Assembly: GCA_018663035.1 (NCBI GenBank)
Contig: JABJEX010000041.1
Location: forward strand, 1-53,811
Direction: 5' to 3'
Source of the DNA: Porticoccaceae bacterium
GTDB lineage: Bacteria; Pseudomonadota; Gammaproteobacteria; Pseudomonadales; Porticoccaceae
DNA length: 53,811 nucleotides
Each line of letters starts with the position of its first letter. Position 1 is the stretch's first letter. Below, piece by piece: positions 1 through 53,811 of this stretch. A program made the translations under genes and the position numbers. The notes below the pieces were generated by a model. It had not been told where the DNA came from. It worked only from the letters and a program-made list of their open reading frames with translations, and did not search any database.

Positions 1-1
1 A

Positions 2-133
2 AGGCTGCAATGGGAGTATATTCAACGGGTACTAAACGCAAACGGTGGCAATATTTCAGCCACCGCTAGAAGTCTGGGTATGCATCGCAGAACCCTACAG
101 CGCAAACTTCAAAAGCGCCCGGTTAAGCAATAG
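2..133 (+). CDS. RegA/PrrA/RoxR-type response regulator, C-terminal end (partial)
   Basis: Only the last 43 residues lie in the window; the gene begins upstream. The frame reads through the Fis-type helix-turn-helix of the RegA/ActR/PrrA (RoxR) family. It contains a '[19 protein letters not shown]' stretch and ends in a basic 'KLQKRPVKQ' tail, both nearly invariant in that family. These regulators are phosphorylated by a membrane redox-sensing kinase (RegB/PrrB/RoxS) and control respiration and redox genes; that role is family knowledge. The receiver domain cannot be seen here. The gene converges on the lipoprotein gene at 155-532, with 21 bp between the stop codons. Confidence 0.85.
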
Positions 134-154
134 TCAAAGACCAATAATACTTAC

Positions 155-532
155 TCAGTTGAGGACTTTGTAGCCGCGACCTTGCAAGCATCGCTTGACG
201 ATACGCTCCTGCTCATGGCGGGCACGTTTGTTAGATTTTACTCCTCCAAGCACGGCACCAGCACCGGCACTGCGCTCAACTGTCTCATGATTGCCTAGCA
301 CTGCGCCAAGGACAGCACCTACTACAGCGCCCTCTGCTGCGCCCTCTAGGGTACGATCAGAGACCTCTACCTGTGTTGCGTAGTCTTTGCATTCGGTCAG
401 ATCGACCTGATAGGCATAGGGATCTACGCCTCTAGTATCAACAATAATCTTATCCGGCGCGCCGTAGCGATGGCCATTGGCGCAGCCAGTAATAAACATA
501 GTTATAAAAACTAATACCCATAATTTTGACAT
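155..532 (-). CDS. Glycine-zipper outer-membrane lipoprotein, unknown function
   Basis: This is a 125-residue protein with a lipoprotein signal peptide. A short hydrophobic stretch ends in the lipobox 'ITGC', with Cys17 the expected lipidated residue. Residues about 63-98 form a glycine zipper (GAAEGAVVGAVLGAVLG, then GAGAVLGG), a pattern of 'glycine zipper 2TM' proteins such as SlyB and RcnB-like lipoproteins. A basic segment and a cysteine (CLQGRGY) follow. It probably sits in the outer membrane with the zipper packing in or against the bilayer. The ribosome-binding AGGAGA is about 12 bases from the ATG, which is long. The specific function is unknown. Confidence 0.75.
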   Translation of the reverse strand: MSKLWVLVFITMFITGCANGHRYGAPDKIIVDTRGVDPYAYQVDLTECKDYATQVEVSDRTLEGAAEGAVVGAVLGAVLGNHETVERSAGAGAVLGGVKSNKRARHEQERIVKRCLQGRGYKVLN

Positions 533-605
533 ACTTAAATCATTCTCCTGTTTAGTATGAGTTAGTCGACGTCATTTCAGTCATTTGGTTGACTCTGTTG
601 CTAGC

Positions 606-631
606 AGGGCAGGCCTTTACAACCCTGCCCT
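606..631 (-). terminator. Possible transcript-end hairpin downstream of qmcA
   Basis: An 8-bp perfect inverted repeat (606-613 with 624-631, AGGGCAGG/CCTGCCCT) with a 10-base loop lies about 46 bases past the qmcA stop codon. There is no T-run on the minus strand, so if it ends or protects the nfeD-qmcA transcript it is not a classical intrinsic terminator. Confidence 0.35.
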
Positions 632-676
632 TATAGCCTCTATCACTAGCGCTCAAACTTTTGCAGCTGAGCCCAG

Positions 677-1528
677 TTACTTAGTGTTGTTCATAATCCC
701 GCGCACTGCCGCAGGTATATCCGCAGGCAAGACTACCAACTTGGAATTGGGGGAATTGGACATGCTTTTGATTGCATCAATATACTGCTCACCCAGCAAA
801 TACATAGCCGGCAGCTCTTTGTCTTGGATAGCATCGTTAACCTTGCTGAGCGCTGCTTTGGTTGCCTCAGCTAGTACCACCTGAGCTTCAGCGTCCCGTC
901 GCGATGCCTCTAGACGACCATCTGCCTCAAGAATAGCAGCAGTTTTTTCACCGTCGGCGCGGGTAACCGTAGCACGTCGCTGACGCTCAGCAGCAGCCTG
1001 CTCTTCCATTGCCTGCTGCATGGTGCCCGAGGGGTTAATATCCTGAATTTCAACTGTCTTTAGGGTAATACCCCAGTCGGCAATATCATCAGAGATAGAG
1101 CTTTTGAGCTTTGCTTTGATCTGATCGCGGGATGAGAGCGCATCGTCCAGAGCCATCTCACCAACTATTGAACGCAGAGATGTTTGCACCAGCGTGCGAA
1201 TAGCTAACTCATAGTCCTCAACGCCGTATAGCGCTTTCTCTGGGCTGACAATATTAATATAGGCCACTGCATTGGCAATAATAACCACGTTATCCAGTGT
1301 AATTACTTCTTGAGACGGGATATCTAAAACAATATCTTTGGTCGTGGCCTTAAACGCCACGTCATCGATATAGGGAATAATCAGATTGAGACCAGGGTGA
1401 AGTGACATATGGTATTTACCCAGTCGCTGTACTACCCACTTGGACCCCTGAGGCACCAGTCGGATACCCTTTAAAAGGGTAATTATGACCAACAAGAATA
1501 AAAAGAATGTAACAAAAATGCCTTCCAT
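677..1528 (-). CDS. qmcA: SPFH/stomatin-like membrane protein (QmcA/paraslipin family)
   Basis: The protein has 283 residues, with one N-terminal transmembrane helix (about residues 3-20) followed by an SPFH/Band 7 domain (about 22-180). A charged Ala/Glu-rich helical region (about 170-235) then leads into a conserved tail. The stretch 'VPQGSKWVVQRLGKYH' is typical of the YbbK/QmcA/stomatin group. SPFH proteins form large membrane-attached oligomers that organise lipid microdomains and affect membrane protease activity. The gene follows an NfeD-family gene by 19 bp, the standard partner arrangement (ybbJ-ybbK). The start is an ATG behind GAGGAAA. Confidence 0.92.
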   Translation of the reverse strand: MEGIFVTFFLFLLVIITLLKGIRLVPQGSKWVVQRLGKYHMSLHPGLNLIIPYIDDVAFKATTKDIVLDIPSQEVITLDNVVIIANAVAYINIVSPEKALYGVEDYELAIRTLVQTSLRSIVGEMALDDALSSRDQIKAKLKSSISDDIADWGITLKTVEIQDINPSGTMQQAMEEQAAAERQRRATVTRADGEKTAAILEADGRLEASRRDAEAQVVLAEATKAALSKVNDAIQDKELPAMYLLGEQYIDAIKSMSNSPNSKLVVLPADIPAAVRGIMNNTK

Positions 1529-1547
1529 AGGAATTTCCTCTAACTAA

Positions 1548-1994
1548 TTAATTGTGTTTTTCGACCTGTAATAGGTCACCAGAAATCTCTTTGATAACTA
1601 AGCGGTCACCCAATGCCACCTCGGACTCGCAGACAAACTCCCATTCGTCGCGGTCCAATATTGGGGTGCTAAAGCGCACCTTACCGTTAGTGGTCTGCGT
1701 GGGTGTTTTAATCACCTGCCCCGACTCGCCTATAGCGGACACGCGGGCAGATTCTCCACTGTTATCCTGACTTATCTTTGGCTTGAACACTCTAAACCAG
1801 AGTAGCGTAAAAGCCACAGATGCCAGTGTCCAAAGCAATAGTTGACCACTAAAAGGAATATCGAGTAACGCTGTGGCCACTCCCACGACTAGGGCTCCCA
1901 GCCCAAACCAAAGAATGGTAAAGCTAGGAATGAAAATCTCGCCGATAATAAGCAAAACGCCCAATATGAACCAGTGCCAATAAAGCATTTGCAT
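1548..1994 (-). CDS. NfeD-family membrane protein (YbbJ-like)
   Basis: This is a 148-residue short-form NfeD protein. The first 70 or so residues hold three to four hydrophobic segments, beginning 'YWHWFILGVLLIIGEIF'. The C-terminal 65 residues are soluble and match the NfeD OB-fold (GESGQVIKTP ... GDRLVIKEISGDLLQVE). It lacks the serine protease domain of long NfeD proteins. NfeD OB-fold proteins act with SPFH/stomatin partners, and the gene lies directly upstream of the qmcA-like gene on the same strand, so the two are very likely co-transcribed. Confidence 0.9.
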   Translation of the reverse strand: MQMLYWHWFILGVLLIIGEIFIPSFTILWFGLGALVVGVATALLDIPFSGQLLLWTLASVAFTLLWFRVFKPKISQDNSGESARVSAIGESGQVIKTPTQTTNGKVRFSTPILDRDEWEFVCESEVALGDRLVIKEISGDLLQVEKHN

Positions 1995-2043
1995 AACGAT
2001 TTAACGCCTCTTGTTGTTTTCTAAAGGTTAAGAGTAACAAATT

Positions 2044-2508
2044 TTACTCTGCATCAGTAGCAAGAGATCGGGACATCAATAGCGCGTTCTCGCGGCCATA
2101 CTCAGTCTTGTAATAATCTCTTCGCTCACCTACCTCGACAAAACCTCTCTGTTGGTAAAGCCTTATCGCCCGAAAATTTGACACCCGCACTTCAAGGTGC
2201 AGAACAGTAATTTCGGGGGCGAGAGAATCGATACCATGATCCAACAGTGCCGACCCCAACCCTTCGCCCTGATGTTGCGGATGGATCGCCAGATTATGGA
2301 CCTCTGCTTGATCCAATACAGAGCCTAATACCAAAAACCCAACCAGCCTAGTGTCGCAGATTAAAACAACGGTATCATGAATACTCTGCTCAAACTGCAG
2401 CTCGCTCCAGGGAGACTGAGAGGTAGCCTGCTCTATGGCCAGAACATCTGCTAGATCGTCGATCTGCATTGCACGAATAAACGCTTGCTGTTGGGGACAA
2501 ATACTCAA
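2044..2508 (-). CDS. rimI: [Ribosomal protein bS18]-alanine N-acetyltransferase RimI
   Basis: A GNAT-fold acetyltransferase of 154 residues. The acetyl-CoA loop is visible as 'HPQHQGEGLGSALL' (about residues 75-89), followed by 'VRVSNFRAIRLYQQRGF' and 'RRDYY', all typical of RimI. RimI acetylates the N-terminal alanine of ribosomal protein S18. The reading frame overlaps the upstream holD-like gene by four bases (TTGA), so translation probably starts at TTG. An ATG 13 codons later would cut into the first beta strand and is less likely. holD-rimI adjacency is also seen in E. coli. Confidence 0.9.
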   Translation of the reverse strand: MSICPQQQAFIRAMQIDDLADVLAIEQATSQSPWSELQFEQSIHDTVVLICDTRLVGFLVLGSVLDQAEVHNLAIHPQHQGEGLGSALLDHGIDSLAPEITVLHLEVRVSNFRAIRLYQQRGFVEVGERRDYYKTEYGRENALLMSRSLATDAE

Positions 2509-3302
2509 GAATCTACTTTATGAACCTGACGCTGGGGACTGAGAAAACGAATAGTCTGCCAGGCATCTCGCTTGCGCGCAGGTTGCTCAATCATTGAAGA
2601 CAACGATGGTACAAGTAATCCGATAACCTGACCAAAGACCTCAACCTGACCATTGGCCACTGCGGCCTGTTGATCCTTTGAAAGCAGCCAATCAGCGGCT
2701 GCATCACCCATCAGCAGTACATATTTTGCCGACTTACTGTCGACTCTAGCCTGAACCAGAGTGGTTAGAAACTCACGCACCTCAGTTTCATCGCCCGCCA
2801 TATTGGCGTAGGGAGGCCACTCAATCAGCTCCATCTGCGGCAGAGGCCCAGAACTCTGTCCCATAGCGGCTAGAATATTTCCCAACAGTAAAATCTGCTC
2901 TGGATCCGGTAGGCTGTCTTCGACTGAGCTGCACACTAGCAATTCGTCACTGGGCTGCCAAAGAGCAAACTTTAGCTCTATTGATGTAGCCACCTGGGAG
3001 GCGGCGGTAACGTCGGGCTTTTCGGAAATAGCCTCCGGCTTAGATATGTCAGGTAACTTGTCTTGCAAGCCTAAATTGACCAGCTCAGCCATAGATGCCT
3101 TCTGCACCTCATGGCTAGCCTGCGTCACCGCCAGTGGTGCTGTATCAGTCTTGGCTGACCCTGCATCCAGATTTGGCTGGCCGGTATCTCTGTCTTGGAT
3201 CTGAGAGACTTCATCGCGCTCAGAAGCCAGCGGCAAATCTTTGGGCACGTACTGCACTATGCCCAAAGTTTGTAAATACTGGTTTCTAAGCCCCTGTGAC
3301 AT
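2505..3302 (-). CDS. HolD-like protein, DNA polymerase III psi subunit with long linker
   Basis: The protein has 265 residues, against about 137 in E. coli psi. The N-terminus (about residues 4-20, 'LRNQYLQTLGIVQYVPKD') resembles the psi peptide that binds the DnaX clamp loader; E. coli has a comparable 'WQLQQLGITQW'. Residues about 24-110 are a low-complexity Asp/Ala/Lys/Gln-rich linker with no fold visible. Residues about 112-265 look like a compact alpha/beta domain (LLVCSSVED ... ILLLGNILAAMG ... YVLLMGDAAADWLL), as expected for the chi-binding psi core. Position directly before rimI supports the call. Psi links chi (holC is also in this window) to the clamp loader. The start overlaps the leuA stop by one base (TAATG). 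Confidence 0.7.
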   Translation of the reverse strand: MSQGLRNQYLQTLGIVQYVPKDLPLASERDEVSQIQDRDTGQPNLDAGSAKTDTAPLAVTQASHEVQKASMAELVNLGLQDKLPDISKPEAISEKPDVTAASQVATSIELKFALWQPSDELLVCSSVEDSLPDPEQILLLGNILAAMGQSSGPLPQMELIEWPPYANMAGDETEVREFLTTLVQARVDSKSAKYVLLMGDAAADWLLSKDQQAAVANGQVEVFGQVIGLLVPSLSSMIEQPARKRDAWQTIRFLSPQRQVHKVDS

Positions 3303-4849
3303 TAGATGCCACCAAGTTGCGGATGCAGCCGCCCTGGATTACGCATAAGGGTCAGCGCATTGAGATAGGCCTTGGCACTGGCTAACAGGATATCAGTGTC
3401 AGCGCCCTGCCCATTTATGATACGCCCGTCTTTCTCCAGTCGGACCGTGACCTCACCCTGCGAATCTGTACCCTGAGTCACAGCATTGACTGAATACAGT
3501 TGCAACTGGGTTTCGCTGTTGACCAGCTTTTCAATCGCTTTAAAGATCGCATCTACAGCACCGTCACCACTGGCTTCGGCGCTGTGCTCTACATTCTGAT
3601 AACGAACGCCAATCTTGGCTTGGGGAGACTGACCACTCTTTGAAAGCACTTCTAGATCTACCAGTGTCAGTGCATCGTCTTCGGTGCCCATTTGCACATC
3701 AGACACCAGCGCCTGCAGATCTTCATCGAAGATTTCACGCTTCTTATCAGCCAACTCTTTAAAGCGCACAAAGGCCTGATTAAATTCTTCTTTGCTTTCA
3801 AAGCTGATACCCAGTTCCTCTAGCCGTGATGCAAACGCGGCTCGGCCAGAGAGCTTGCCCAGTGACAGCTTGTTAGTGCTCCAACCAACATCCTCAGCTT
3901 TCATAATCTCGTAGGTTTCACGGAATTTTAAAATACCATCCTGATGAATGCCTGATTCATGGGCAAAGGCATTGGCACCCACAATCGCCTTGTTGGGCTG
4001 TACCGGAAAGCCTGTAATACTGGACACTAATCTTGAGGTCGGCACAATATGGACTGTGTCTATATTGGTGGTAACTGGGAATACATCCTTACGGGTGCGA
4101 ATCGCCATAACCAGCTCTTCAAGCGAGGCATTACCTGCCCGCTCACCCAGACCATTGATAGTGCATTCCACCTGTCTAGCGCCAGCCTGAACTGCACTGA
4201 GACTGTTGGCCACTGCCAAACCCAAATCGTTGTGACAGTGTACAGAGAAAATCGCGCGGTCGGCATTGGGTACCGTATTGAGCAAGCGCTTAATCATGGC
4301 GCCGTATTCACCGGGGTCAGAATAGCCCACCGTATCCGGGAGATTGATAGTTCGCGCACCGGCATTTATCACCGCTTCGGTGATGCGACACATAAAATCA
4401 AATTCAGTGCGGCTAGCGTCTTCCAGCGAAAACTCCACATCATCGATCAGGTTGCGTGCAATTTTCACCGCACCCACGGCCTGTTCCAGAACCTGGTCTG
4501 GCGCCATCTGTAACTTGTGCTTCATATGAATCGGCGAGGTGGCAATAAAGGTGTGGATTCGGCCAGCGCTAGCACCTTTAAGGGCCTCAGCTGCACGCTC
4601 TATATCGCCACTGATCGCCCTAGAAAGGCTACAGATTCGGCTCTGAGTTACGGTGTTGGCAATCGCCTGAACCGCTTCAAAATCTCCCTGACTGGAGATT
4701 GCAAAACCAGCCTCGATAACGTCCACGCGCATTTTCTCCAAGGCCTTGGCGATGCGCACTTTTTCGTCTTTGGTCATAGATGCGCCGGGGCTCTGCTCGC
4801 CGTCGCGCAACGTAGTATCAAATATGACTAATTTTTCTTTTGAGTCCAT
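3302..4849 (-). CDS. leuA: 2-Isopropylmalate synthase
   Basis: This 515-residue enzyme condenses acetyl-CoA with 2-oxoisovalerate, the first committed step of leucine synthesis. The catalytic HMGL-type TIM barrel opens with '[13 protein letters not shown]' (Arg15, Asp16), and the metal-binding '[13 protein letters not shown]' is present, followed by '[13 protein letters not shown]'. The C-terminal domain (about 385-515) is the LeuA dimer/allosteric domain that binds leucine. The length is normal for the bacterial long form. The gene heads a leuA-holD-rimI operon. Its leader carries a leucine attenuator (4897-5089), so expression should fall when leucine-charged tRNA is plentiful. Confidence 0.97.
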
Positions 4850-4896
4850 GGTGCTCTATTCCTGTTGGGACTAGCTGTGCTGAATAGCCCCTATTG

Positions 4897-5012
4897 TAAA
4901 ACGAATTGCGCCCCCGCGGGGACAAACTTTCAACTAGCGCTGTGCGCATTGAGATAGATTTTGGATGAGGTATAACGTAGTTGCCCCTCAGGGCAGGAGA
5001 AGCAGAACAACT
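4897..5012 (-). promoter_or_regulatory. leuA transcription attenuator (competing RNA hairpins)
   Basis: Read on the minus strand, the RNA can form mutually exclusive structures. Structure 1:2 pairs AGUUG (5008-5012) and GCCC with GGGC and CAACU (4979-4983), enclosing the leucine codons. Antiterminator 2:3 pairs GGGGCAAC (4980-4987) with GUUUGUCCCC (4918-4927). Terminator 3:4 pairs the GUCCCC arm with GGGGGCGC (4908-4915) and is followed by GUUUU (4898-4902). A ribosome stalled on Leu codons frees region 2 and allows readthrough. A ribosome at the stop codon covers region 2 and lets the terminator form. The pairings are seen in the sequence; the mechanism is inferred from classical leu/his/trp attenuators. 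Confidence 0.68.
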
Positions 5013-5089
5013 GATAGACAAGCAGCAACAGCCGGGCAGACGCCGGAGACAGTATCGATTTGCTGTAGTCTGTATTTGGAGAAATTCAT
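4988..5089 (-). CDS. leuA leader peptide with four consecutive Leu codons
   Basis: This is a 33-codon frame starting at ATG (5089-5087) and ending TGA (4990-4988). It ends 'CLSVVLLLLP', with codons CTA TCA GTT GTT CTG CTT CTC CTG CCC, so five of the last nine sense codons are leucine. It lies entirely inside the leuA leader, and its stop codon abuts the antiterminator segment GGGGCAAC. That is the geometry expected of an attenuation control peptide. The ribosome-binding site is weak. The rest of the peptide is unremarkable, as is usual for such peptides. Four Leu codons in a row next to the competing hairpins are the main support. Confidence 0.65.
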   Translation of the reverse strand: MNFSKYRLQQIDTVSGVCPAVAACLSVVLLLLP

Positions 5090-5170
5090 GCTGACATTCA
5101 AACAGTTTTTAAAGGCCTTGCCAAGACCATTTTTTCGCCCCTTAGAAAGCCAAAAAATGCATCACTGAAT

Positions 5171-5956
5171 TTAGGATTTTCGAACCCTTCCCATTCCCAA
5201 TTTTTTGCCCAACCAGATCACTGGTGCAGAAAAGCTGAAGATACTGGCCATCAAAAACAGAATACGCGGCGGATCTATAGTAATTACCACAAACCCCATG
5301 GCAATGGAGAGAATCACAATAAATGGCACCTTGCCCCGCAGATCCACCTCTTTAAAGCTCGGGTACTTAAAATTGGAAACCATCAATAGGCCGGCGACCG
5401 CCGTTAGAGCTGCACCCAAAATCGTCAGCCCTAGGGATGCACCCATGGAATAGGTCGACCAGACGAATCCGGCCACTAGTGCTGCTGCAACTGGGCTTGG
5501 CAGACCAGTAAACTCTTTACCGCTAGACGAATCGGCCTGAACATTAAAACGCGCCAATCGTAGTGCAGCACAGGAAGCATACACAAAAGCAGCTGCCAGA
5601 CCCACGGTGCCTAAATCACTGACACCCCAACCATAGGCAACTACCGCTGGGGCGACACCGAAAGAAACCATATCCGATAGGCTGTCATACTGCACACCAA
5701 AGTCACTTTGGGTATTGGTCATGCGCGCGACACGGCCATCCAGACCATCGAAGACCATAGCGGTAAAAATGGCTATAGCGGCCAATTCATACTTGCCACT
5801 GAACCCCGACAACACGGCATAAAAGCCAGCAAACAGGGCGCCAGTGGTGAGCAGGTTTGGCAGCAAATAGATACCTTTGCGGCGCCCAGATATCTCAGTA
5901 TTCTGAGCGTGCTTTAGATCTACTACCCTGTCATCCTTCTGTGCTTTCTTGTTCAT
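5171..5956 (-). CDS. pssA: CDP-diacylglycerol-serine O-phosphatidyltransferase
   Basis: An integral membrane enzyme of 261 residues that makes phosphatidylserine from CDP-diacylglycerol and L-serine, the precursor of phosphatidylethanolamine. The CDP-alcohol phosphotransferase signature is intact: 'DGLDGRVAR', then eight residues, then 'GVQYDSLSD', giving the DG-AR-G-D-D metal and substrate site. About eight hydrophobic segments follow the pattern of the PssA type found in Pseudomonas and Bacillus, not the soluble E. coli type. The basic N-terminus (KKAQKDDRVV) is cytoplasmic. It sits between the phosphatase-like gene and leuA on the same strand. Confidence 0.93.
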   Translation of the reverse strand: MNKKAQKDDRVVDLKHAQNTEISGRRKGIYLLPNLLTTGALFAGFYAVLSGFSGKYELAAIAIFTAMVFDGLDGRVARMTNTQSDFGVQYDSLSDMVSFGVAPAVVAYGWGVSDLGTVGLAAAFVYASCAALRLARFNVQADSSSGKEFTGLPSPVAAALVAGFVWSTYSMGASLGLTILGAALTAVAGLLMVSNFKYPSFKEVDLRGKVPFIVILSIAMGFVVITIDPPRILFLMASIFSFSAPVIWLGKKLGMGRVRKS

Positions 5957-5997
5957 TCACGGCTACCCTTATTTAGCTCGGCTGGCATTATAAGACA

Positions 5998-6786
5998 TTA
6001 GTCCTGCAAATAGCTCTCTTGGATTTTAATTAGATCCTGATCTGAGAGCCCCAGAGCACTGGTTAAGTAATTTCTCACATCACCATATTCAGCATCGATT
6101 GCTTCTAAAAAAGCCACTATATTGTCCTGGTGCACTGAGCAATAGGGTATCAGCCAAGAGCGCTCCCAGCTCTCAACCTTGGCATCGCGGAGATGCCCTT
6201 CCACAATCTCAATAAGCCTAGTGGAATCGTAGTGCTCTATGGTCAGCATATAGTCGGCGACGATTGTGTCCCGGGGTACGTCTAGGGCCGAAAGAATCAA
6301 GGCTGCTGCCATACCGGTGCGATCTTTGCCCGCAGAGCAGTGAAAGACGCTGGCGTTATCAGCATTGTCGACAATGTGGCGCATAAAGCGAGTAAACGCA
6401 GGAATAACTGCTTGGATACAGTTGCGATAGGAGTTCACCACTAGCTGATGCGAGGATTCCGCACTTAGCTCCCCTTCGAAGAGAAACTCCCAAAACCGAG
6501 ATATATCGCCAATTGACATCTGATAGTCATCGATAAACTCAGCGCGCACAGCACAGCTGGGATTCTGCGCCTGCTCTTCAACTCGCCGAAAGTCATGAAT
6601 TTGGCTAACGCCAATCTCTTCAAGCACATCTAGATCGCCCTGAGTCAGGTTAGCAAGATGGCCACAACGCATTATTTTGCGCCACTTTACTCTGCGCCCC
6701 TGGCTGTTTACATAGCCACCAATATCACGAAAATTAATGCCGCCATCTAGTGGCACTAATCTAGATTCTGTCTCTATTGCTACCAT
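5998..6786 (-). CDS. Tyrosine-protein phosphatase (IphP-like, Y_phosphatase3 family)
   Basis: The cysteine phosphatase signature 'HCSAGKDRTG' is intact, and an N-terminal 'GGINFRDIGGY' is the hallmark of the bacterial IphP/PF13350 tyrosine/dual-specificity phosphatases. No signal peptide is seen, so it is probably cytoplasmic. The frame can be extended to a TTG at 6804. The ATG at 6786 has GAGG six bases ahead and is preferred, giving 262 residues; in the longer numbering the active residues are Cys156 and Arg162. The substrate may be phosphotyrosine protein, phosphoinositide or another phosphate ester, and the sequence does not decide this. It lies between ilvH and pssA, but the ilvIH terminator separates it from ilvH. 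Confidence 0.85.
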   Translation of the reverse strand: MVAIETESRLVPLDGGINFRDIGGYVNSQGRRVKWRKIMRCGHLANLTQGDLDVLEEIGVSQIHDFRRVEEQAQNPSCAVRAEFIDDYQMSIGDISRFWEFLFEGELSAESSHQLVVNSYRNCIQAVIPAFTRFMRHIVDNADNASVFHCSAGKDRTGMAAALILSALDVPRDTIVADYMLTIEHYDSTRLIEIVEGHLRDAKVESWERSWLIPYCSVHQDNIVAFLEAIDAEYGDVRNYLTSALGLSDQDLIKIQESYLQD

Positions 6787-6833
6787 ACTCTCCCTCGTCA
6801 TCAATCTGTTTTGCTGCTGTTTTAGTTTACGGG

Positions 6834-6871
6834 CAACAAAATAAAACGGCTTCTTATTAGATAAGAAGCCG
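6834..6871 (-). terminator. Rho-independent terminator of the ilvIH operon
   Basis: An 11-bp perfect stem (6847-6857 with 6861-6871, CGGCTTCTTAT/ATAAGAAGCCG) with a 3-base loop is followed on the minus strand by TTTTATTTTGTTG. It starts about 35 bases past the ilvH stop codon. Confidence 0.9.
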
Positions 6872-6904
6872 CTGCCTAACTCTCAATCGGTGGATAGCAT
6901 AACA

Positions 6905-7399
6905 TTACACGCGCAAAAATTTATCACCCCGTGCTATTCCAGACACACCGCTTCTCACGACTTCCATGATACCGATATCGCGAACAGCCTCGATAAAGGC
7001 ATCTAGCTTCTCACTGTCACCGGCCAACTGGACTGTGTAGCTAGACGCAGTGACATCGACAATGGTGCCGCGAAAAATCTCAACACAGCGCTTTACCTCG
7101 GCACGAATATCAGCATCAGAGGCCTTAAGCTTAACTAGCATGAGTTCCCGCTCAATATGAGAGCCCACGGTCAAATCGACCACCTTGATAGTGTCAATTA
7201 ACTTATGCAGTTGTTTTACAATTTGCTCAGCCATCTGGTCGTCACCCTGAGTTGTAAGGGTTAGTCTCGACAATGTGTCGTCATCTGTGGGTGCAACGGT
7301 CAGGGTATCAATATTGTAACCGCGCTGAGAAAACAGTCCGACAACCCTTGAAAGCGCGCCAGATTCATTTTCCAGCAAAATAGAAATAATACGTTTCAT
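6905..7399 (-). CDS. ilvH: Acetolactate synthase small (regulatory) subunit
   Basis: The protein has 164 residues from the ATG at 7399, beginning '[19 protein letters not shown]'. An N-terminal ACT domain (about 3-75, with 'GLFSQRGYNIDTL') binds valine for feedback inhibition. The C-terminal ALS_ss_C domain follows (about 85-160). A longer frame to 7426 runs back into ilvI and is not the real start, because ilvH proteins begin at this Met and the ilvI stop overlaps it by one base (TAATG), which implies coupled translation. It activates and regulates the IlvI catalytic subunit. Confidence 0.96.
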   Translation of the reverse strand: MKRIISILLENESGALSRVVGLFSQRGYNIDTLTVAPTDDDTLSRLTLTTQGDDQMAEQIVKQLHKLIDTIKVVDLTVGSHIERELMLVKLKASDADIRAEVKRCVEIFRGTIVDVTASSYTVQLAGDSEKLDAFIEAVRDIGIMEVVRSGVSGIARGDKFLRV

Positions 7400-9135
7400 T
7401 AGGTTCTCTCCGTTTTGTTCAGCCACAGGTCACGCATAGAACCCCCAGGCATCTGCATGGGATAGACATGCTCTGAGCGGTCAACACAGATATCCATAAA
7501 TACAGAACGATCTTTCATTGCAAAGCACTCGCGCATCTTCTCTTCCAATTCGTCTATATGGGTGATTTTCATGCCCACATGACCATAGGCCTCTGCCAAC
7601 TTAACAAAATCTGGCAGCGAGTCTTCATATACAGACTCTGAGTAGCGACTGCTGTAATTCATGTCCTGCCACTGGCGAACCATTCCTAAAGCTGCGTTAT
7701 TTAGATTGATGATTTTTACTGGCAGATTGTGCTGGGTGCAGGTAGATAGCTCCTGAATACACATCTGGATGCTGCCCTCACCAGTAACACAGGCCACGTC
7801 TTTATCAGGAAACGCGCGTTTGGCACCCATGGCCGCAGGAAGACCAAAGCCCATAGTCCCTAGACCACCAGAGTTAATCCATGTACGCGGCTTATCAAAC
7901 AGATAGTACTGGGCAGCGAACATCTGATGCTGGCCCACATCTGAGGTAACAATAGCCTCGCCGTTAGTGATCTTATAAAGCATCTTGATCACATCTTGCG
8001 GCTTGATACAGGTGCCCAGGCTGGGCTCATAACGACTCTCTGTATAGATACCTTTATCAGCCCGCCACTGGTTTATCTGCTGCCACCATTCAGCCAGAGC
8101 CTCAGTATCAGGTTTAATGGCCAGCTGTTCGGCAATCGCCAGCATCTCTGTTAGCACCGAGGTACAGGTACCCACGATAGGTATATGAGCTTCGATATTT
8201 TTAGAAACCGACGTCGGATCTACATCTATGTGGATAATGGTCGCATGGGGACAGAACTTATCGAGATCATTGGTCACACGGTCATCAAAGCGAGCACCCA
8301 CGGCAAAGATAACATCCGCATGGTGCATAGCAGTATTGGCCTCATAGGTACCGTGCATGCCTAGCATCCCCAGATACTGAGGGTCTGTGCCAGGGTAGCC
8401 GCCGAGTCCCATCAGGGTGTTGGTCACTGGGAAATTAAGTTTCTGAGCTAGCGCAATCAAATGCTCTGATGCATTGTCAATCACGATACCACCACCGGTA
8501 TAGATAACCGGACGCTTAGCTTGAATTAGCGTTTTAACCGCTCGCTTAATTTGCCCGCGGTGTCCCTTGTCCGTAGGCTGGTAAGATCGCATCTTAGTTT
8601 CAGTCGGCCAGTGATAAGGAACCTTATAGCTGGGGTCTGTAACATCTTTGGGGATATCAACCACCACAGGACCGGGCCGGCCTGTAGAGGCAATATAGTA
8701 AGCCTTGGCAATAGTCTCTGCGATATCCTCGGTGCGGGTTACCAAAAAGCTGTGTTTAACGATGGGCCGCGAGACACCGACCATGTCTGTTTCCTGGAAG
8801 GCATCCTGACCAATTTTACTCAGTGGCACCTGCCCGGAGATTACTACAAGGGGAATCGAATCCATGTAGGCAGTGGCTATGCCTGTAATCGCATTAGTCG
8901 CACCTGGGCCAGAAGTCACCAGCGCAGTGCCCACCTCGCCAGTGGCGCGAGAAAATCCATCCGCAGCATGCACAGCGGCCTGCTCGTGACGAACCAAAAT
9001 ATGAAAGACGTCGTCCTGTCGATACAGGGCGTCATAGATATGCAATGCGGCGCCGCCGGGATAACCCCAAACGTCTTTGACGCCTGCGTCTTTGAGTGCG
9101 CGGATTAAAATATCACCGCCAGATAAGAGTTCCAC
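7399..9135 (-). CDS. ilvI: Acetolactate synthase large (catalytic) subunit
   Basis: This 578-residue ThDP- and FAD-dependent enzyme makes acetolactate or acetohydroxybutyrate, the common first step to valine, leucine and isoleucine. The catalytic glutamate lies in '[13 protein letters not shown]' (Glu51). A central FAD-binding region and the C-terminal ThDP motif from '[12 protein letters not shown]' to 'INLNNAALG' are present. The usual GDG reads GEG, which keeps the acidic residue. The start is GTG with AGAGGA six bases ahead. It is the first gene of ilvIH, behind a leader of about 230 bases with a recognisable promoter. Confidence 0.96.
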
Positions 9136-9366
9136 AGTATGTCCTCTAAAAGTTTATAGGACCTTTCTCAGTGGCGACGGTAGCTGAAGCATCAATAGGG
9201 ACACCGCCCAAAGGCGATAATTTCCAGTCACACCGGTAAGTGCTTAAGACTGTCGTTGGCATTTCAAACCTATGATTTAGGTCTGCACCCTCTCTTTTGA
9301 TGACCAGCGGCACTGGTTGCGCCAATCTGGTACTAGGACAAACACCTGCTTCAATACGAGCAGATG
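9136..9366 (-). promoter_or_regulatory. Long 5' leader of ilvIH, candidate structured RNA
   Basis: From the predicted start near 9366, about 230 bases precede the ilvI GTG. On the minus strand it holds several small hairpins: ACCAG/CTGGT (9302-9316), ACCTA/TAGGT just downstream, and CGCC/GGCG with a 4-base loop. I find no Val/Ile/Leu-rich leader peptide and no hairpin followed by a U-run, so it does not look like a ribosome-mediated attenuator. A conserved RNA named ilvB-OMG has been described upstream of ilvB in oligotrophic marine gammaproteobacteria. This leader is the natural place to test for it, but I cannot confirm the match. Confidence 0.4.
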
Positions 9367-9372
9367 CCGGGC

Positions 9373-9400
9373 AATTTAACACTTTTAGCGGATTAGTCAA
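9373..9400 (-). promoter_or_regulatory. Predicted sigma-70 promoter for ilvIH
   Basis: On the minus strand: -35 TTGACT (9400-9395), 16-bp spacer, -10 TAAATT (9378-9373) with an extended TGT just ahead. This is a five-of-six -35 with an extended -10, the best promoter match in the 431-bp interval between ilvI and the divergent amidohydrolase gene. No equally good promoter was found for the amidohydrolase side (9401-9566). Confidence 0.6.
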
Positions 9401-9566
9401 CGTAAACTTAGCTGCGACACCGCAGCCCCAGAGCCATCTCCGCGCATTTAGGGTGCAGAAACACTCGCACAATAGAGCCTAATGGGACAGAATAACGTTT
9501 TAAAAGCTCAACCCAGAGCAGGCCACAACAATAAAAATCAGTGATGTAATCCAAGGCAATCCAGCT

Positions 9567-11246
9567 ATGAAAAACTCCAATCTATGGTTAATCCGACTTC
9601 TAGTCTGTGCAGGTCTGAGTGCTTTAATCAGCGGCTGTGCTCCAGCGCCAAAACCGATCACAGTCATCGACAATATACAGGGCTACAGCTTTGACAATCA
9701 GCGACAGCTATTTAACTTTGCCTCCCTAGCGATACAGGATGGCAAGGTTTTGGACACTGGGGATTCCTTGGTCAGCCGTTATCCTGATGCCAAGATTATC
9801 AATGGCCATGGTAAAACTCTGGTGCCGGGCATTATTGATGCCCACGGCCATGTATCCAGCCTTGGTTACACATTGCTGCGCATTGATGTGCGCGAAGCCA
9901 GCACCGCAGAGCAGGCAGCTGCTGATGTGGTAGCCTATGCCAACGATAAACCCTATCTTAGCTGGGTGCGCGGGCGCGGCTGGAACCAGGTACTGTGGCC
10001 AGATAAAAAATATCCCACGGCAGCGATGCTCGACGCCCACATAAGCGATCGACCCGTCTGGTTGGAGCGCGTAGACGGCCATGCCGGCTGGGCCAACAGT
10101 AAAACCCTAGAACTCGCCGGCATTACTAGGGATACAGTATCCCCCGAGGGTGGAGAAATTGTAGTGGACGCCAATGGTGAACCCACCGGCATATTGATAG
10201 ACAATGCAATGAATCTGGTCATGTCGGTAATCCCAGCGCCCAATGAGACCGAAATTCTCGCCGCTCTCAATGCAGTTAGCGCCCACCTGCTGAGCCTTGG
10301 TATCACCTCAACCCATGATGCCGGCACCAGTGCCGCAGAAAATAAACTCTACCGTCAGCTAGCTGATAGCGGCAAAATGCCGGTGCGTGTCTATGGCATG
10401 ATTTCCTCAACAGACCCCGAGTTAGCCGATATTTTGGCGGCCGGACACAGCACCGATAACCTCGACCTCTATACAGCCCGCAGCATTAAAATTTATACCG
10501 ATGGTGCTCTGGGTAGCCGCGGCGCCGCCATGCTAGAGCCCTACAGCGATCGTCCAGACCATAGCGGCCTATTGTTAACTAATGACCAACAGCTAAGAGC
10601 CCTGTTCAAGCTGGCTACAGAGGCTGATTTTCAGGTGGCGATTCATGCGATTGGCGATCTTGGCAACCGCATCGCATTGGATGAGATCGAATACGCCTAC
10701 GGCACAGTGGGAGGGCGACATCTGCGGCATAGGGTTGAACATTCTCAGGTGGTTGCTCTGAGCGATATTCCGCGCTTTAAAAGCTTAGATGTTATCCCCT
10801 CAATGCAGCCAACCCATGCCACCAGTGATATGAATATGGCTGAAGACCGAATTGGCGCCGAGCGACTCAAGGGCGCCTATGCCTGGCGTAGCTTTCTCGA
10901 CCAAGGCAGCATTGTGGTCTCTGGCTCCGATTATCCCGTCGAGCTAGCAAATCCCTTCAATGGACTGCACGCTGCAGTTACCCGTCAGAATCAGGCCAAT
11001 CAGCCAGAGGGAGGATGGATTGCAGAAGAGGCGATGAGTATAGAAGAAGCGATGAGGTCTTTTTCCATCGACGCTGCCTGGGGAGCCCATCAGGAGCAAA
11101 CACTGGGCGGACTCACTCCGGGCAAATGGGCCGACTTTGTGTTACTAGACCAGGATATCTATCAGATTCCAGCGCAGGATATTTGGAAAACAAACGTATT
11201 AGAGACCTGGCTCGCTGGTGAACTGGTCTACGCAAAAGAGCCATAG
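9567..11246 (+). CDS. Amidohydrolase family 3 (YtcJ-like) lipoprotein
   Basis: The protein has 559 residues. The N-terminus is a lipoprotein signal peptide ending in 'LISGC', with Cys24 the likely lipidated residue, so it is exported, unlike many amidohydrolases. The body is an Amidohydro_3 metal-dependent hydrolase: 'VPGIIDAHGHVSSLG' gives the HxH metal site, 'VAIHAIGDLGN' and 'RVEHSQVV' supply later histidines, and 'SGSDYPVE' gives the catalytic aspartate. The C-terminal 'GGLTPGKWADFVLLDQD' closes the composite barrel. The substrate is unknown; relatives act on amides, formamides or cyclic ureides. It is transcribed alone, divergent from ilvIH and convergent with panD. Confidence 0.85.
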   Translation: MKNSNLWLIRLLVCAGLSALISGCAPAPKPITVIDNIQGYSFDNQRQLFNFASLAIQDGKVLDTGDSLVSRYPDAKIINGHGKTLVPGIIDAHGHVSSLGYTLLRIDVREASTAEQAAADVVAYANDKPYLSWVRGRGWNQVLWPDKKYPTAAMLDAHISDRPVWLERVDGHAGWANSKTLELAGITRDTVSPEGGEIVVDANGEPTGILIDNAMNLVMSVIPAPNETEILAALNAVSAHLLSLGITSTHDAGTSAAENKLYRQLADSGKMPVRVYGMISSTDPELADILAAGHSTDNLDLYTARSIKIYTDGALGSRGAAMLEPYSDRPDHSGLLLTNDQQLRALFKLATEADFQVAIHAIGDLGNRIALDEIEYAYGTVGGRHLRHRVEHSQVVALSDIPRFKSLDVIPSMQPTHATSDMNMAEDRIGAERLKGAYAWRSFLDQGSIVVSGSDYPVELANPFNGLHAAVTRQNQANQPEGGWIAEEAMSIEEAMRSFSIDAAWGAHQEQTLGGLTPGKWADFVLLDQDIYQIPAQDIWKTNVLETWLAGELVYAKEP

Positions 11247-11274
11247 GTAGCCAAAAACCAGAGTCAGAGGCTAT

Positions 11275-11658
11275 CTATTCGGCGAGCTGCACAGCAATGC
11301 TGTTGGCCGTCCGCTCGACCGAATTGTCCTGATTAAGGTAGATCAACCGCGGCTCATGGGTCGCGGCCTCGGCCTCAGAAAACTGCCCATAACTGGCAAT
11401 AATAATCCGGTCTCCCACCTGACATCTGCGTGCCGCAGCGCCGTTAATGGAGATAATCCCCGAGTCTGCCTCAGCAGCAATTATGTAAGTAGTAAAGCGC
11501 TCGCCATTGCTGACATTATAGATATCGATCTGTTCAAACTCGCGCATACCAGACAGCGCGAGAAGCGTTGAATCAATGGCGCAGGAACCGTCGTACCAGA
11601 GCTCCGCCTGCGTGACAGCGCCCATATGTAGTTTGGCCTTTAAAAAAGTGGATAGCAT
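11275..11658 (-). CDS. panD: Aspartate 1-decarboxylase
   Basis: The 127-residue proenzyme of the pyruvoyl-dependent decarboxylase that makes beta-alanine for pantothenate. The self-cleavage site Gly24-Ser25 lies in 'WYDGSCAID', and Lys9 and Tyr22 are at their usual positions. Downstream, '[20 protein letters not shown]' is typical. Ser25 becomes the pyruvoyl group after cleavage, which in enteric bacteria needs PanM/PanZ; no such gene is seen here. It lies 47 bp after panC on the same strand, so beta-alanine formation and its condensation with pantoate are encoded together. Confidence 0.97.
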
Positions 11659-11705
11659 AGAAAATTCCCTTTTAACAATTAATTCCTATTACCGCTTGCT
11701 AGCAA

Positions 11706-12557
11706 CTAACCTAAAACGATACTCAGATTATCAATCAATCGTGCTTTCTCAGTAAACATAGCACCGAGAATGGTGATTTCGATATCATCATCAGCTGCCG
11801 GATCCAGTGTTTTACTGTTGCTGATGGTCATGTAGTCGACTCTAAAACCCGCATCAACCACCTGTTGCTTGGCAGATTCCTCAAGTTGATAAAAGTCTCT
11901 ATTACCAGACTGAATCTGCTCGGCAATCCACTCCAAAGACTGTTTTAGCACAGTGACTAATGGTCGCTCCTGTTCAGTGATATAGCTGTTCCTTGAGCTC
12001 ATGGCAAGACCATCTGGCTCACGATGAATAGGTGCAGCGCTAATTTTTACAGGCATACAGAGATCTTCGGCCATACGGCGAATCACGGCTAGCTGCTGAT
12101 AATCTTTAATACCAAACACCGCCTCGTCTGGCTGCACTATATTAAATAGCTTGCTCACTACTGTGGTAACGCCTTCAAAGTGCCCAGGTCGACTAGCGCC
12201 GCAGAGCACATCAGTCATAGTGGGACAGATCACCCGACTCTGGGTATCCAGGCCATTGGGGTACATCTCGATATCATCTGGGTGAAACAAATAGTCGCAG
12301 CCTGACTCGCGCAGCTGCTCGCAATCAGACTCATAGGTTCTGGGATACCTATCCCAGTCCTCGTTGAGGCCAAACTGCAGCGCATTGACAAAAATCGAGC
12401 AGACCACAATATCGTTGGTTTCTCGGGCCTGTTTGATAAGAGCTAGGTGACCCTGATGAAGATTACCCATGGTGGGCACAAAGCCAATGCGAAGGCCTTG
12501 GCGGCGATCTTTATTAAGATCATCTCTAAGACCACTGACGGTATGAAATACCTTCAT
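11706..12557 (-). CDS. panC: Pantothenate synthetase
   Basis: A 283-residue ATP-dependent ligase joining pantoate and beta-alanine. The nucleotidyltransferase fold shows the HxGH-like '[13 protein letters not shown]' (His34, His37), then '[20 protein letters not shown]', '[15 protein letters not shown]' and '[11 protein letters not shown]', the last taking the KMSKS-like role. The length is normal. It starts 25 bp after the dnaB stop and is followed by panD; panB is not in the window. Read-through from dnaB is likely because no terminator is visible between them. Confidence 0.97.
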
Positions 12558-12582
12558 TAAAGAAACCTTCTAAATAGAGACT

Positions 12583-14031
12583 TTAGTACTCGGCGAAATG
12601 ATCGCCAGCGAGATTTTCAAAGCGGGTGTACTTACCCAAAAACATTAGCCTGCAGGTACCAATCGGACCGTTACGCTGCTTGCCAAGAATAATTTCCGCA
12701 ATGCCCTTGTCAGGGCTATCTTCGTTATAGACCTCATCGCGATAGATAAACGCAATAACGTCAGCGTCCTGCTCAATTGCACCAGATTCACGCAGATCTG
12801 CATTGACCGGACGCTTATTGGGTCGCTGCTCTACGTTACGACTGAGCTGCGACAGGGCAATCATGGGACAGGCGTATTCACGGGCCAAGCCTTTGAGCTC
12901 TCGAGAAATCTGCGATATTTCCTGAACTCGCCCCTCGGAACTATTGGTGCCATTCATCAGCTGCAGGTAGTCCACCATTATCAAGCCAGGCTGAGCCTGT
13001 TCGTAGAGCGCCTCGGTGTCTGCCGGCGTATCAGCCCCATGCTCACGATGCCAGATCGCACGCAACTGCTCTACCCTTTCACGGGTAAACTGCTTGATAC
13101 GATTGCGCATCTCCAGTGGCGTGATACCGGCAGAATCATCAATAAATAGTGGCCGATCTTTGAGTCGCTGCGCAGCACTGCTAAGCCGCGGCCAATCGTC
13201 TTCAAGAAGATTGCCGGAGCGCATTCTGGTGGCATCGATTTTACCTATGGAAGACAGCATTCGAGTGACCAGACTGCTGGCAGGCATTTCAAGACTGAAT
13301 ACCAGTACAGGACGATCCTGATGCAATGTGGCGTGCTCAACCATATTCATGGCGAAGGAGGTCTTTCCCATTGAGGGTCGCCCAGCAACAATAATCAGAT
13401 CCGATTTCTGCCAGCCAGACGTCATACTGTCTAGGTCAGCAAAGCCAGTGCTTAGGCCAGTAATATCCGAATCGTTTTTAAATAGCTCATCAAGACGATC
13501 GACAGCTTCTTTAATCAGCGAGTTGACCTCTTTGAAACCACCTTTTTTGGGGCGATTTTCAATGATTTCCTGCAGCCGTTTCTCCGCCTCCTCCAACAGC
13601 TTATTACTATCCCAGCCCAGCGGATTGTAACCTTTGCGCACAATATCGCTTGAGGCGCTGATCAGCTGCCGGACAATAGATCGTTCGAGAACAATCTGCG
13701 TATAGGCCTTAACATTGGCAGAACTTGGCGTATTGTGCGCCAGATCGACTAGATACTCAGCACCGCCAGCGGCACTGAGTTGATTGGAATTCTGGAGTGA
13801 CTCGGTCAAGGTGATCGGGTCAAAAGGTTGGCCACCAGCTGCCAGATCGGCCATAGCGTTGAAGATCAAACGGTGATCAGCGCTGTAAAAATCTGAGTCG
13901 GCCAGTATCTCAGCAATGTTATCGAAGGCATCATTCTTAAGCATCAACCCGCCGAGAACCGCCTGTTCTGCCTCTATAGAATGAGGCAACGGCTGGCTAA
14001 TGGTCGGTTCTGCAAAAAGTGCTTCGCTCAT
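12583..14031 (-). CDS. dnaB: Replicative DNA helicase DnaB
   Basis: The hexameric fork helicase, 482 residues. The N-terminal DnaB_N helical domain is about 15-120, followed by a linker and the RecA-like motor with Walker A 'VAGRPSMGKTS' (about 215-224), Walker B 'LIMVDYLQLM', 'DLRESGAIEQDADVI' and the arginine-finger region 'GKQRNGPIGT'. Compared with E. coli DnaB as I know it, about 26 residues are inserted before Walker B ('LRAIWHREHGADTPADTEAL'). This accounts for much of the extra length. It lies downstream of rplI beyond a strong terminator, so it should have its own promoter in 14032-14090. Confidence 0.96.
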   Translation of the reverse strand: MSEALFAEPTISQPLPHSIEAEQAVLGGLMLKNDAFDNIAEILADSDFYSADHRLIFNAMADLAAGGQPFDPITLTESLQNSNQLSAAGGAEYLVDLAHNTPSSANVKAYTQIVLERSIVRQLISASSDIVRKGYNPLGWDSNKLLEEAEKRLQEIIENRPKKGGFKEVNSLIKEAVDRLDELFKNDSDITGLSTGFADLDSMTSGWQKSDLIIVAGRPSMGKTSFAMNMVEHATLHQDRPVLVFSLEMPASSLVTRMLSSIGKIDATRMRSGNLLEDDWPRLSSAAQRLKDRPLFIDDSAGITPLEMRNRIKQFTRERVEQLRAIWHREHGADTPADTEALYEQAQPGLIMVDYLQLMNGTNSSEGRVQEISQISRELKGLAREYACPMIALSQLSRNVEQRPNKRPVNADLRESGAIEQDADVIAFIYRDEVYNEDSPDKGIAEIILGKQRNGPIGTCRLMFLGKYTRFENLAGDHFAEY

Positions 14032-14084
14032 GCTGAAAAGTTTTAACCTATGGTCTGGATAATCGCTATATCTTGTGTCTGGCT

Positions 14085-14129
14085 TAAAAACACAAACGGC
14101 ACTGCATCTTATTAAGAAGCAGTGCCGTT
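14085..14129 (-). terminator. Rho-independent terminator after rplI
   Basis: An 11-bp perfect stem (14095-14105 with 14119-14129, AACGGCACTGC/GCAGTGCCGTT) with a 13-base loop is followed on the minus strand by TGTGTTTTTAAG. It lies about 50 bases past the rplI stop and ends the S6-S18-L9 operon ahead of dnaB. Confidence 0.9.
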
Positions 14130-14180
14130 ATGCAATACTTAACTCTAATCTAGCTTAGTAGTTAAAGCCAGACAACCGAA

Positions 14181-14630
14181 TTACTCTGCTTCAATCACCA
14201 CGGTGACTGTCTCGGTAACATCTGAGTGCAGCTGAACTTCTACTGCGAACTCACCGACATGGCGCAGAGCACCTTCAGGCAGGTTAATTTCGCTCTTACT
14301 GATGTCAGCACCAGCAGCGTTGATTGCGTCTTCTAGTTCACGTGTGCCTACAGATCCAAACAGCTTGCCTTCATCGCCAGCAATGGCTTTGATGGTGATG
14401 CTGCCAACCTCAACCAGCTTAGCTGCACGGGCCTGAGCTTCACCAAGCTTGGCCGCTGCGGCTGCTTCGAGGTCTGCACGACGCAGTTCGAACTCAGCGA
14501 TGTTTTGCTCTGTGGCAAAAACTGCTTTGCCCTGTGGGATCAGGTAGTTGCGGCCATAGCCAGCTTTAACCTTAGCAGTGTCACCAATGTTGCCCAACTT
14601 GCCTAATTTTTCTAACAGAATAACTTCCAT
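14181..14630 (-). CDS. rplI: 50S ribosomal protein bL9
   Basis: This 149-residue protein of the large subunit has two domains joined by a long helix. The N-terminal domain opens '[17 protein letters not shown]' with the conserved '[16 protein letters not shown]'. The connecting helix is alanine-rich (about 45-75). The C-terminal domain contains '[12 protein letters not shown]'. The length is standard. It is the last gene of rpsF-rpsR-(membrane protein)-rplI, followed by a clear terminator. Confidence 0.98.
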
Positions 14631-14659
14631 CTCACTAACCTCTATTACTTACTATCTGC

Positions 14660-15532
14660 TCAGGGTTGACGATTATTGTTCGCCGCTAACCTAGAACGTA
14701 AATTCACCATGCTGTCGGCAAAACTCAATCCCACCAACAAAGCACCTACCATGGGGCCGAACACAAGCAGCCCAAAATACATAAACCCTAACCAAGCACC
14801 ATTCAGCTTGAGAACCCTGACACTGTGATGAACCAAAGCTATTCCAGCGATCAGTAGTGGTATCGCCATCAATCCGGCCCAAAACTCATATCCTCTGGGT
14901 AAAAATGACCCGAGAATAACGCCTATCAGCAGCGCTGCAGCGACCTTGCTATCCAACCTAAGGCTGTGAAACTCTTCACTAAAGCCCCCCGGATTATAGA
15001 GCAGCGCTTGCCACCAACGTGACACAAACAGGCTCACTATGGCGTTTGCGGCTAGCACAAGGGCTATCAACCCTAAAACGTACTGCGGCCCAGCAATAAA
15101 GGGCGCCGTCTGTTTACTATCCTGCTGCGCAGTAACCTCTGCAATTGCCTTGTTGAGCTCTTCGATTAATAGCTCAACCTCAGAGCCAAAAACCAAGCCC
15201 ACCGCAACGGCCACTGCAGCTGCAACCAGCATCGAGGCCATCATGGTCCACTGCCAGGACACCGTCAGTCGCAGCACATTGGCAGAGACTAGCATCATGG
15301 CCAGTGAGGCCATTGAAACCAAAGGCAAAAGGTGACTGCCCTGGCTGAGGAAGAAGTTAGCTATCAGCGGCAAAAGCGCCCACAGCAAAACCAACAACCC
15401 CTGGCTACTGCCTTTGCGCAAGGTCACCAGCCCCACTGTTGCCGGGCTGACTAAAGGGAATAAGCTTCCCAATAGAGCGACTGCGCAGGCCTGAGTTCGC
15501 CCGCGCATAATAAACTCAGCTAGGGCACGCAA
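14660..15532 (-). CDS. YybS/DUF2232-like multi-pass membrane protein
   Basis: This 290-residue, very hydrophobic protein has about eight transmembrane segments. A charged loop around residues 120-145 (EELNKAIAEVTAQQDSKQ) sits midway, and a basic tail 'LRSRLAANNNRQP' ends it. Proteins of this type (DUF2232/YybS) commonly sit between rpsR and rplI in pseudomonads and relatives; the function is not known. The start is TTG (15532) with AGGA nine bases ahead; an ATG eight codons later is the alternative. Placement inside a ribosomal-protein operon means its expression tracks growth rate. Confidence 0.75.
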   Translation of the reverse strand: MRALAEFIMRGRTQACAVALLGSLFPLVSPATVGLVTLRKGSSQGLLVLLWALLPLIANFFLSQGSHLLPLVSMASLAMMLVSANVLRLTVSWQWTMMASMLVAAAVAVAVGLVFGSEVELLIEELNKAIAEVTAQQDSKQTAPFIAGPQYVLGLIALVLAANAIVSLFVSRWWQALLYNPGGFSEEFHSLRLDSKVAAALLIGVILGSFLPRGYEFWAGLMAIPLLIAGIALVHHSVRVLKLNGAWLGFMYFGLLVFGPMVGALLVGLSFADSMVNLRSRLAANNNRQP

Positions 15533-15547
15533 AAATGTTCTTCCTAA

Positions 15548-15775
15548 TTACTTGTGGCTATCAGTGTAAGGTAGCAATGCAATGTAGCGCGCACGCTTGA
15601 TAGCTTCAGACAACTCACGCTGATAGCGTGCCTTGGTGCCAGTGATGCGACTAGGAACGATCTTTCCGCTCTCAGAAACATAACCTTTCAGAGTGTCCAG
15701 ATCTTTGTAATCGATTTCAGTGGCACCTTCGGCGCTGAAACGACAAAATTTTCTACGACGTACAAATCTAGCCAT
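15548..15775 (-). CDS. rpsR: 30S ribosomal protein bS18
   Basis: A 75-residue protein beginning '[17 protein letters not shown]', with the typical '[19 protein letters not shown]' and '[19 protein letters not shown]'. It pairs with S6 in the platform of the small subunit. The N-terminal Ala after Met removal is the RimI target, and rimI is also in this window. It lies 2 bp after rpsF, so the two are translated together. Confidence 0.98.
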
Positions 15776-15777
15776 GA

Positions 15778-16227
15778 TTATTCTCCTTGATCCGCTTCAG
15801 CGTCAGCTTCTGGCGCTTCTTCATCGCTCTGCTCAGCTGGAGCTGCGGCAGCCTTCGCTTTGGCTGCATTGCGACGCTCGCGAGCTTCTTTGTCGGCTTT
15901 CTCAGCATTTTCCTGCTTCATGATCGGTGACTCAGCAGTGACCGCTTCGTCACGGCGAATAACCATGCTGCGCAAAATAGCATCGTTGTAGCGGAATGTA
16001 GCATTCAGCTCATCTAGAACTTCCTGAGTGCACTCGACGTTCATCAGAATGTAATGAGCTTTATGAATTTTGTTGATTGGGTAGGCCAGTTGACGGCGAC
16101 CCCAGTCTTCTAAACGGTGGACGGAGCCGTTAGCTGCAGTGATAGACGCAGAGTAACGTTCAACCATTCCAGGGACTTGCTCGCTTTGATCTGGGTGTAC
16201 CAGAAACACGATCTCGTAGTGACGCAT
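15778..16227 (-). CDS. rpsF: 30S ribosomal protein bS6
   Basis: The S6 fold spans about residues 1-95 ('[20 protein letters not shown]', '[19 protein letters not shown]', '[11 protein letters not shown]'). It is followed by about 50 residues of charged, Ala/Glu/Asp-rich tail ending in 'EADQGE', making 149 residues against about 131-135 in E. coli. Acidic S6 tails are the substrate of the glutamate ligase RimK in E. coli; whether this one is modified is not known. It is the first gene of the operon, with GAGGAGA ahead of ATG and a consensus promoter about 120 bp upstream. Confidence 0.97.
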
Positions 16228-16245
16228 TGTATCTCCTCATGGATT

Positions 16246-16286
16246 AAAAAGTCTCCCGTTCGGCCATTTAGCCATCGCGGTGAGAC
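16246..16286 (-). promoter_or_regulatory. rpsF leader hairpin, candidate S6:S18 autoregulatory site or attenuator
   Basis: In the leader RNA, GUCUC (16286-16282) pairs with GAGAC (16255-16251). After one bulged A, CCG (16280-16278) pairs with CGG (16258-16256), and a smaller GGC/GCC pairing lies inside. Five U residues follow directly (16250-16246), and the rpsF Shine-Dalgarno starts eight bases later. S6:S18 complexes are known to bind an rpsF leader hairpin with an unpaired CCG-containing element in many bacteria. The ACCG here fits loosely. The U-run also makes it look like an intrinsic attenuator. Confidence 0.5.
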
Positions 16287-16341
16287 AAGGAGTGTCCGAA
16301 TTTAGTGTGCTAGCACATGCCCGGACGCTGTAAGGCGCGGA

Positions 16342-16370
16342 ATTATAGAGAGTTGGCAGCCCAGTTGCAA
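16342..16370 (-). promoter_or_regulatory. Sigma-70 promoter of the S6-S18-L9 operon
   Basis: On the minus strand: -35 TTGCAA (16370-16365), 17-bp spacer, perfect -10 TATAAT (16347-16342). Transcription should start near 16335, giving a leader of about 108 bases that contains the hairpin at 16246-16286. Confidence 0.8.
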
Positions 16371-16407
16371 TAAGCTTTAGAGAAACTTTTAAGGGGCAAA
16401 ATAAGGG

Positions 16408-16986
16408 TTATTTAAGGTCACTAATGCGACCGGTACGCAGTCTAAAAACAGACACCACATTGCTGCGTGGCTCGCGTAGCAGGAAGGTAATCGCCAACTC
16501 CTCAGCAGCGACTAGCACATGCAATAAAATAACTGCTCTAAAGAAACTGTCTTCACCCCAGAGAATCAATACATAATAGGCCGGAGCCATGAGTACCGCA
16601 GCCAACTTGGCACCCCAGGTATGATAGCTCGGGTAGCCCCCAAACTTGCGAAATGCCGCTAGAGTGGGCAGTGTAAATGCCAGCATTGTGGCAATTAAAA
16701 ACCCCGCCTGTTTGGCAAATATATCCGGCCAGATCAGGTGTAACCCCAGCATCATTGCCGCATAGGTCAGAATATCACCCCAGCTGTCTAGCTTAGCCCC
16801 AAGCTCGCTGGCTTGATTGAGTTTGCGGGCCAGGTAGCCATCCAGCACGTCACTAACCAGAGATACCACCAGCACCAACAAAAACACCTGCCCCATCTGC
16901 TCAGTGGCAAGCCACACCAATACGGGTACTAATCCGAGGCGCAGCAAGCTAAGAAGATTGGGAACTGAGTAAATTTTAGAGTCCAT
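16408..16986 (-). CDS. CDP-alcohol phosphatidyltransferase family protein
   Basis: A 192-residue integral membrane enzyme. The family signature is intact: 'DVLDGYLAR', eight residues, then 'GAKLDSWGD', giving all the aspartates that bind Mg2+ and the CDP group. About six hydrophobic segments surround it. The N-terminus (SVPNLLSLLRLGLVPVLV) resembles phosphatidylglycerophosphate synthases and related small enzymes. The acceptor alcohol (glycerol-3-phosphate, inositol or another) cannot be read from sequence. It is a second member of the family beside pssA in this window and lies alone on the minus strand downstream of rlmB. Confidence 0.82.
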   Translation of the reverse strand: MDSKIYSVPNLLSLLRLGLVPVLVWLATEQMGQVFLLVLVVSLVSDVLDGYLARKLNQASELGAKLDSWGDILTYAAMMLGLHLIWPDIFAKQAGFLIATMLAFTLPTLAAFRKFGGYPSYHTWGAKLAAVLMAPAYYVLILWGEDSFFRAVILLHVLVAAEELAITFLLREPRSNVVSVFRLRTGRISDLK

Positions 16987-17106
16987 AATATTGATTGCTT
17001 AGCATGGAAAACAATTTCACTGAATACTGGGCTATTTCAAATGAGTCGACAATATAAGGTTAGCTGTTACTTCTAATAAAAAGCAACAACTCAGATCAAT
17101 AAAAAG

Positions 17107-17844
17107 CTAGGTCGCTGCCTGACGCTGACGAACCACCTCAAACAGGCAGACACCCGTAGCAACAGAAACATTTAGACTGCTCACCTCGCCCGCCATTGGT
17201 AGCTTGCCGAGAAAGTCACATTGGCGACGAACTAGCTGACGCATGCCAGTGCCCTCCGCCCCCATTACCAGCACCAGCGGACCCTTTAAATCCAGCTCAT
17301 AGATTGTCTGCTCAGCTTCACCAGCTGTGCCCACCACCCAAGCGCCCTGCTGCTGTAATTTTTCAAGCGTTCTATTGAGATTAGTCACCATTACCAGAGG
17401 CACGGTTTCTGCTGCCCCGCAGGCCACCTTGCTTACCACAGGCGTCAGGCCAACAGAGTTATCCTTTGGGACAATCACCGCCTGAACTCCAGCACCATCG
17501 GCCGAGCGCAGACAGGCGCCAAGATTATGGGGATCTGTGACACCATCGAGCATCAAAAAGAACGCCGCCTGACCTTTTTCCTCAGCAAGTTTTAGCAAAA
17601 ACGTCTCGTCGTAGGTCTCACCTGGACTGCACAGCGCCATCACTCCCTGATGCCGACCCTGCGCCTTGCTGTCTAATTGCTTTACCGTAGCCCATTGCAG
17701 AGCCACACCATGCTGCTCTGCAAGTCGGTGAATTTTTTGCAGCCGGTCGTCTTGCCTGCCGCGCTGAACATGCAACTCACGCACGCGCTGAGGCGCTGAC
17801 TTAAGCATTGTTTGCACCGCATGGATGCCATATATCCAGTCCAC
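17107..17844 (-). CDS. rlmB: 23S rRNA (guanosine-2'-O-)-methyltransferase RlmB
   Basis: A SpoU-family enzyme that methylates the 2'-OH of G2251 in the 23S rRNA peptidyl-transferase region. The N-terminal substrate-binding domain (about 1-75, 'IYGIHAVQTML') precedes the knotted SPOUT domain with motif 1 'LDGVTDPHNLGACLRSADG', motif 2 'VMGAEGTGM' and motif 3 'GEVSSLNVSVATGVCLFE'. The open frame runs back to 17916. The GTG at 17844 with AGGAG upstream gives 245 residues starting right at the conserved domain, the usual RlmB length, so it is chosen here. Confidence 0.93.
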   Translation of the reverse strand: MDWIYGIHAVQTMLKSAPQRVRELHVQRGRQDDRLQKIHRLAEQHGVALQWATVKQLDSKAQGRHQGVMALCSPGETYDETFLLKLAEEKGQAAFFLMLDGVTDPHNLGACLRSADGAGVQAVIVPKDNSVGLTPVVSKVACGAAETVPLVMVTNLNRTLEKLQQQGAWVVGTAGEAEQTIYELDLKGPLVLVMGAEGTGMRQLVRRQCDFLGKLPMAGEVSSLNVSVATGVCLFEVVRQRQAAT

Positions 17845-17941
17845 AAAATTCTCCTGCCACTCTTTTTGGTTATTTGACCACAATCGTCGATTGCGCATTG
17901 TACTGGCTTTGGGCAAAATCCAAACATGATTAATTCGCGCA

Positions 17942-17971
17942 TTGCTCTGCCTGCGCCAACGGAAATATAGT
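17942..17971 (+). promoter_or_regulatory. Possible promoter for the RDD gene, giving a near-leaderless mRNA
   Basis: TTGCTC (17942-17947), 18-bp spacer, TATAGT (17966-17971). The predicted start near 17978 is only about four bases before the ATG at 17982, and no Shine-Dalgarno is visible there. Confidence 0.4.
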
Positions 17972-17981
17972 TAACCAGTCT

Positions 17982-18458
17982 ATGAATCAAGTACCAACGC
18001 AAAATACTCTACCCTCAGCCAGCCTTTTACGACGCCTCATGGCATTGGTCTACGACGCCTTTTTGCTGTTTTCTATTACCCTGGGCTATGGTGCTGTGCT
18101 GGTGATTATTAAGATCCTATTTAACGGCTTTACCGGTCTGGAGGACGTGCAGCCGGGGCCAATCTTGCAATGGTTGAGCTTTATGGGCTGGATAGCCTCA
18201 CTGATGGGTTACTACTTTATTTGCTGGCGAAAACAGGGGCAGACTCTGGGAATGAAAGCCTGGCGCCTTAGACTCCAGCAACCCGACGGCTCACTGGCAA
18301 CGGCAAAGCAATCTATACTGCGCTCTGTATTGGCCACCGCTTCAATGGCCGCTGCAGGCATAGGTTATCTCTGGTGCCTGCTGCCTGCCGGCAAGAGCTG
18401 CCTGCATGATATTTACACTGGCACAGAGGTTGTGGTGCTACCAAAAGAAAAAAAATAG
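17982..18458 (+). CDS. RDD-family membrane protein
   Basis: The protein has 158 residues. '[18 protein letters not shown]' shows the Arg and Asp pair that gives the RDD family its name, and three to four transmembrane segments follow. A conserved '[18 protein letters not shown]' loop and '[12 protein letters not shown]' end match the family. RDD proteins are of unclear function; some are tied to Na+/H+ transport or stress. The gene is divergent from rlmB and lies 38 bp ahead of glpK on the same strand, though no functional link is obvious. Confidence 0.85.
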
Positions 18459-18496
18459 ATGCCACACTAAGCACATATTATCGAGGGCAGCCCAGT

Positions 18497-19978
18497 ATGA
18501 GCACTAACTACATTCTCGCCATGGATCAGGGAACTACATCCTCCAGAGCGATTATTTTTGATTCTAATTACGCGATTGTCGAACAGGCTCAGCAAGAATT
18601 TACTCAGCACTTCCCAGACTCTGGCTGGGTAGAACACAGTCCCCGAGATATCTGGCAAACCAGCTTAGAGACCGCCAAACAGGTGCTAAAGCAATCTGGA
18701 CTTAGCGCAACTCAGATAGCCGGCATTGGTATCACCAACCAGCGAGAGACCACATTGATCTGGGATCGCGCCACGGGCGAGCCGATATACAATGCTATTG
18801 TGTGGCAAGATCGTCGCACGGCAGACTTCTGTAATAAGCTCAAACAACAGGGCCATGAAGCCGAAATTACCAGCAAAACTGGACTGCTGTTGGACCCCTA
18901 TTTCTCGGCGACCAAGATCGCCTGGATACTAGATAACGTCGAGGGTGCTCGAGCACGGGCAGAGGCCGGAGAACTGGCCTTTGGCACCATGGATAGTTGG
19001 CTACTCTGGAACCTGACTCAGGGCCACAGCCATGCAACCGACGCCACCAATGCCTCCAGAACTATGATTTACAATATCCATAGCGGCGATTGGGACAGCG
19101 AACTGCTAGCTCTGTTTAATATTCCCAAATCACTGCTGCCAGAGGTTAAAGACTGCAACGCCAACTACGGCTCCACCAGTCTGCTAGGTGGTGATATTGC
19201 TATTCTCGGCATCGCCGGTGATCAGCATGCGGCCACTCTAGGCCAAGCCTGTTTTACCAAGGGTATGATGAAATCAACCTATGGCACCGGGTGCTTTGCT
19301 CTGCTCAACACGGGCGAGACCGCCGTGGCCTCTGGCAATCGACTACTGACCACCATCGCCTATCAGCTAGACGGCAAAACGACCTATGCATTGGAGGGCT
19401 CGATCTTTATCGCTGGCGCTGCCGTGCAATGGCTTCGCGATGGACTGGGCATTATTGAGTCTGCCCAGCAGTCTGGAGAACTTGCTGCTGAGGCCGATGA
19501 GCACCAGCATGTCTATATGATTCCCGCCTTTACCGGCCTGGGCGCACCTTGGTGGGATGCCGAGGCTCGCGGCGCCCTGTTGGGTCTGACCAGAGGCACC
19601 GGGGCAGCGGAAATTTCGCGGGCTGCACTGGAGTCAGTATGCTATCAAACGCTCGACCTACTAAAAGCAATGCAGGCGGATTGGCAACAGAGTTCTACAA
19701 CCGTTTTGCGGGTCGATGGCGGCATGGTAGCCAGTGACTGGACCATGCAGCGCCTCGCCGACATTTTGCAGGCTCCGGTGGACCGGCCAGTTATTGCTGA
19801 AACCACTGCATTGGGGGCCGCCTGGCTGGCGGGCTCAAAAGCTGGTGTCTGGCCTGATCAATTGGGCTTTGCAGAAAGCTGGCGGCTGGACCATAGCTTT
19901 ACCCCGAAAATGCCTGCAGCGGAGCGCGACTGCAAAGTCGCTGGTTGGGATCGCGCCATGCAAAGGGTACTCAACTAA
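18497..19978 (+). CDS. glpK: Glycerol kinase
   Basis: A 493-residue FGGY kinase that phosphorylates glycerol with ATP to glycerol-3-phosphate. The N-terminal phosphate loop reads '[15 protein letters not shown]', followed by '[13 protein letters not shown]' and 'IVWQDRRT' (glycerol site), '[15 protein letters not shown]', '[12 protein letters not shown]' and the C-terminal FGGY box from '[16 protein letters not shown]'. The length is close to the E. coli enzyme. No glpF or glpD gene is nearby, so glycerol uptake and oxidation must be encoded elsewhere. The downstream neighbour converges. Confidence 0.97.
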
Positions 19979-20001
19979 CTCAATCTCTTGCTTGCAGCAA
20001 C

Positions 20002-20889
20002 CTACTGACTGGCAACAATGCTGGCGCCAATTATAGCCAGAATAACACCGACCATTTTGCGCTGGGTGAGTTTTTCGCCCAGAACAAAATAGGCCAAGAG
20101 AACGATAAACACCGTCGCAAGTTGATTGTATATAGCGGCTCTGCCCGCCTCGAGATATTTAAACCCAGAAATCCAGCAAAGCATGGCTAAATAGGGGCCA
20201 AGAATAGCCATGGGAATTAACGTGCGCCACATATCCGGGCGTAAAAAGCCCAGCAACAATTCCGAGCGCACAGCATTTGGAAAACGTATTTTGGCAAAAA
20301 CAAACAGCGCTAATGCCGCTATCGAAAGCCGAAAGCTCGACACCCAGAGCACAGAGATCTCGCGATAGATATCTCGAACCATAAGGATGGCCACCCCCAT
20401 AGTGACATGGGCACCAGCGGCTAGCAGAATACCAACCCAGAGATCTCTTGATGACCTGTCCTCAGCCCTCATCACCGCGCCAACAAATACCCCGGACATT
20501 ACCAGCAAGCCACCCATAATCTCCCAGGCATTGAGCACTTCGCCGTACATAATAAAGCCCACCAGCGAGATGGCTGGGGTGTAGACACAGTTGGCCAGCG
20601 CCTGAAGGCTGGCACCCAGTCTATTTAAAGAGGCGGCAATCATTGTGTCGGCAATAGCGATACCAATCACGGCACTGATAACGAGTCGCAGATAGTCACC
20701 GGGAGCCAGCTCAATAAAAAAGGGTTCGCCCAGCAACCACAGAGTCGCCAGCGTCAGCGCACAGCCAATGCAGACTCGGAAGAAATTTAGTGAGACAGGA
20801 GGAATTTGATGCCCGGCCAGGCGCATAAAAATCACCGCCATGGAATTACACAGGGCTGAGCCTATGGCAAACATATCTCCAGGATTCAT
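20002..20889 (-). CDS. EamA/DMT-superfamily transporter
   Basis: The 295-residue protein has about ten transmembrane helices in two homologous EamA repeats (about 5-135 and 150-290). The first starts 'MFAIGSALCNSMAVIFMRLAG' and the second has 'AGAHVTMGVAILMVRDI'. The last helix ends '...VGVILAIIGASIVASQ'. Family members export amino acids, nucleosides or metabolites; the substrate is not predictable. It converges with glpK with only 23 bp between stop codons. lptG lies 42 bp upstream on the same strand. Confidence 0.85.
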   Translation of the reverse strand: MNPGDMFAIGSALCNSMAVIFMRLAGHQIPPVSLNFFRVCIGCALTLATLWLLGEPFFIELAPGDYLRLVISAVIGIAIADTMIAASLNRLGASLQALANCVYTPAISLVGFIMYGEVLNAWEIMGGLLVMSGVFVGAVMRAEDRSSRDLWVGILLAAGAHVTMGVAILMVRDIYREISVLWVSSFRLSIAALALFVFAKIRFPNAVRSELLLGFLRPDMWRTLIPMAILGPYLAMLCWISGFKYLEAGRAAIYNQLATVFIVLLAYFVLGEKLTQRKMVGVILAIIGASIVASQ

Positions 20890-20931
20890 AATCGAGTGCC
20901 TCGCAGGCTGGGGCTAGATAGCCTTAGTTAT

Positions 20932-21999
20932 CTAACCGCTGCGCCGCAGCAGCATAAGTCCGACTAGGACACAGAACAGCACCGGCAACAACACCGCGAG
21001 CAGCGGTGGAAAACCAAACACAATACTAAAGGGCCCGAGCATATCCTGAATAATCCTAAAGCCAACGCCCACCACTACGCCGATAAAAATACGAAAACCC
21101 ATGGTGGATTCACGCAGTGGGCCAAACACAAACGAGATGCCTAACAACACCAGACCAATGATAACCAGCGGCTGCAAAACCTTCGTCCAAAACGCTAGTT
21201 TATAGAGCTGATTGTCAGTATTTTGATGCTCGAGGAAATCGATATACTGATTCAGACTTCGAATGGACAGTGCCTCGGGCGGCAAAATATTGACCGTCAA
21301 TACCTCGGGGGTCAGCTCTGACTCCCAGCGTCGAGTGATCTTTTTCTCTGCCTCAGTGCGATCTTCGGTAAAGCGAGTAATCGAAACGTTTTCTTCAACC
21401 CAGAGGTTTTCGCTGGCGTTAAAGGTAGCTCTGGACGAAAAACTAGCCTCCTGCAAACTGCGATCTTCAGCAAACTGAAAACGGCTGACGCCAAACAAAA
21501 CACCACCGGGAAACACCGCATTAAAATGCATAAACTCCGAGCCTTCCCGATTCCATAGGCCAGAGGAAGAATCCAGCGCAGATTCTCCTTTGCGCAAATA
21601 TTCGCGGCGACCCTCGGCCAGCTGATCCAGATAGGGCGAAAAATACTCGCCAATAGTCACGGCAAGCACAACAAACAGCATTACCGGCCGCAGCACAAAA
21701 TAAACGATGCGTAGCAGAGATATACCTGAGGCGCGCATCACCACCACCTCACTGCTACTGGCCAACATGCCCAGCCCAAAAAGACAGCCAATCAGCGATG
21801 AAAACGGAATATATTCATAGATCGTCGAGGGCAGCTTTGTCCCCACATAAATAAGAGCGTCAGCAAAATGATAATTGCGTCTGACATCACCAGCTTCATC
21901 AATAATGGCCGCGACCACATCCAGCCCCACCAATACCAGCAAAGCCACCGCAATGGAGAGAAAAATAGTCGAACCAATGTGTCTGGAGAGCCGCAACAT
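20932..21999 (-). CDS. lptG: LPS export ABC transporter permease LptG
   Basis: A 355-residue YjgP/YjgQ-family permease with three transmembrane helices at each end and a periplasmic beta-jellyroll domain between (about 130-265). The N-terminus 'MLRLSRHIGSTIF' and the region 'VVVMRASGISLLRIVYFV' (coupling helix to LptB) are typical of LptG. With LptF and LptB it extracts lipopolysaccharide from the inner membrane and feeds LptC-A-D. The start overlaps the lptF stop by one base (TAATG), implying translational coupling. Confidence 0.95.
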   Translation of the reverse strand: MLRLSRHIGSTIFLSIAVALLVLVGLDVVAAIIDEAGDVRRNYHFADALIYVGTKLPSTIYEYIPFSSLIGCLFGLGMLASSSEVVVMRASGISLLRIVYFVLRPVMLFVVLAVTIGEYFSPYLDQLAEGRREYLRKGESALDSSSGLWNREGSEFMHFNAVFPGGVLFGVSRFQFAEDRSLQEASFSSRATFNASENLWVEENVSITRFTEDRTEAEKKITRRWESELTPEVLTVNILPPEALSIRSLNQYIDFLEHQNTDNQLYKLAFWTKVLQPLVIIGLVLLGISFVFGPLRESTMGFRIFIGVVVGVGFRIIQDMLGPFSIVFGFPPLLAVLLPVLFCVLVGLMLLRRSG

Positions 22000-23126
22000 T
22001 ATGCATCCCCAACATGGGCTGCCGATTTAGCCGCAGTATCGGATTTAAACAGGCGTTTAAGTTTGTCACCACTGAGTAATAGCAGCGCAATCGCTAAAAA
22101 CAGCAGATGTACCGGCATTAATCCCAACCCAATCGGCGCAGAGCCCGATTCCAGCGCACCGCGCAGAGCGTTAAGCATAACTAGATAGGCGAAGTACAGC
22201 ATCACTGCTGGCAGCAACTTGGTATATCTTCCCTGCCGCGGATCCGTGCGACTTAGAGGCACAGCTAAGAGGGTTACCACCAGAATCATCACCGGAATCG
22301 ACAGACGCCATTGCAGTGCTGCCCGACGTTTTATATCGTCTGAATTAAGCAGCTCGCTGGTGGGCATGGCATTAATTTCAAAGTCCTCTTCGATCACTGC
22401 AGGCGGCTCCAGGCGAGAGCCGTATTCCTCAAAATGGGTCACCTGATACTCATGGCTACCGGGCACACCCTCAACCCTATAGCCTTTATCTAGCACTAGG
22501 TACCGGTCTGAGCCGTCCTGATTCTTTTGCTGTCGACCGCGCTCTGCTACCACAATAACCAATCGGCTATCGAAGGTTTCGGCAGAACCCGCGGTTACCG
22601 CCAAAAATACGTCTTCCAATTCCTGATTGTCGTTGACCTGATCAGCGTACGTCACGCCTTTGCCACCACGCAAGCTGTAGAACTTTTTCGGCGTCAGCTT
22701 ATCCAGCTCCGTCTTCTCTTCTTGCGCTGCGAATATAGTCTCGGCTTTGGCTACTCCGGCAGGCGACACCGTCAGACTCAGCCAGCCCACCACTAGCGCA
22801 AGCGCTATTGCAACCACCGAGGTGTAACCCAACAGTTGAGCCTCAGAGATACCGCAGGCCTTGAGCACACTCATCTCGTTTTCAACGTAAAAACGGCCAA
22901 AAGACAGCAAAATAGCCAGAAAAAATGCCAGCGGCAATGTCAATTCAAGAAAGCCAGGGATGCGGTAGCCAATAACAGCAAAGATCACTCCGGGCTCCAT
23001 TTGACCAGCTACGGCATTGGCCAAATATTTTACAAAGCGGCCACTGATAAGAACCAAAAGCAGCACTAAGCAAACGGCAAAAGTCGCGGATAGAATTTCA
23101 CGGCACAGGTATCGAAAAATAATCAA
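21999..23126 (-). CDS. lptF: LPS export ABC transporter permease LptF
   Basis: A 375-residue partner of LptG with the same layout: transmembrane helices 1-3 (to about 125), a periplasmic beta-jellyroll (about 130-265) and helices 4-6. The N-terminus 'IIFRYLCREILSATF' is characteristic, as is the coupling-helix region 'MSVLKACGISEAQLL'. The only start consistent with the family is TTG at 23126. It is divergent from pepA with a 92-bp gap, an order also found in E. coli and Pseudomonas. Confidence 0.95.
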   Translation of the reverse strand: MIIFRYLCREILSATFAVCLVLLLVLISGRFVKYLANAVAGQMEPGVIFAVIGYRIPGFLELTLPLAFFLAILLSFGRFYVENEMSVLKACGISEAQLLGYTSVVAIALALVVGWLSLTVSPAGVAKAETIFAAQEEKTELDKLTPKKFYSLRGGKGVTYADQVNDNQELEDVFLAVTAGSAETFDSRLVIVVAERGRQQKNQDGSDRYLVLDKGYRVEGVPGSHEYQVTHFEEYGSRLEPPAVIEEDFEINAMPTSELLNSDDIKRRAALQWRLSIPVMILVVTLLAVPLSRTDPRQGRYTKLLPAVMLYFAYLVMLNALRGALESGSAPIGLGLMPVHLLFLAIALLLLSGDKLKRLFKSDTAAKSAAHVGDA

Positions 23127-23145
23127 AGTAATCAGCTTTCAGCTA

Positions 23146-23174
23146 TTGGGCGCATCAAGTGGGAATGGTATCCT
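23146..23174 (+). promoter_or_regulatory. Promoter of pepA (and downstream holC-valS)
   Basis: TTGGGC (23146-23151), 17-bp spacer, TATCCT (23169-23174) with an extended TGG directly before the -10. The predicted start near 23181 leaves about 38 bases of leader before pepA. The promoter lies within 20-48 bp of the divergent lptF start, so the two transcription units share control space. Confidence 0.6.
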
Positions 23175-23218
23175 CTCACGCTAAATCACCCTGTTAAATA
23201 TCACATTACGGAGCTAAC

Positions 23219-24691
23219 ATGGATTTTACTGCATCTTCCGCAACCCTGTTAAACATTAAGGCGGATTCTCTCATTCTCGCGACCGGCTCACAACTAGAAA
23301 ACAGTGCGGCGGATCTAGACAAGTCCCTCGACGGTGCAATTTCATCGTTAGTTAAGGCCGGAGACTTTTCCGGTCAGGCTGGTGAGTCACTGGTTATTCA
23401 TATACCAGGTAGCACCGGTAAACGCATTATTCTTATTGGCTCTGAGGGTGCGAATACTGTTCAACGCCAGATTAAAGTTATAGAAGCCGGCGCCGCAGCG
23501 CTGCTTAAAACCGCCAGCAGCAAGGCAGTCTGGGTCGGTGAAGGCCTAACCGAAGATGCCGAGTGGGAAGCCAGCATGGTGGCTCGCTCGGTGCAGGCTG
23601 CTAGCTATAAATATCAGGCTGTTCCTGAGACAAGTGCTAAAAAACCCAAGCCAGCGAAACTTAAATCAGTTGTCTACTGGACACCAAAAAAGTCTGCCTT
23701 AACCGCGGCAAAAAATGGGCTGATCTACGGCGCTTCAGTGGGCAATGGTATGAATGTCGCTCGCCAGCTAGGCAATCTGCCGGCCAATATCTGTACACCG
23801 AGCTATCTGGCCAGTCAGGCCAAAGCACTGGCTAAGGGGCAGGCCAAGGTCACTACCAGCGTGCTTAGCGAAGCGGAGATGAAAAAACTCAAAATGGGTT
23901 CACTGCTATCGGTTTCAGCCGGCAGTGATCAGCCCGCCAAGTTGATTGTTATAAAATATCAAGGCACCAAGGCCTCGGTTAAGCCAACAGTGCTAGTGGG
24001 TAAAGCTGTGACCTTTGATACCGGTGGTATTAGTCTTAAGCCAGGTGGCGGCATGGACGAGATGAAATACGACATGTGTGGTGGCGCCTCAGTCATTGGC
24101 GTAATGAATGCGCTGATTGAAAACCAGCTGCCAGTCAATGTGGTAGGCATTATTCCTGCCACCGAAAATATGCCCAATGGTCATGCCACCAAACCAGGTG
24201 ATGTAGTCACTAGTATGTCTGGCCAGACCATTGAAATTCTCAATACCGATGCCGAGGGCCGCCTGATTCTCTGCGACGCCCTGACCTATGCTGCTCGCTT
24301 TAAACCCGACACCGTAATTGATATCGCCACCCTGACCGGCGCAGTTATCGGCGCACTGGGCAAGGTGACTGCAGGCCTGCTATCCAATGACGACGAGCTC
24401 GCTGATGCGCTGCTTGCCAGTGGTACAAAAAGTGGCGATCGCGTCTGGCGCATGCCTCTCTGGGAAGAGTATGACGAGTTGTTAAAAAGCAACTTCGCGG
24501 ATATGGCCAATATAGGCGGCCCCCAGGCTGGCACAATTACTGCTGCCTGCTTCTTGGCGCGATTTGCCAAGACATACAAATGGGCCCATCTGGATGTTGC
24601 CGGCACTGCTTGGGTCTCTGGCGCGCAAAAGGGTGCAACTGGTCGCCCGGTGCCCATCTTGATGGAATATATACGCAGTAAGGCGAACTGA
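23219..24691 (+). CDS. pepA: Leucyl (cytosol) aminopeptidase PepA
   Basis: A 490-residue M17 metallopeptidase. The N-terminal macro-like domain (about 1-165) precedes the catalytic domain with 'VGKAVTFDTGGISLKPGGGM' (metal and catalytic Lys region) and the diagnostic 'NTDAEGRL'. It removes N-terminal residues from peptides in the cytosol as a hexamer. E. coli PepA also binds DNA as a Xer accessory and carAB regulator; whether this one does is unknown. The order pepA-holC-valS is conserved in gammaproteobacteria. Confidence 0.97.
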   Translation: MDFTASSATLLNIKADSLILATGSQLENSAADLDKSLDGAISSLVKAGDFSGQAGESLVIHIPGSTGKRIILIGSEGANTVQRQIKVIEAGAAALLKTASSKAVWVGEGLTEDAEWEASMVARSVQAASYKYQAVPETSAKKPKPAKLKSVVYWTPKKSALTAAKNGLIYGASVGNGMNVARQLGNLPANICTPSYLASQAKALAKGQAKVTTSVLSEAEMKKLKMGSLLSVSAGSDQPAKLIVIKYQGTKASVKPTVLVGKAVTFDTGGISLKPGGGMDEMKYDMCGGASVIGVMNALIENQLPVNVVGIIPATENMPNGHATKPGDVVTSMSGQTIEILNTDAEGRLILCDALTYAARFKPDTVIDIATLTGAVIGALGKVTAGLLSNDDELADALLASGTKSGDRVWRMPLWEEYDELLKSNFADMANIGGPQAGTITAACFLARFAKTYKWAHLDVAGTAWVSGAQKGATGRPVPILMEYIRSKAN

Positions 24692-24696
24692 TCCCA

Positions 24697-25125
24697 GTGA
24701 CCAGTGTTTCATTTTACAAGTTGACGGGCGACCAACAGGCCGCCCTGGCGCTTGCCTGCCAGTTAATCCAAAAATCTCTCAAGATGAATCAACAGGTACT
24801 CTGTTTGGTTCCGGACCATGCCGTGGCCCAGCAACTAGACGAAAAGCTCTGGGGCTTTCAGGCCACAGCCTTTGTGCCCCATGCACTGGGCGTGGACAAT
24901 GCGCCAGTTGCGATTAGTGTCGATAGCGAGCCAGGGGACCATCATCAGATTCTGATCAATCTGCAAGCCGAGATTCCCAGCTGGTTTAGTCGCTTTGATC
25001 GGGTGGTGGAAATAATCTACCCTCAGCCGGAATATGAGCAGGCAAAAAGGGACAATTTTAAATTTTATAAAGAGCGGGGTTATGCCCTCAGCTTTCACGA
25101 CCTCAGTAATAGGTTCGCCCAGTGA
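24697..25125 (+). CDS. holC: DNA polymerase III chi subunit
   Basis: The 142-residue chi subunit links the clamp loader, through psi, to single-stranded DNA-binding protein. 'VSFYKLTGDQQAALALACQL' and the central 'FVPHALGVDNAPVAIS' are diagnostic of HolC, and the C-terminal 'KFYKERGYALSFHDLS' closes the fold. The start is GTG. It lies 5 bp after pepA and overlaps the next gene by four bases (GTGA). A HolD-like psi is at 2505-3302 in this window. Confidence 0.95.
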   Translation: MTSVSFYKLTGDQQAALALACQLIQKSLKMNQQVLCLVPDHAVAQQLDEKLWGFQATAFVPHALGVDNAPVAISVDSEPGDHHQILINLQAEIPSWFSRFDRVVEIIYPQPEYEQAKRDNFKFYKERGYALSFHDLSNRFAQ

Positions 25126-25562
25126 ATGAGTACAAGCAGCCAGCCTCAGACCCTCAGCCAGGCGAAAGTGGCGAGGGTGAACTGTTCGACCAGCTGTTAG
25201 ATGATTTAAACCTGCTGCAGCAGAACCTTATGCATGGGGATAGCTCTTCGGTGGCACAGCCAGATGCTGAAGACGCCCTTCCGGCAGCAGACCATGAGGG
25301 CGAGGGTATAGACAGCCTAGAAATACCCATCTTGACGCAATCCTTAAATCGCGAAATAGATAGCGAGCATGAATCCCGCAAGGTTTTTGATGAGGCCCAG
25401 CACCATCTATTTGAAGCACCAGGAACTCCAAAAACCATAAGCGAAGAACAGGTCAACGCTATCGTCAGTAAACTGATGGGCCGCCTAAAGCCCAGAGTAG
25501 AACAGCTGTTGCGAGAGAAAATTCGCGCCAAAGTAATCGAGCGATTTAACCAGCAGAGCTAG
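25122..25562 (+). CDS. Acidic hypothetical protein between holC and valS
   Basis: This is a 146-residue protein I do not assign to a named family. The first 85 or so residues are strongly acidic and low-complexity (ESGEGELFDQLLDDLN), so probably disordered. The last 45, from 'ISEEQVNAIVSKLMGRL' to the end, are predicted helical and basic ('LREKIRAKVIERFNQ'). The start is GTG, overlapping the holC stop by four bases, so it is translationally coupled to chi. Small unassigned proteins occur at this position in pseudomonads. A role near the clamp loader is a guess from position only. Confidence 0.75.
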   Translation: MNEYKQPASDPQPGESGEGELFDQLLDDLNLLQQNLMHGDSSSVAQPDAEDALPAADHEGEGIDSLEIPILTQSLNREIDSEHESRKVFDEAQHHLFEAPGTPKTISEEQVNAIVSKLMGRLKPRVEQLLREKIRAKVIERFNQQS

Positions 25563-25582
25563 CGACAAAACCTGTCAACCTC

Positions 25583-25588
25583 TATAAT
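25583..25588 (+). promoter_or_regulatory. Candidate -10 element for valS
   Basis: A perfect TATAAT 70 bp ahead of valS. The -35 at 17-bp spacing is TAGCGA, a weak match, so this may be an internal promoter within the pepA-holC-valS unit. Confidence 0.45.
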
Positions 25589-25657
25589 CGCCAGACGCTA
25601 AATTGCAGTTTGTAACAGACAACCCTCATAACAAAACGTTGAATCACTGAGCCAATA

Positions 25658-28534
25658 ATGGAAAAAACATTTGCCCCCCAGGACATAGAAACCAAATGGT
25701 ATAAAACCTGGGAACAGCGCGGTTACTTTGCCCCTAAAGACGTTAGCGACAAAGACCCCTATTCCATCGTGATTCCTCCGCCCAATGTTACCGGCAGCCT
25801 GCATATAGGCCATGCCTTGCAGCACGGCATCATGGATGCGCTCACCAGATACAACCGCATGAAAGGTAAAAATGCCCTCTGGCAAGTAGGCAGCGACCAC
25901 GCTGGTATTGCCACTCAGATGGTGGTTGAACGCAAACTAGCCGCCGAGGGCCAGCCCGGCCGCGAAGAACTGGGCCGCGAAAAATTTATTGAAAAAACCT
26001 GGGAATGGAAAGAAGAATCTGGCGACACCATTATGCGCCAGATGCGCCGCCTGGGTAATAGCGTCGACTGGGATACCGAGCGTTTCACCATGGACGATGG
26101 TTTTTACAAAGGCGTTCAGGAAGCCTTTGTCCGTTTGCATGCCGATGGACTCATCTATCGTGGTAAACGTCTGGTTAACTGGGATCCAAAACTCCATACC
26201 GCCATCTCCGACCTAGAAGTAGAAAACCGCGAAGTTAAGGGCAAGATGTGGCACCTGCGCTACCCGCTAGCCAATGGCGCCACCACAGAAGACGGAAAAG
26301 ACTACATAGTAGTCGCCACGACCAGACCCGAGACCATGCTCGGAGATACAGGGGTAGCTGTAAATCCAGAAGACCCCAGATTCACCATGCTGGTTGGCAA
26401 ATATATTGAATTACCCCTAGTCGGCAGACTGATTCCCATTGTGGCCGATGAATACGCAGACATGGAAAAAGGCACTGGCTGCGTAAAGATCACCCCAGCC
26501 CATGACTTTAACGACTACGAAGTGGGCCAGCGTCAACAGCTGCCCATGATTAATATCCTGACCACCAACGCAGATATTCGCCACAGCGCCGAATGTGTCA
26601 ATGCCGATGGCAGCGATAACGAAGAGATGGACGCGACACTGCCAGAGAAATATCGCGGCATGGAGCGCTTTGCAGCGCGCCGAGAAATTGTTGCTGATTT
26701 TGAAGCACTGGGCCTGCTGGAAAGCATTGAAGAAAACGATATGACCGTACCCTACGGCGATCGCGGCGGCGTAGTGATCGAGCCCCTACTGACCAACCAA
26801 TGGTATGTAGATGCGAAAAAACTCGCTGGCCCAGCCATAGAAGCTGTGGAAGTTGGGCGCATTAAATTTGTCCCTCAGCAGTACGAAAATATGTACTTTA
26901 GCTGGATGCGAAATATTCAGGACTGGTGTATCTCGCGCCAGCTCTGGTGGGGTCACCGTATTCCAGCCTGGTATGACGAAGCTGGCAAAGCCTATGTGGG
27001 CCGAAACGAACAAGAAGTCCGCGAGAAATACAATCTGGGTGATACCCAATTGCATCAAGACGAAGATGTCTTGGATACCTGGTTCTCCTCAGCCCTTTGG
27101 ACCTTTGGCACATTAGGCTGGCCAGAAAATACCGAGCGCCTAAAAACCTTCCACCCCACCGACGTGTTGGTAACAGGTTTCGATATTATTTTCTTCTGGG
27201 TGGCGCGCATGATAATGATGAGCATGCACCTGATTAAAGACGAAAACGGTGAGGCAGAGGTACCGTTTAAAACGGTCTACGTCACCGGCCTAATCCGCGA
27301 CGAGCAGGGCCAGAAAATGTCCAAGTCTAAGGGCAATGTATTAGACCCACTGGATATGATCGATGGCATCGACATCGAGTCGCTGCTGGAAAAACGCACC
27401 GGCAATATGATGCAGCCTCAGCTGGCGCAAAAGATTGCCAGCCGCACCAGAAAACAATTTCCCGACGGCATAGAGCCTCATGGAGCAGATGCACTGCGTT
27501 TCACACTCTGCGCCCTGGCCTCCACCGGTCGCGATATTAATTGGGACATGAAGCGCCTCGAAGGCTACCGAAACTTCTGTAACAAAATTTGGAATGCCTC
27601 CCGCTATGTGCTGATGAATGCCACAGACCAAGACTGCGGGCAAGACAACAGTGACGATTACAAACTAACGCTGGCTGATCGCTGGATTGTTTCCAGACTA
27701 CAATCCGCCGAGACTGAAGTGACAGCCGCTATCGACGGCTATAGATTCGACCTCGCCGCTCAGGCTCTGTATGACTTTGTTTGGAATGAATACTGCGACT
27801 GGTATCTGGAACTGTCCAAGCCCGTGCTCTGGGATCAAAATGGCGACCCAGCCATTCAAAAAGGCACCAGACGCACCCTAGTGCGAGTGCTAGAAGCCAT
27901 TCTGCGTCTGGCCCACCCTATGCTGCCCTTTATCACAGAAGAGATCTGGCAAAATATTGCGCCGCTTGCAGGCATCGAGCTTGCTCCCGAGGGCGATACC
28001 ATTATGCTGCAGCCCTTTCCGGTTGCCGATCAATCACAGATCGATGCACAGGCCGACGCCGATATCGACTGGGTTAAAAACGTTATTGTCGGCGTGCGCA
28101 ATGTGCGCGGCGAAATGAATATCAGCCCCGCCAAAGCGCTACCTATTTACATGGCCCGCGGTGACGCAGAAGATAAGCGTCGCCTCGATGAAAACCGTCA
28201 GTTCCTCAGCAAGCTGGCTAGCCTAGAATCCATCACCTGGCTCGAGGACCCAGCCGCGGCACCGCTGTGTGCCACTGCATTAGCTGGTGACCTGGAGATA
28301 CTGGTACCCATGGCCGGCCTAATTGATGTAGACGCCGAACTGGCCCGCCTAGATCGCGAGATCGACAAGATCAGTATCGAAGTGAAAAAGCTTAGCGGAA
28401 AACTCAGCAATGCTAAATTTGTCGATAATGCCCCCGCTGAAGTGGTGGCCAAAGAACGCCAAAAACTAGAGGACTTCGAAGGCTCCGTGTCTCAGCTTCA
28501 AGAGAAGCGCAGTGCCATAGCTGAAATGGCATAG
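25658..28534 (+). CDS. valS: Valyl-tRNA synthetase
   Basis: A 958-residue class Ia synthetase. HIGH is His49-His52 within '[16 protein letters not shown]', KMSKS is Lys553-Ser557, and between them lies the CP1 editing domain (about 190-340, '[17 protein letters not shown]'). The anticodon-binding domain follows (about 690-850), then the valine-specific C-terminal coiled-coil arm (about 890-955, '[18 protein letters not shown]'). The length matches the E. coli enzyme (951). It lies 95 bp after the acidic hypothetical gene and 16 bp ahead of rep. Confidence 0.98.
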
Positions 28535-28550
28535 GGCGAAAGAGTCGACA

Positions 28551-30578
28551 ATGGCCCAAAACCTTAACCCTCAACAGCAGGCGGCGCTGAAATATATTGA
28601 TGGCCCCCTGCTAGTGTTGGCCGGCGCCGGCAGCGGTAAAACCAGCGTAATCACCCGCAAAATTGCCTATCTGGTCGAAGAATGCGGTATCCCGGCACGC
28701 AATATTGCTGCGGTTACCTTTACTAATAAGGCGGCCCGGGAGATGAAAGCCCGCGTCTCAGCACTGCTTGGTAAAGAAAACGGCAAAGGCCTGACCGTCT
28801 CTACCTTCCACAATCTTGGCCTGACTATTATTCGCACAGAGATTAAAGCGCTGGGCTTTCGCCCCGGCTTTTCCATTCTCGACCAAGAAGACTGCCGCAA
28901 GCTGATTAAAGAACTGCTGGTACGCCATACCGAGCTAGATGAAAAACTGATCGACACCGCCCAAAACACCATTTCCAACTGGAAGAATGCACTGCTGGAA
29001 CCAGGCCATGCCGTCAGCGCCGCCAACAGCACCGGCGAGCAAGGCATAGCCATGCTCTACGAGCGCTATCAACGAGCACTTAAAGCCTACAATGCCGTCG
29101 ACTTTGATGACCTCATCATGACTCCGGCACTGCTATTTAAGCAGCAACCAGAGATTCTGGCCAAATGGCAAAAGCGCATTCGCTATCTGCTTGTAGATGA
29201 ATACCAGGATACTAATTTGGCCCAGTACGAGCTGGTCAAAACACTGGTCAATGACAAGCAGGCCCTCACAGTGGTAGGTGACGACGACCAGTCTATCTAT
29301 GCCTGGCGCGGCGCCAGACCAGAAAACTTAATGCAGCTGCAAGAAGACTTTCCCAGCTTAAATATCATCAAACTAGAGCAGAACTATCGCTCTACCGGGC
29401 GCATCCTTAAAGCCGCCAACACATTAATCGATAACAACCCCCACCTGATCAGCAAAGCCCTCTGGAGCGAATTGGGCCCAGGCGACCCACTGAGATTTAT
29501 CAGCAGCGAAAACGAAGAGGCCGAATGTGAACGGGTGGTGAATGAAATTATTGATATGCGCCTTAAACGCCGCTGCAAATACAGCGACTTTGCTGTGCTC
29601 TACCGAGGCAACTATCAAGCTAAGTTAGTGGAAATAAAACTGCAGGCGCAGAATATCCCCTACGAGATTACCGGCGGCCAGAGCTTTTACGCCAAAACCG
29701 AAATCAAAGATATCATGGCCTACCTGCGGTTAATTATTAACCCAGACGACGACAATGCCCTGCTCAGAATCATCAACACCCCAAGACGTCAGATTGGCCC
29801 CACCACCTTAGAGAAGCTGGGCGAGTACGCCAATCAACGCAGCCTCTCATTGTTTAGCGCCATCGACGAAGTGGGCCTAAGCGCCTCCATGCCCGCCAAT
29901 AATCTAGAGCGGCTCAAACGCTTTAAACACTGGATACAAAGCGTCAACCGCGATGTTTATAGCGGCAACCCAATGTCCGCGATCAATGAGATGCTCGACG
30001 ACGCCGACTACCTAAACTGGCTCCACCAAAATGCCAGCAACGACGCCGTGGCACAAAAGCGCTGGGAGAACGTGCAGTTTTTGCTCAGCCAGCTCAACAA
30101 CGTACTTAAAAATGATGATTCCGAAAGCGAAGATGGCGACAGCAAAATCGAAAACGCCATTGCCAAGCTAATCCTGCGCGACCTGCTCGACCGCGAAGAG
30201 GAAGAATCAGCCGACGATAAAGTGCAGCTACTCACATTGCATGCCGCCAAAGGCCTAGAGTTTTTGCACGTATTTATGATCGGCATGGAAGAAGATATTT
30301 TGCCCCACAAAAACAGCGTAGAAGGCGGCCAAATTGAAGAAGAGCGCCGCCTAGCCTATGTGGGCATCACCAGAGCCCAGCGCACCTTAACCATGACCAG
30401 CGCCCGCCAGCGCACCCAGTTTGGCGAAACCTCAAGCACCAGCCCCAGTCGCTTTATTGATGAGTTACCTGAAGATGATTTGATTCGGATTGGTGGCGGC
30501 GATGCGCAGGCGAGTGCTGAGGAGAATCAGGTTAAGGGAGCGGAGTCTTTGGCGGCGTTGAAGGCGTTGTTTGGGTAA
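28551..30578 (+). CDS. rep: ATP-dependent DNA helicase Rep
   Basis: A superfamily 1A helicase of 675 residues (E. coli Rep is 673). Walker A is 'LAGAGSGKTSVI' (Lys30), motif II is 'LVDEYQDTN', motif III is 'VVGDDDQSIYAWRGA', motif IV contains 'LEQNYRST', and motifs V/VI include 'TLHAAKGLEF' and 'RRLAYVGITRAQRTL'. Rep unwinds 3'-5' ahead of the replisome and helps forks pass bound proteins; in E. coli it contacts DnaB. The last 30 or so codons change from a C-rich to a G-rich third-position style (after about 30470). Confidence 0.95.
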   Translation: MAQNLNPQQQAALKYIDGPLLVLAGAGSGKTSVITRKIAYLVEECGIPARNIAAVTFTNKAAREMKARVSALLGKENGKGLTVSTFHNLGLTIIRTEIKALGFRPGFSILDQEDCRKLIKELLVRHTELDEKLIDTAQNTISNWKNALLEPGHAVSAANSTGEQGIAMLYERYQRALKAYNAVDFDDLIMTPALLFKQQPEILAKWQKRIRYLLVDEYQDTNLAQYELVKTLVNDKQALTVVGDDDQSIYAWRGARPENLMQLQEDFPSLNIIKLEQNYRSTGRILKAANTLIDNNPHLISKALWSELGPGDPLRFISSENEEAECERVVNEIIDMRLKRRCKYSDFAVLYRGNYQAKLVEIKLQAQNIPYEITGGQSFYAKTEIKDIMAYLRLIINPDDDNALLRIINTPRRQIGPTTLEKLGEYANQRSLSLFSAIDEVGLSASMPANNLERLKRFKHWIQSVNRDVYSGNPMSAINEMLDDADYLNWLHQNASNDAVAQKRWENVQFLLSQLNNVLKNDDSESEDGDSKIENAIAKLILRDLLDREEEESADDKVQLLTLHAAKGLEFLHVFMIGMEEDILPHKNSVEGGQIEEERRLAYVGITRAQRTLTMTSARQRTQFGETSSTSPSRFIDELPEDDLIRIGGGDAQASAEENQVKGAESLAALKALFG

Positions 30579-30747
30579 ATCATTGCCTTTGGGTCAGAGC
30601 GAAGCAACGATGCAAGTTATCTAGTTTTATTTTAGCTACTGTTCCCAGTCCGTCAGATTGAAATTTATCGCACCTGCTCTAGCAATCACATCTAATGACA
30701 GCTCCAACGGAAGAAAAGATTGTTACTGCAAAAAAAGAGAGGAAGCG
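30579..30747. other. Convergent intergenic region rep/ihfB
   Basis: 169 bp between the rep and ihfB stop codons. I see no gene or clear terminator. On the ihfB side a weak CGTTA/TAACG pairing is followed after a short gap by CTCTTTTTTT (30731-30739 on the plus strand as A-run), a poor intrinsic terminator at best. Confidence 0.4.
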
Positions 30748-31032
30748 TTACAGGCTATCGTTAACGCGATTGCGCAGATCTTTACCTGGCTTGAAATAAG
30801 GCACGTACTTGCCGGTTAGTTGCACTGCATCGCCGGTCTTGGGGTTGCGGCCCATGCGAGGTGCACGGTAGTGGAGAGAAAAGCTGCCGAAGCCGCGGAT
30901 CTCTATGCGTTGATTGCCAACCAGTGCCGATGTCATTCTCTCGATAATCATACGCACAGCAAGCTCCACATCTTTAGGTGGCAGCTGGTCTTGGCTGGCA
31001 GAGATTTTTTCTATGAGTTCAGACTTGGTCAT
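30748..31032 (-). CDS. ihfB: Integration host factor beta subunit
   Basis: A 94-residue DNA-bending protein of the HU/IHF family. It begins '[18 protein letters not shown]' and holds the IhfB-specific '[20 protein letters not shown]' followed by '[19 protein letters not shown]'. The beta-arm Pro in the 'RNPKTG' loop, which intercalates between base pairs, is present. With IhfA it forms the IHF heterodimer acting in recombination, replication and promoter architecture. It lies downstream of rpsA as in E. coli and Pseudomonas, with a strong rpsA terminator in between. Confidence 0.97.
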
Positions 31033-31142
31033 GCGTTTTTATCTGATGCACCAGTGGCTTTGAGTGAATTTTTGTTACTCGTTGATTTTATTGATGTTTT
31101 ATTTTTATACAAGTACTAATTGATTAAATGCGATTAGAGGGG

Positions 31143-31173
31143 CAAAAAAAAGGGTGGCATAGCCACCCTTTTT
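31143..31173 (-). terminator. Rho-independent terminator between rpsA and ihfB
   Basis: The stem AGGGTGGC/GCCACCCT (31151-31158 with 31162-31169) with an ATA loop is flanked by A-runs and T-runs on both sides. It works on the minus strand (rpsA, ending GCCACCCTTTTTTTTG). The sequence symmetry would also allow it on the plus strand. The rpsA stop codon is about 15 bases upstream. Confidence 0.9.
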
Positions 31174-31187
31174 AACTCAGCTGGAAA

Positions 31188-32861
31188 TTACTTGTCCATT
31201 TGAGCCTTGATCAGATCACCGATAGTCGCAGGAGATGCGGTTTCAGTTTCTGTCTTGCGATGTGCTTTAACTGCTTCTTTCTCGTCAGACACGTCTTTTG
31301 ACTTGATCGACAGATTAATGGTGCGGTTCTTGCGATCCACATTAATAATCTTGGCTTCAACTTCAGCGCCTACAGTCAGCTCGTTGCGTGCATCTTCCAC
31401 TTTATCGCGAGAGATCTCAGAGCCTTTGAGAGTAGCTTCAATGTCATTGCCCAGGTCGATAACAGCGCCTTTAGCATCCACTTCTTTAACAGTGCCTTTA
31501 ACAATAGCGCCTTTGTCATTCTCAGACACGTAGTTGTTAAATGGATCGTCAGCAAGTTGCTTGATACCTAGTGAGATACGCTCACGTTCTGCATCAATGC
31601 TAAGAACAACAGTCTCAACTTCTTCGCCTTTCTTGAAGTTGCGAACAGCTTCTTCGCCAGTTTCGTTCCATGAGATATCAGACAGGTGAACCAGACCATC
31701 AATGCCACCGTCCAGACCGATAAAGATACCGAAGTCAGTGATAGATTTGATTTTGCCTGAGATCTTGTCGCCTTTAGTCATGCTTGAAGCGAAATCGTCC
31801 CATGGGTTGGTGAAGCACTGCTTGATACCCAGAGAGATACGACGACGTTCTTCGTCGATATCCAGTACCATAACTTCAACTTCCTGACCCAGATCAACGA
31901 TCTTGGACGGGTGAACATTTTTGTTAGTCCAATCCATTTCTGACACGTGTACCAGACCTTCAACACCATCTTCCAGCTCGGCAAAACAACCGTAGTCGGT
32001 AAGATTGGTGATCTTGGCTTTACAGCGTGCACCTTCAGGATAACGACCTTTAATGTCGCCCCAAGGATCTTCGCCCATCTGCTTCATGCCCAGTGATACG
32101 CGGTTGCGCTCACGGTCAAATTTCAGAACCTTAACGTCGATCTCATCGCCAACATTGATCATCTCGGATGGGTGCTTAATGCGCTTCCAAGACATATCAG
32201 TGATGTGCAACAGACCGTCGATGCCGCCTAGGTCAACAAAGGCGCCGTAGTCGGTTAGGTTCTTAACAACACCCTTCAGTGACGCACCTTCTTCAAGGCT
32301 GGCCAGCAGTTCGTCACGCTCTGCAGAGTTTGCACTCTCCATAACCGCACGACGGCTAACAACAACGTTGTTGCGCTTGGGGTCTAGTTTGATAACTTTA
32401 AATTCTAGTTCGATGTTTTCTAGGTGAGTAATCTCGCGCAGTGGGCGAACGTCAACCAGTGAACCTGGCAGGAACGCACGCAAGCCGCGAACATCAACAG
32501 TGAAACCACCTTTAACCTTACCGGAGATAACACCTGTAACAACTTCGTCGGCAACATGAGCTGCTTCAAGTTCGATCCAGGATTCTGCACGGCGGGCTTT
32601 TTCACGGGAAAGCTTGGTAGCACCAAAGCCGTCTTCAACAGCTTCTAGGGCAACCTGAACTTCGTCGCCAATTGCAACGTTGAGTTCGCCTTTCTCGTTA
32701 TAAAACTGATCTGCTGGAATAACGCCTTCTGACTTTAGACCGGCATGGACTGTAACCCAATCTTTATCGACATCGATAATTACGCCAGTAATGATGGCGC
32801 CTGGGTTCATTTCTACGGTTTGTAGACTTTCTTCAAATAGTTCTGCGAAATTTTCGCTCAT
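31188..32861 (-). CDS. rpsA: 30S ribosomal protein bS1
   Basis: This 557-residue protein has six S1 (OB-fold) repeats at roughly 20-85, 105-170, 190-260, 275-345, 360-435 and 445-520. Repeats 1-2 bind the ribosome (S2) and 3-6 bind mRNA, as in E. coli S1, which is also 557 residues. '[19 protein letters not shown]' and '[20 protein letters not shown]' are diagnostic. The rpsA leader (32862-32989) has only a weak Shine-Dalgarno, a known feature of S1 mRNA that supports autoregulation in E. coli. Confidence 0.98.
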
Positions 32862-32989
32862 GGGACATACCTAAGTATTGACAGAGTTACAGCATGGGCT
32901 GCACTCTTTTTTCCGCACGGCCAGTTTGCGCGGGTCAGTTAATTTAAAGGCCTACAACAATATCAGCTGGCGATTGTTGCAGAGCCCGA

Positions 32990-33679
32990 TTACTGATCGA
33001 TAGTCTTGGCTAAACCTTTTAAATACACCAGGTTAAGCACTGTATCCATCACTTCTTGAATAGATAACTCCGAACTGTCCAGCTCTATTGCATCCGCGGC
33101 GGGAGTCAATGGAGAGGCCTCTCGGCTCATATCTCGCTCATCTCTAGAGCGAACCTGCTCTTCGAGGGCGCGAAGACTAACATTTTCGCCCTTTTCAAGC
33201 AACTCTTTGTAGCGTCGCTGGGCGCGCTCTTCGATACTCGCAGTCAGGTAAATTTTAAGTGGTGCCTGAGGGAACACTTCGGTACCCATATCGCGACCAT
33301 CGGCAATTAATCCGGGGGCTTTAGCGAACAGGCGCTGGCGGGTTAGTAAGGCTGAGCGCACCTCAGGGTGAGGAGCTACTTTTGATGCCAGTGCACCTGT
33401 TTGTTCGGTGCGCAGTTCAAGGCTGACATCTTCGCCTTCAAGAATAACCTTGGTTGCCTCTGGGCCAGAGGTGTCGAAGCTGATATCCATATTAGCTGCC
33501 AATGCGCTGAGGCCAACACCGTCCTCTAAGCTCACTCTATGACGCTGCGCGGCTAATCCTAGTAAGCGATACAGCGCTCCGCTATCCAGGTAATAGAAAC
33601 CTAACTTCTTCGCCAGTTTGCGACATACTGTGCCTTTGCCTGCGCCACTGGGCCCGTCTACCGTAATTATCGTTGTCAT
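32990..33679 (-). CDS. cmk: Cytidylate kinase
   Basis: The 229-residue enzyme phosphorylates CMP and dCMP with ATP. The P-loop is 'DGPSGAGKGT' (Gly9-Thr17), followed by 'FYYLDSGALYRLLGLAA', 'IADGRDMGTEVFPQAPLKIY' and the lid 'RDERDMSREASPLTPAADA'. The length is normal for the bacterial long-insert type. It lies 21 bp after the tyrA-aroA gene and ahead of rpsA, the standard aroA-cmk-rpsA order. Confidence 0.97.
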   Translation of the reverse strand: MTTIITVDGPSGAGKGTVCRKLAKKLGFYYLDSGALYRLLGLAAQRHRVSLEDGVGLSALAANMDISFDTSGPEATKVILEGEDVSLELRTEQTGALASKVAPHPEVRSALLTRQRLFAKAPGLIADGRDMGTEVFPQAPLKIYLTASIEERAQRRYKELLEKGENVSLRALEEQVRSRDERDMSREASPLTPAADAIELDSSELSIQEVMDTVLNLVYLKGLAKTIDQ

Positions 33680-33700
33680 AAAAAATCCGGGAGCCGCAAC

Positions 33701-35959
33701 CTACTGCGACTGGGTCAGCTCGATATTGAGTCCAATTTGTCGAGCCAAGCCGACAAAATCAGGAAATGAGGTGGCTACATTGTTGGCCTCACGGACCACA
33801 ATGGTGCCACTAGAGCGCAGCGCGGCTATGGTAAATGCCATAGCAATGCGGTGGTCATCATGGCTCTGAACTTCACCACTACCAAGCTGACCGCCGACGA
33901 TTTTAATGCCATCTGCTGTTGGCTGGGCATCAATACCTAGGGTAATCAGTCCGTCAGCCATGCTCTGGATACGATCGCTTTCTTTTACTCGCAACTCTTC
34001 GGCACCAGTCAACACCGTGGTGCCTTGGGCGCAGGCCGCGGCGACAAACAGCACTGGAAATTCATCGATTGCGAGGGGTACCTGATCTTCAGGAATATCA
34101 ATGCCTTGCAGGGGAGCGTAACGGACGCGAATGTCAGCTACAGGTTCGCCACCCACTTCAGTTTGGTTTGACAGCTCAATACTGGTACCCATCTGTCGCA
34201 AGATATTAATAACACCCACTCTGGTTGGGTTAACGCCCACATGTCGCAGCATAATGTCCGAACCTGGCACTATGGCTGCCGCGACCATAAAGAATGCTGC
34301 TGAAGAGATATCTGCGGGTACGTCAATACGGGTGGCATTCAAGCTGCCACCACCGCTCAGGGAAGCCTTGCTACCCTGGCTGCTCACCTGATAACCAAAG
34401 CCGCGTAACATACGCTCGGTATGGTCGCGGGTTGGCGCCGGCTCCACGACTGAGGTTGTCCCCTGTGCATAGAGGCCGGCGAGTAGCACGCAAGACTTAA
34501 CCTGTGCACTGGCCATAGGCATGCTGTAGTCAATTGCTTTGAGTGTTTGACCACCTTTGATTTTTAACGGTGGTCGCCCCCCTTCCGCCGTTTCTATCTG
34601 CGCACCCATCTCTCTCAGAGGGTCGGCAACGCGCCCCATGGGGCGGCCTGACAGAGATTCGTCTCCGGTGAGCTCTGTATCAAAACTCTGACCAGCGAGA
34701 AGACCGCTGAGCAGACGAATGGAGGTACCAGAGTTGCCCAAGTAGAGCGGTTTGCTGGGTGCCTTGAGACCCTGCAGGCCCACACCATGAATGACCACAC
34801 GACCTTGGTCTGGACCTTCAATTTGTACGCCCATATCACGGAAAGATTGCAGAGTAGCGAGACTATCTTCACCTTCTAAAAAGCCTGTCACCTCGGTCAT
34901 GCCCTCGGCGAGGGAGCCGAGCATAATCGAGCGGTGGGACATAGATTTGTCGCCGGGGACACGCAGGTCCGCCTGGGCATTGCCACCTGGCGAAACTACA
35001 TAGTTAATGGTTTTTTCTGTCATAGCACTCTGAATTCCAGTTTGTAGGGCCTTGCTTTCAAGTATTTTGCCAAAGTGATTGCGCGCATCTCTAGCACGGG
35101 TAAAAGTGGCCATCAGATAGTCTTGATCGCCTGCCTCGATAGCGCTACGCATCTCTTTAAAGTTGTCCATCACCTGATCCAGTATGGTCAGGATAGACTC
35201 GCGGTTCGCCAGCGCTATATCACGCCACATCACCGGGTCACTCGCCGCTATGCGGGTGAAGTCGCGAAAGCCTCCAGCGGCGTAGCGAAAAATTTCACGG
35301 TTGTCGCCCATAGCGGCAAGCGTGTCGACCAGAGAGTAGGCCAGAAAATGAGGCAGATGGCTGGTCGCTGCGAGTATCTCGTCATGCTCCCGAACGTCCA
35401 TATTTGAAACAATGGCGCCAGTAGCGGTCCACAGCTGAGTAACCAGGTCTAGGTGCTGTTGACCTGTATTTTGATTGGGTGTGAGAATAATTCGGTGCTC
35501 TGCAAATAGCTTGCTGTTAGCTGCAGTAACACCGCTTTTCTCAGAGCCGGCAATTGGATGGCCAGGCACCAGCTGCGGTGGCATTTGGCCATACAGTGAC
35601 TTAGCTGCGGCAACCACCGAACCTTTTACACTGGCCACATCGGTAATACTGACATCGGCAGCTAATAGGTCGCGGCAGTCTTTCAGCACCTGTGCAACAG
35701 TTAAGGTAGGGACACCAATCACCACCAGATCACCAGTGGTCAGCTCGCTGGCCACGTCTGCCAGAGAGGCTTCGGCGCGATCTATCACTCCAGCTTGCAG
35801 CGCGATTTCCAAGGTCGACTGACGTCTGGATATACCAACCACCTGCTGCGCAAATCCCAACTCTCGGGCAGCCTTAGCCAGACTGGACCCTATAAGGCCC
35901 AGCCCAATAACCACGAGACGGTTAACAATTGGCTTAGAGGTTGCTGAATTTTCAGACAT
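33701..35959 (-). CDS. Bifunctional prephenate/arogenate dehydrogenase-EPSP synthase (TyrA-AroA fusion)
   Basis: A 752-residue fusion. Residues about 10-295 are a TyrA-type dehydrogenase with NAD motif 'VVIGLGLIGSSLAKA' (Gly19, Gly21, Gly24) and 'VPGHPIAGSEKSG'. Residues about 313-752 are a full EPSP synthase: 'VPGDKSMSHRSIMLGSLAEG', 'LYLGNSGTSIRLLSGLLAGQ', 'RVKESDRIQSMADGL', 'DDHRIAMAF'. A Met at residue 313 (codon at 35023) marks the junction. The protein covers the sixth shikimate step and the committed step to tyrosine. The fusion is known in Pseudomonas and Acinetobacter, so it supports the taxonomic reading. Confidence 0.95.
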   Translation of the reverse strand: MSENSATSKPIVNRLVVIGLGLIGSSLAKAARELGFAQQVVGISRRQSTLEIALQAGVIDRAEASLADVASELTTGDLVVIGVPTLTVAQVLKDCRDLLAADVSITDVASVKGSVVAAAKSLYGQMPPQLVPGHPIAGSEKSGVTAANSKLFAEHRIILTPNQNTGQQHLDLVTQLWTATGAIVSNMDVREHDEILAATSHLPHFLAYSLVDTLAAMGDNREIFRYAAGGFRDFTRIAASDPVMWRDIALANRESILTILDQVMDNFKEMRSAIEAGDQDYLMATFTRARDARNHFGKILESKALQTGIQSAMTEKTINYVVSPGGNAQADLRVPGDKSMSHRSIMLGSLAEGMTEVTGFLEGEDSLATLQSFRDMGVQIEGPDQGRVVIHGVGLQGLKAPSKPLYLGNSGTSIRLLSGLLAGQSFDTELTGDESLSGRPMGRVADPLREMGAQIETAEGGRPPLKIKGGQTLKAIDYSMPMASAQVKSCVLLAGLYAQGTTSVVEPAPTRDHTERMLRGFGYQVSSQGSKASLSGGGSLNATRIDVPADISSAAFFMVAAAIVPGSDIMLRHVGVNPTRVGVINILRQMGTSIELSNQTEVGGEPVADIRVRYAPLQGIDIPEDQVPLAIDEFPVLFVAAACAQGTTVLTGAEELRVKESDRIQSMADGLITLGIDAQPTADGIKIVGGQLGSGEVQSHDDHRIAMAFTIAALRSSGTIVVREANNVATSFPDFVGLARQIGLNIELTQSQ

Positions 35960-36006
35960 GGAGACCTCGAGTCGTTGAATGAGCTGAGTTACTTAAACCC
36001 GCGGCA

Positions 36007-37092
36007 CTAGAGAACTGCGCGCGGGTATGAACCAAGAATTTTGAGCTCTGCCACATCGGCACGCAGCTCTTCAAGCACGTCGGCAACCGGTTTGTCATCC
36101 AGATGACCAACCAGATCGATAAAGAACACATAGGACCATTTACTGCTGCGCGAGGGCCTGGATTCGAGTCGCGTCATATCCACGTTATGGCGACGAAACG
36201 GCTCTAGCAAATCGTGCAGTGCGCCAGGTCGATTCTGCACTGAGACCACCACAGAGGTGCGATCGTCACCACTGCGCGGCACAGACTCGCGACCTATAAT
36301 CAAAAATCTTGTTGAGTTGTCAGGGCGATCTTCGATTTTTTCCCAGAGCTTTTCCAAACCGTAGAGCTCGCAGGCCATATCGCCAGCAATTGCCGCAGAA
36401 TTCCACTCGCCCTGCACACGCTTTGCGGCCTCTGCATTACTGCTTACCGCGACTCGCTCGATATTGGGGTAGTTGGAGTTTAGCCACTGCCGACACTGGG
36501 CCAATGACTGGGCATGGGAATAGACCCGTGTAATATTGTCTTTGTTGGTGTTGGCACCGATCATAAAATGCTGATGGATGCGCAATTCGACTTCACCGCA
36601 AATTTTTAAGGATGAGTCCATAAAACTATCGAGGGTGTGACTAATAACGCCCTCGGTACTGTTCTCTACAGGCACAACGCCGTAGTGACAGGAGCCTGCA
36701 AGCACTTCACGAAACACCTCGTCAATGGCGGACTGGGGAACACTCACCGCCGAGTCACCAAAATGCTTGAGCGCCGCCTCTTGGGTAAAGGTGCCTTCAG
36801 GGCCTAAAAAGGCCACTTTAACCGGCTGTTCTAAAGCCAAGCAGGCGGACATAATTTGACGGAAAAGACGCGCCATCTCCTCGTTATCGAGAGGCCCGGC
36901 GTTTTTTTCCATAATCTGCCGCAACACCTGAGCTTCGCGCTCTGGCTTGTAGTAGGCCTCATCGCCTCGGCCTTTTTTGACCTCGGCAACCTCCTGAGCA
37001 CAGCGGGCGCGATCGCTAATGGCCTGCAAGATCTGCAGGTCCAGAGCATCGATTTTGTCCCTTAGCGCCAGTAAGGGGTTTTCCTTAGACAT
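36007..37092 (-). CDS. pheA: Bifunctional chorismate mutase/prephenate dehydratase (P-protein)
   Basis: A 361-residue enzyme. The N-terminal AroQ chorismate mutase (about 1-90, 'LRDKIDALDLQILQAISDRA') precedes the prephenate dehydratase (about 95-270, 'FLGPEGTFTQEAALKHFG', 'VVPVENSTEGVI'). A C-terminal ACT domain follows (about 280-361, 'RPGALHDLLEPF', 'LESRPSR') and binds phenylalanine for feedback inhibition. It starts 9 bp after gyrA. In Pseudomonas serC lies between gyrA and pheA; here it is absent. Confidence 0.97.
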   Translation of the reverse strand: MSKENPLLALRDKIDALDLQILQAISDRARCAQEVAEVKKGRGDEAYYKPEREAQVLRQIMEKNAGPLDNEEMARLFRQIMSACLALEQPVKVAFLGPEGTFTQEAALKHFGDSAVSVPQSAIDEVFREVLAGSCHYGVVPVENSTEGVISHTLDSFMDSSLKICGEVELRIHQHFMIGANTNKDNITRVYSHAQSLAQCRQWLNSNYPNIERVAVSSNAEAAKRVQGEWNSAAIAGDMACELYGLEKLWEKIEDRPDNSTRFLIIGRESVPRSGDDRTSVVVSVQNRPGALHDLLEPFRRHNVDMTRLESRPSRSSKWSYVFFIDLVGHLDDKPVADVLEELRADVAELKILGSYPRAVL

Positions 37093-37101
37093 GGTTTAAC
37101 C

Positions 37102-39690
37102 CTACTCCTCTGCTGAGGCCTCTGTGCTCTCAGCTACTTCACCTTCGATGAGTGCCTCCTCTTCTGGCTCGGCAATACGCGCCAGACTCACTAGATTTTC
37201 GTTTTCTTTGAGCCGGATAATTCTAACACCCTGAGTGTTACGACCTACCACTGAGACCTCATCACCACGAGTGCGAACCATAGTACCCTGATCGGAGATA
37301 AGCATAATCTCGTCACCGGCAAATAGCTGCGTAGCACCCACGAGAGGCCCATTGCGCTCGCTGGCCTGGATGGCAATCATACCTTTACCACCACGTCCCT
37401 TGGTTGGGAACTCATCCACCTTGGTGCGCTTGCCATAGCCGTTTTCGCATACCGTGAGCAGGAAGCCATCGGTTTCTGGTACAACCATAGAGATAACACT
37501 GTGCTCCTCAGGCAGACGCATACCGCGCACACCCTTAGATACCCGACCCATGGGGCGAGCATCTGTGCTGGCAAAACGCACGGCTTTACCTTCGGAGCTA
37601 AGCAACATTACGTCACTTTCATCATCGATAATTGCTGTGCCCACCAGATGGTCACCATCGACCAGATCAACAGCACGCAGGCCGACACTTCTTGGTCGTG
37701 AGTACTGATCCAGAGAGGTCTTTTTGACCGTGCCATTGGCAGTGGCCATTAATACATACTTGTCGGCACTGTATTCCTCTACCGGCAGTATCGAGCTAAT
37801 GCGCTCGCCTTCATCCAAGGGCAGCAGGTTAACCACCGGGCGGCCTCGAGAGTTGCGGCCTGCCACAGGAATCTGGTAAACCTTGAGCCAGTAGACCTTA
37901 CCAAGATTGGTAAAGCACAAAATCGTTGCATGGGTACTGGCCACCAGCAGGTGCTCGACAAAGTCCTCATCTTTAACTGCGGTTGCCGACTTGCCCATAC
38001 CGCCTCGCCGTTGAGCCTGATAGTCAGACAGCGGCTGAGTCTTGGCATAGCCACCATGCGAAATAGTCACAACGCGGTCTTCTTCGGTAATCAGATCTTC
38101 TATGGTCAGATCGTGCTGAGATTCAATAATCTGGCTGCGACGCTCATCGCCAAATTCTTCAACTACAGCTTCAAGCTCTTCGCGAATTACTGACATCAAA
38201 CGGTTGATGTCGCCAAGAATATCTTGGTAGTCGGCAATCTCTTCGAGCTTTACGGCAAACTCTTCGATAATTTTGTCGTGCTCCATGCCCGTTAGGCGAT
38301 GCAGACGCAACTCGAGAATGTCTTTAGCCTGCTCCGGAGACAAATAGTACAGGCCATCACGCAAACCGTACTGTTCTTCCAGCCACTCGGGACGGGTAGC
38401 CGAGGCACCGGCACGGTCTAGCATGTCTACCACTGAGCCTGGATTCCAGCCTTTGGCGACTAGCGCCTCCCGGGCATCCGCTGGCGTAGTTGACTGTTTA
38501 ATCAGCGCAATAATCTCATCGATATTGGCCAGCGCTATGGCAAAGCCTTCCAATGTGTGGGCTCGCTCGCGAGCCTTGCGCAGCAGATATATGGTTCTGC
38601 GGGTGACTACTTCTCGACGATGGCGAACGAAGGCCTCAAGCATTTGCTTGAGATTGAGAATCTTGGGCTGGCCATCAACCAGAGCTACGACATTGATACC
38701 AAACACGCTCTGCAGCTGGGTTTGCGCATAGAGGTTGTTCAGTACTACCTCACCCACCTCGCCTCGCTTCAGTTCGATAACGACGCGCAGACCATCTTTG
38801 TCCGATTCGTCACGCAGCTCAGAGATACCCTCAATCTTTTTCTCTTTGACCAGCTCGGCAATACGCTCAATCAAGCGCGCCTTATTCAGCTGGTATGGGA
38901 TCTCGGTAATAATAATCGTTTCGCGCTTGGTCTTTTCATCAACCTCAATATTGGCGACGGCGCGCACATAGATACGACCGCGACCAGTGCGATAGGCCTG
39001 AATGATGCCCGCTTTACCGTTGATAATCGCGCCGGTAGGGAAATCTGGCCCAGGAATATATTCCATTAGCTCATCGACGGTGATGTCGGCATTTTCAATT
39101 AACGCCAGACAGCCCTTAACAACTTCGGTGAGGTTGTGAGGAGGAATATTGGTGGCCATACCCACCGCGATACCGGAAGACCCATTGACTAACAAGCTTG
39201 GAATACGGGTCGGCATGACTTTGGGAATCTGTTCCGTCTCGTCATAATTGGGAACGAAGTCAACGGTGTCTTTCTCGAGATCTTCAAGCAGCGCATGGGC
39301 AATTTTGGTCATACGGATTTCGGTATAACGCATCGCCGCCGCTGAATCGCCGTCAATGGAACCGAAGTTACCCTGACCATCCACCAGCATATAGCGCAGA
39401 GAAAACGGCTGAGCCATACGAACGATAGTCTCGTAGACCGCTGAATCCCCGTGGGGATGGTATTTACCAATAACATCACCCACTACACGGGCAGATTTTT
39501 TGTACGCCTTGTTCCAATCGTTGTTCAGCTCGTTCATGGCGAATAACACACGTCTATGCACTGGCTTTAGACCATCGCGAACATCTGGTAGAGCACGACC
39601 AACAATCACACTCATCGCATAATCGAGATACGACTGTTTGAGTTCGTCCTCGATATTAACCGGAACAATTTCCTTAGCTAAATCACCCAT
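37102..39690 (-). CDS. gyrA: DNA gyrase subunit A
   Basis: The 862-residue breakage-reunion subunit of gyrase. The active-site tyrosine is Tyr122 in '[11 protein letters not shown]'. The quinolone region reads '[15 protein letters not shown]' with Ser83 and Glu87. A coiled-coil tower and the C-terminal beta-pinwheel follow; the pinwheel GyrA box is seen as 'QRRGGMGKS'. The acidic tail '[20 protein letters not shown]' is usual. It heads the long gyrA-pheA-tyrA/aroA-cmk-rpsA series, with short gaps of 9-50 bp up to cmk. The leader (39691-39817) is about 120 bases. Confidence 0.98.
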
Positions 39691-39817
39691 AATTTATCAT
39701 TATTTCCTGATTTTATTGTGCTTTTAAGGTTGCTTTTATGACCCCTACTGAAGGCTCAAAAACAGCGCCTCCCAGACCCTGCAACTATCCCTTGTTACAA
39801 CCCCTTGATAGGCGCGA

Positions 39818-39826
39818 ATTTTAGCA
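39818..39826 (-). promoter_or_regulatory. Extended -10 promoter of gyrA
   Basis: On the minus strand, TGC followed by TAAAAT (39826-39818) forms an extended -10. The -35 at normal spacing is poor. The predicted start near 39811 gives about 120 bases of leader. Gyrase promoters often depend on the -10 region, which is consistent. Confidence 0.5.
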
Positions 39827-39890
39827 CAGTTAGCCCCGCTTTTTCTCGCTTTTATTGCCTCTAAAGAGCCTATATAGCCTAAAAAATCGG

Positions 39891-39896
39891 TATACT
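39891..39896 (+). promoter_or_regulatory. Candidate -10 element of the TRZ/ATZ hydrolase-ubiG operon
   Basis: TATACT (five of six) lies 24 bp ahead of the ATG at 39920. The -35 is not clear. It is divergent from the gyrA promoter, about 65 bp away. Confidence 0.45.
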
Positions 39897-39919
39897 CCGA
39901 AACTGACTTAGGAGTGACT

Positions 39920-41239
39920 ATGCAAGCGACAAAAATTGACCTGTTAATCCATTGCAGATGGATAATCCCCATAGTTCCTGAAAATCAAATTCTTGAAAAC
40001 TGTAGCCTCGCAGTCGATGGTGGAAAAATCATTGGCACCTATCCTCGGGCCGAGGCCGACAAAAAATTTACCGCAGATAAAGTGGAGCATCTGAACGACC
40101 ATCTGGTAATGCCGGGACTGATCAATGCCCACGGTCATGCGGCCATGAGTCTTCTGCGCGGCTATGCCGACGACCTAGCACTGCGACCCTGGCTTGAGGA
40201 CCATATCTGGCCCGCCGAAAATCGCCATGTAAGCGCAGAGTTTGTAACCGATGGAACCAATCTAGCCATGGCCGAAATGATTGCCAGCGGCACTACCTGT
40301 TTTGCCGATATGTATTTCTTTGATGAGGCAATTGCAGAGGCTGCGCGGAATTCGGGGATGCGCTGCCAAATAGGCTTTACGGTACTGGATTTTCCCACTG
40401 CCTACGCCAAGGGAGCAGATGATTATATCCATAAAGGCTTGCAGCTAAATGACAGGTACAGTGGCCACTCGCTGATTAAGATTGCCTGCGCACCCCATGC
40501 CCCATACTCGGTCTCAGATCCTGCCATGCAACGCATTGCCACCTATGCCAACGAGCTGGATATGCCAATTCATATTCACTGCCACGAAACAGGAAGGGAA
40601 GTCACCGAATCTATTGAACAGTATGGCTGTCGACCTCTTGAGCGGCTCAAAAATCTTGGTCTGCTGTTACCTCAGACTCAACTGGTGCATATGACCCAGA
40701 TCAACGGCGACGATATTCGCATGGTTCAGGATCACAACTGTCATGTGGTGCACTGCCCAGAATCCAATCTAAAGTTAGCGAGCGGCTTTTGCCCCGTGGG
40801 CGAACTGCTAGAGGCAGGCATCAACGTCGCTCTGGGTACAGACGGTGCAGCCAGCAACAATGATCTTGATCTGTTTGCCGAACTCAAGACCGCCGCCCTG
40901 CTCGCTAAAGCAGTTGCCAAAGACCCTGCGGTACTAGATGCCCATCAGGCGTTGCGCATGGCCACGCTACACGGCGCCAAGGCGCTCGGCTGGGACCATG
41001 AGATTGGCAGCCTTGAAGCAGGCAAGTCGGCGGATATGATTGCCATAAGAATGGACTCACTAACGCAACAGCCACTGTATAATCCCGCCTGCCAGCTGGT
41101 GTACACCAATGCTGGCAGCCAAGTGAGCCATAGCTGGGTAGCAGGCAAGGCTCTTTTAACTGAGGGGCAACTCACCACAGTTAATCGCCAGAGCCTGATC
41201 CACAGGGCCACAGAATGGCGTAACAAAATTTCATGCTAA
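39920..41239 (+). CDS. TRZ/ATZ-family hydrolase, MTA/SAH deaminase-like
   Basis: A 439-residue zinc amidohydrolase of the 5-methylthioadenosine/S-adenosylhomocysteine deaminase group. 'MPGLINAHGHAAMSLLRGYA' gives the HxH metal pair, 'PIHIHCHETGREV' the third histidine with its glutamate, and 'LGTDGAASNNDLDLF' the catalytic aspartate. No signal peptide is seen. A GTG at 39914 is in frame but overlaps the AGGAG Shine-Dalgarno, so the ATG five bases after it is chosen. In Pseudomonas the orthologue sits beside mtnA in nucleoside salvage; mtnA is missing here. It is the first gene of a unit with ubiG. Confidence 0.9.
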   Translation: MQATKIDLLIHCRWIIPIVPENQILENCSLAVDGGKIIGTYPRAEADKKFTADKVEHLNDHLVMPGLINAHGHAAMSLLRGYADDLALRPWLEDHIWPAENRHVSAEFVTDGTNLAMAEMIASGTTCFADMYFFDEAIAEAARNSGMRCQIGFTVLDFPTAYAKGADDYIHKGLQLNDRYSGHSLIKIACAPHAPYSVSDPAMQRIATYANELDMPIHIHCHETGREVTESIEQYGCRPLERLKNLGLLLPQTQLVHMTQINGDDIRMVQDHNCHVVHCPESNLKLASGFCPVGELLEAGINVALGTDGAASNNDLDLFAELKTAALLAKAVAKDPAVLDAHQALRMATLHGAKALGWDHEIGSLEAGKSADMIAIRMDSLTQQPLYNPACQLVYTNAGSQVSHSWVAGKALLTEGQLTTVNRQSLIHRATEWRNKISC

Positions 41240-41266
41240 ATTAGCTTATAAGCTCGGAACCAAACC

Positions 41267-41977
41267 ATGTCAAAAACACAAAACGTCGACCCCCATGAGA
41301 TTCGCAAATTTGAAGAGCTTGCCAGCCGCTGGTGGGATCGCAACAGCGAATTCAAACCGCTGCATGATATTAATCCACTGCGTGCCAACTGGATTGATAG
41401 CCTAGCACCGGTCGCTGAAAAAACAGTTTTGGATGTTGGCTGCGGCGGTGGAATTCTCTGTGAGGCTATGGCACAGCGCGGTGCCACAGTAACCGGCATA
41501 GACATGGGCGAGGCACCACTGGCGGTAGGCAAACTGCATAAGTTGGAATCTGGTGTCGAGGTAAACTACCAGCAGTCAACGGCGGAAGATTTTGCCAATA
41601 GCCACGCTGAGGCATTTGATGTAGTGACCTGCCTTGAGATGCTAGAACATGTGCCGGACCCCAGCTCAGTGGTAAGAGCCTGCGCCGCCATGACCAAGCC
41701 CGGGGGTACATTGTTTTTCTCAACCATTAACCGCAACCCAAAGTCGTATTTACTGGCAATCATTGGCGTTGAATATGTGCTTCGCATGCTGCCCAAAGGG
41801 ACCCACGAATACAGCAAATTTATCCGCCCCTCAGAACTCGGGCAGTGGATTCGTGACGCTGGCCTAGACATAGATCAGATGACAGGGCTGCTCTACAACC
41901 CCATCACCAAAACTTACAAGCTGGATGAGCGCGATGTCGACGTCAACTATATGATCTGCGCGCGTAAACCGGCCTAG
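41267..41977 (+). CDS. ubiG: Ubiquinone biosynthesis O-methyltransferase UbiG
   Basis: A 236-residue SAM-dependent methyltransferase that performs both O-methylations of ubiquinone synthesis. Motif I is '[15 protein letters not shown]', with '[13 protein letters not shown]' and '[18 protein letters not shown]' following. The N-terminal '[20 protein letters not shown]' and '[10 protein letters not shown]' are specific to UbiG. It lies 27 bp after the hydrolase and 3 bp ahead of the HAD phosphatase, the same order as in Pseudomonas. Confidence 0.97.
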
Positions 41978-41980
41978 CCT

Positions 41981-42637
41981 ATGCTCGACTTTAATGCTCT
42001 TTTATTCGATCTAGACGGTACCCTGCTGGATACAGCACCAGACTTTATTACCGCGCTAAACACTCAGTTGGAACGTCATGGCAGGCCTGCCATACAGGGC
42101 TCTGAGGTGCGCACCAGTGTCACCAATGGCTCAGTGGGCCTAATTCAAGCTGGCTTTGGTCTAACACCAGAGGATGTGCGGTTTGAAAGCCTTAGAGAAG
42201 AATTTTTGGCACTGTACTTTGCTAATCTGGCCGACAAAACAGCACTCTTTGCTGGCCTTCAGTCAGTTCTCGACGAGTGCGCTAACAGAGAGATCCCCTG
42301 GGGCATAGTGACCAATAAACCTTGGAAGTACACAGAGGCGGCGTTGGTGCAACTCAACCTTATGCAGGGTGCAGCCACCGTTATCTGTCCCGATCATGTT
42401 GCACAGCCCAAGCCACACCCAGAAGCGATGTTACTCGCCTGCTCCGAAATTGCTATTGCACCAGCCGACTGCCTTTATGTGGGTGATCATCTGCGTGATA
42501 TAGACGCAGGCCGTGCCGCGGGCATGCGGACGATTGCGGCCGGCTGGGGCTATATTGAGGCCGGGCAAAATATTCATAATTGGCAGGCAGACTGGGTTGT
42601 AGAGCAGTCCCATGAGCTTCATTCACTATTGTTTTAA
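41981..42637 (+). CDS. mupP: HAD phosphatase, MupP/phosphoglycolate phosphatase-like
   Basis: A 218-residue class IA HAD hydrolase. Motif 1 is 'LLFDLDGTLLDTAPDF', motif 2/3 has 'GIVTNKPWKY' and 'KPHPEAM', and motif 4 is 'YVGDHLRDIDAGRAAGM'. The gene after ubiG in Pseudomonas encodes MupP, an N-acetylmuramic acid 6-phosphate phosphatase of peptidoglycan recycling. Context favours that over phosphoglycolate phosphatase, but the sequences are close and the substrate is not settled by reading alone. Confidence 0.85.
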   Translation: MLDFNALLFDLDGTLLDTAPDFITALNTQLERHGRPAIQGSEVRTSVTNGSVGLIQAGFGLTPEDVRFESLREEFLALYFANLADKTALFAGLQSVLDECANREIPWGIVTNKPWKYTEAALVQLNLMQGAATVICPDHVAQPKPHPEAMLLACSEIAIAPADCLYVGDHLRDIDAGRAAGMRTIAAGWGYIEAGQNIHNWQADWVVEQSHELHSLLF

Positions 42638-42664
42638 TTAATTAGTTTATCTAAGGATTACAGC

Positions 42665-43429
42665 GTGCTTACAGCAGAGGAAATCATCAATTATTCTGGC
42701 GAACCAGACCTTTTAAAAGATCGAGTGATCCTGATCACTGGCGCTGGCGACGGGATAGGAAAAGCCGCGGCCTGGGCTTGCGCTCAAGCAGGTGCCACCG
42801 TGATTTTGGCAGGCAGAACTCTGGCTAAACTTGAACAGCTGTACGATCAAATTGTGCAGGCCGGTCTGATCGAGCCACTGATATACCCGGTGGATCTCGA
42901 GGGAGCTACCTCGGAAGACTATGACCAGCTCGCTGTGACCCTAGACCAAACCTTTGGGCGCTTAGACGGCTTGCTGCACAATGCCGCAATTTTGGGTCAG
43001 CGCACGCCGCTCAACAACTATCGCCAAGATGTTTGGGACAGGCTGCTAAAGGTCAATGTTACTGCACAGTTTCAGATGACTCAGGCGCTGATGCCTGTCC
43101 TAGAAAAGTCCAATGACGCTTCGGTACTGTTTACATCTTCTGGTGTGGGCAAAGTAGGCCGGGCATTTTGGGGGGCCTATGCCGTGTCTAAATTTGCCAT
43201 CGAGGGAATGGTACAGACTTGGGGAGCAGAACTTGATGGACTGGGCACAGTGAGGGTCAATGCTATTGATCCAGGTGCTACGCGCACCAATATGCGCGCG
43301 CAGGCCTTTCCCGCTGAAAACCCCACCGATCTTAAAACCCCGGCTGAGATTATGCCGGCTTATCTGTATCTATTGGGCCCTGACAGTCGAGGAGTCAATG
43401 GGCGATCGATAAAGGCTCAAAACAGATAG
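42665..43429 (+). CDS. yciK: YciK-family short-chain dehydrogenase
   Basis: A 254-residue SDR oxidoreductase. The cofactor loop 'ILITGAGDGIGKAAA' (about 23-37), 'LHNAAILGQRTPL' (NNAG-type) and the catalytic Ser/Tyr/Lys in 'FTSSGVGKVGRAFWGAYAVSK' are present. The N-terminal 'SGEPDLLKDRVILI' matches YciK. The start is GTG with AAGGA seven bases ahead. The substrate of YciK proteins is not established. It is the last gene of the hydrolase-ubiG-mupP-yciK unit and converges on rluB with 16 bp between. Confidence 0.9.
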   Translation: MLTAEEIINYSGEPDLLKDRVILITGAGDGIGKAAAWACAQAGATVILAGRTLAKLEQLYDQIVQAGLIEPLIYPVDLEGATSEDYDQLAVTLDQTFGRLDGLLHNAAILGQRTPLNNYRQDVWDRLLKVNVTAQFQMTQALMPVLEKSNDASVLFTSSGVGKVGRAFWGAYAVSKFAIEGMVQTWGAELDGLGTVRVNAIDPGATRTNMRAQAFPAENPTDLKTPAEIMPAYLYLLGPDSRGVNGRSIKAQNR

Positions 43430-43445
43430 ATCGAGCCATAGTTTT

Positions 43446-44285
43446 TTAGCGCCTGCTGGTATCACCGCGGGCGCGAAGCTTTTTCTCTTTGCGTTCGCGG
43501 ATATCTTTGAAGACGTTTTTCTCACTAAAGCGCGGTGGCTTGAGACCCACAGTACGGAAAAGCGAAATAACCTGCTTGGGGTCTAGTTCGATAAAGTCTG
43601 AGGTTCGCATAAACGATGGCAATTCGATCGGCCCATAGCTGATGCGTTTGAGTCGATTGACTTCTACATCCTGAGATTCCCAAAGACGTCGCACCTCACG
43701 GGTTCGACCCTCAGCCAAAATCACTCGGAACCAGCGATTGCTACCACCCCGTTCGTCTGCGCTGCGGGCGTGTTGCGCCTTAACGCTTTGAAACTTGGCT
43801 ATACCGTCGTCGAGAATAACACCGTCGGTCAGGCGTTTAATCATGGCTTCATCAACATCGCCATGGATACGCGCCATATATTCACGCTTAACCTCATAGG
43901 ACGGGTGCATCAAACGGTTAGCTAGCTCACCATGATTGGTAAACAGTAATAACCCACTGGTATTGATATCTAGACGGCCAATAGCGATCCAGCGCCCACG
44001 ACCTAGGCGTGGCAGACGGTCAAATACAGTGGGCCTGCCATCCGGATCTGAAGTGGTACTCACCTCTCCCTCGGGCTTGCTGTACATCAGCACTCTGGGG
44101 CTGTCATCGGTAACAATTTTTATTGGCCGACCATCAACCATAATGCGGTCGGAAGCCTCTGCACGATCACCCAGTTTGGCGACAGAGCCGTTGACTGATA
44201 CCCGCCCGGCAGAAATCCACTTCTCCAGCTCACGGCGAGAACCCAGACCGGCTGTAGCCAGTACTTTTTGTAATTTTTCACTCAT
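43446..44285 (-). CDS. rluB: 23S rRNA pseudouridine(2605) synthase RluB
   Basis: A 279-residue RsuA/RluB-type pseudouridine synthase. An N-terminal S4 RNA-binding domain (about 3-58, 'KLQKVLATAGLGSRRELEKW') precedes the catalytic domain with Asp106 in 'IGRLDINTSGLLLFTN'. 'EGRTREVRRLWESQ' is the usual RluB motif, and a basic tail (KKLRARGDTSRR) ends it. It overlaps scpB by eight bases, so the segregation genes and the rRNA modifier are translated as one unit. Confidence 0.94.
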   Translation of the reverse strand: MSEKLQKVLATAGLGSRRELEKWISAGRVSVNGSVAKLGDRAEASDRIMVDGRPIKIVTDDSPRVLMYSKPEGEVSTTSDPDGRPTVFDRLPRLGRGRWIAIGRLDINTSGLLLFTNHGELANRLMHPSYEVKREYMARIHGDVDEAMIKRLTDGVILDDGIAKFQSVKAQHARSADERGGSNRWFRVILAEGRTREVRRLWESQDVEVNRLKRISYGPIELPSFMRTSDFIELDPKQVISLFRTVGLKPPRFSEKNVFKDIRERKEKKLRARGDTSRR

Positions 44286-45021
44286 TAATGGGGGCGCTAC
44301 TTTGATTTGCTAATTCGATGTCGTCTGCCAGAGATTCCTCAACGGACAGCTCCTGCTCGGCAGTCGCCTGGTCTTCAACACCATCAACCTGCTGATCTAA
44401 CTGAAACTCATCATTGGCCGCCTGAGCAGCCGCACCAGCTTCCTGAGCTGCAGCACCGGCGGCAAGCGTTAGTTCCAACTCTGGATCCAACTCGGCCAGG
44501 TCTTTTATCTCACCCAGCGCCGGCAGATGATCTAGGCTCTTGAGATTGAAATAGTCGAGAAACTGCTTGGTCGTGGCATAAAGTGCTGGCTTACCTGGCA
44601 CATCCCGGTAGCCGACAACTCTCACCCAGTCTCGCTCGAGAAGGGTTTTAATAATATCTGAGCTCACAGCAACACCGCGCACGAGTTCGATATCACCCCT
44701 TGTGAGAGGCTGGCGATAAGCGATGAGCGACAGGGTCTCTAGCATGGCGCGGGAGTAGCGTTTTGGCTTCTCATCCCAAAGGCGATTAACCCAGGTGGAC
44801 AGCTCCTGACGCACCTGGAAACGGTAGCCACTAGCAACCTGTTTTAGCTCAAAACCGCGCTCACGGCAGTCGCCTTCAATCTCTTCCAGTGCCGCTCTAA
44901 TCTGGTCGCGGGGTGGTCGCTCTTCATCTTCAAAGAGACTTTCCATGCGCGCTATATCAAGTGGTTTGCCCGCTGCAAGCAGCGCACCTTCGATAATTTT
45001 TCTGATTAAATCTGGATTCAT
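44278..45021 (-). CDS. scpB: Segregation and condensation protein B
   Basis: A 247-residue kleisin-associated winged-helix protein. The core (about 5-170) shows 'IIEGALLAAGKPLDIARMES', 'YSRAMLETLSLIAYRQPLTR' and 'VSSDIIKTLLERDWVRVVGY'. An acidic, Ala/Gln-rich tail of about 65 residues (AAGAAAQEAGAAAQAAND) extends beyond and is probably disordered. ScpB dimerises on ScpA, which bridges SMC heads in chromosome condensation. SMC itself is not in the window. Its start overlaps scpA by four bases (ATGA). Confidence 0.95.
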   Translation of the reverse strand: MNPDLIRKIIEGALLAAGKPLDIARMESLFEDEERPPRDQIRAALEEIEGDCRERGFELKQVASGYRFQVRQELSTWVNRLWDEKPKRYSRAMLETLSLIAYRQPLTRGDIELVRGVAVSSDIIKTLLERDWVRVVGYRDVPGKPALYATTKQFLDYFNLKSLDHLPALGEIKDLAELDPELELTLAAGAAAQEAGAAAQAANDEFQLDQQVDGVEDQATAEQELSVEESLADDIELANQSSAPINE

Positions 45022-45908
45022 GATGCTCTTGCTTTTACGTGTATTGGCCCAAAAGATTCACTCTGAACAATCTCTACCAGAGACTCTTTAATTAATTCCA
45101 TAATGGCTAGAAAAGTTACCACGACGCCCAGACGTCCTTCGGCTTCTTTAAATAAGCTGACAAAGGGTACAAACTGCTGCCCTCTGAGATTATCTAGCAC
45201 AAGCGACATACGCTCACGGGTAGATAGCTTTTCTAGCTCGATCTGGTGGCTCTCGAACATTTCGGCGCGCCGCAGCACGTCAGACAGAGCGGCTAACAAC
45301 TCGCGCATGTCGACTTCTGGGTGCGGGCGCTGCTGGTCGCGATCAGGCGGCTCCGCGCTACCCTGATGAACGTCTCGACCCATACGGGGTATTTCGTCCA
45401 TATCTTCGGCGGCGGTTTTAAAGCGCTCGTATTCTTGCAGGCGACGGATCAACTCGGCGCGGGGGTCCTCTTCATCTTCATCATCGACCGGCTGTCTTGG
45501 CAGCAGCATGCGCGATTTGATTTCAGCCAGCATGGCCGCCATTACCAGATATTCTGCCGCCAACTCGAGTTGAATCGAGGCCATCAGGTCAATATAACCC
45601 ATGTACTGCCGAGTAATTTCCGCGACATTGATTTCTAGGATATCCAGATTTTGACGTCGAATAAGGTAGAGGAGAAGGTCCAGAGGGCCTTCGAATGCCT
45701 CAAGAATAACCTCAAGCGCATCCGGTGGAATATACAGATCTTTGGGAATTACCGTCAGCTCTTTGCCCTGCACCACGGCAAACGGCATCTCTTCTTGCTG
45801 GGGACGCGCAGTCGCCAAAATAGCTTCTGGAGAAGAAGCTGCTGTGCTTTCGGCTTGGGGCCGAAGTTCGTCAATTGAGGTGGCTTCGCTAGACACTTGA
45901 TATCCCAT
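45018..45908 (-). CDS. scpA: Segregation and condensation protein A
   Basis: A 296-residue kleisin. The conserved body begins at about residue 67 ('ALEVILEAFEGPLDLLLYL', 'IRRQNLDILEINVAEITRQY') and has 'YLVMAAMLAEIKSRMLLPRQ', with a C-terminal winged helix 'VVTFLAIMELIKESLVEI'. About 60 residues ahead of the core are low-complexity to residue 40, then 'MPFAVVQGKELTVIPKDL', which pseudomonads also have. Together with ScpB and SMC it organises and segregates the chromosome. Confidence 0.95.
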   Translation of the reverse strand: MGYQVSSEATSIDELRPQAESTAASSPEAILATARPQQEEMPFAVVQGKELTVIPKDLYIPPDALEVILEAFEGPLDLLLYLIRRQNLDILEINVAEITRQYMGYIDLMASIQLELAAEYLVMAAMLAEIKSRMLLPRQPVDDEDEEDPRAELIRRLQEYERFKTAAEDMDEIPRMGRDVHQGSAEPPDRDQQRPHPEVDMRELLAALSDVLRRAEMFESHQIELEKLSTRERMSLVLDNLRGQQFVPFVSLFKEAEGRLGVVVTFLAIMELIKESLVEIVQSESFGPIHVKARAS

Positions 45909-45961
45909 CAGTATTCAGTCGCAGAGTATAACCCCAATGCAGCGGATGAGCATCATCAATA

Positions 45962-46579
45962 TCAGATAAGTGAAAAATCACCCATGCCCTGGCGGGTAAG
46001 CTGCGGCTGGTCTCCAGTCATATCCACAACAGTGGTGGGTTCGAGGCCACAGTAGCCTCCGTCGACAATAGCATCCACATGGCTTTCGAGAAGCTGACGA
46101 ATATCATAGGGGTCGGTCAATGGGTATTCGTCGTTGGGCATAATTAGCGTCACACTCATCATTGGCTCACCCAGCTCAGCCAGAAGGGCCTGGGCAATGG
46201 GGCTATCTGGCACACGAATACCTATGGTTTTACGCTTGGGGTGCATCAGTCGCTTGGGCACTTCTGACGAGGCCGGCAAGATAAAGGTGAAGGGGCCCGG
46301 TGTAATAGCTTTCAAGACGCGAAAATCGCTGTTGTCCACCCTTGCATAGCTTGCCAATTCGGAGAGATCACGGCACATCAGAGTAAAGTTATGGTGTTTG
46401 TCGACGCGCCGAATATTGCGGATGCGATCCAGTGCTTGCTTGTCACCAATATGGCAGCCCAAGGCATAAACCGAGTCTGTGGGGTAAACAATAACTCCGC
46501 CTCGTCGAACAATGTCCGCAGCCTGAACAATTAAACGCTGTTGAGGATTCTCTGGATGTATAGAAAAAAACTGACTCAT
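45962..46579 (-). CDS. yciO: YciO-type Sua5/YrdC-family protein
   Basis: A 205-residue protein starting 'MSQFFSIHPENPQQRL', nearly the E. coli YciO N-terminus, with the YrdC fold motifs 'GGVIVYPTDSVYALGC', 'NFTLMCRDLSELASYA', 'KRKTIGIRVPDSPIAQALL' and 'GGYCGLEPTTVVDMTG'. YrdC/Sua5 proteins make threonylcarbamoyl-AMP for tRNA t6A. YciO is a paralogue whose role is less clear. A TTG at 46600 is in frame, but the ATG at 46579 gives the known N-terminus and is chosen. It lies 53 bp ahead of scpA. Confidence 0.9.
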   Translation of the reverse strand: MSQFFSIHPENPQQRLIVQAADIVRRGGVIVYPTDSVYALGCHIGDKQALDRIRNIRRVDKHHNFTLMCRDLSELASYARVDNSDFRVLKAITPGPFTFILPASSEVPKRLMHPKRKTIGIRVPDSPIAQALLAELGEPMMSVTLIMPNDEYPLTDPYDIRQLLESHVDAIVDGGYCGLEPTTVVDMTGDQPQLTRQGMGDFSLI

Positions 46580-46636
46580 ACTGCTCACTAAAAATACCAA
46601 CCAAGATTGGCTGATATTATCCCACAGCTTGACTCA

Positions 46637-46831
46637 TTATTGTTTATCTAACGGAGGGGTTTTACTACTACGCAAAAACTGCTGTTCGAACTGCTCTGCT
46701 GGCTGAGGCTTGGCGACCAGGTAACCCTGAAAACTGCCACAACCACGCTTTTTAAGGATACTCCGCTGCCCTTCTGTCTCTACCCCCTCGGCTACTGTTG
46801 TCATATTCAGCTTATTGGCCATTGTTATGAA
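46637..46831 (-). pseudogene. Remnant of an EAL-domain (c-di-GMP phosphodiesterase) gene
   Basis: The last 60 or so codons of an open frame read like the end of an EAL domain: 'MANKLNMTTVAEGVETEGQ' followed by 'GCGSFQGYLVAKPQPAEQF'. These match the conserved VIAEGVET and QGY-F-KP motifs. The catalytic first two-thirds, with the EAL signature itself, is absent. Upstream on this strand the DNA belongs to the divergent VC0807-family gene. The remnant cannot be an active phosphodiesterase. Neither a start with a good Shine-Dalgarno nor the domain's front part is present, so it reads as decay after deletion. Confidence 0.75.
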
Positions 46832-46939
46832 GTTTGCCTTCGGAGGTATATGAAGCCATAGCAATAAGCTCAGGCATTGCCTCGACAATGGTCGCCCAAT
46901 GGTTACAATGCGTTATCGCTTAACACCAGTAGTCTTTCA

Positions 46940-47671
46940 ATGGACAATCAAGACCCGCAAATAACTGAACCAAACGCATCGCAGCCACCAGAGAAACAGG
47001 AAAGTCTGCTGCTCAACTTGGCGTGCAATCTGCTGGTCCCGACCCTGATACTGACCAAATTAAGTGGCGAAGAATACCTGGGAATCAAGATGGCGATTCT
47101 GGTGGCCCTTTCGTTCCCTCTTATCTATGGTCTGCATGACTTTATAAATCGCCAAAAGATTAATTTTTTCTCTGGGCTCGGTCTGGTGAGTGTGGCGCTA
47201 ACCGGCGGCATCAGTCTGATGGAATTAGATGCGATTTATATTGCTATTAAAGAAGCAACCATTCCGGCGATTTTTGGCTTGGCCACTTTGTTGTCGCTAA
47301 AGACATCACAGCCGCTAATCCATACTTTTATGCTTAATGAAGCCGTCCTAAATATGCCTGAAATTAAGTTGGCACTGCAGAAAAATGGTCGGCAGACGGA
47401 GTTTGATCGGTTGCTGGTGAACGCCTCATGGATTTTGGCTGGGTCGTTCTTTTTGTCCTCTACACTAAACTATCTTCTGGCGATCATTATTCTGACTGCG
47501 GATCCGGGCACGGTAGCCTTCAATGAACAGCTGGGTAAAATGACTGCTCTGAGCTTTCCTGTTATTGCGCTTCCCGCCATGTTGGTGCTGATCGGCAATC
47601 TCTTTTATGTGTTTAAAGGTATTACCAAGCTAACCAATCTGTCGCTTGAAGAAATCGTCAAGCAGAAATAA
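46940..47671 (+). CDS. VC0807-family integral membrane protein
   Basis: The protein has 243 residues from the ATG at 46940; an earlier start at 46877 would run into the EAL remnant and adds no conserved sequence. After a polar N-terminus, about five to six hydrophobic segments follow: 'LLLNLACNLLVPTLILTKLS', 'MAILVALSFPLIYGLHDFI', 'INFFSGLGLVSVALTGGISL', 'MTALSFPVIALPAMLVLIG'. This pattern is known to me as the VC0807 family; the function is unknown. It sits ahead of yciI in the place where pseudomonads carry septation protein YciB. There is no clear Shine-Dalgarno. Confidence 0.8.
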   Translation: MDNQDPQITEPNASQPPEKQESLLLNLACNLLVPTLILTKLSGEEYLGIKMAILVALSFPLIYGLHDFINRQKINFFSGLGLVSVALTGGISLMELDAIYIAIKEATIPAIFGLATLLSLKTSQPLIHTFMLNEAVLNMPEIKLALQKNGRQTEFDRLLVNASWILAGSFFLSSTLNYLLAIIILTADPGTVAFNEQLGKMTALSFPVIALPAMLVLIGNLFYVFKGITKLTNLSLEEIVKQK

Positions 47672-47708
47672 ACCCTCAGGCTTACCAAGAGTTTAAAAGG
47701 AATCTACT

Positions 47709-48014
47709 ATGGCAATGTGGTATGCAATTATCAGCCAGGATATAGACAATAGTCTCAGCAAACGAATGGCGGCGCGCCCTGCTCATTTGGATCGTCTATA
47801 TGCCCTTAAAGAAGCAGGCCGACTCCTAGTCGCTGGCCCGCACCCAGCAATTGATAACCCTGAGCCAGGCGAAGCCGGGTTTACCGGAAGTTTGGTGATT
47901 GCAGAGTTTGACAGCCTAGAGAGCGCCCAAAGCTGGGCTGATGCCGACCCCTATGTGGAAGCGGGCGTTTATGCGAGCGTCAATGTAAAACCGTTCAAGC
48001 GGGTATTGCCCTAA
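47709..48014 (+). CDS. YciI-family protein
   Basis: A 101-residue ferredoxin-like alpha/beta protein of the YciI family, with '[20 protein letters not shown]', '[20 protein letters not shown]' and the conserved '[20 protein letters not shown]', including the His/Asp pair (His and Asp in 'AHLD', Asp in 'ADADPY'). Members bind small molecules and may act as weak hydrolases or lyases. No reaction is established for this one. It lies 37 bp after the membrane protein gene on the same strand. Confidence 0.9.
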
Positions 48015-48072
48015 CAATAGCGCAATCGCTGGTTATGGCGTGATCCTCATGACGGGCAGAGCGCACCAGGAG

Positions 48073-48101
48073 TTATCATTTATCACAGATCAGAGTATGA
48101 T
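48073..48101 (+). promoter_or_regulatory. Promoter of the SH3-domain protein gene
   Basis: TTATCA (48073-48078), 17-bp spacer, TATGAT (48096-48101). The predicted start near 48108 leaves about 25 bases before the ATG. It lies in a 118-bp gap after the yciI-like gene. Confidence 0.6.
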
Positions 48102-48132
48102 CCTTTCCACTTTAAATTAAGATTCTAGGCCA

Positions 48133-48879
48133 ATGAAATATCTATCCATCGCCATCGCTTTATTGACTCTAAACATCCCTTTTGCTGCGCTAGCTGAAGA
48201 TGACAGCGCTCAGGCAACTGCGCAGATGCCGCCACCGGTGCCGCCGCGTGCTGAGAATGAGCGCCTGGCGGTTCCACTGCTGCGCTATGTTTCAGATCAA
48301 TTCTATGTGCCTCTGCGAGAAACGCCCTGCTCACGTTGTAAAATTGTCCACAGAGGAATTAAATCTGGCACCCAACTGGATGTACTGGCTGAGCGTGATG
48401 GTTGGGTTTTGGTCACAACCCCTAAAGGCGTTGAGGGCTGGATGGAGCAACAGCATATTATGGATAAACCAGCCGCTCGCGTGCGCATTAACCAAAGCGT
48501 CGCTGCCATGCAGTCGGTCACCGACAGTAACCGTCAATTGGAACAGACTATTGTTGATTTGCGAGCGCAAGCCGATAGTCTGCAGGCCGAGCTGGATTCT
48601 GCATCAGGCAATCGCAAAAATTTGGTTCGGGAGCTGGCTGATATTAAAGAGATTTCCGCGGACGCGATTATTTTGAACGATCAAAATCAGGCGCTGGTGA
48701 AACAGAATCATATGTTACAGCGTGAGAATGATGTACTGAATGCCAATCTGGATGATCTGCAAAAGGACCGCCGTAATGAGTCATTTCTGTACGGTGGTTT
48801 AACGGTATTTTTGGGTGCAATTTTGGTGGTATTGATACCTAAATTGAGAGGCAGAAAGCGCTTCTCTGAATGGCAATAA
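48133..48879 (+). CDS. TIGR04211-type SH3-domain protein (YgiM-like)
   Basis: The 248-residue protein has a signal peptide (cut near 'ALA-EDD', about residue 21) and a bacterial SH3 domain (about 48-110, 'FYVPLRETPCSRCKIVHRGI'). A coiled coil follows (about 118-205, repeated Leu/Gln heptads), then one C-terminal transmembrane helix (about 215-238) with a basic tail, so it is anchored in the inner membrane facing the periplasm. This is the YgiM/TIGR04211 architecture, of unknown function but often linked to cell-envelope work. Two Cys in the SH3 domain (PCSRC) might form a disulfide. Confidence 0.9.
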   Translation: MKYLSIAIALLTLNIPFAALAEDDSAQATAQMPPPVPPRAENERLAVPLLRYVSDQFYVPLRETPCSRCKIVHRGIKSGTQLDVLAERDGWVLVTTPKGVEGWMEQQHIMDKPAARVRINQSVAAMQSVTDSNRQLEQTIVDLRAQADSLQAELDSASGNRKNLVRELADIKEISADAIILNDQNQALVKQNHMLQRENDVLNANLDDLQKDRRNESFLYGGLTVFLGAILVVLIPKLRGRKRFSEWQ

Positions 48880-48906
48880 GCGTCTAATTTTTAAAGGAGT
48901 CAGCCC

Positions 48907-49560
48907 ATGAAAGCGCGTATTAATGCCCTCAACATCTTTGTTATTCTGGCCATGGCGCTATTGACCTCAGGTCTGTCGCTGGCTGCTGAGGAAAACCCTA
49001 GGGTAAAACTGGAAACTGAGATGGGCGATATAATGATTGAGCTCTACCCGTCTAAAGCACCAGTGAGCGTCGATAACTTTATTAAGAACGTAAACAATTT
49101 TCACTATGATGGCTTGATTTTCCATCGTGTTATTAAAGGGTTTATGATTCAAACTGGTGGCTTTACTTTTGATTTTAGCCCCAGAGATGCGGGCCGACCT
49201 GCGATTATTAATGAATCGTCCAATGGTCTTACAAACCGGCGCGGTAGCGTCGCTATGGCACGCATGAATGACCCAGATAGTGCCAAAGCACAGTTCTTTA
49301 TCAACCATAAGACCAATAGATTTCTAGACCCCAAGGGGGACAACAAAGGCTATGCAGTATTCGGCGATGTCATATCTGGCATGGACGTAGTGGATGCAAT
49401 TGCGAGCTTAGAAACCCAGACTTTGGGAATGTACGCCGACGTACCCGTTAAGACCACCCGTATTCTTAGCGCTCGGCTGGTCAACCCAAAAGCCTGGACG
49501 CCCCTGGCAGAACCAGAGCCCGAGGTCGCTGCGTATGAGAAACCTATTCCCGTTCGTTAA
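48907..49560 (+). CDS. Exported cyclophilin-type peptidyl-prolyl isomerase
   Basis: The protein has 217 residues with a signal peptide of about 27 ('IFVILAMALLTSGLSLAA'), then a cyclophilin domain (about 32-190). 'FHRVIKGFMIQTGGF' carries the catalytic Arg-Phe region, and 'SAKAQFFINHK' and 'GYAVFGDVISGMDVVDAI' follow. It should catalyse proline isomerisation in the periplasm, like PpiA of E. coli. A proline-rich tail (PLAEPEPEVAAYEKPIP) follows the domain. It lies 12 bp ahead of pdxJ and is probably co-transcribed. Confidence 0.93.
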   Translation: MKARINALNIFVILAMALLTSGLSLAAEENPRVKLETEMGDIMIELYPSKAPVSVDNFIKNVNNFHYDGLIFHRVIKGFMIQTGGFTFDFSPRDAGRPAIINESSNGLTNRRGSVAMARMNDPDSAKAQFFINHKTNRFLDPKGDNKGYAVFGDVISGMDVVDAIASLETQTLGMYADVPVKTTRILSARLVNPKAWTPLAEPEPEVAAYEKPIPVR

Positions 49561-49572
49561 CCGGTACCAGTT

Positions 49573-50319
49573 ATGACTGCCCTGAGCATCAATCTCAACA
49601 AAATCGCACTGATAAGAAACTCTCGAGAGGGCAACTACCCCAATGTTGTTGACCATGCACAGCTGTGTATTGATGAGGGTGTGGAAGGCATTACCGTGCA
49701 TCCACGCCCCGATCAGCGGCATATTCGTCCTAGCGATGTTAGACAGCTGGCTGCGCTAGTGGCGCCATTGGCTGCGGTGGAATTTAATGTCGAAGGCAAT
49801 CCTTTTGCCCCCGCCCTTGCCGATTACCCGGGGTTTATTGAGTTAGTTGAGGAAACTCGACCTGACCAATGTACCCTGGTGCCCGACAGTGATGATCAGC
49901 TGACCTCGGATCATGGGTTTGACCTTAACAGCGCTGGTGAGAAGCTAATACCTATCATCAAGCGTTTAAAAGATCAGGGCATGAGAGTTAGCCTGTTTAT
50001 GGATCCAGACCTAGCACAAATTAAACTGGCTGCCGAAGTGGGGGCCGATCGTATTGAACTCTATACCGGGCCCTACGCAGCAGCCTGGGGAACCGAGCAG
50101 CTAGAGGCAATCTTTGAACAGCATAGAGCGGCTGCGGCGCTGGCTGCTTCTCTGGGCATGGGGGTCAATGCGGGCCATGACCTCAATCTCGACAACCTTG
50201 CCAAATTTGCCAGTATTCCCGAACTGCAAGAGGTCTCAATTGGCCATGCCTTTACCGTGGACTCTCTGGCAATGGGCATGAGTAACGCAGCACGTGCTTA
50301 CAAAGCACTGCTGAGATAG
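49573..50319 (+). CDS. pdxJ: Pyridoxine 5'-phosphate synthase PdxJ (divergent subtype)
   Basis: A 248-residue TIM-barrel enzyme that condenses 1-deoxyxylulose-5-phosphate with 3-amino-2-oxopropyl phosphate to give pyridoxine phosphate. 'SINLNKIALIRNSREGNYPN', 'GITVHPRPDQRHIRPSDV' and 'VEFNVEGNPF' are clear PdxJ motifs. They follow the version I know from Bacteroidota rather than the E. coli one ('NIDHVATLRNARG', 'ITVHLREDRRHI'). In most gammaproteobacteria pdxJ follows recO; here it follows a cyclophilin gene and precedes a DUF2520 gene by 6 bp. Confidence 0.92.
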   Translation: MTALSINLNKIALIRNSREGNYPNVVDHAQLCIDEGVEGITVHPRPDQRHIRPSDVRQLAALVAPLAAVEFNVEGNPFAPALADYPGFIELVEETRPDQCTLVPDSDDQLTSDHGFDLNSAGEKLIPIIKRLKDQGMRVSLFMDPDLAQIKLAAEVGADRIELYTGPYAAAWGTEQLEAIFEQHRAAAALAASLGMGVNAGHDLNLDNLAKFASIPELQEVSIGHAFTVDSLAMGMSNAARAYKALLR

Positions 50320-50325
50320 CCGAGC

Positions 50326-51195
50326 ATGCCAAGCTTATCCTGTATTGGTGCTGGGCTGCTGGGCAAAACAGTCTGCCGGCTACTCTCCAATCAGCTGAAT
50401 GTTCAGCAAGTACTCAATCGTTCAACGGACTCAGCTCAGCAGGCCATCGACTTTATTGGCGCTGGTAGTGCCACCAGCTGGAGCGAGCTTGCCGCGGCCG
50501 ATATTTGGCTTATCGCCACACCGGATAACCAGCTCGAAACAACGGCGCACAAGCTTTGGGAATCTGGGGTTTTGCAGCTAGGCAATATTGTTTTCCATTG
50601 CAGTGGCTCTGCGAGTTCAGATATTTTGAAGTTTCCCGACGATAAAATTTATATCGCATCGGCGCATCCAATCCATAGTTTTGCCAATCCGCAGCAATCG
50701 TTGAAGACCTTTTCTGGCAGCCACTGCGCAATCGAGGGTTCACCTGAGGCGACTGAATTATTAAGTAATCTCTTTGCCAACATAGGTGCAAAACCCTTTG
50801 CCATCGAAAGTAAAAACAAAGCGCTTTACCATGCAGCTACGGTGCTAGCCTGCAACTATTTAGTAAGCCTGTTAGAAACCAGTCGCCAGTTACTGGATGC
50901 CGCCGGCGTTGATAGCCAGGCCAACCCGCTGGAATCTCTAATCAGGCAAACCCTCGATAACTATCTAACAACCGGAGCCGAAGCGTCCCTCACTGGCCCT
51001 ATTGCGAGAGGTGATAGCCAGACAGTAGCCAAACATCTAGAGGCAATCCAAGACCAGCCTCAGGGGCAGCTCTGGCAACAGGTATACAGTGCATTGGGCA
51101 ATGCAGCTCTACCCATATCAGCGGCTCAGGGCCAGGCATCTGAGGACAGTTTGGCCAAAATTGCAGCACTGCTGAATAGACCTGAGGGCGACTGA
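50326..51195 (+). CDS. Rossmann-like and DUF2520 domain protein
   Basis: A 289-residue protein. The N-terminal Rossmann-like domain (about 1-130, 'SCIGAGLLGKTVCRLLS', 'ADIWLIATPDNQLETTAHKL') resembles F420- or NADP-dependent dehydrogenases. A DUF2520 C-terminal helical domain (about 140-285, 'NKALYHAATVLACNYLVSLL', 'LTGPIARGD') follows. The family is uncharacterised. The fold suggests an NAD(P)-binding oxidoreductase resembling 6-phosphogluconate or ketopantoate-type enzymes, but no substrate is known. It lies in a run pdxJ-DUF2520-SpoU methylase with gaps of 3-6 bp. Confidence 0.88.
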   Translation: MPSLSCIGAGLLGKTVCRLLSNQLNVQQVLNRSTDSAQQAIDFIGAGSATSWSELAAADIWLIATPDNQLETTAHKLWESGVLQLGNIVFHCSGSASSDILKFPDDKIYIASAHPIHSFANPQQSLKTFSGSHCAIEGSPEATELLSNLFANIGAKPFAIESKNKALYHAATVLACNYLVSLLETSRQLLDAAGVDSQANPLESLIRQTLDNYLTTGAEASLTGPIARGDSQTVAKHLEAIQDQPQGQLWQQVYSALGNAALPISAAQGQASEDSLAKIAALLNRPEGD

Positions 51196-51198
51196 TCA

Positions 51199-51996
51199 AT
51201 GAGCAACAGAGCAGACCAAGGAAAACGTGCCGACAGCCCTGAGTATCTGCAGCGCAAAGCATTTTATGATCAGTTAATTACTGTTTATGGTCGCAACCCC
51301 GTACTGGAGATTCTTCAGGATCACAGCCTTAAAGTATTTCGCGTACATTTAGCGGACAGCAACCGCGGCGGCGGTATTATTGACGACATTAAACGGTTGG
51401 CTAATCAGCGAAGTATAGAAGTCTGCTTTCACAGCCGCGCAGAACTGTCTCGAATCTCGCGTAATAGCAAGCAGGACCAGGGGGCAGCCTGCGATATTCA
51501 CTGCCCAGGCTATAAGCCCTACCAGCAGCTTTTGGATGCTCAGAGCAATGGACTGGAAAAGGGCCATATGATTGCTCTAGACGGTGTTACCAATCCACAA
51601 AATCTCGGGATGATTATTCGCAGTGTCACTGCCAGCCCAGCTTACGGTCTTTTGCTCCCTAGTAAAGGCACCGCGGAGCTATCGCCCTTGGTGATTAAAG
51701 CCAGTGCTGGCACGCTGTTTAAAGGTAATATTCTGCGCTGCGATTCGCTACTAAAAGCCTTGAAGGACTTTAAACAGCAGGGCTACCAGATCTGCACAAT
51801 GTCATCCCATCAGTCCACGCCAATGGCGGAGTTTGCTCCCCAGACACCGATTATCTATGTACTGGGCAATGAAACAGAGGGCGTTAGTCCGCAGATTGCT
51901 GAGCTCAGCGACCACCGCATAGGTATTCCTATGGCTAATGGTGTTGAGTCGCTTAACGTGGCTGTGACCGCCGCGTTGGTTGCCTTTAGCCTTTAG
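51199..51996 (+). CDS. SpoU/TrmH-family RNA methyltransferase
   Basis: A 265-residue SPOUT 2'-O-ribose methyltransferase. The N-terminal substrate domain (about 15-100) precedes the knotted catalytic domain with 'IALDGVTNPQNLGMIIRSV', 'YVLGNETEGVSPQIAEL' and 'GIPMANGVESLNVAVTAAL', the three SpoU motifs. It is a second paralogue beside RlmB in this window. Its target rRNA or tRNA site cannot be read off. It ends the pdxJ group, with a terminator 29 bp later. Confidence 0.9.
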   Translation: MSNRADQGKRADSPEYLQRKAFYDQLITVYGRNPVLEILQDHSLKVFRVHLADSNRGGGIIDDIKRLANQRSIEVCFHSRAELSRISRNSKQDQGAACDIHCPGYKPYQQLLDAQSNGLEKGHMIALDGVTNPQNLGMIIRSVTASPAYGLLLPSKGTAELSPLVIKASAGTLFKGNILRCDSLLKALKDFKQQGYQICTMSSHQSTPMAEFAPQTPIIYVLGNETEGVSPQIAELSDHRIGIPMANGVESLNVAVTAALVAFSL

Positions 51997-52024
51997 TCGT
52001 TGGCCTTGAGAGCAACAGTACTAA

Positions 52025-52050
52025 GGCCCGCAGATTGGGCCGTTTTGTTT
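52025..52050 (+). terminator. Rho-independent terminator after the SpoU gene
   Basis: GGCCC (52025-52029) and GGGCC (52037-52041) form a stem with a 7-base loop, followed by GTTTTGTTT. It ends the cyclophilin-pdxJ-DUF2520-methyltransferase unit, converging on the MFS gene. Confidence 0.75.
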
Positions 52051-52051
52051 A

Positions 52052-53299
52052 TCACTTTACTTCTTTTATCTTGCCCACAACCTGCCACAGCGGTGATTTC
52101 CAGGCGGTCAGTATAGAGACTAACAGTGTGGTGCTAGCAATTGCCACAAAAGCTGCGCTCAGCCCGACAGCCTCGATGGTAATCCCGCAAACCCAGGCTC
52201 CCAGCGGGGCCCCGCCAAACAAGCAGAGTTGGTATACAGAGGCGGCTCTGGATCTGAGCTTATGGGATACCTGATTATGCAAAATAGTGCGCCCCAACGT
52301 CATTGATAGCCCAGAGAACACACCCCAGATATAGACCACCGGAAACAGCACCCACATGCTCGGCACAGTGGCGATAATTCCGACCAAACTACCACGCATC
52401 AAAAAACTAATAACCATCAAACGGCCTGGGCGCTTAAACATACTGCTCTGCTTCATAACCGCAAAGTTGGCGCTGACAATGCCGATGCTAAAGGTTACCT
52501 GCAGTGCCGAATAGAGTCCCGCCCCGCCGTTATAAAGTTCTCGAGCAATAAGCGGCATGCCGACCAGATAGACGCCAAAGGCTAAAAAGCCAGTGGCAAA
52601 AATTATAAACAGCAGATGTAGTAAGCTCTTATCATCTCTAAATAGCTGCAGACCTTCCCGTAGTTCAGACCAGGTCTGTTTGGTGGGTTTGTCTGATGAC
52701 TGAGGGATAGGCGTACTCTCGGGCTGCTGTACTTTCGGCAGAGGGTGGCAGCGCTTCATCAATAGAGAGCTGGCTAAAAATACCAGCATTTGAAAACCTA
52801 AGAGCTGCTCAAGGCTGAGATTATCTAACTGTCCGGCAATCATAAAGCCAACACCCTGTGCTATAAACTGCACCATCATTACCTTGGCCACAGCCTGATG
52901 CATAATCTCGGGCGCAGCATAGCCCAGCAGGCTTTCCCTCGCCGGCTGCACAAAGGCCAGAATGGTGCCAAACGCCACACCAAACAGTAGTAAAAGATTA
53001 AAGGTCAGAGAGCCGTTGAGCACCGAGGCCAACAGAATCCCCAGCGGCAGTAAATAGAGTAAAAACAAAAATGACAGCCAGCTACCGCGGTGACGACGAT
53101 CCGAAATCACTCCTCCCGGCAGGATAAACAACAGATTCGGCAACATCATTGCCATGGTTGCTAAACCCAGTCGGCTGGGTGACTCATTGAGAACACCAAC
53201 CACCAACCAGGGATAGAGCACCTTATGCAACCCCATAGCTAGATTACTGGTGCCTATGGTCGCTAAGTAATAGCGAAAAGAGAATGTCTGGGATGTCAC
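52052..53299 (-). CDS. MFS-type transporter
   Basis: The protein has 415 residues and about 12 transmembrane helices in two six-helix halves with a central cytoplasmic loop (about 185-215, 'KVQQPESTPIPQSSDKPTKQ'). The pattern, with 'LFILPGGVISDRRHRGSWLS' (motif A-like 'GG-SDR-R'), resembles the MFS_3/EntS-type exporters. The substrate is unknown. The start is GTG (53299) with only a poor Shine-Dalgarno, and it lies two bases after a small membrane protein gene, so it is presumably coupled to it. Confidence 0.85.
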   Translation of the reverse strand: MTSQTFSFRYYLATIGTSNLAMGLHKVLYPWLVVGVLNESPSRLGLATMAMMLPNLLFILPGGVISDRRHRGSWLSFLFLLYLLPLGILLASVLNGSLTFNLLLLFGVAFGTILAFVQPARESLLGYAAPEIMHQAVAKVMMVQFIAQGVGFMIAGQLDNLSLEQLLGFQMLVFLASSLLMKRCHPLPKVQQPESTPIPQSSDKPTKQTWSELREGLQLFRDDKSLLHLLFIIFATGFLAFGVYLVGMPLIARELYNGGAGLYSALQVTFSIGIVSANFAVMKQSSMFKRPGRLMVISFLMRGSLVGIIATVPSMWVLFPVVYIWGVFSGLSMTLGRTILHNQVSHKLRSRAASVYQLCLFGGAPLGAWVCGITIEAVGLSAAFVAIASTTLLVSILTAWKSPLWQVVGKIKEVK

Positions 53300-53301
53300 G
53301 C

Positions 53302-53523
53302 TTAACGTCGCTTGCGCAACAGAGCAATTACACGTCCAAGCACAGCGGCAACTGCAATAATTAGCAGCAGGCCAAGTATCATGATTGATAGATTACCGAG
53401 CAGATCGGATACCGGTATGTCATAGAGCTTAACGGCCATCAACAAAAAACAGAAACAGGCCACCATGGAGGCTATCCAAGCTGATCTCTGTCGAATGGCT
53501 TTGCGATTATTTTTTTGCGTCAA
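53302..53523 (-). CDS. Small two-helix membrane protein, unknown
   Basis: The frame has 73 residues with a basic N-terminus (QKNNRKAIRQR) and two hydrophobic segments (about 16-33 and 40-63, 'LGNLSIMILGLLLIIAVAAV'), then a basic tail 'RVIALLRKRR'. The frame starts at TTG with a poor ribosome-binding site, so the start is uncertain. I recognise no family. It lies 2 bp ahead of the MFS gene and 33 bp after the next gene upstream, so it is probably part of the same unit. Confidence 0.55.
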   Translation of the reverse strand: MTQKNNRKAIRQRSAWIASMVACFCFLLMAVKLYDIPVSDLLGNLSIMILGLLLIIAVAAVLGRVIALLRKRR

Positions 53524-53556
53524 ATCTAATTATCCGTTGGTTTTCATGGTTTACGT

Positions 53557-53811
53557 TTAACCCGGGTCTCTGGCCCATTCGCAGCGAACATTAAACTCCG
53601 ATTGATGGGGCACGTGAAGATTGCCACAGGTCTCAAACAAAAATGAGTGCAATCCGGACAACTCGGTCTCGAGATGCACGGTGGCAGATACCCAATACAT
53701 CTTGCGAAGCAGATTTTCAAACTGCTCCAGCCAGTATTTCCACTCGTACTCAACCCCCCGATAGGATGCGCCAAAATGCATTACCTGAGTGCTGGTCTCA
53801 GTGTTGGAGCA
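53557..53811 (-). CDS. C-terminal end of an unknown protein (partial)
   Basis: The frame is open from the window edge to a stop at 53557 (about 84 residues visible, 'SNTETSTQVMHFGASYRGVE' and later 'YWLEQFENLLRKMYWVSATV'). The start is outside the window. The segment is rich in aromatic residues and contains several histidines and cysteines. I do not recognise a family. The same-strand gap of 33 bp to the small membrane protein suggests one operon. Confidence 0.55.
   Translation of the reverse strand, partial: CSNTETSTQVMHFGASYRGVEYEWKYWLEQFENLLRKMYWVSATVHLETELSGLHSFLFETCGNLHVPHQSEFNVRCEWARDPG

Follow-up and report, generated by a model that had tools for sequence, protein, structure and literature searches.

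In Gammaproteobacteria, the usual assumption is that amino-acid leader peptides work via a terminator, the enterobacteria have their leuL-type leucine attenuators, and Leu_leader is among the leader families of Rfam; OMG, in the name of a motif discussed below, stands for oligotrophic marine gammaproteobacteria. Ahead of leuA, an attenuator has been predicted in Shewanella (PMC2659441). In the Actinobacteria, the run of Leu codons in the LEU element is proposed to form pairs with the Shine-Dalgarno box of leuA; the authors of that work doubted control by a leader peptide and favoured a protein-binding site, since changes to the Leu codons are reported to leave regulation in Streptomyces unaffected (PMC1262725). 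In addition, the ilvB-OMG motif RNA contains an upstream ORF (uORF) rich in branched-chain amino acid codons and is a proposed attenuator (PMC10272879), and the trpL leader peptide of Sinorhizobium meliloti comes from a leaderless transcript that starts at its ATG (PMC7298713).

The DNA that concerns us here is a stretch of 53,811 nucleotides from a Porticoccaceae bacterium (the window, by which we mean that whole stretch), in which a minus-strand leuA is preceded by a short leucine-rich leader. By analogy, we think that this leader would work most like the actinobacterial LEU element: going by the portion of PMC1262725 used here, both have a leader ORF with a Leu run and a predicted stem between that run and the leuA Shine-Dalgarno, and no terminator is named there among the LEU parts. 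The LEU-type pairing is predicted in the window and is not general in its distant relatives. The two differ in phylum, and LEU has a pseudoknot, whereas the window has a hairpin over the leader stop codon, a further hairpin (P4) and a predicted leaderless start. With the leuL-type attenuators, and with the one predicted in Shewanella (PMC2659441), the window shares a Leu-codon leader peptide before leuA and a hairpin near its stop; unlike them, its family is without a conserved intrinsic terminator, the antiterminator is not predicted when the ribosome is stalled, and there is no relevant Rfam match. The ilvB-OMG motif (PMC10272879) resembles it in the uORF rich in branched-chain codons and, if OMG is read as above, in a similar host group, but stands upstream of ilvB rather than leuA, and neither the window nor 17 relatives gave a relevant Rfam match. 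The trpL leader (PMC7298713) is like ours in that a leader ORF transcript begins at its own ATG, which for the window is a prediction, and unlike ours in being alphaproteobacterial, responsive to tryptophan and part of a terminator-based attenuator.

That a leucine leader switch of some kind stands ahead of leuA is, we think, very likely. Our computations found a conserved leader in which the Leu codons are kept, a fixed promoter spacing, a stop-codon hairpin (P1), the P4 hairpin and, in the genus of the window, a predicted masking of the leuA start that is stronger than in recoded or foreign controls. We regard the leader as a variation on control by amino-acid leader peptides, with a putative output stage. 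Its interest is that the leader, the Leu codons and P1 are conserved across a marine family and in others and the terminator is not, which makes the output step testable. Were the Leu codons indeed to mask the leuA start, sensing and masking would lie on one RNA strand, as has been suggested for Actinobacteria, and the old actinobacterial LEU case would gain a comparison.

The leader family and its stop-codon hairpin

The features on which the argument begins are these:

5096 to 5124, minus strand: predicted leader promoter, TTGGCA (5124-5119), a 17-nt spacer and TTGAAT (5101-5096), with a TG-extended -10
4988 to 5089, minus strand: leader ORF of 33 codons ending in LSVVLLLLP, ATG at 5089 and stop TGA at 4990-4988
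4994 to 5005, minus strand: leucine control codons CTG CTT CTC CTG, then CCC; synonymous differences are enriched here relative to the preceding codons
4982 to 4995, minus strand: P1, UGCCC-UGAG-GGGCA, a hairpin that lies over the stop codon and is conserved more than any other part of the leader family, with compensatory variants

A sequence-only reading of this DNA had claimed a 33-residue control peptide ending in SVVLLLLP with four consecutive Leu codons, and this is borne out on the minus strand, where the frame from the ATG at 5089 encodes MNFSKYRLQQIDTVSGVCPAVAACLSVVLLLLP; it had also placed GGGGCAAC (4987-4980) directly against the leader stop, which is indeed where it lies. For a comparison with relatives, leuA matches were found in 104 of 112 genomes and 88 were taken as loci; altogether 168 loci and the window yielded 167 leuA starts (L167 and L168, with distant matches only, gave no LeuA start) and, once 19 duplicates had been set aside, 148 unique upstreams, 4 of which were too short for the leader scan. 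Among the best 80 of 571 relatives, the named ones that come nearest are Porticoccaceae and SAR92-clade genomes. When a leader is defined by at least three Leu in the last eight codons together with a hairpin over the stop codon, 74 of the 144 unique leuA upstreams have one, which is more than chance would give, since dinucleotide shuffles have one in 11 of 2880 cases and reverse complements in 1 of 144. On the Leu-codon leader peptide, which relatives retain, and on a hairpin at its stop codon with compensatory variants, the sequence-only reading is supported. Further away, the compensatory variants of P1 include CTGCC/GGCAG, TACTGC/GCAGTA, GACTGCC/GGCAGTC, GCTGCCC/GGGCAGC and CCTTCTGCCT/AGGCAGAAGG. 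A search at the level of the order gave matches in at least 288 of 293 genomes, and the 66 new upstreams obtained from a manual choice of 24 loci and 60 regions contained the leader in nine cases, all from other families.

At the gathering score, Rfam has no match in the window and, over 17 related loci, a single match to the unrelated cspA; at a permissive threshold the leader itself gives three matches, all far below the gathering score. The leader is part of a conserved family of leuA leaders to which no Rfam model gave a match. We found no description of it in the open-access literature, most subscription papers lying outside that search; Vitreschak et al. (2004) may treat related leaders. 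A pattern search allowing one mismatch found no second copy of the motif in the same genome, and ahead of ilvB (9135) no clear leucine leader was seen by eye and Rfam gave no relevant match in the ilvB upstream.

Are the Leu codons kept as Leu, or only as RNA? The definition used for the 74 leaders selects for Leu and therefore biases any analysis of synonymous share, so the Leu count was repeated without that selection in 47 genus upstreams picked by P1 alone, where Leu is present at codons -2 to -6 in 46, 45, 33, 32 and 34, and at codons -7 and -8 in only 2 and 1. In the Leu-selected sets, synonymous changes make up 54, 43, 19 and 100% of differing codon pairs at codons -6 to -3 in the genus and 53, 38, 57 and 74% in the other leaders, compared with 7-18% and 8-17%, respectively, at codons -12 to -7. 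At codons -5 and -4 many of the genus differences alter the amino acid, and we would read the whole pattern as a Leu run that is kept as Leu, with exceptions. Many leaders in the genus end in RGLLLLLP and then run into CTGCCCTGAGGGGCATCTATCGTTATACCTCAT nearly unchanged.

Some leaders have a shortened run. For example, it is reduced to RLLP in L008, L018, L110, L114, L117 and L118, genus members with mostly small genomes, in which P1, the leader ATG and the promoter spacing are all kept. P1 also persists in L125 and L134, where only one or two Leu codons remain, and because it outlasts a decayed Leu run we think that the hairpin may have a role of its own, apart from that run.

The promoter is the other fixed point of the leader. 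In the window, the predicted promoter ends 6 nt before the leader ATG, and 43 of 48 genus upstreams have a promoter with a 17-nt spacer (17 in all 43) that ends 6-7 nt before an in-frame leader ATG, with TTGGCA or TTGGTT in 27 of these and TTGAAT or TTAAAT in 33. The same geometry occurs at a background rate of 9.6% over 1428 ATGs of the 148 unique upstreams, a contrast that is slightly flattered, since several in-frame ATGs were available to the genus count. L013 and L123 share the geometry but fail the stop-codon pattern used in that count. With so short a distance from promoter to leader ATG, the leader ORF transcript is probably leaderless and would start on the A of that ATG or right next to it.

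A possible terminator, Rho site or second promoter

Between P1 and leuA lie two features that invite readings of their own:

4904 to 4928, minus strand: P3, the GC-rich hairpin called a terminator by the sequence-only reading; in the full fold its core has a probability of about 0.28
4893 to 4898, minus strand: TACAAT beside the U-run, either a conserved linker in the RNA or the candidate -10 of a second leuA promoter

The sequence-only reading had described a leucine attenuator with three pairings, a backward one (AGUUG with CAACU, plus GCCC with GGGC), a forward one with GUUUGUCCCC (4927-4918), and a GC-rich terminator hairpin followed by GUUUU that the forward pairing would destroy. All three can be drawn on paper, the hairpin being a CCCC-GCG-GGGG inverted repeat, some 60-90 nt past GGGGCAAC, with GUUUU at 4902-4898. 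Recast in classical terms, P1 would be 1:2, the pairing of GGGG with CCCC would be the antiterminator 2:3 and P3 would be the terminator 3:4, with stalling on the Leu codons favouring 2:3. An attenuator of leuA has, after all, been predicted in Shewanella (PMC2659441). The pairings are real, but the terminator by itself is not significant: a scan with a consensus terminator found one site in the window (4924-4909) against a mean of 0.5 in shuffles, and in the scan over the leaders the window's own candidate, a marginal terminator, scores 19.4, where a fifth of the shuffles reach 18.

A conserved intrinsic terminator was tried across the 74 leaders and rejected, the fractions of leaders and of shuffles at scores of 16, 18 and 20 being 34, 19 and 9% and 32, 20 and 12%. 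The first scan had an excess at low scores only (74% versus 42% at 14), which was P1 with a weak tail; with P1 excluded there is no excess at any threshold, and at a score of 10 the leaders fall at 27% against 36% in shuffles. P1 as a terminator in general was likewise rejected, its tail being G/C-rich in some leaders (L141, L143). That terminators other than P1 are no commoner than in shuffles counts against classical attenuation, as does the loss of P3, or the absence of a U-tract after it, in many leaders; indeed, L013 and L123 have a strong P3 without a U-tract. On the other side, L138 and L135, from one sister group, carry a long hairpin whose U-rich tail is better, and P3, where it is found (26 of 40 genus leaders), is CCC-first in all 26 and GGG-first in none of the 40. 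Because it is always CCC-first, P3 fits as a complement to the GGGG of P1.

The folding predictions cut both ways. In ribosome-free RNA that ends after P3, the 2:3 pairing of CCC with the P1 GGGG reaches 0.85 in the window and a mean of 0.76 over the 26 leaders, which speaks for classical attenuation. When the Leu codons are masked with segment 4 present, 2:3 drops to 0.01 in the window (mean 0.16) while P3 climbs from 0.10 to 0.77 (from 0.16 to 0.72 in the mean); in RNA that stops short of segment 4, the masked 2:3 value is 0.06 (mean 0.17). Since masking lowers 2:3 and raises P3, the predicted switch runs opposite to the classical model, unless kinetics dominate; kinetic trapping could rescue it. 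The claim that a forward pairing undoes the terminator is supported as regards the pairing in ribosome-free RNA and is not supported, in equilibrium folding, as regards the direction of the switch. In sum, the proposed terminator switch is partly supported, its terminator weakly so, and classical attenuation is, in our opinion, unlikely to be how this leader works.

A further point against it is that TACAAT is conserved better than the T-run beside it. TACAAT is present in 42 of 48 genus upstreams, and among 41 of them the preceding base is T in 28 and C in 11, which is less what one would expect of a U-tract than of an RNA linker or the -10 of a promoter. GTTT or GTTC mostly precedes it in leuA upstreams of the genus. 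A second promoter here may bypass the leader, and this counts against our preferred reading, given below: leuA might be transcribed mainly from its own TACAAT promoter (4898-4893), with the leader controlling a minor transcript or mostly making a small RNA or peptide. In keeping with such a promoter, TACAAT occurs also in groups that lack P3, several of which have, by eye, GACA 17 nt upstream; TAnnnT is seen at the same place in related genera, and L142, which is without a leader, keeps the downstream block (both again by eye). Most genus members, however, have no recognisable -35 by eye, and in many of them the P4 stem begins 1-2 nt after TACAAT, closer than a usual start site, its complementary arms making most sense if they are transcribed. 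The leader promoter and Leu codons are, moreover, strongly conserved themselves, and we consider it very unlikely that leuA depends mainly on TACAAT.

Transcription might also be stopped by Rho. Over 72 leaders, the 30 nt after P1 (about 4980-4950 in the window) contain 8% G and 25% C, the remaining sequence before leuA having 24% G and 21% C, and the segment GGGGCATCTATCGTTATACCTCAT is conserved in the genus. This C-rich, G-poor RNA would be exposed once the ribosome has left the leader stop, with termination before leuA as the result, and in leucine shortage a ribosome stalled on the Leu codons would remodel or shield the Rho segment. Leaders without terminators have been explained in this way in Actinobacteria, in the cys operons (PMC1262725). 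Set against this, Rho sites cannot be called from sequence with confidence, and a ribosome stalled upstream would not obviously shield a segment that lies after P1, and so we regard a Rho-dependent output as quite unlikely.

The leuA start and the Leu codons

Our preferred reading turns on a long-range helix and the hairpin beside it:

4994 to 5019, minus strand: 5' strand of the long-range helix, leader codons through the Leu run, pairing with 4864-4844
4844 to 4864, minus strand: 3' strand of the helix, comprising the leuA Shine-Dalgarno (AGGA, 4863-4860), spacer and start codon (AUGGAC), as folded
4867 to 4891, minus strand: P4, a hairpin GGGGCU/AGUCCC just upstream of the leuA Shine-Dalgarno, probability 0.99-1.00

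In this reading, transcription would begin at or next to the leader AUG, and the leader ORF would be translated as a leaderless message. With ample leucyl-tRNA, ribosomes would complete the leader and depart, and the vacated Leu-codon stretch would pair with the Shine-Dalgarno, spacer and start codon of leuA, closing it. With scarce leucyl-tRNA, a ribosome would stall on the Leu codons and the leuA start would be freed; holD and rimI, whose starts overlap the preceding stops, would be carried along by translational coupling, and P1 may act as a brake on the ribosome at the Leu codons. The stalling, the direction of control, the leaderless translation and the coupling to holD and rimI are steps that we infer, and as a whole, we give only slightly less than even chances to a leader-peptide switch that responds to leucine, governs leuA (and with it holD and rimI, going by operon structure) and acts by masking of the ribosome-binding site on a leaderless message.

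What does folding say of the masking? In a fold of the full 260 nt, from the leader ATG into leuA, the single pairs of the long-range helix have probabilities of 0.65-0.89, except for 0.29 at 5011-4850, and P1 and P4 flank this closing helix. The stability of the whole fold is not unusual (z 0.45, with 130 of 200 shuffles as good). Opening the leuA start in the window costs 9.0 kcal/mol, and 3.8 when the Leu run is masked as by a stalled ribosome. The folding, duplex and P4 tests were run on 72 of the 74 leaders (40 from the genus and 32 others), L031 and L041 having been dropped as chance matches, and over these the Leu-run mask lowers the opening cost by a mean of 2.59 kcal/mol versus -0.08 for control masks, with the larger drop in 58 of 72. 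By group, the drop is 3.29 in the genus, beating the control masks in 37 of 40, and 1.71 in the others (21 of 32).

Two kinds of control bear on whether this effect belongs to the natural sequences. In the genus, the natural 3.29 compares with 0.95 once the run has been recoded synonymously (the natural value being the larger in 33 of 40) and with 1.00 when the start regions come from relatives that have no leader (30 of 40). Outside the genus, the natural 1.71 compares with 0.46 for recoded leaders (23 of 32) and 0.68 for foreign start regions (20 of 32), and in the window itself the three values are 5.2 natural, 1.7 recoded and 0.4 with foreign start regions. When start regions were swapped among 23 genus representatives, the excess of own pairs had a p of 0.010 and the median own rank was 9 of 23, the window's own start region giving the largest effect of the 23.

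Plain duplex energies are less generous. Compared with synonymous recodings, the natural duplex is in the best tenth for 18 of 40 genus leaders and for 3 of 32 others, which is no signal outside the genus, and the window's duplex, with a rank of 0.41, is no better than its own recodings. Own pairs do better than other pairs in no more than 25 of 40 genus leaders and 16 of 32 others. In the duplex swap test at three levels of thinning, pooled p values are 0.0004, 0.017 and 0.001 (genus alone 0.05, 0.25 and 0.05; others 0.045, 0.078 and 0.037), and a control region, leuA codons 11-20, itself gives 0.0048 pooled and 0.004 in the genus. Hairpins of the P4 type are common: 35 of 72 leaders have one that scores at least 10, as do 10% of 576 shuffles, and their sequences are many and different.

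The masking has clear exceptions. In the genus, it is at most 0.2 kcal/mol in L008, L009, L012, L013, L018, L104, L119 and L124, all of which keep the leader and P1, and in two related genera it is small or negative (L141, L143 and L149; L154, L162, L164 and L166). In a held-out test on the nine leaders from other families, with the measure fixed beforehand, the masking is absent: the effect is 0.24 for natural leaders, -0.13 for recoded ones and 1.23 with foreign start regions, natural beating recoded in 7 of 9 and foreign start regions in only 3 of 9. Because masking is absent from these nine and weak in some relatives, the sensor would seem to be broad and the proposed output stage not. Either output stages differ by lineage, or the masking merely follows from the complementarity of Leu codons to purine-rich start regions, Leu codons and Shine-Dalgarno sites being complementary in a general way.

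Where does this leave the output stage? For the window species, we hold the modelled masking of the ribosome-binding site to be its main form with a confidence that stays a little below the halfway mark. A bolder version, in which the Leu codons of a leaderless uORF are both sensor and masking strand, and the whole would be a gammaproteobacterial translational attenuator that is independent of the LEU element and, by way of the overlapping genes, ties psi and the S18 acetyltransferase to the supply of leucyl-tRNA, is tentative, and we lean against it.

The leuA-holD-rimI string

The genes downstream of the leader are as follows:

3302 to 4849, minus strand: leuA, 2-isopropylmalate synthase, above the curated NCBIfam cut-off
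2505 to 3302, minus strand: holD-like gene (DNA polymerase III psi), overlapping leuA by 1 base
2044 to 2508, minus strand: rimI, overlapping holD by 4 bases

The tight string of leuA, holD and rimI that the sequence-only reading described is confirmed, the holD start overlapping the leuA stop and the rimI start overlapping the holD stop. Its view that shared transcription of these genes would be unusual is not supported: a RimI match lies within about 1.5 kb after leuA in all 123 loci with enough sequence, the window counted, and since 69 of these loci are without a leader (54 have one, by the Leu-rich ORF and stop-codon hairpin), what we see is an old gene order. The order leuA-RimI is found also in Marinobacter, Azotobacter and Thalassolituus, and the gene between leuA and rimI has a tblastn match to the window psi in 77 of 123 loci. 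The unusual part would be leucine control over leuA, holD and rimI; if it is true, levels of a DNA polymerase III subunit and of RimI would depend on the leucine supply via this gene string.

The identity of rimI is straightforward (TIGR01575, 102.8 bits against a curated NCBIfam cut-off of 86.4). That of holD takes more work, as the protein alone has no Pfam match at E 0.001 and no NCBIfam match at E 0.01, and a single-sequence search likewise found none for psi. The call of the middle gene as holD nevertheless finds support in a profile of 32 homologues, which reaches DNA polymerase III psi (3sxu_B, E 0.0015; 8giy_F, E 0.003; 1em8_B, E 0.56), in a match confined to a short C-terminal stretch at profile positions 228-260. 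The predicted fold has a mean pLDDT of 79.7 with a low-confidence middle; in a fold search against the PDB, uracil-DNA glycosylases are nearest to the model (E 9e-4), and psi is absent among the matches listed (the best 50 of 503). The protein is about twice as long as E. coli psi, which has 137-138 residues in PDB chains.

Two smaller observations concern leuA and its neighbours. In genomes G098-G111, which make up a genus (g14) of the family, LeuA-like matches are distant (26-31% identity) or lacking, and leuA itself may be missing there. In the window, the string ilvB-ilvN-pssA-leuA includes a gene of the tyrosine-phosphatase family (PF13350; 5998-6804, minus strand) between ilvN and pssA.
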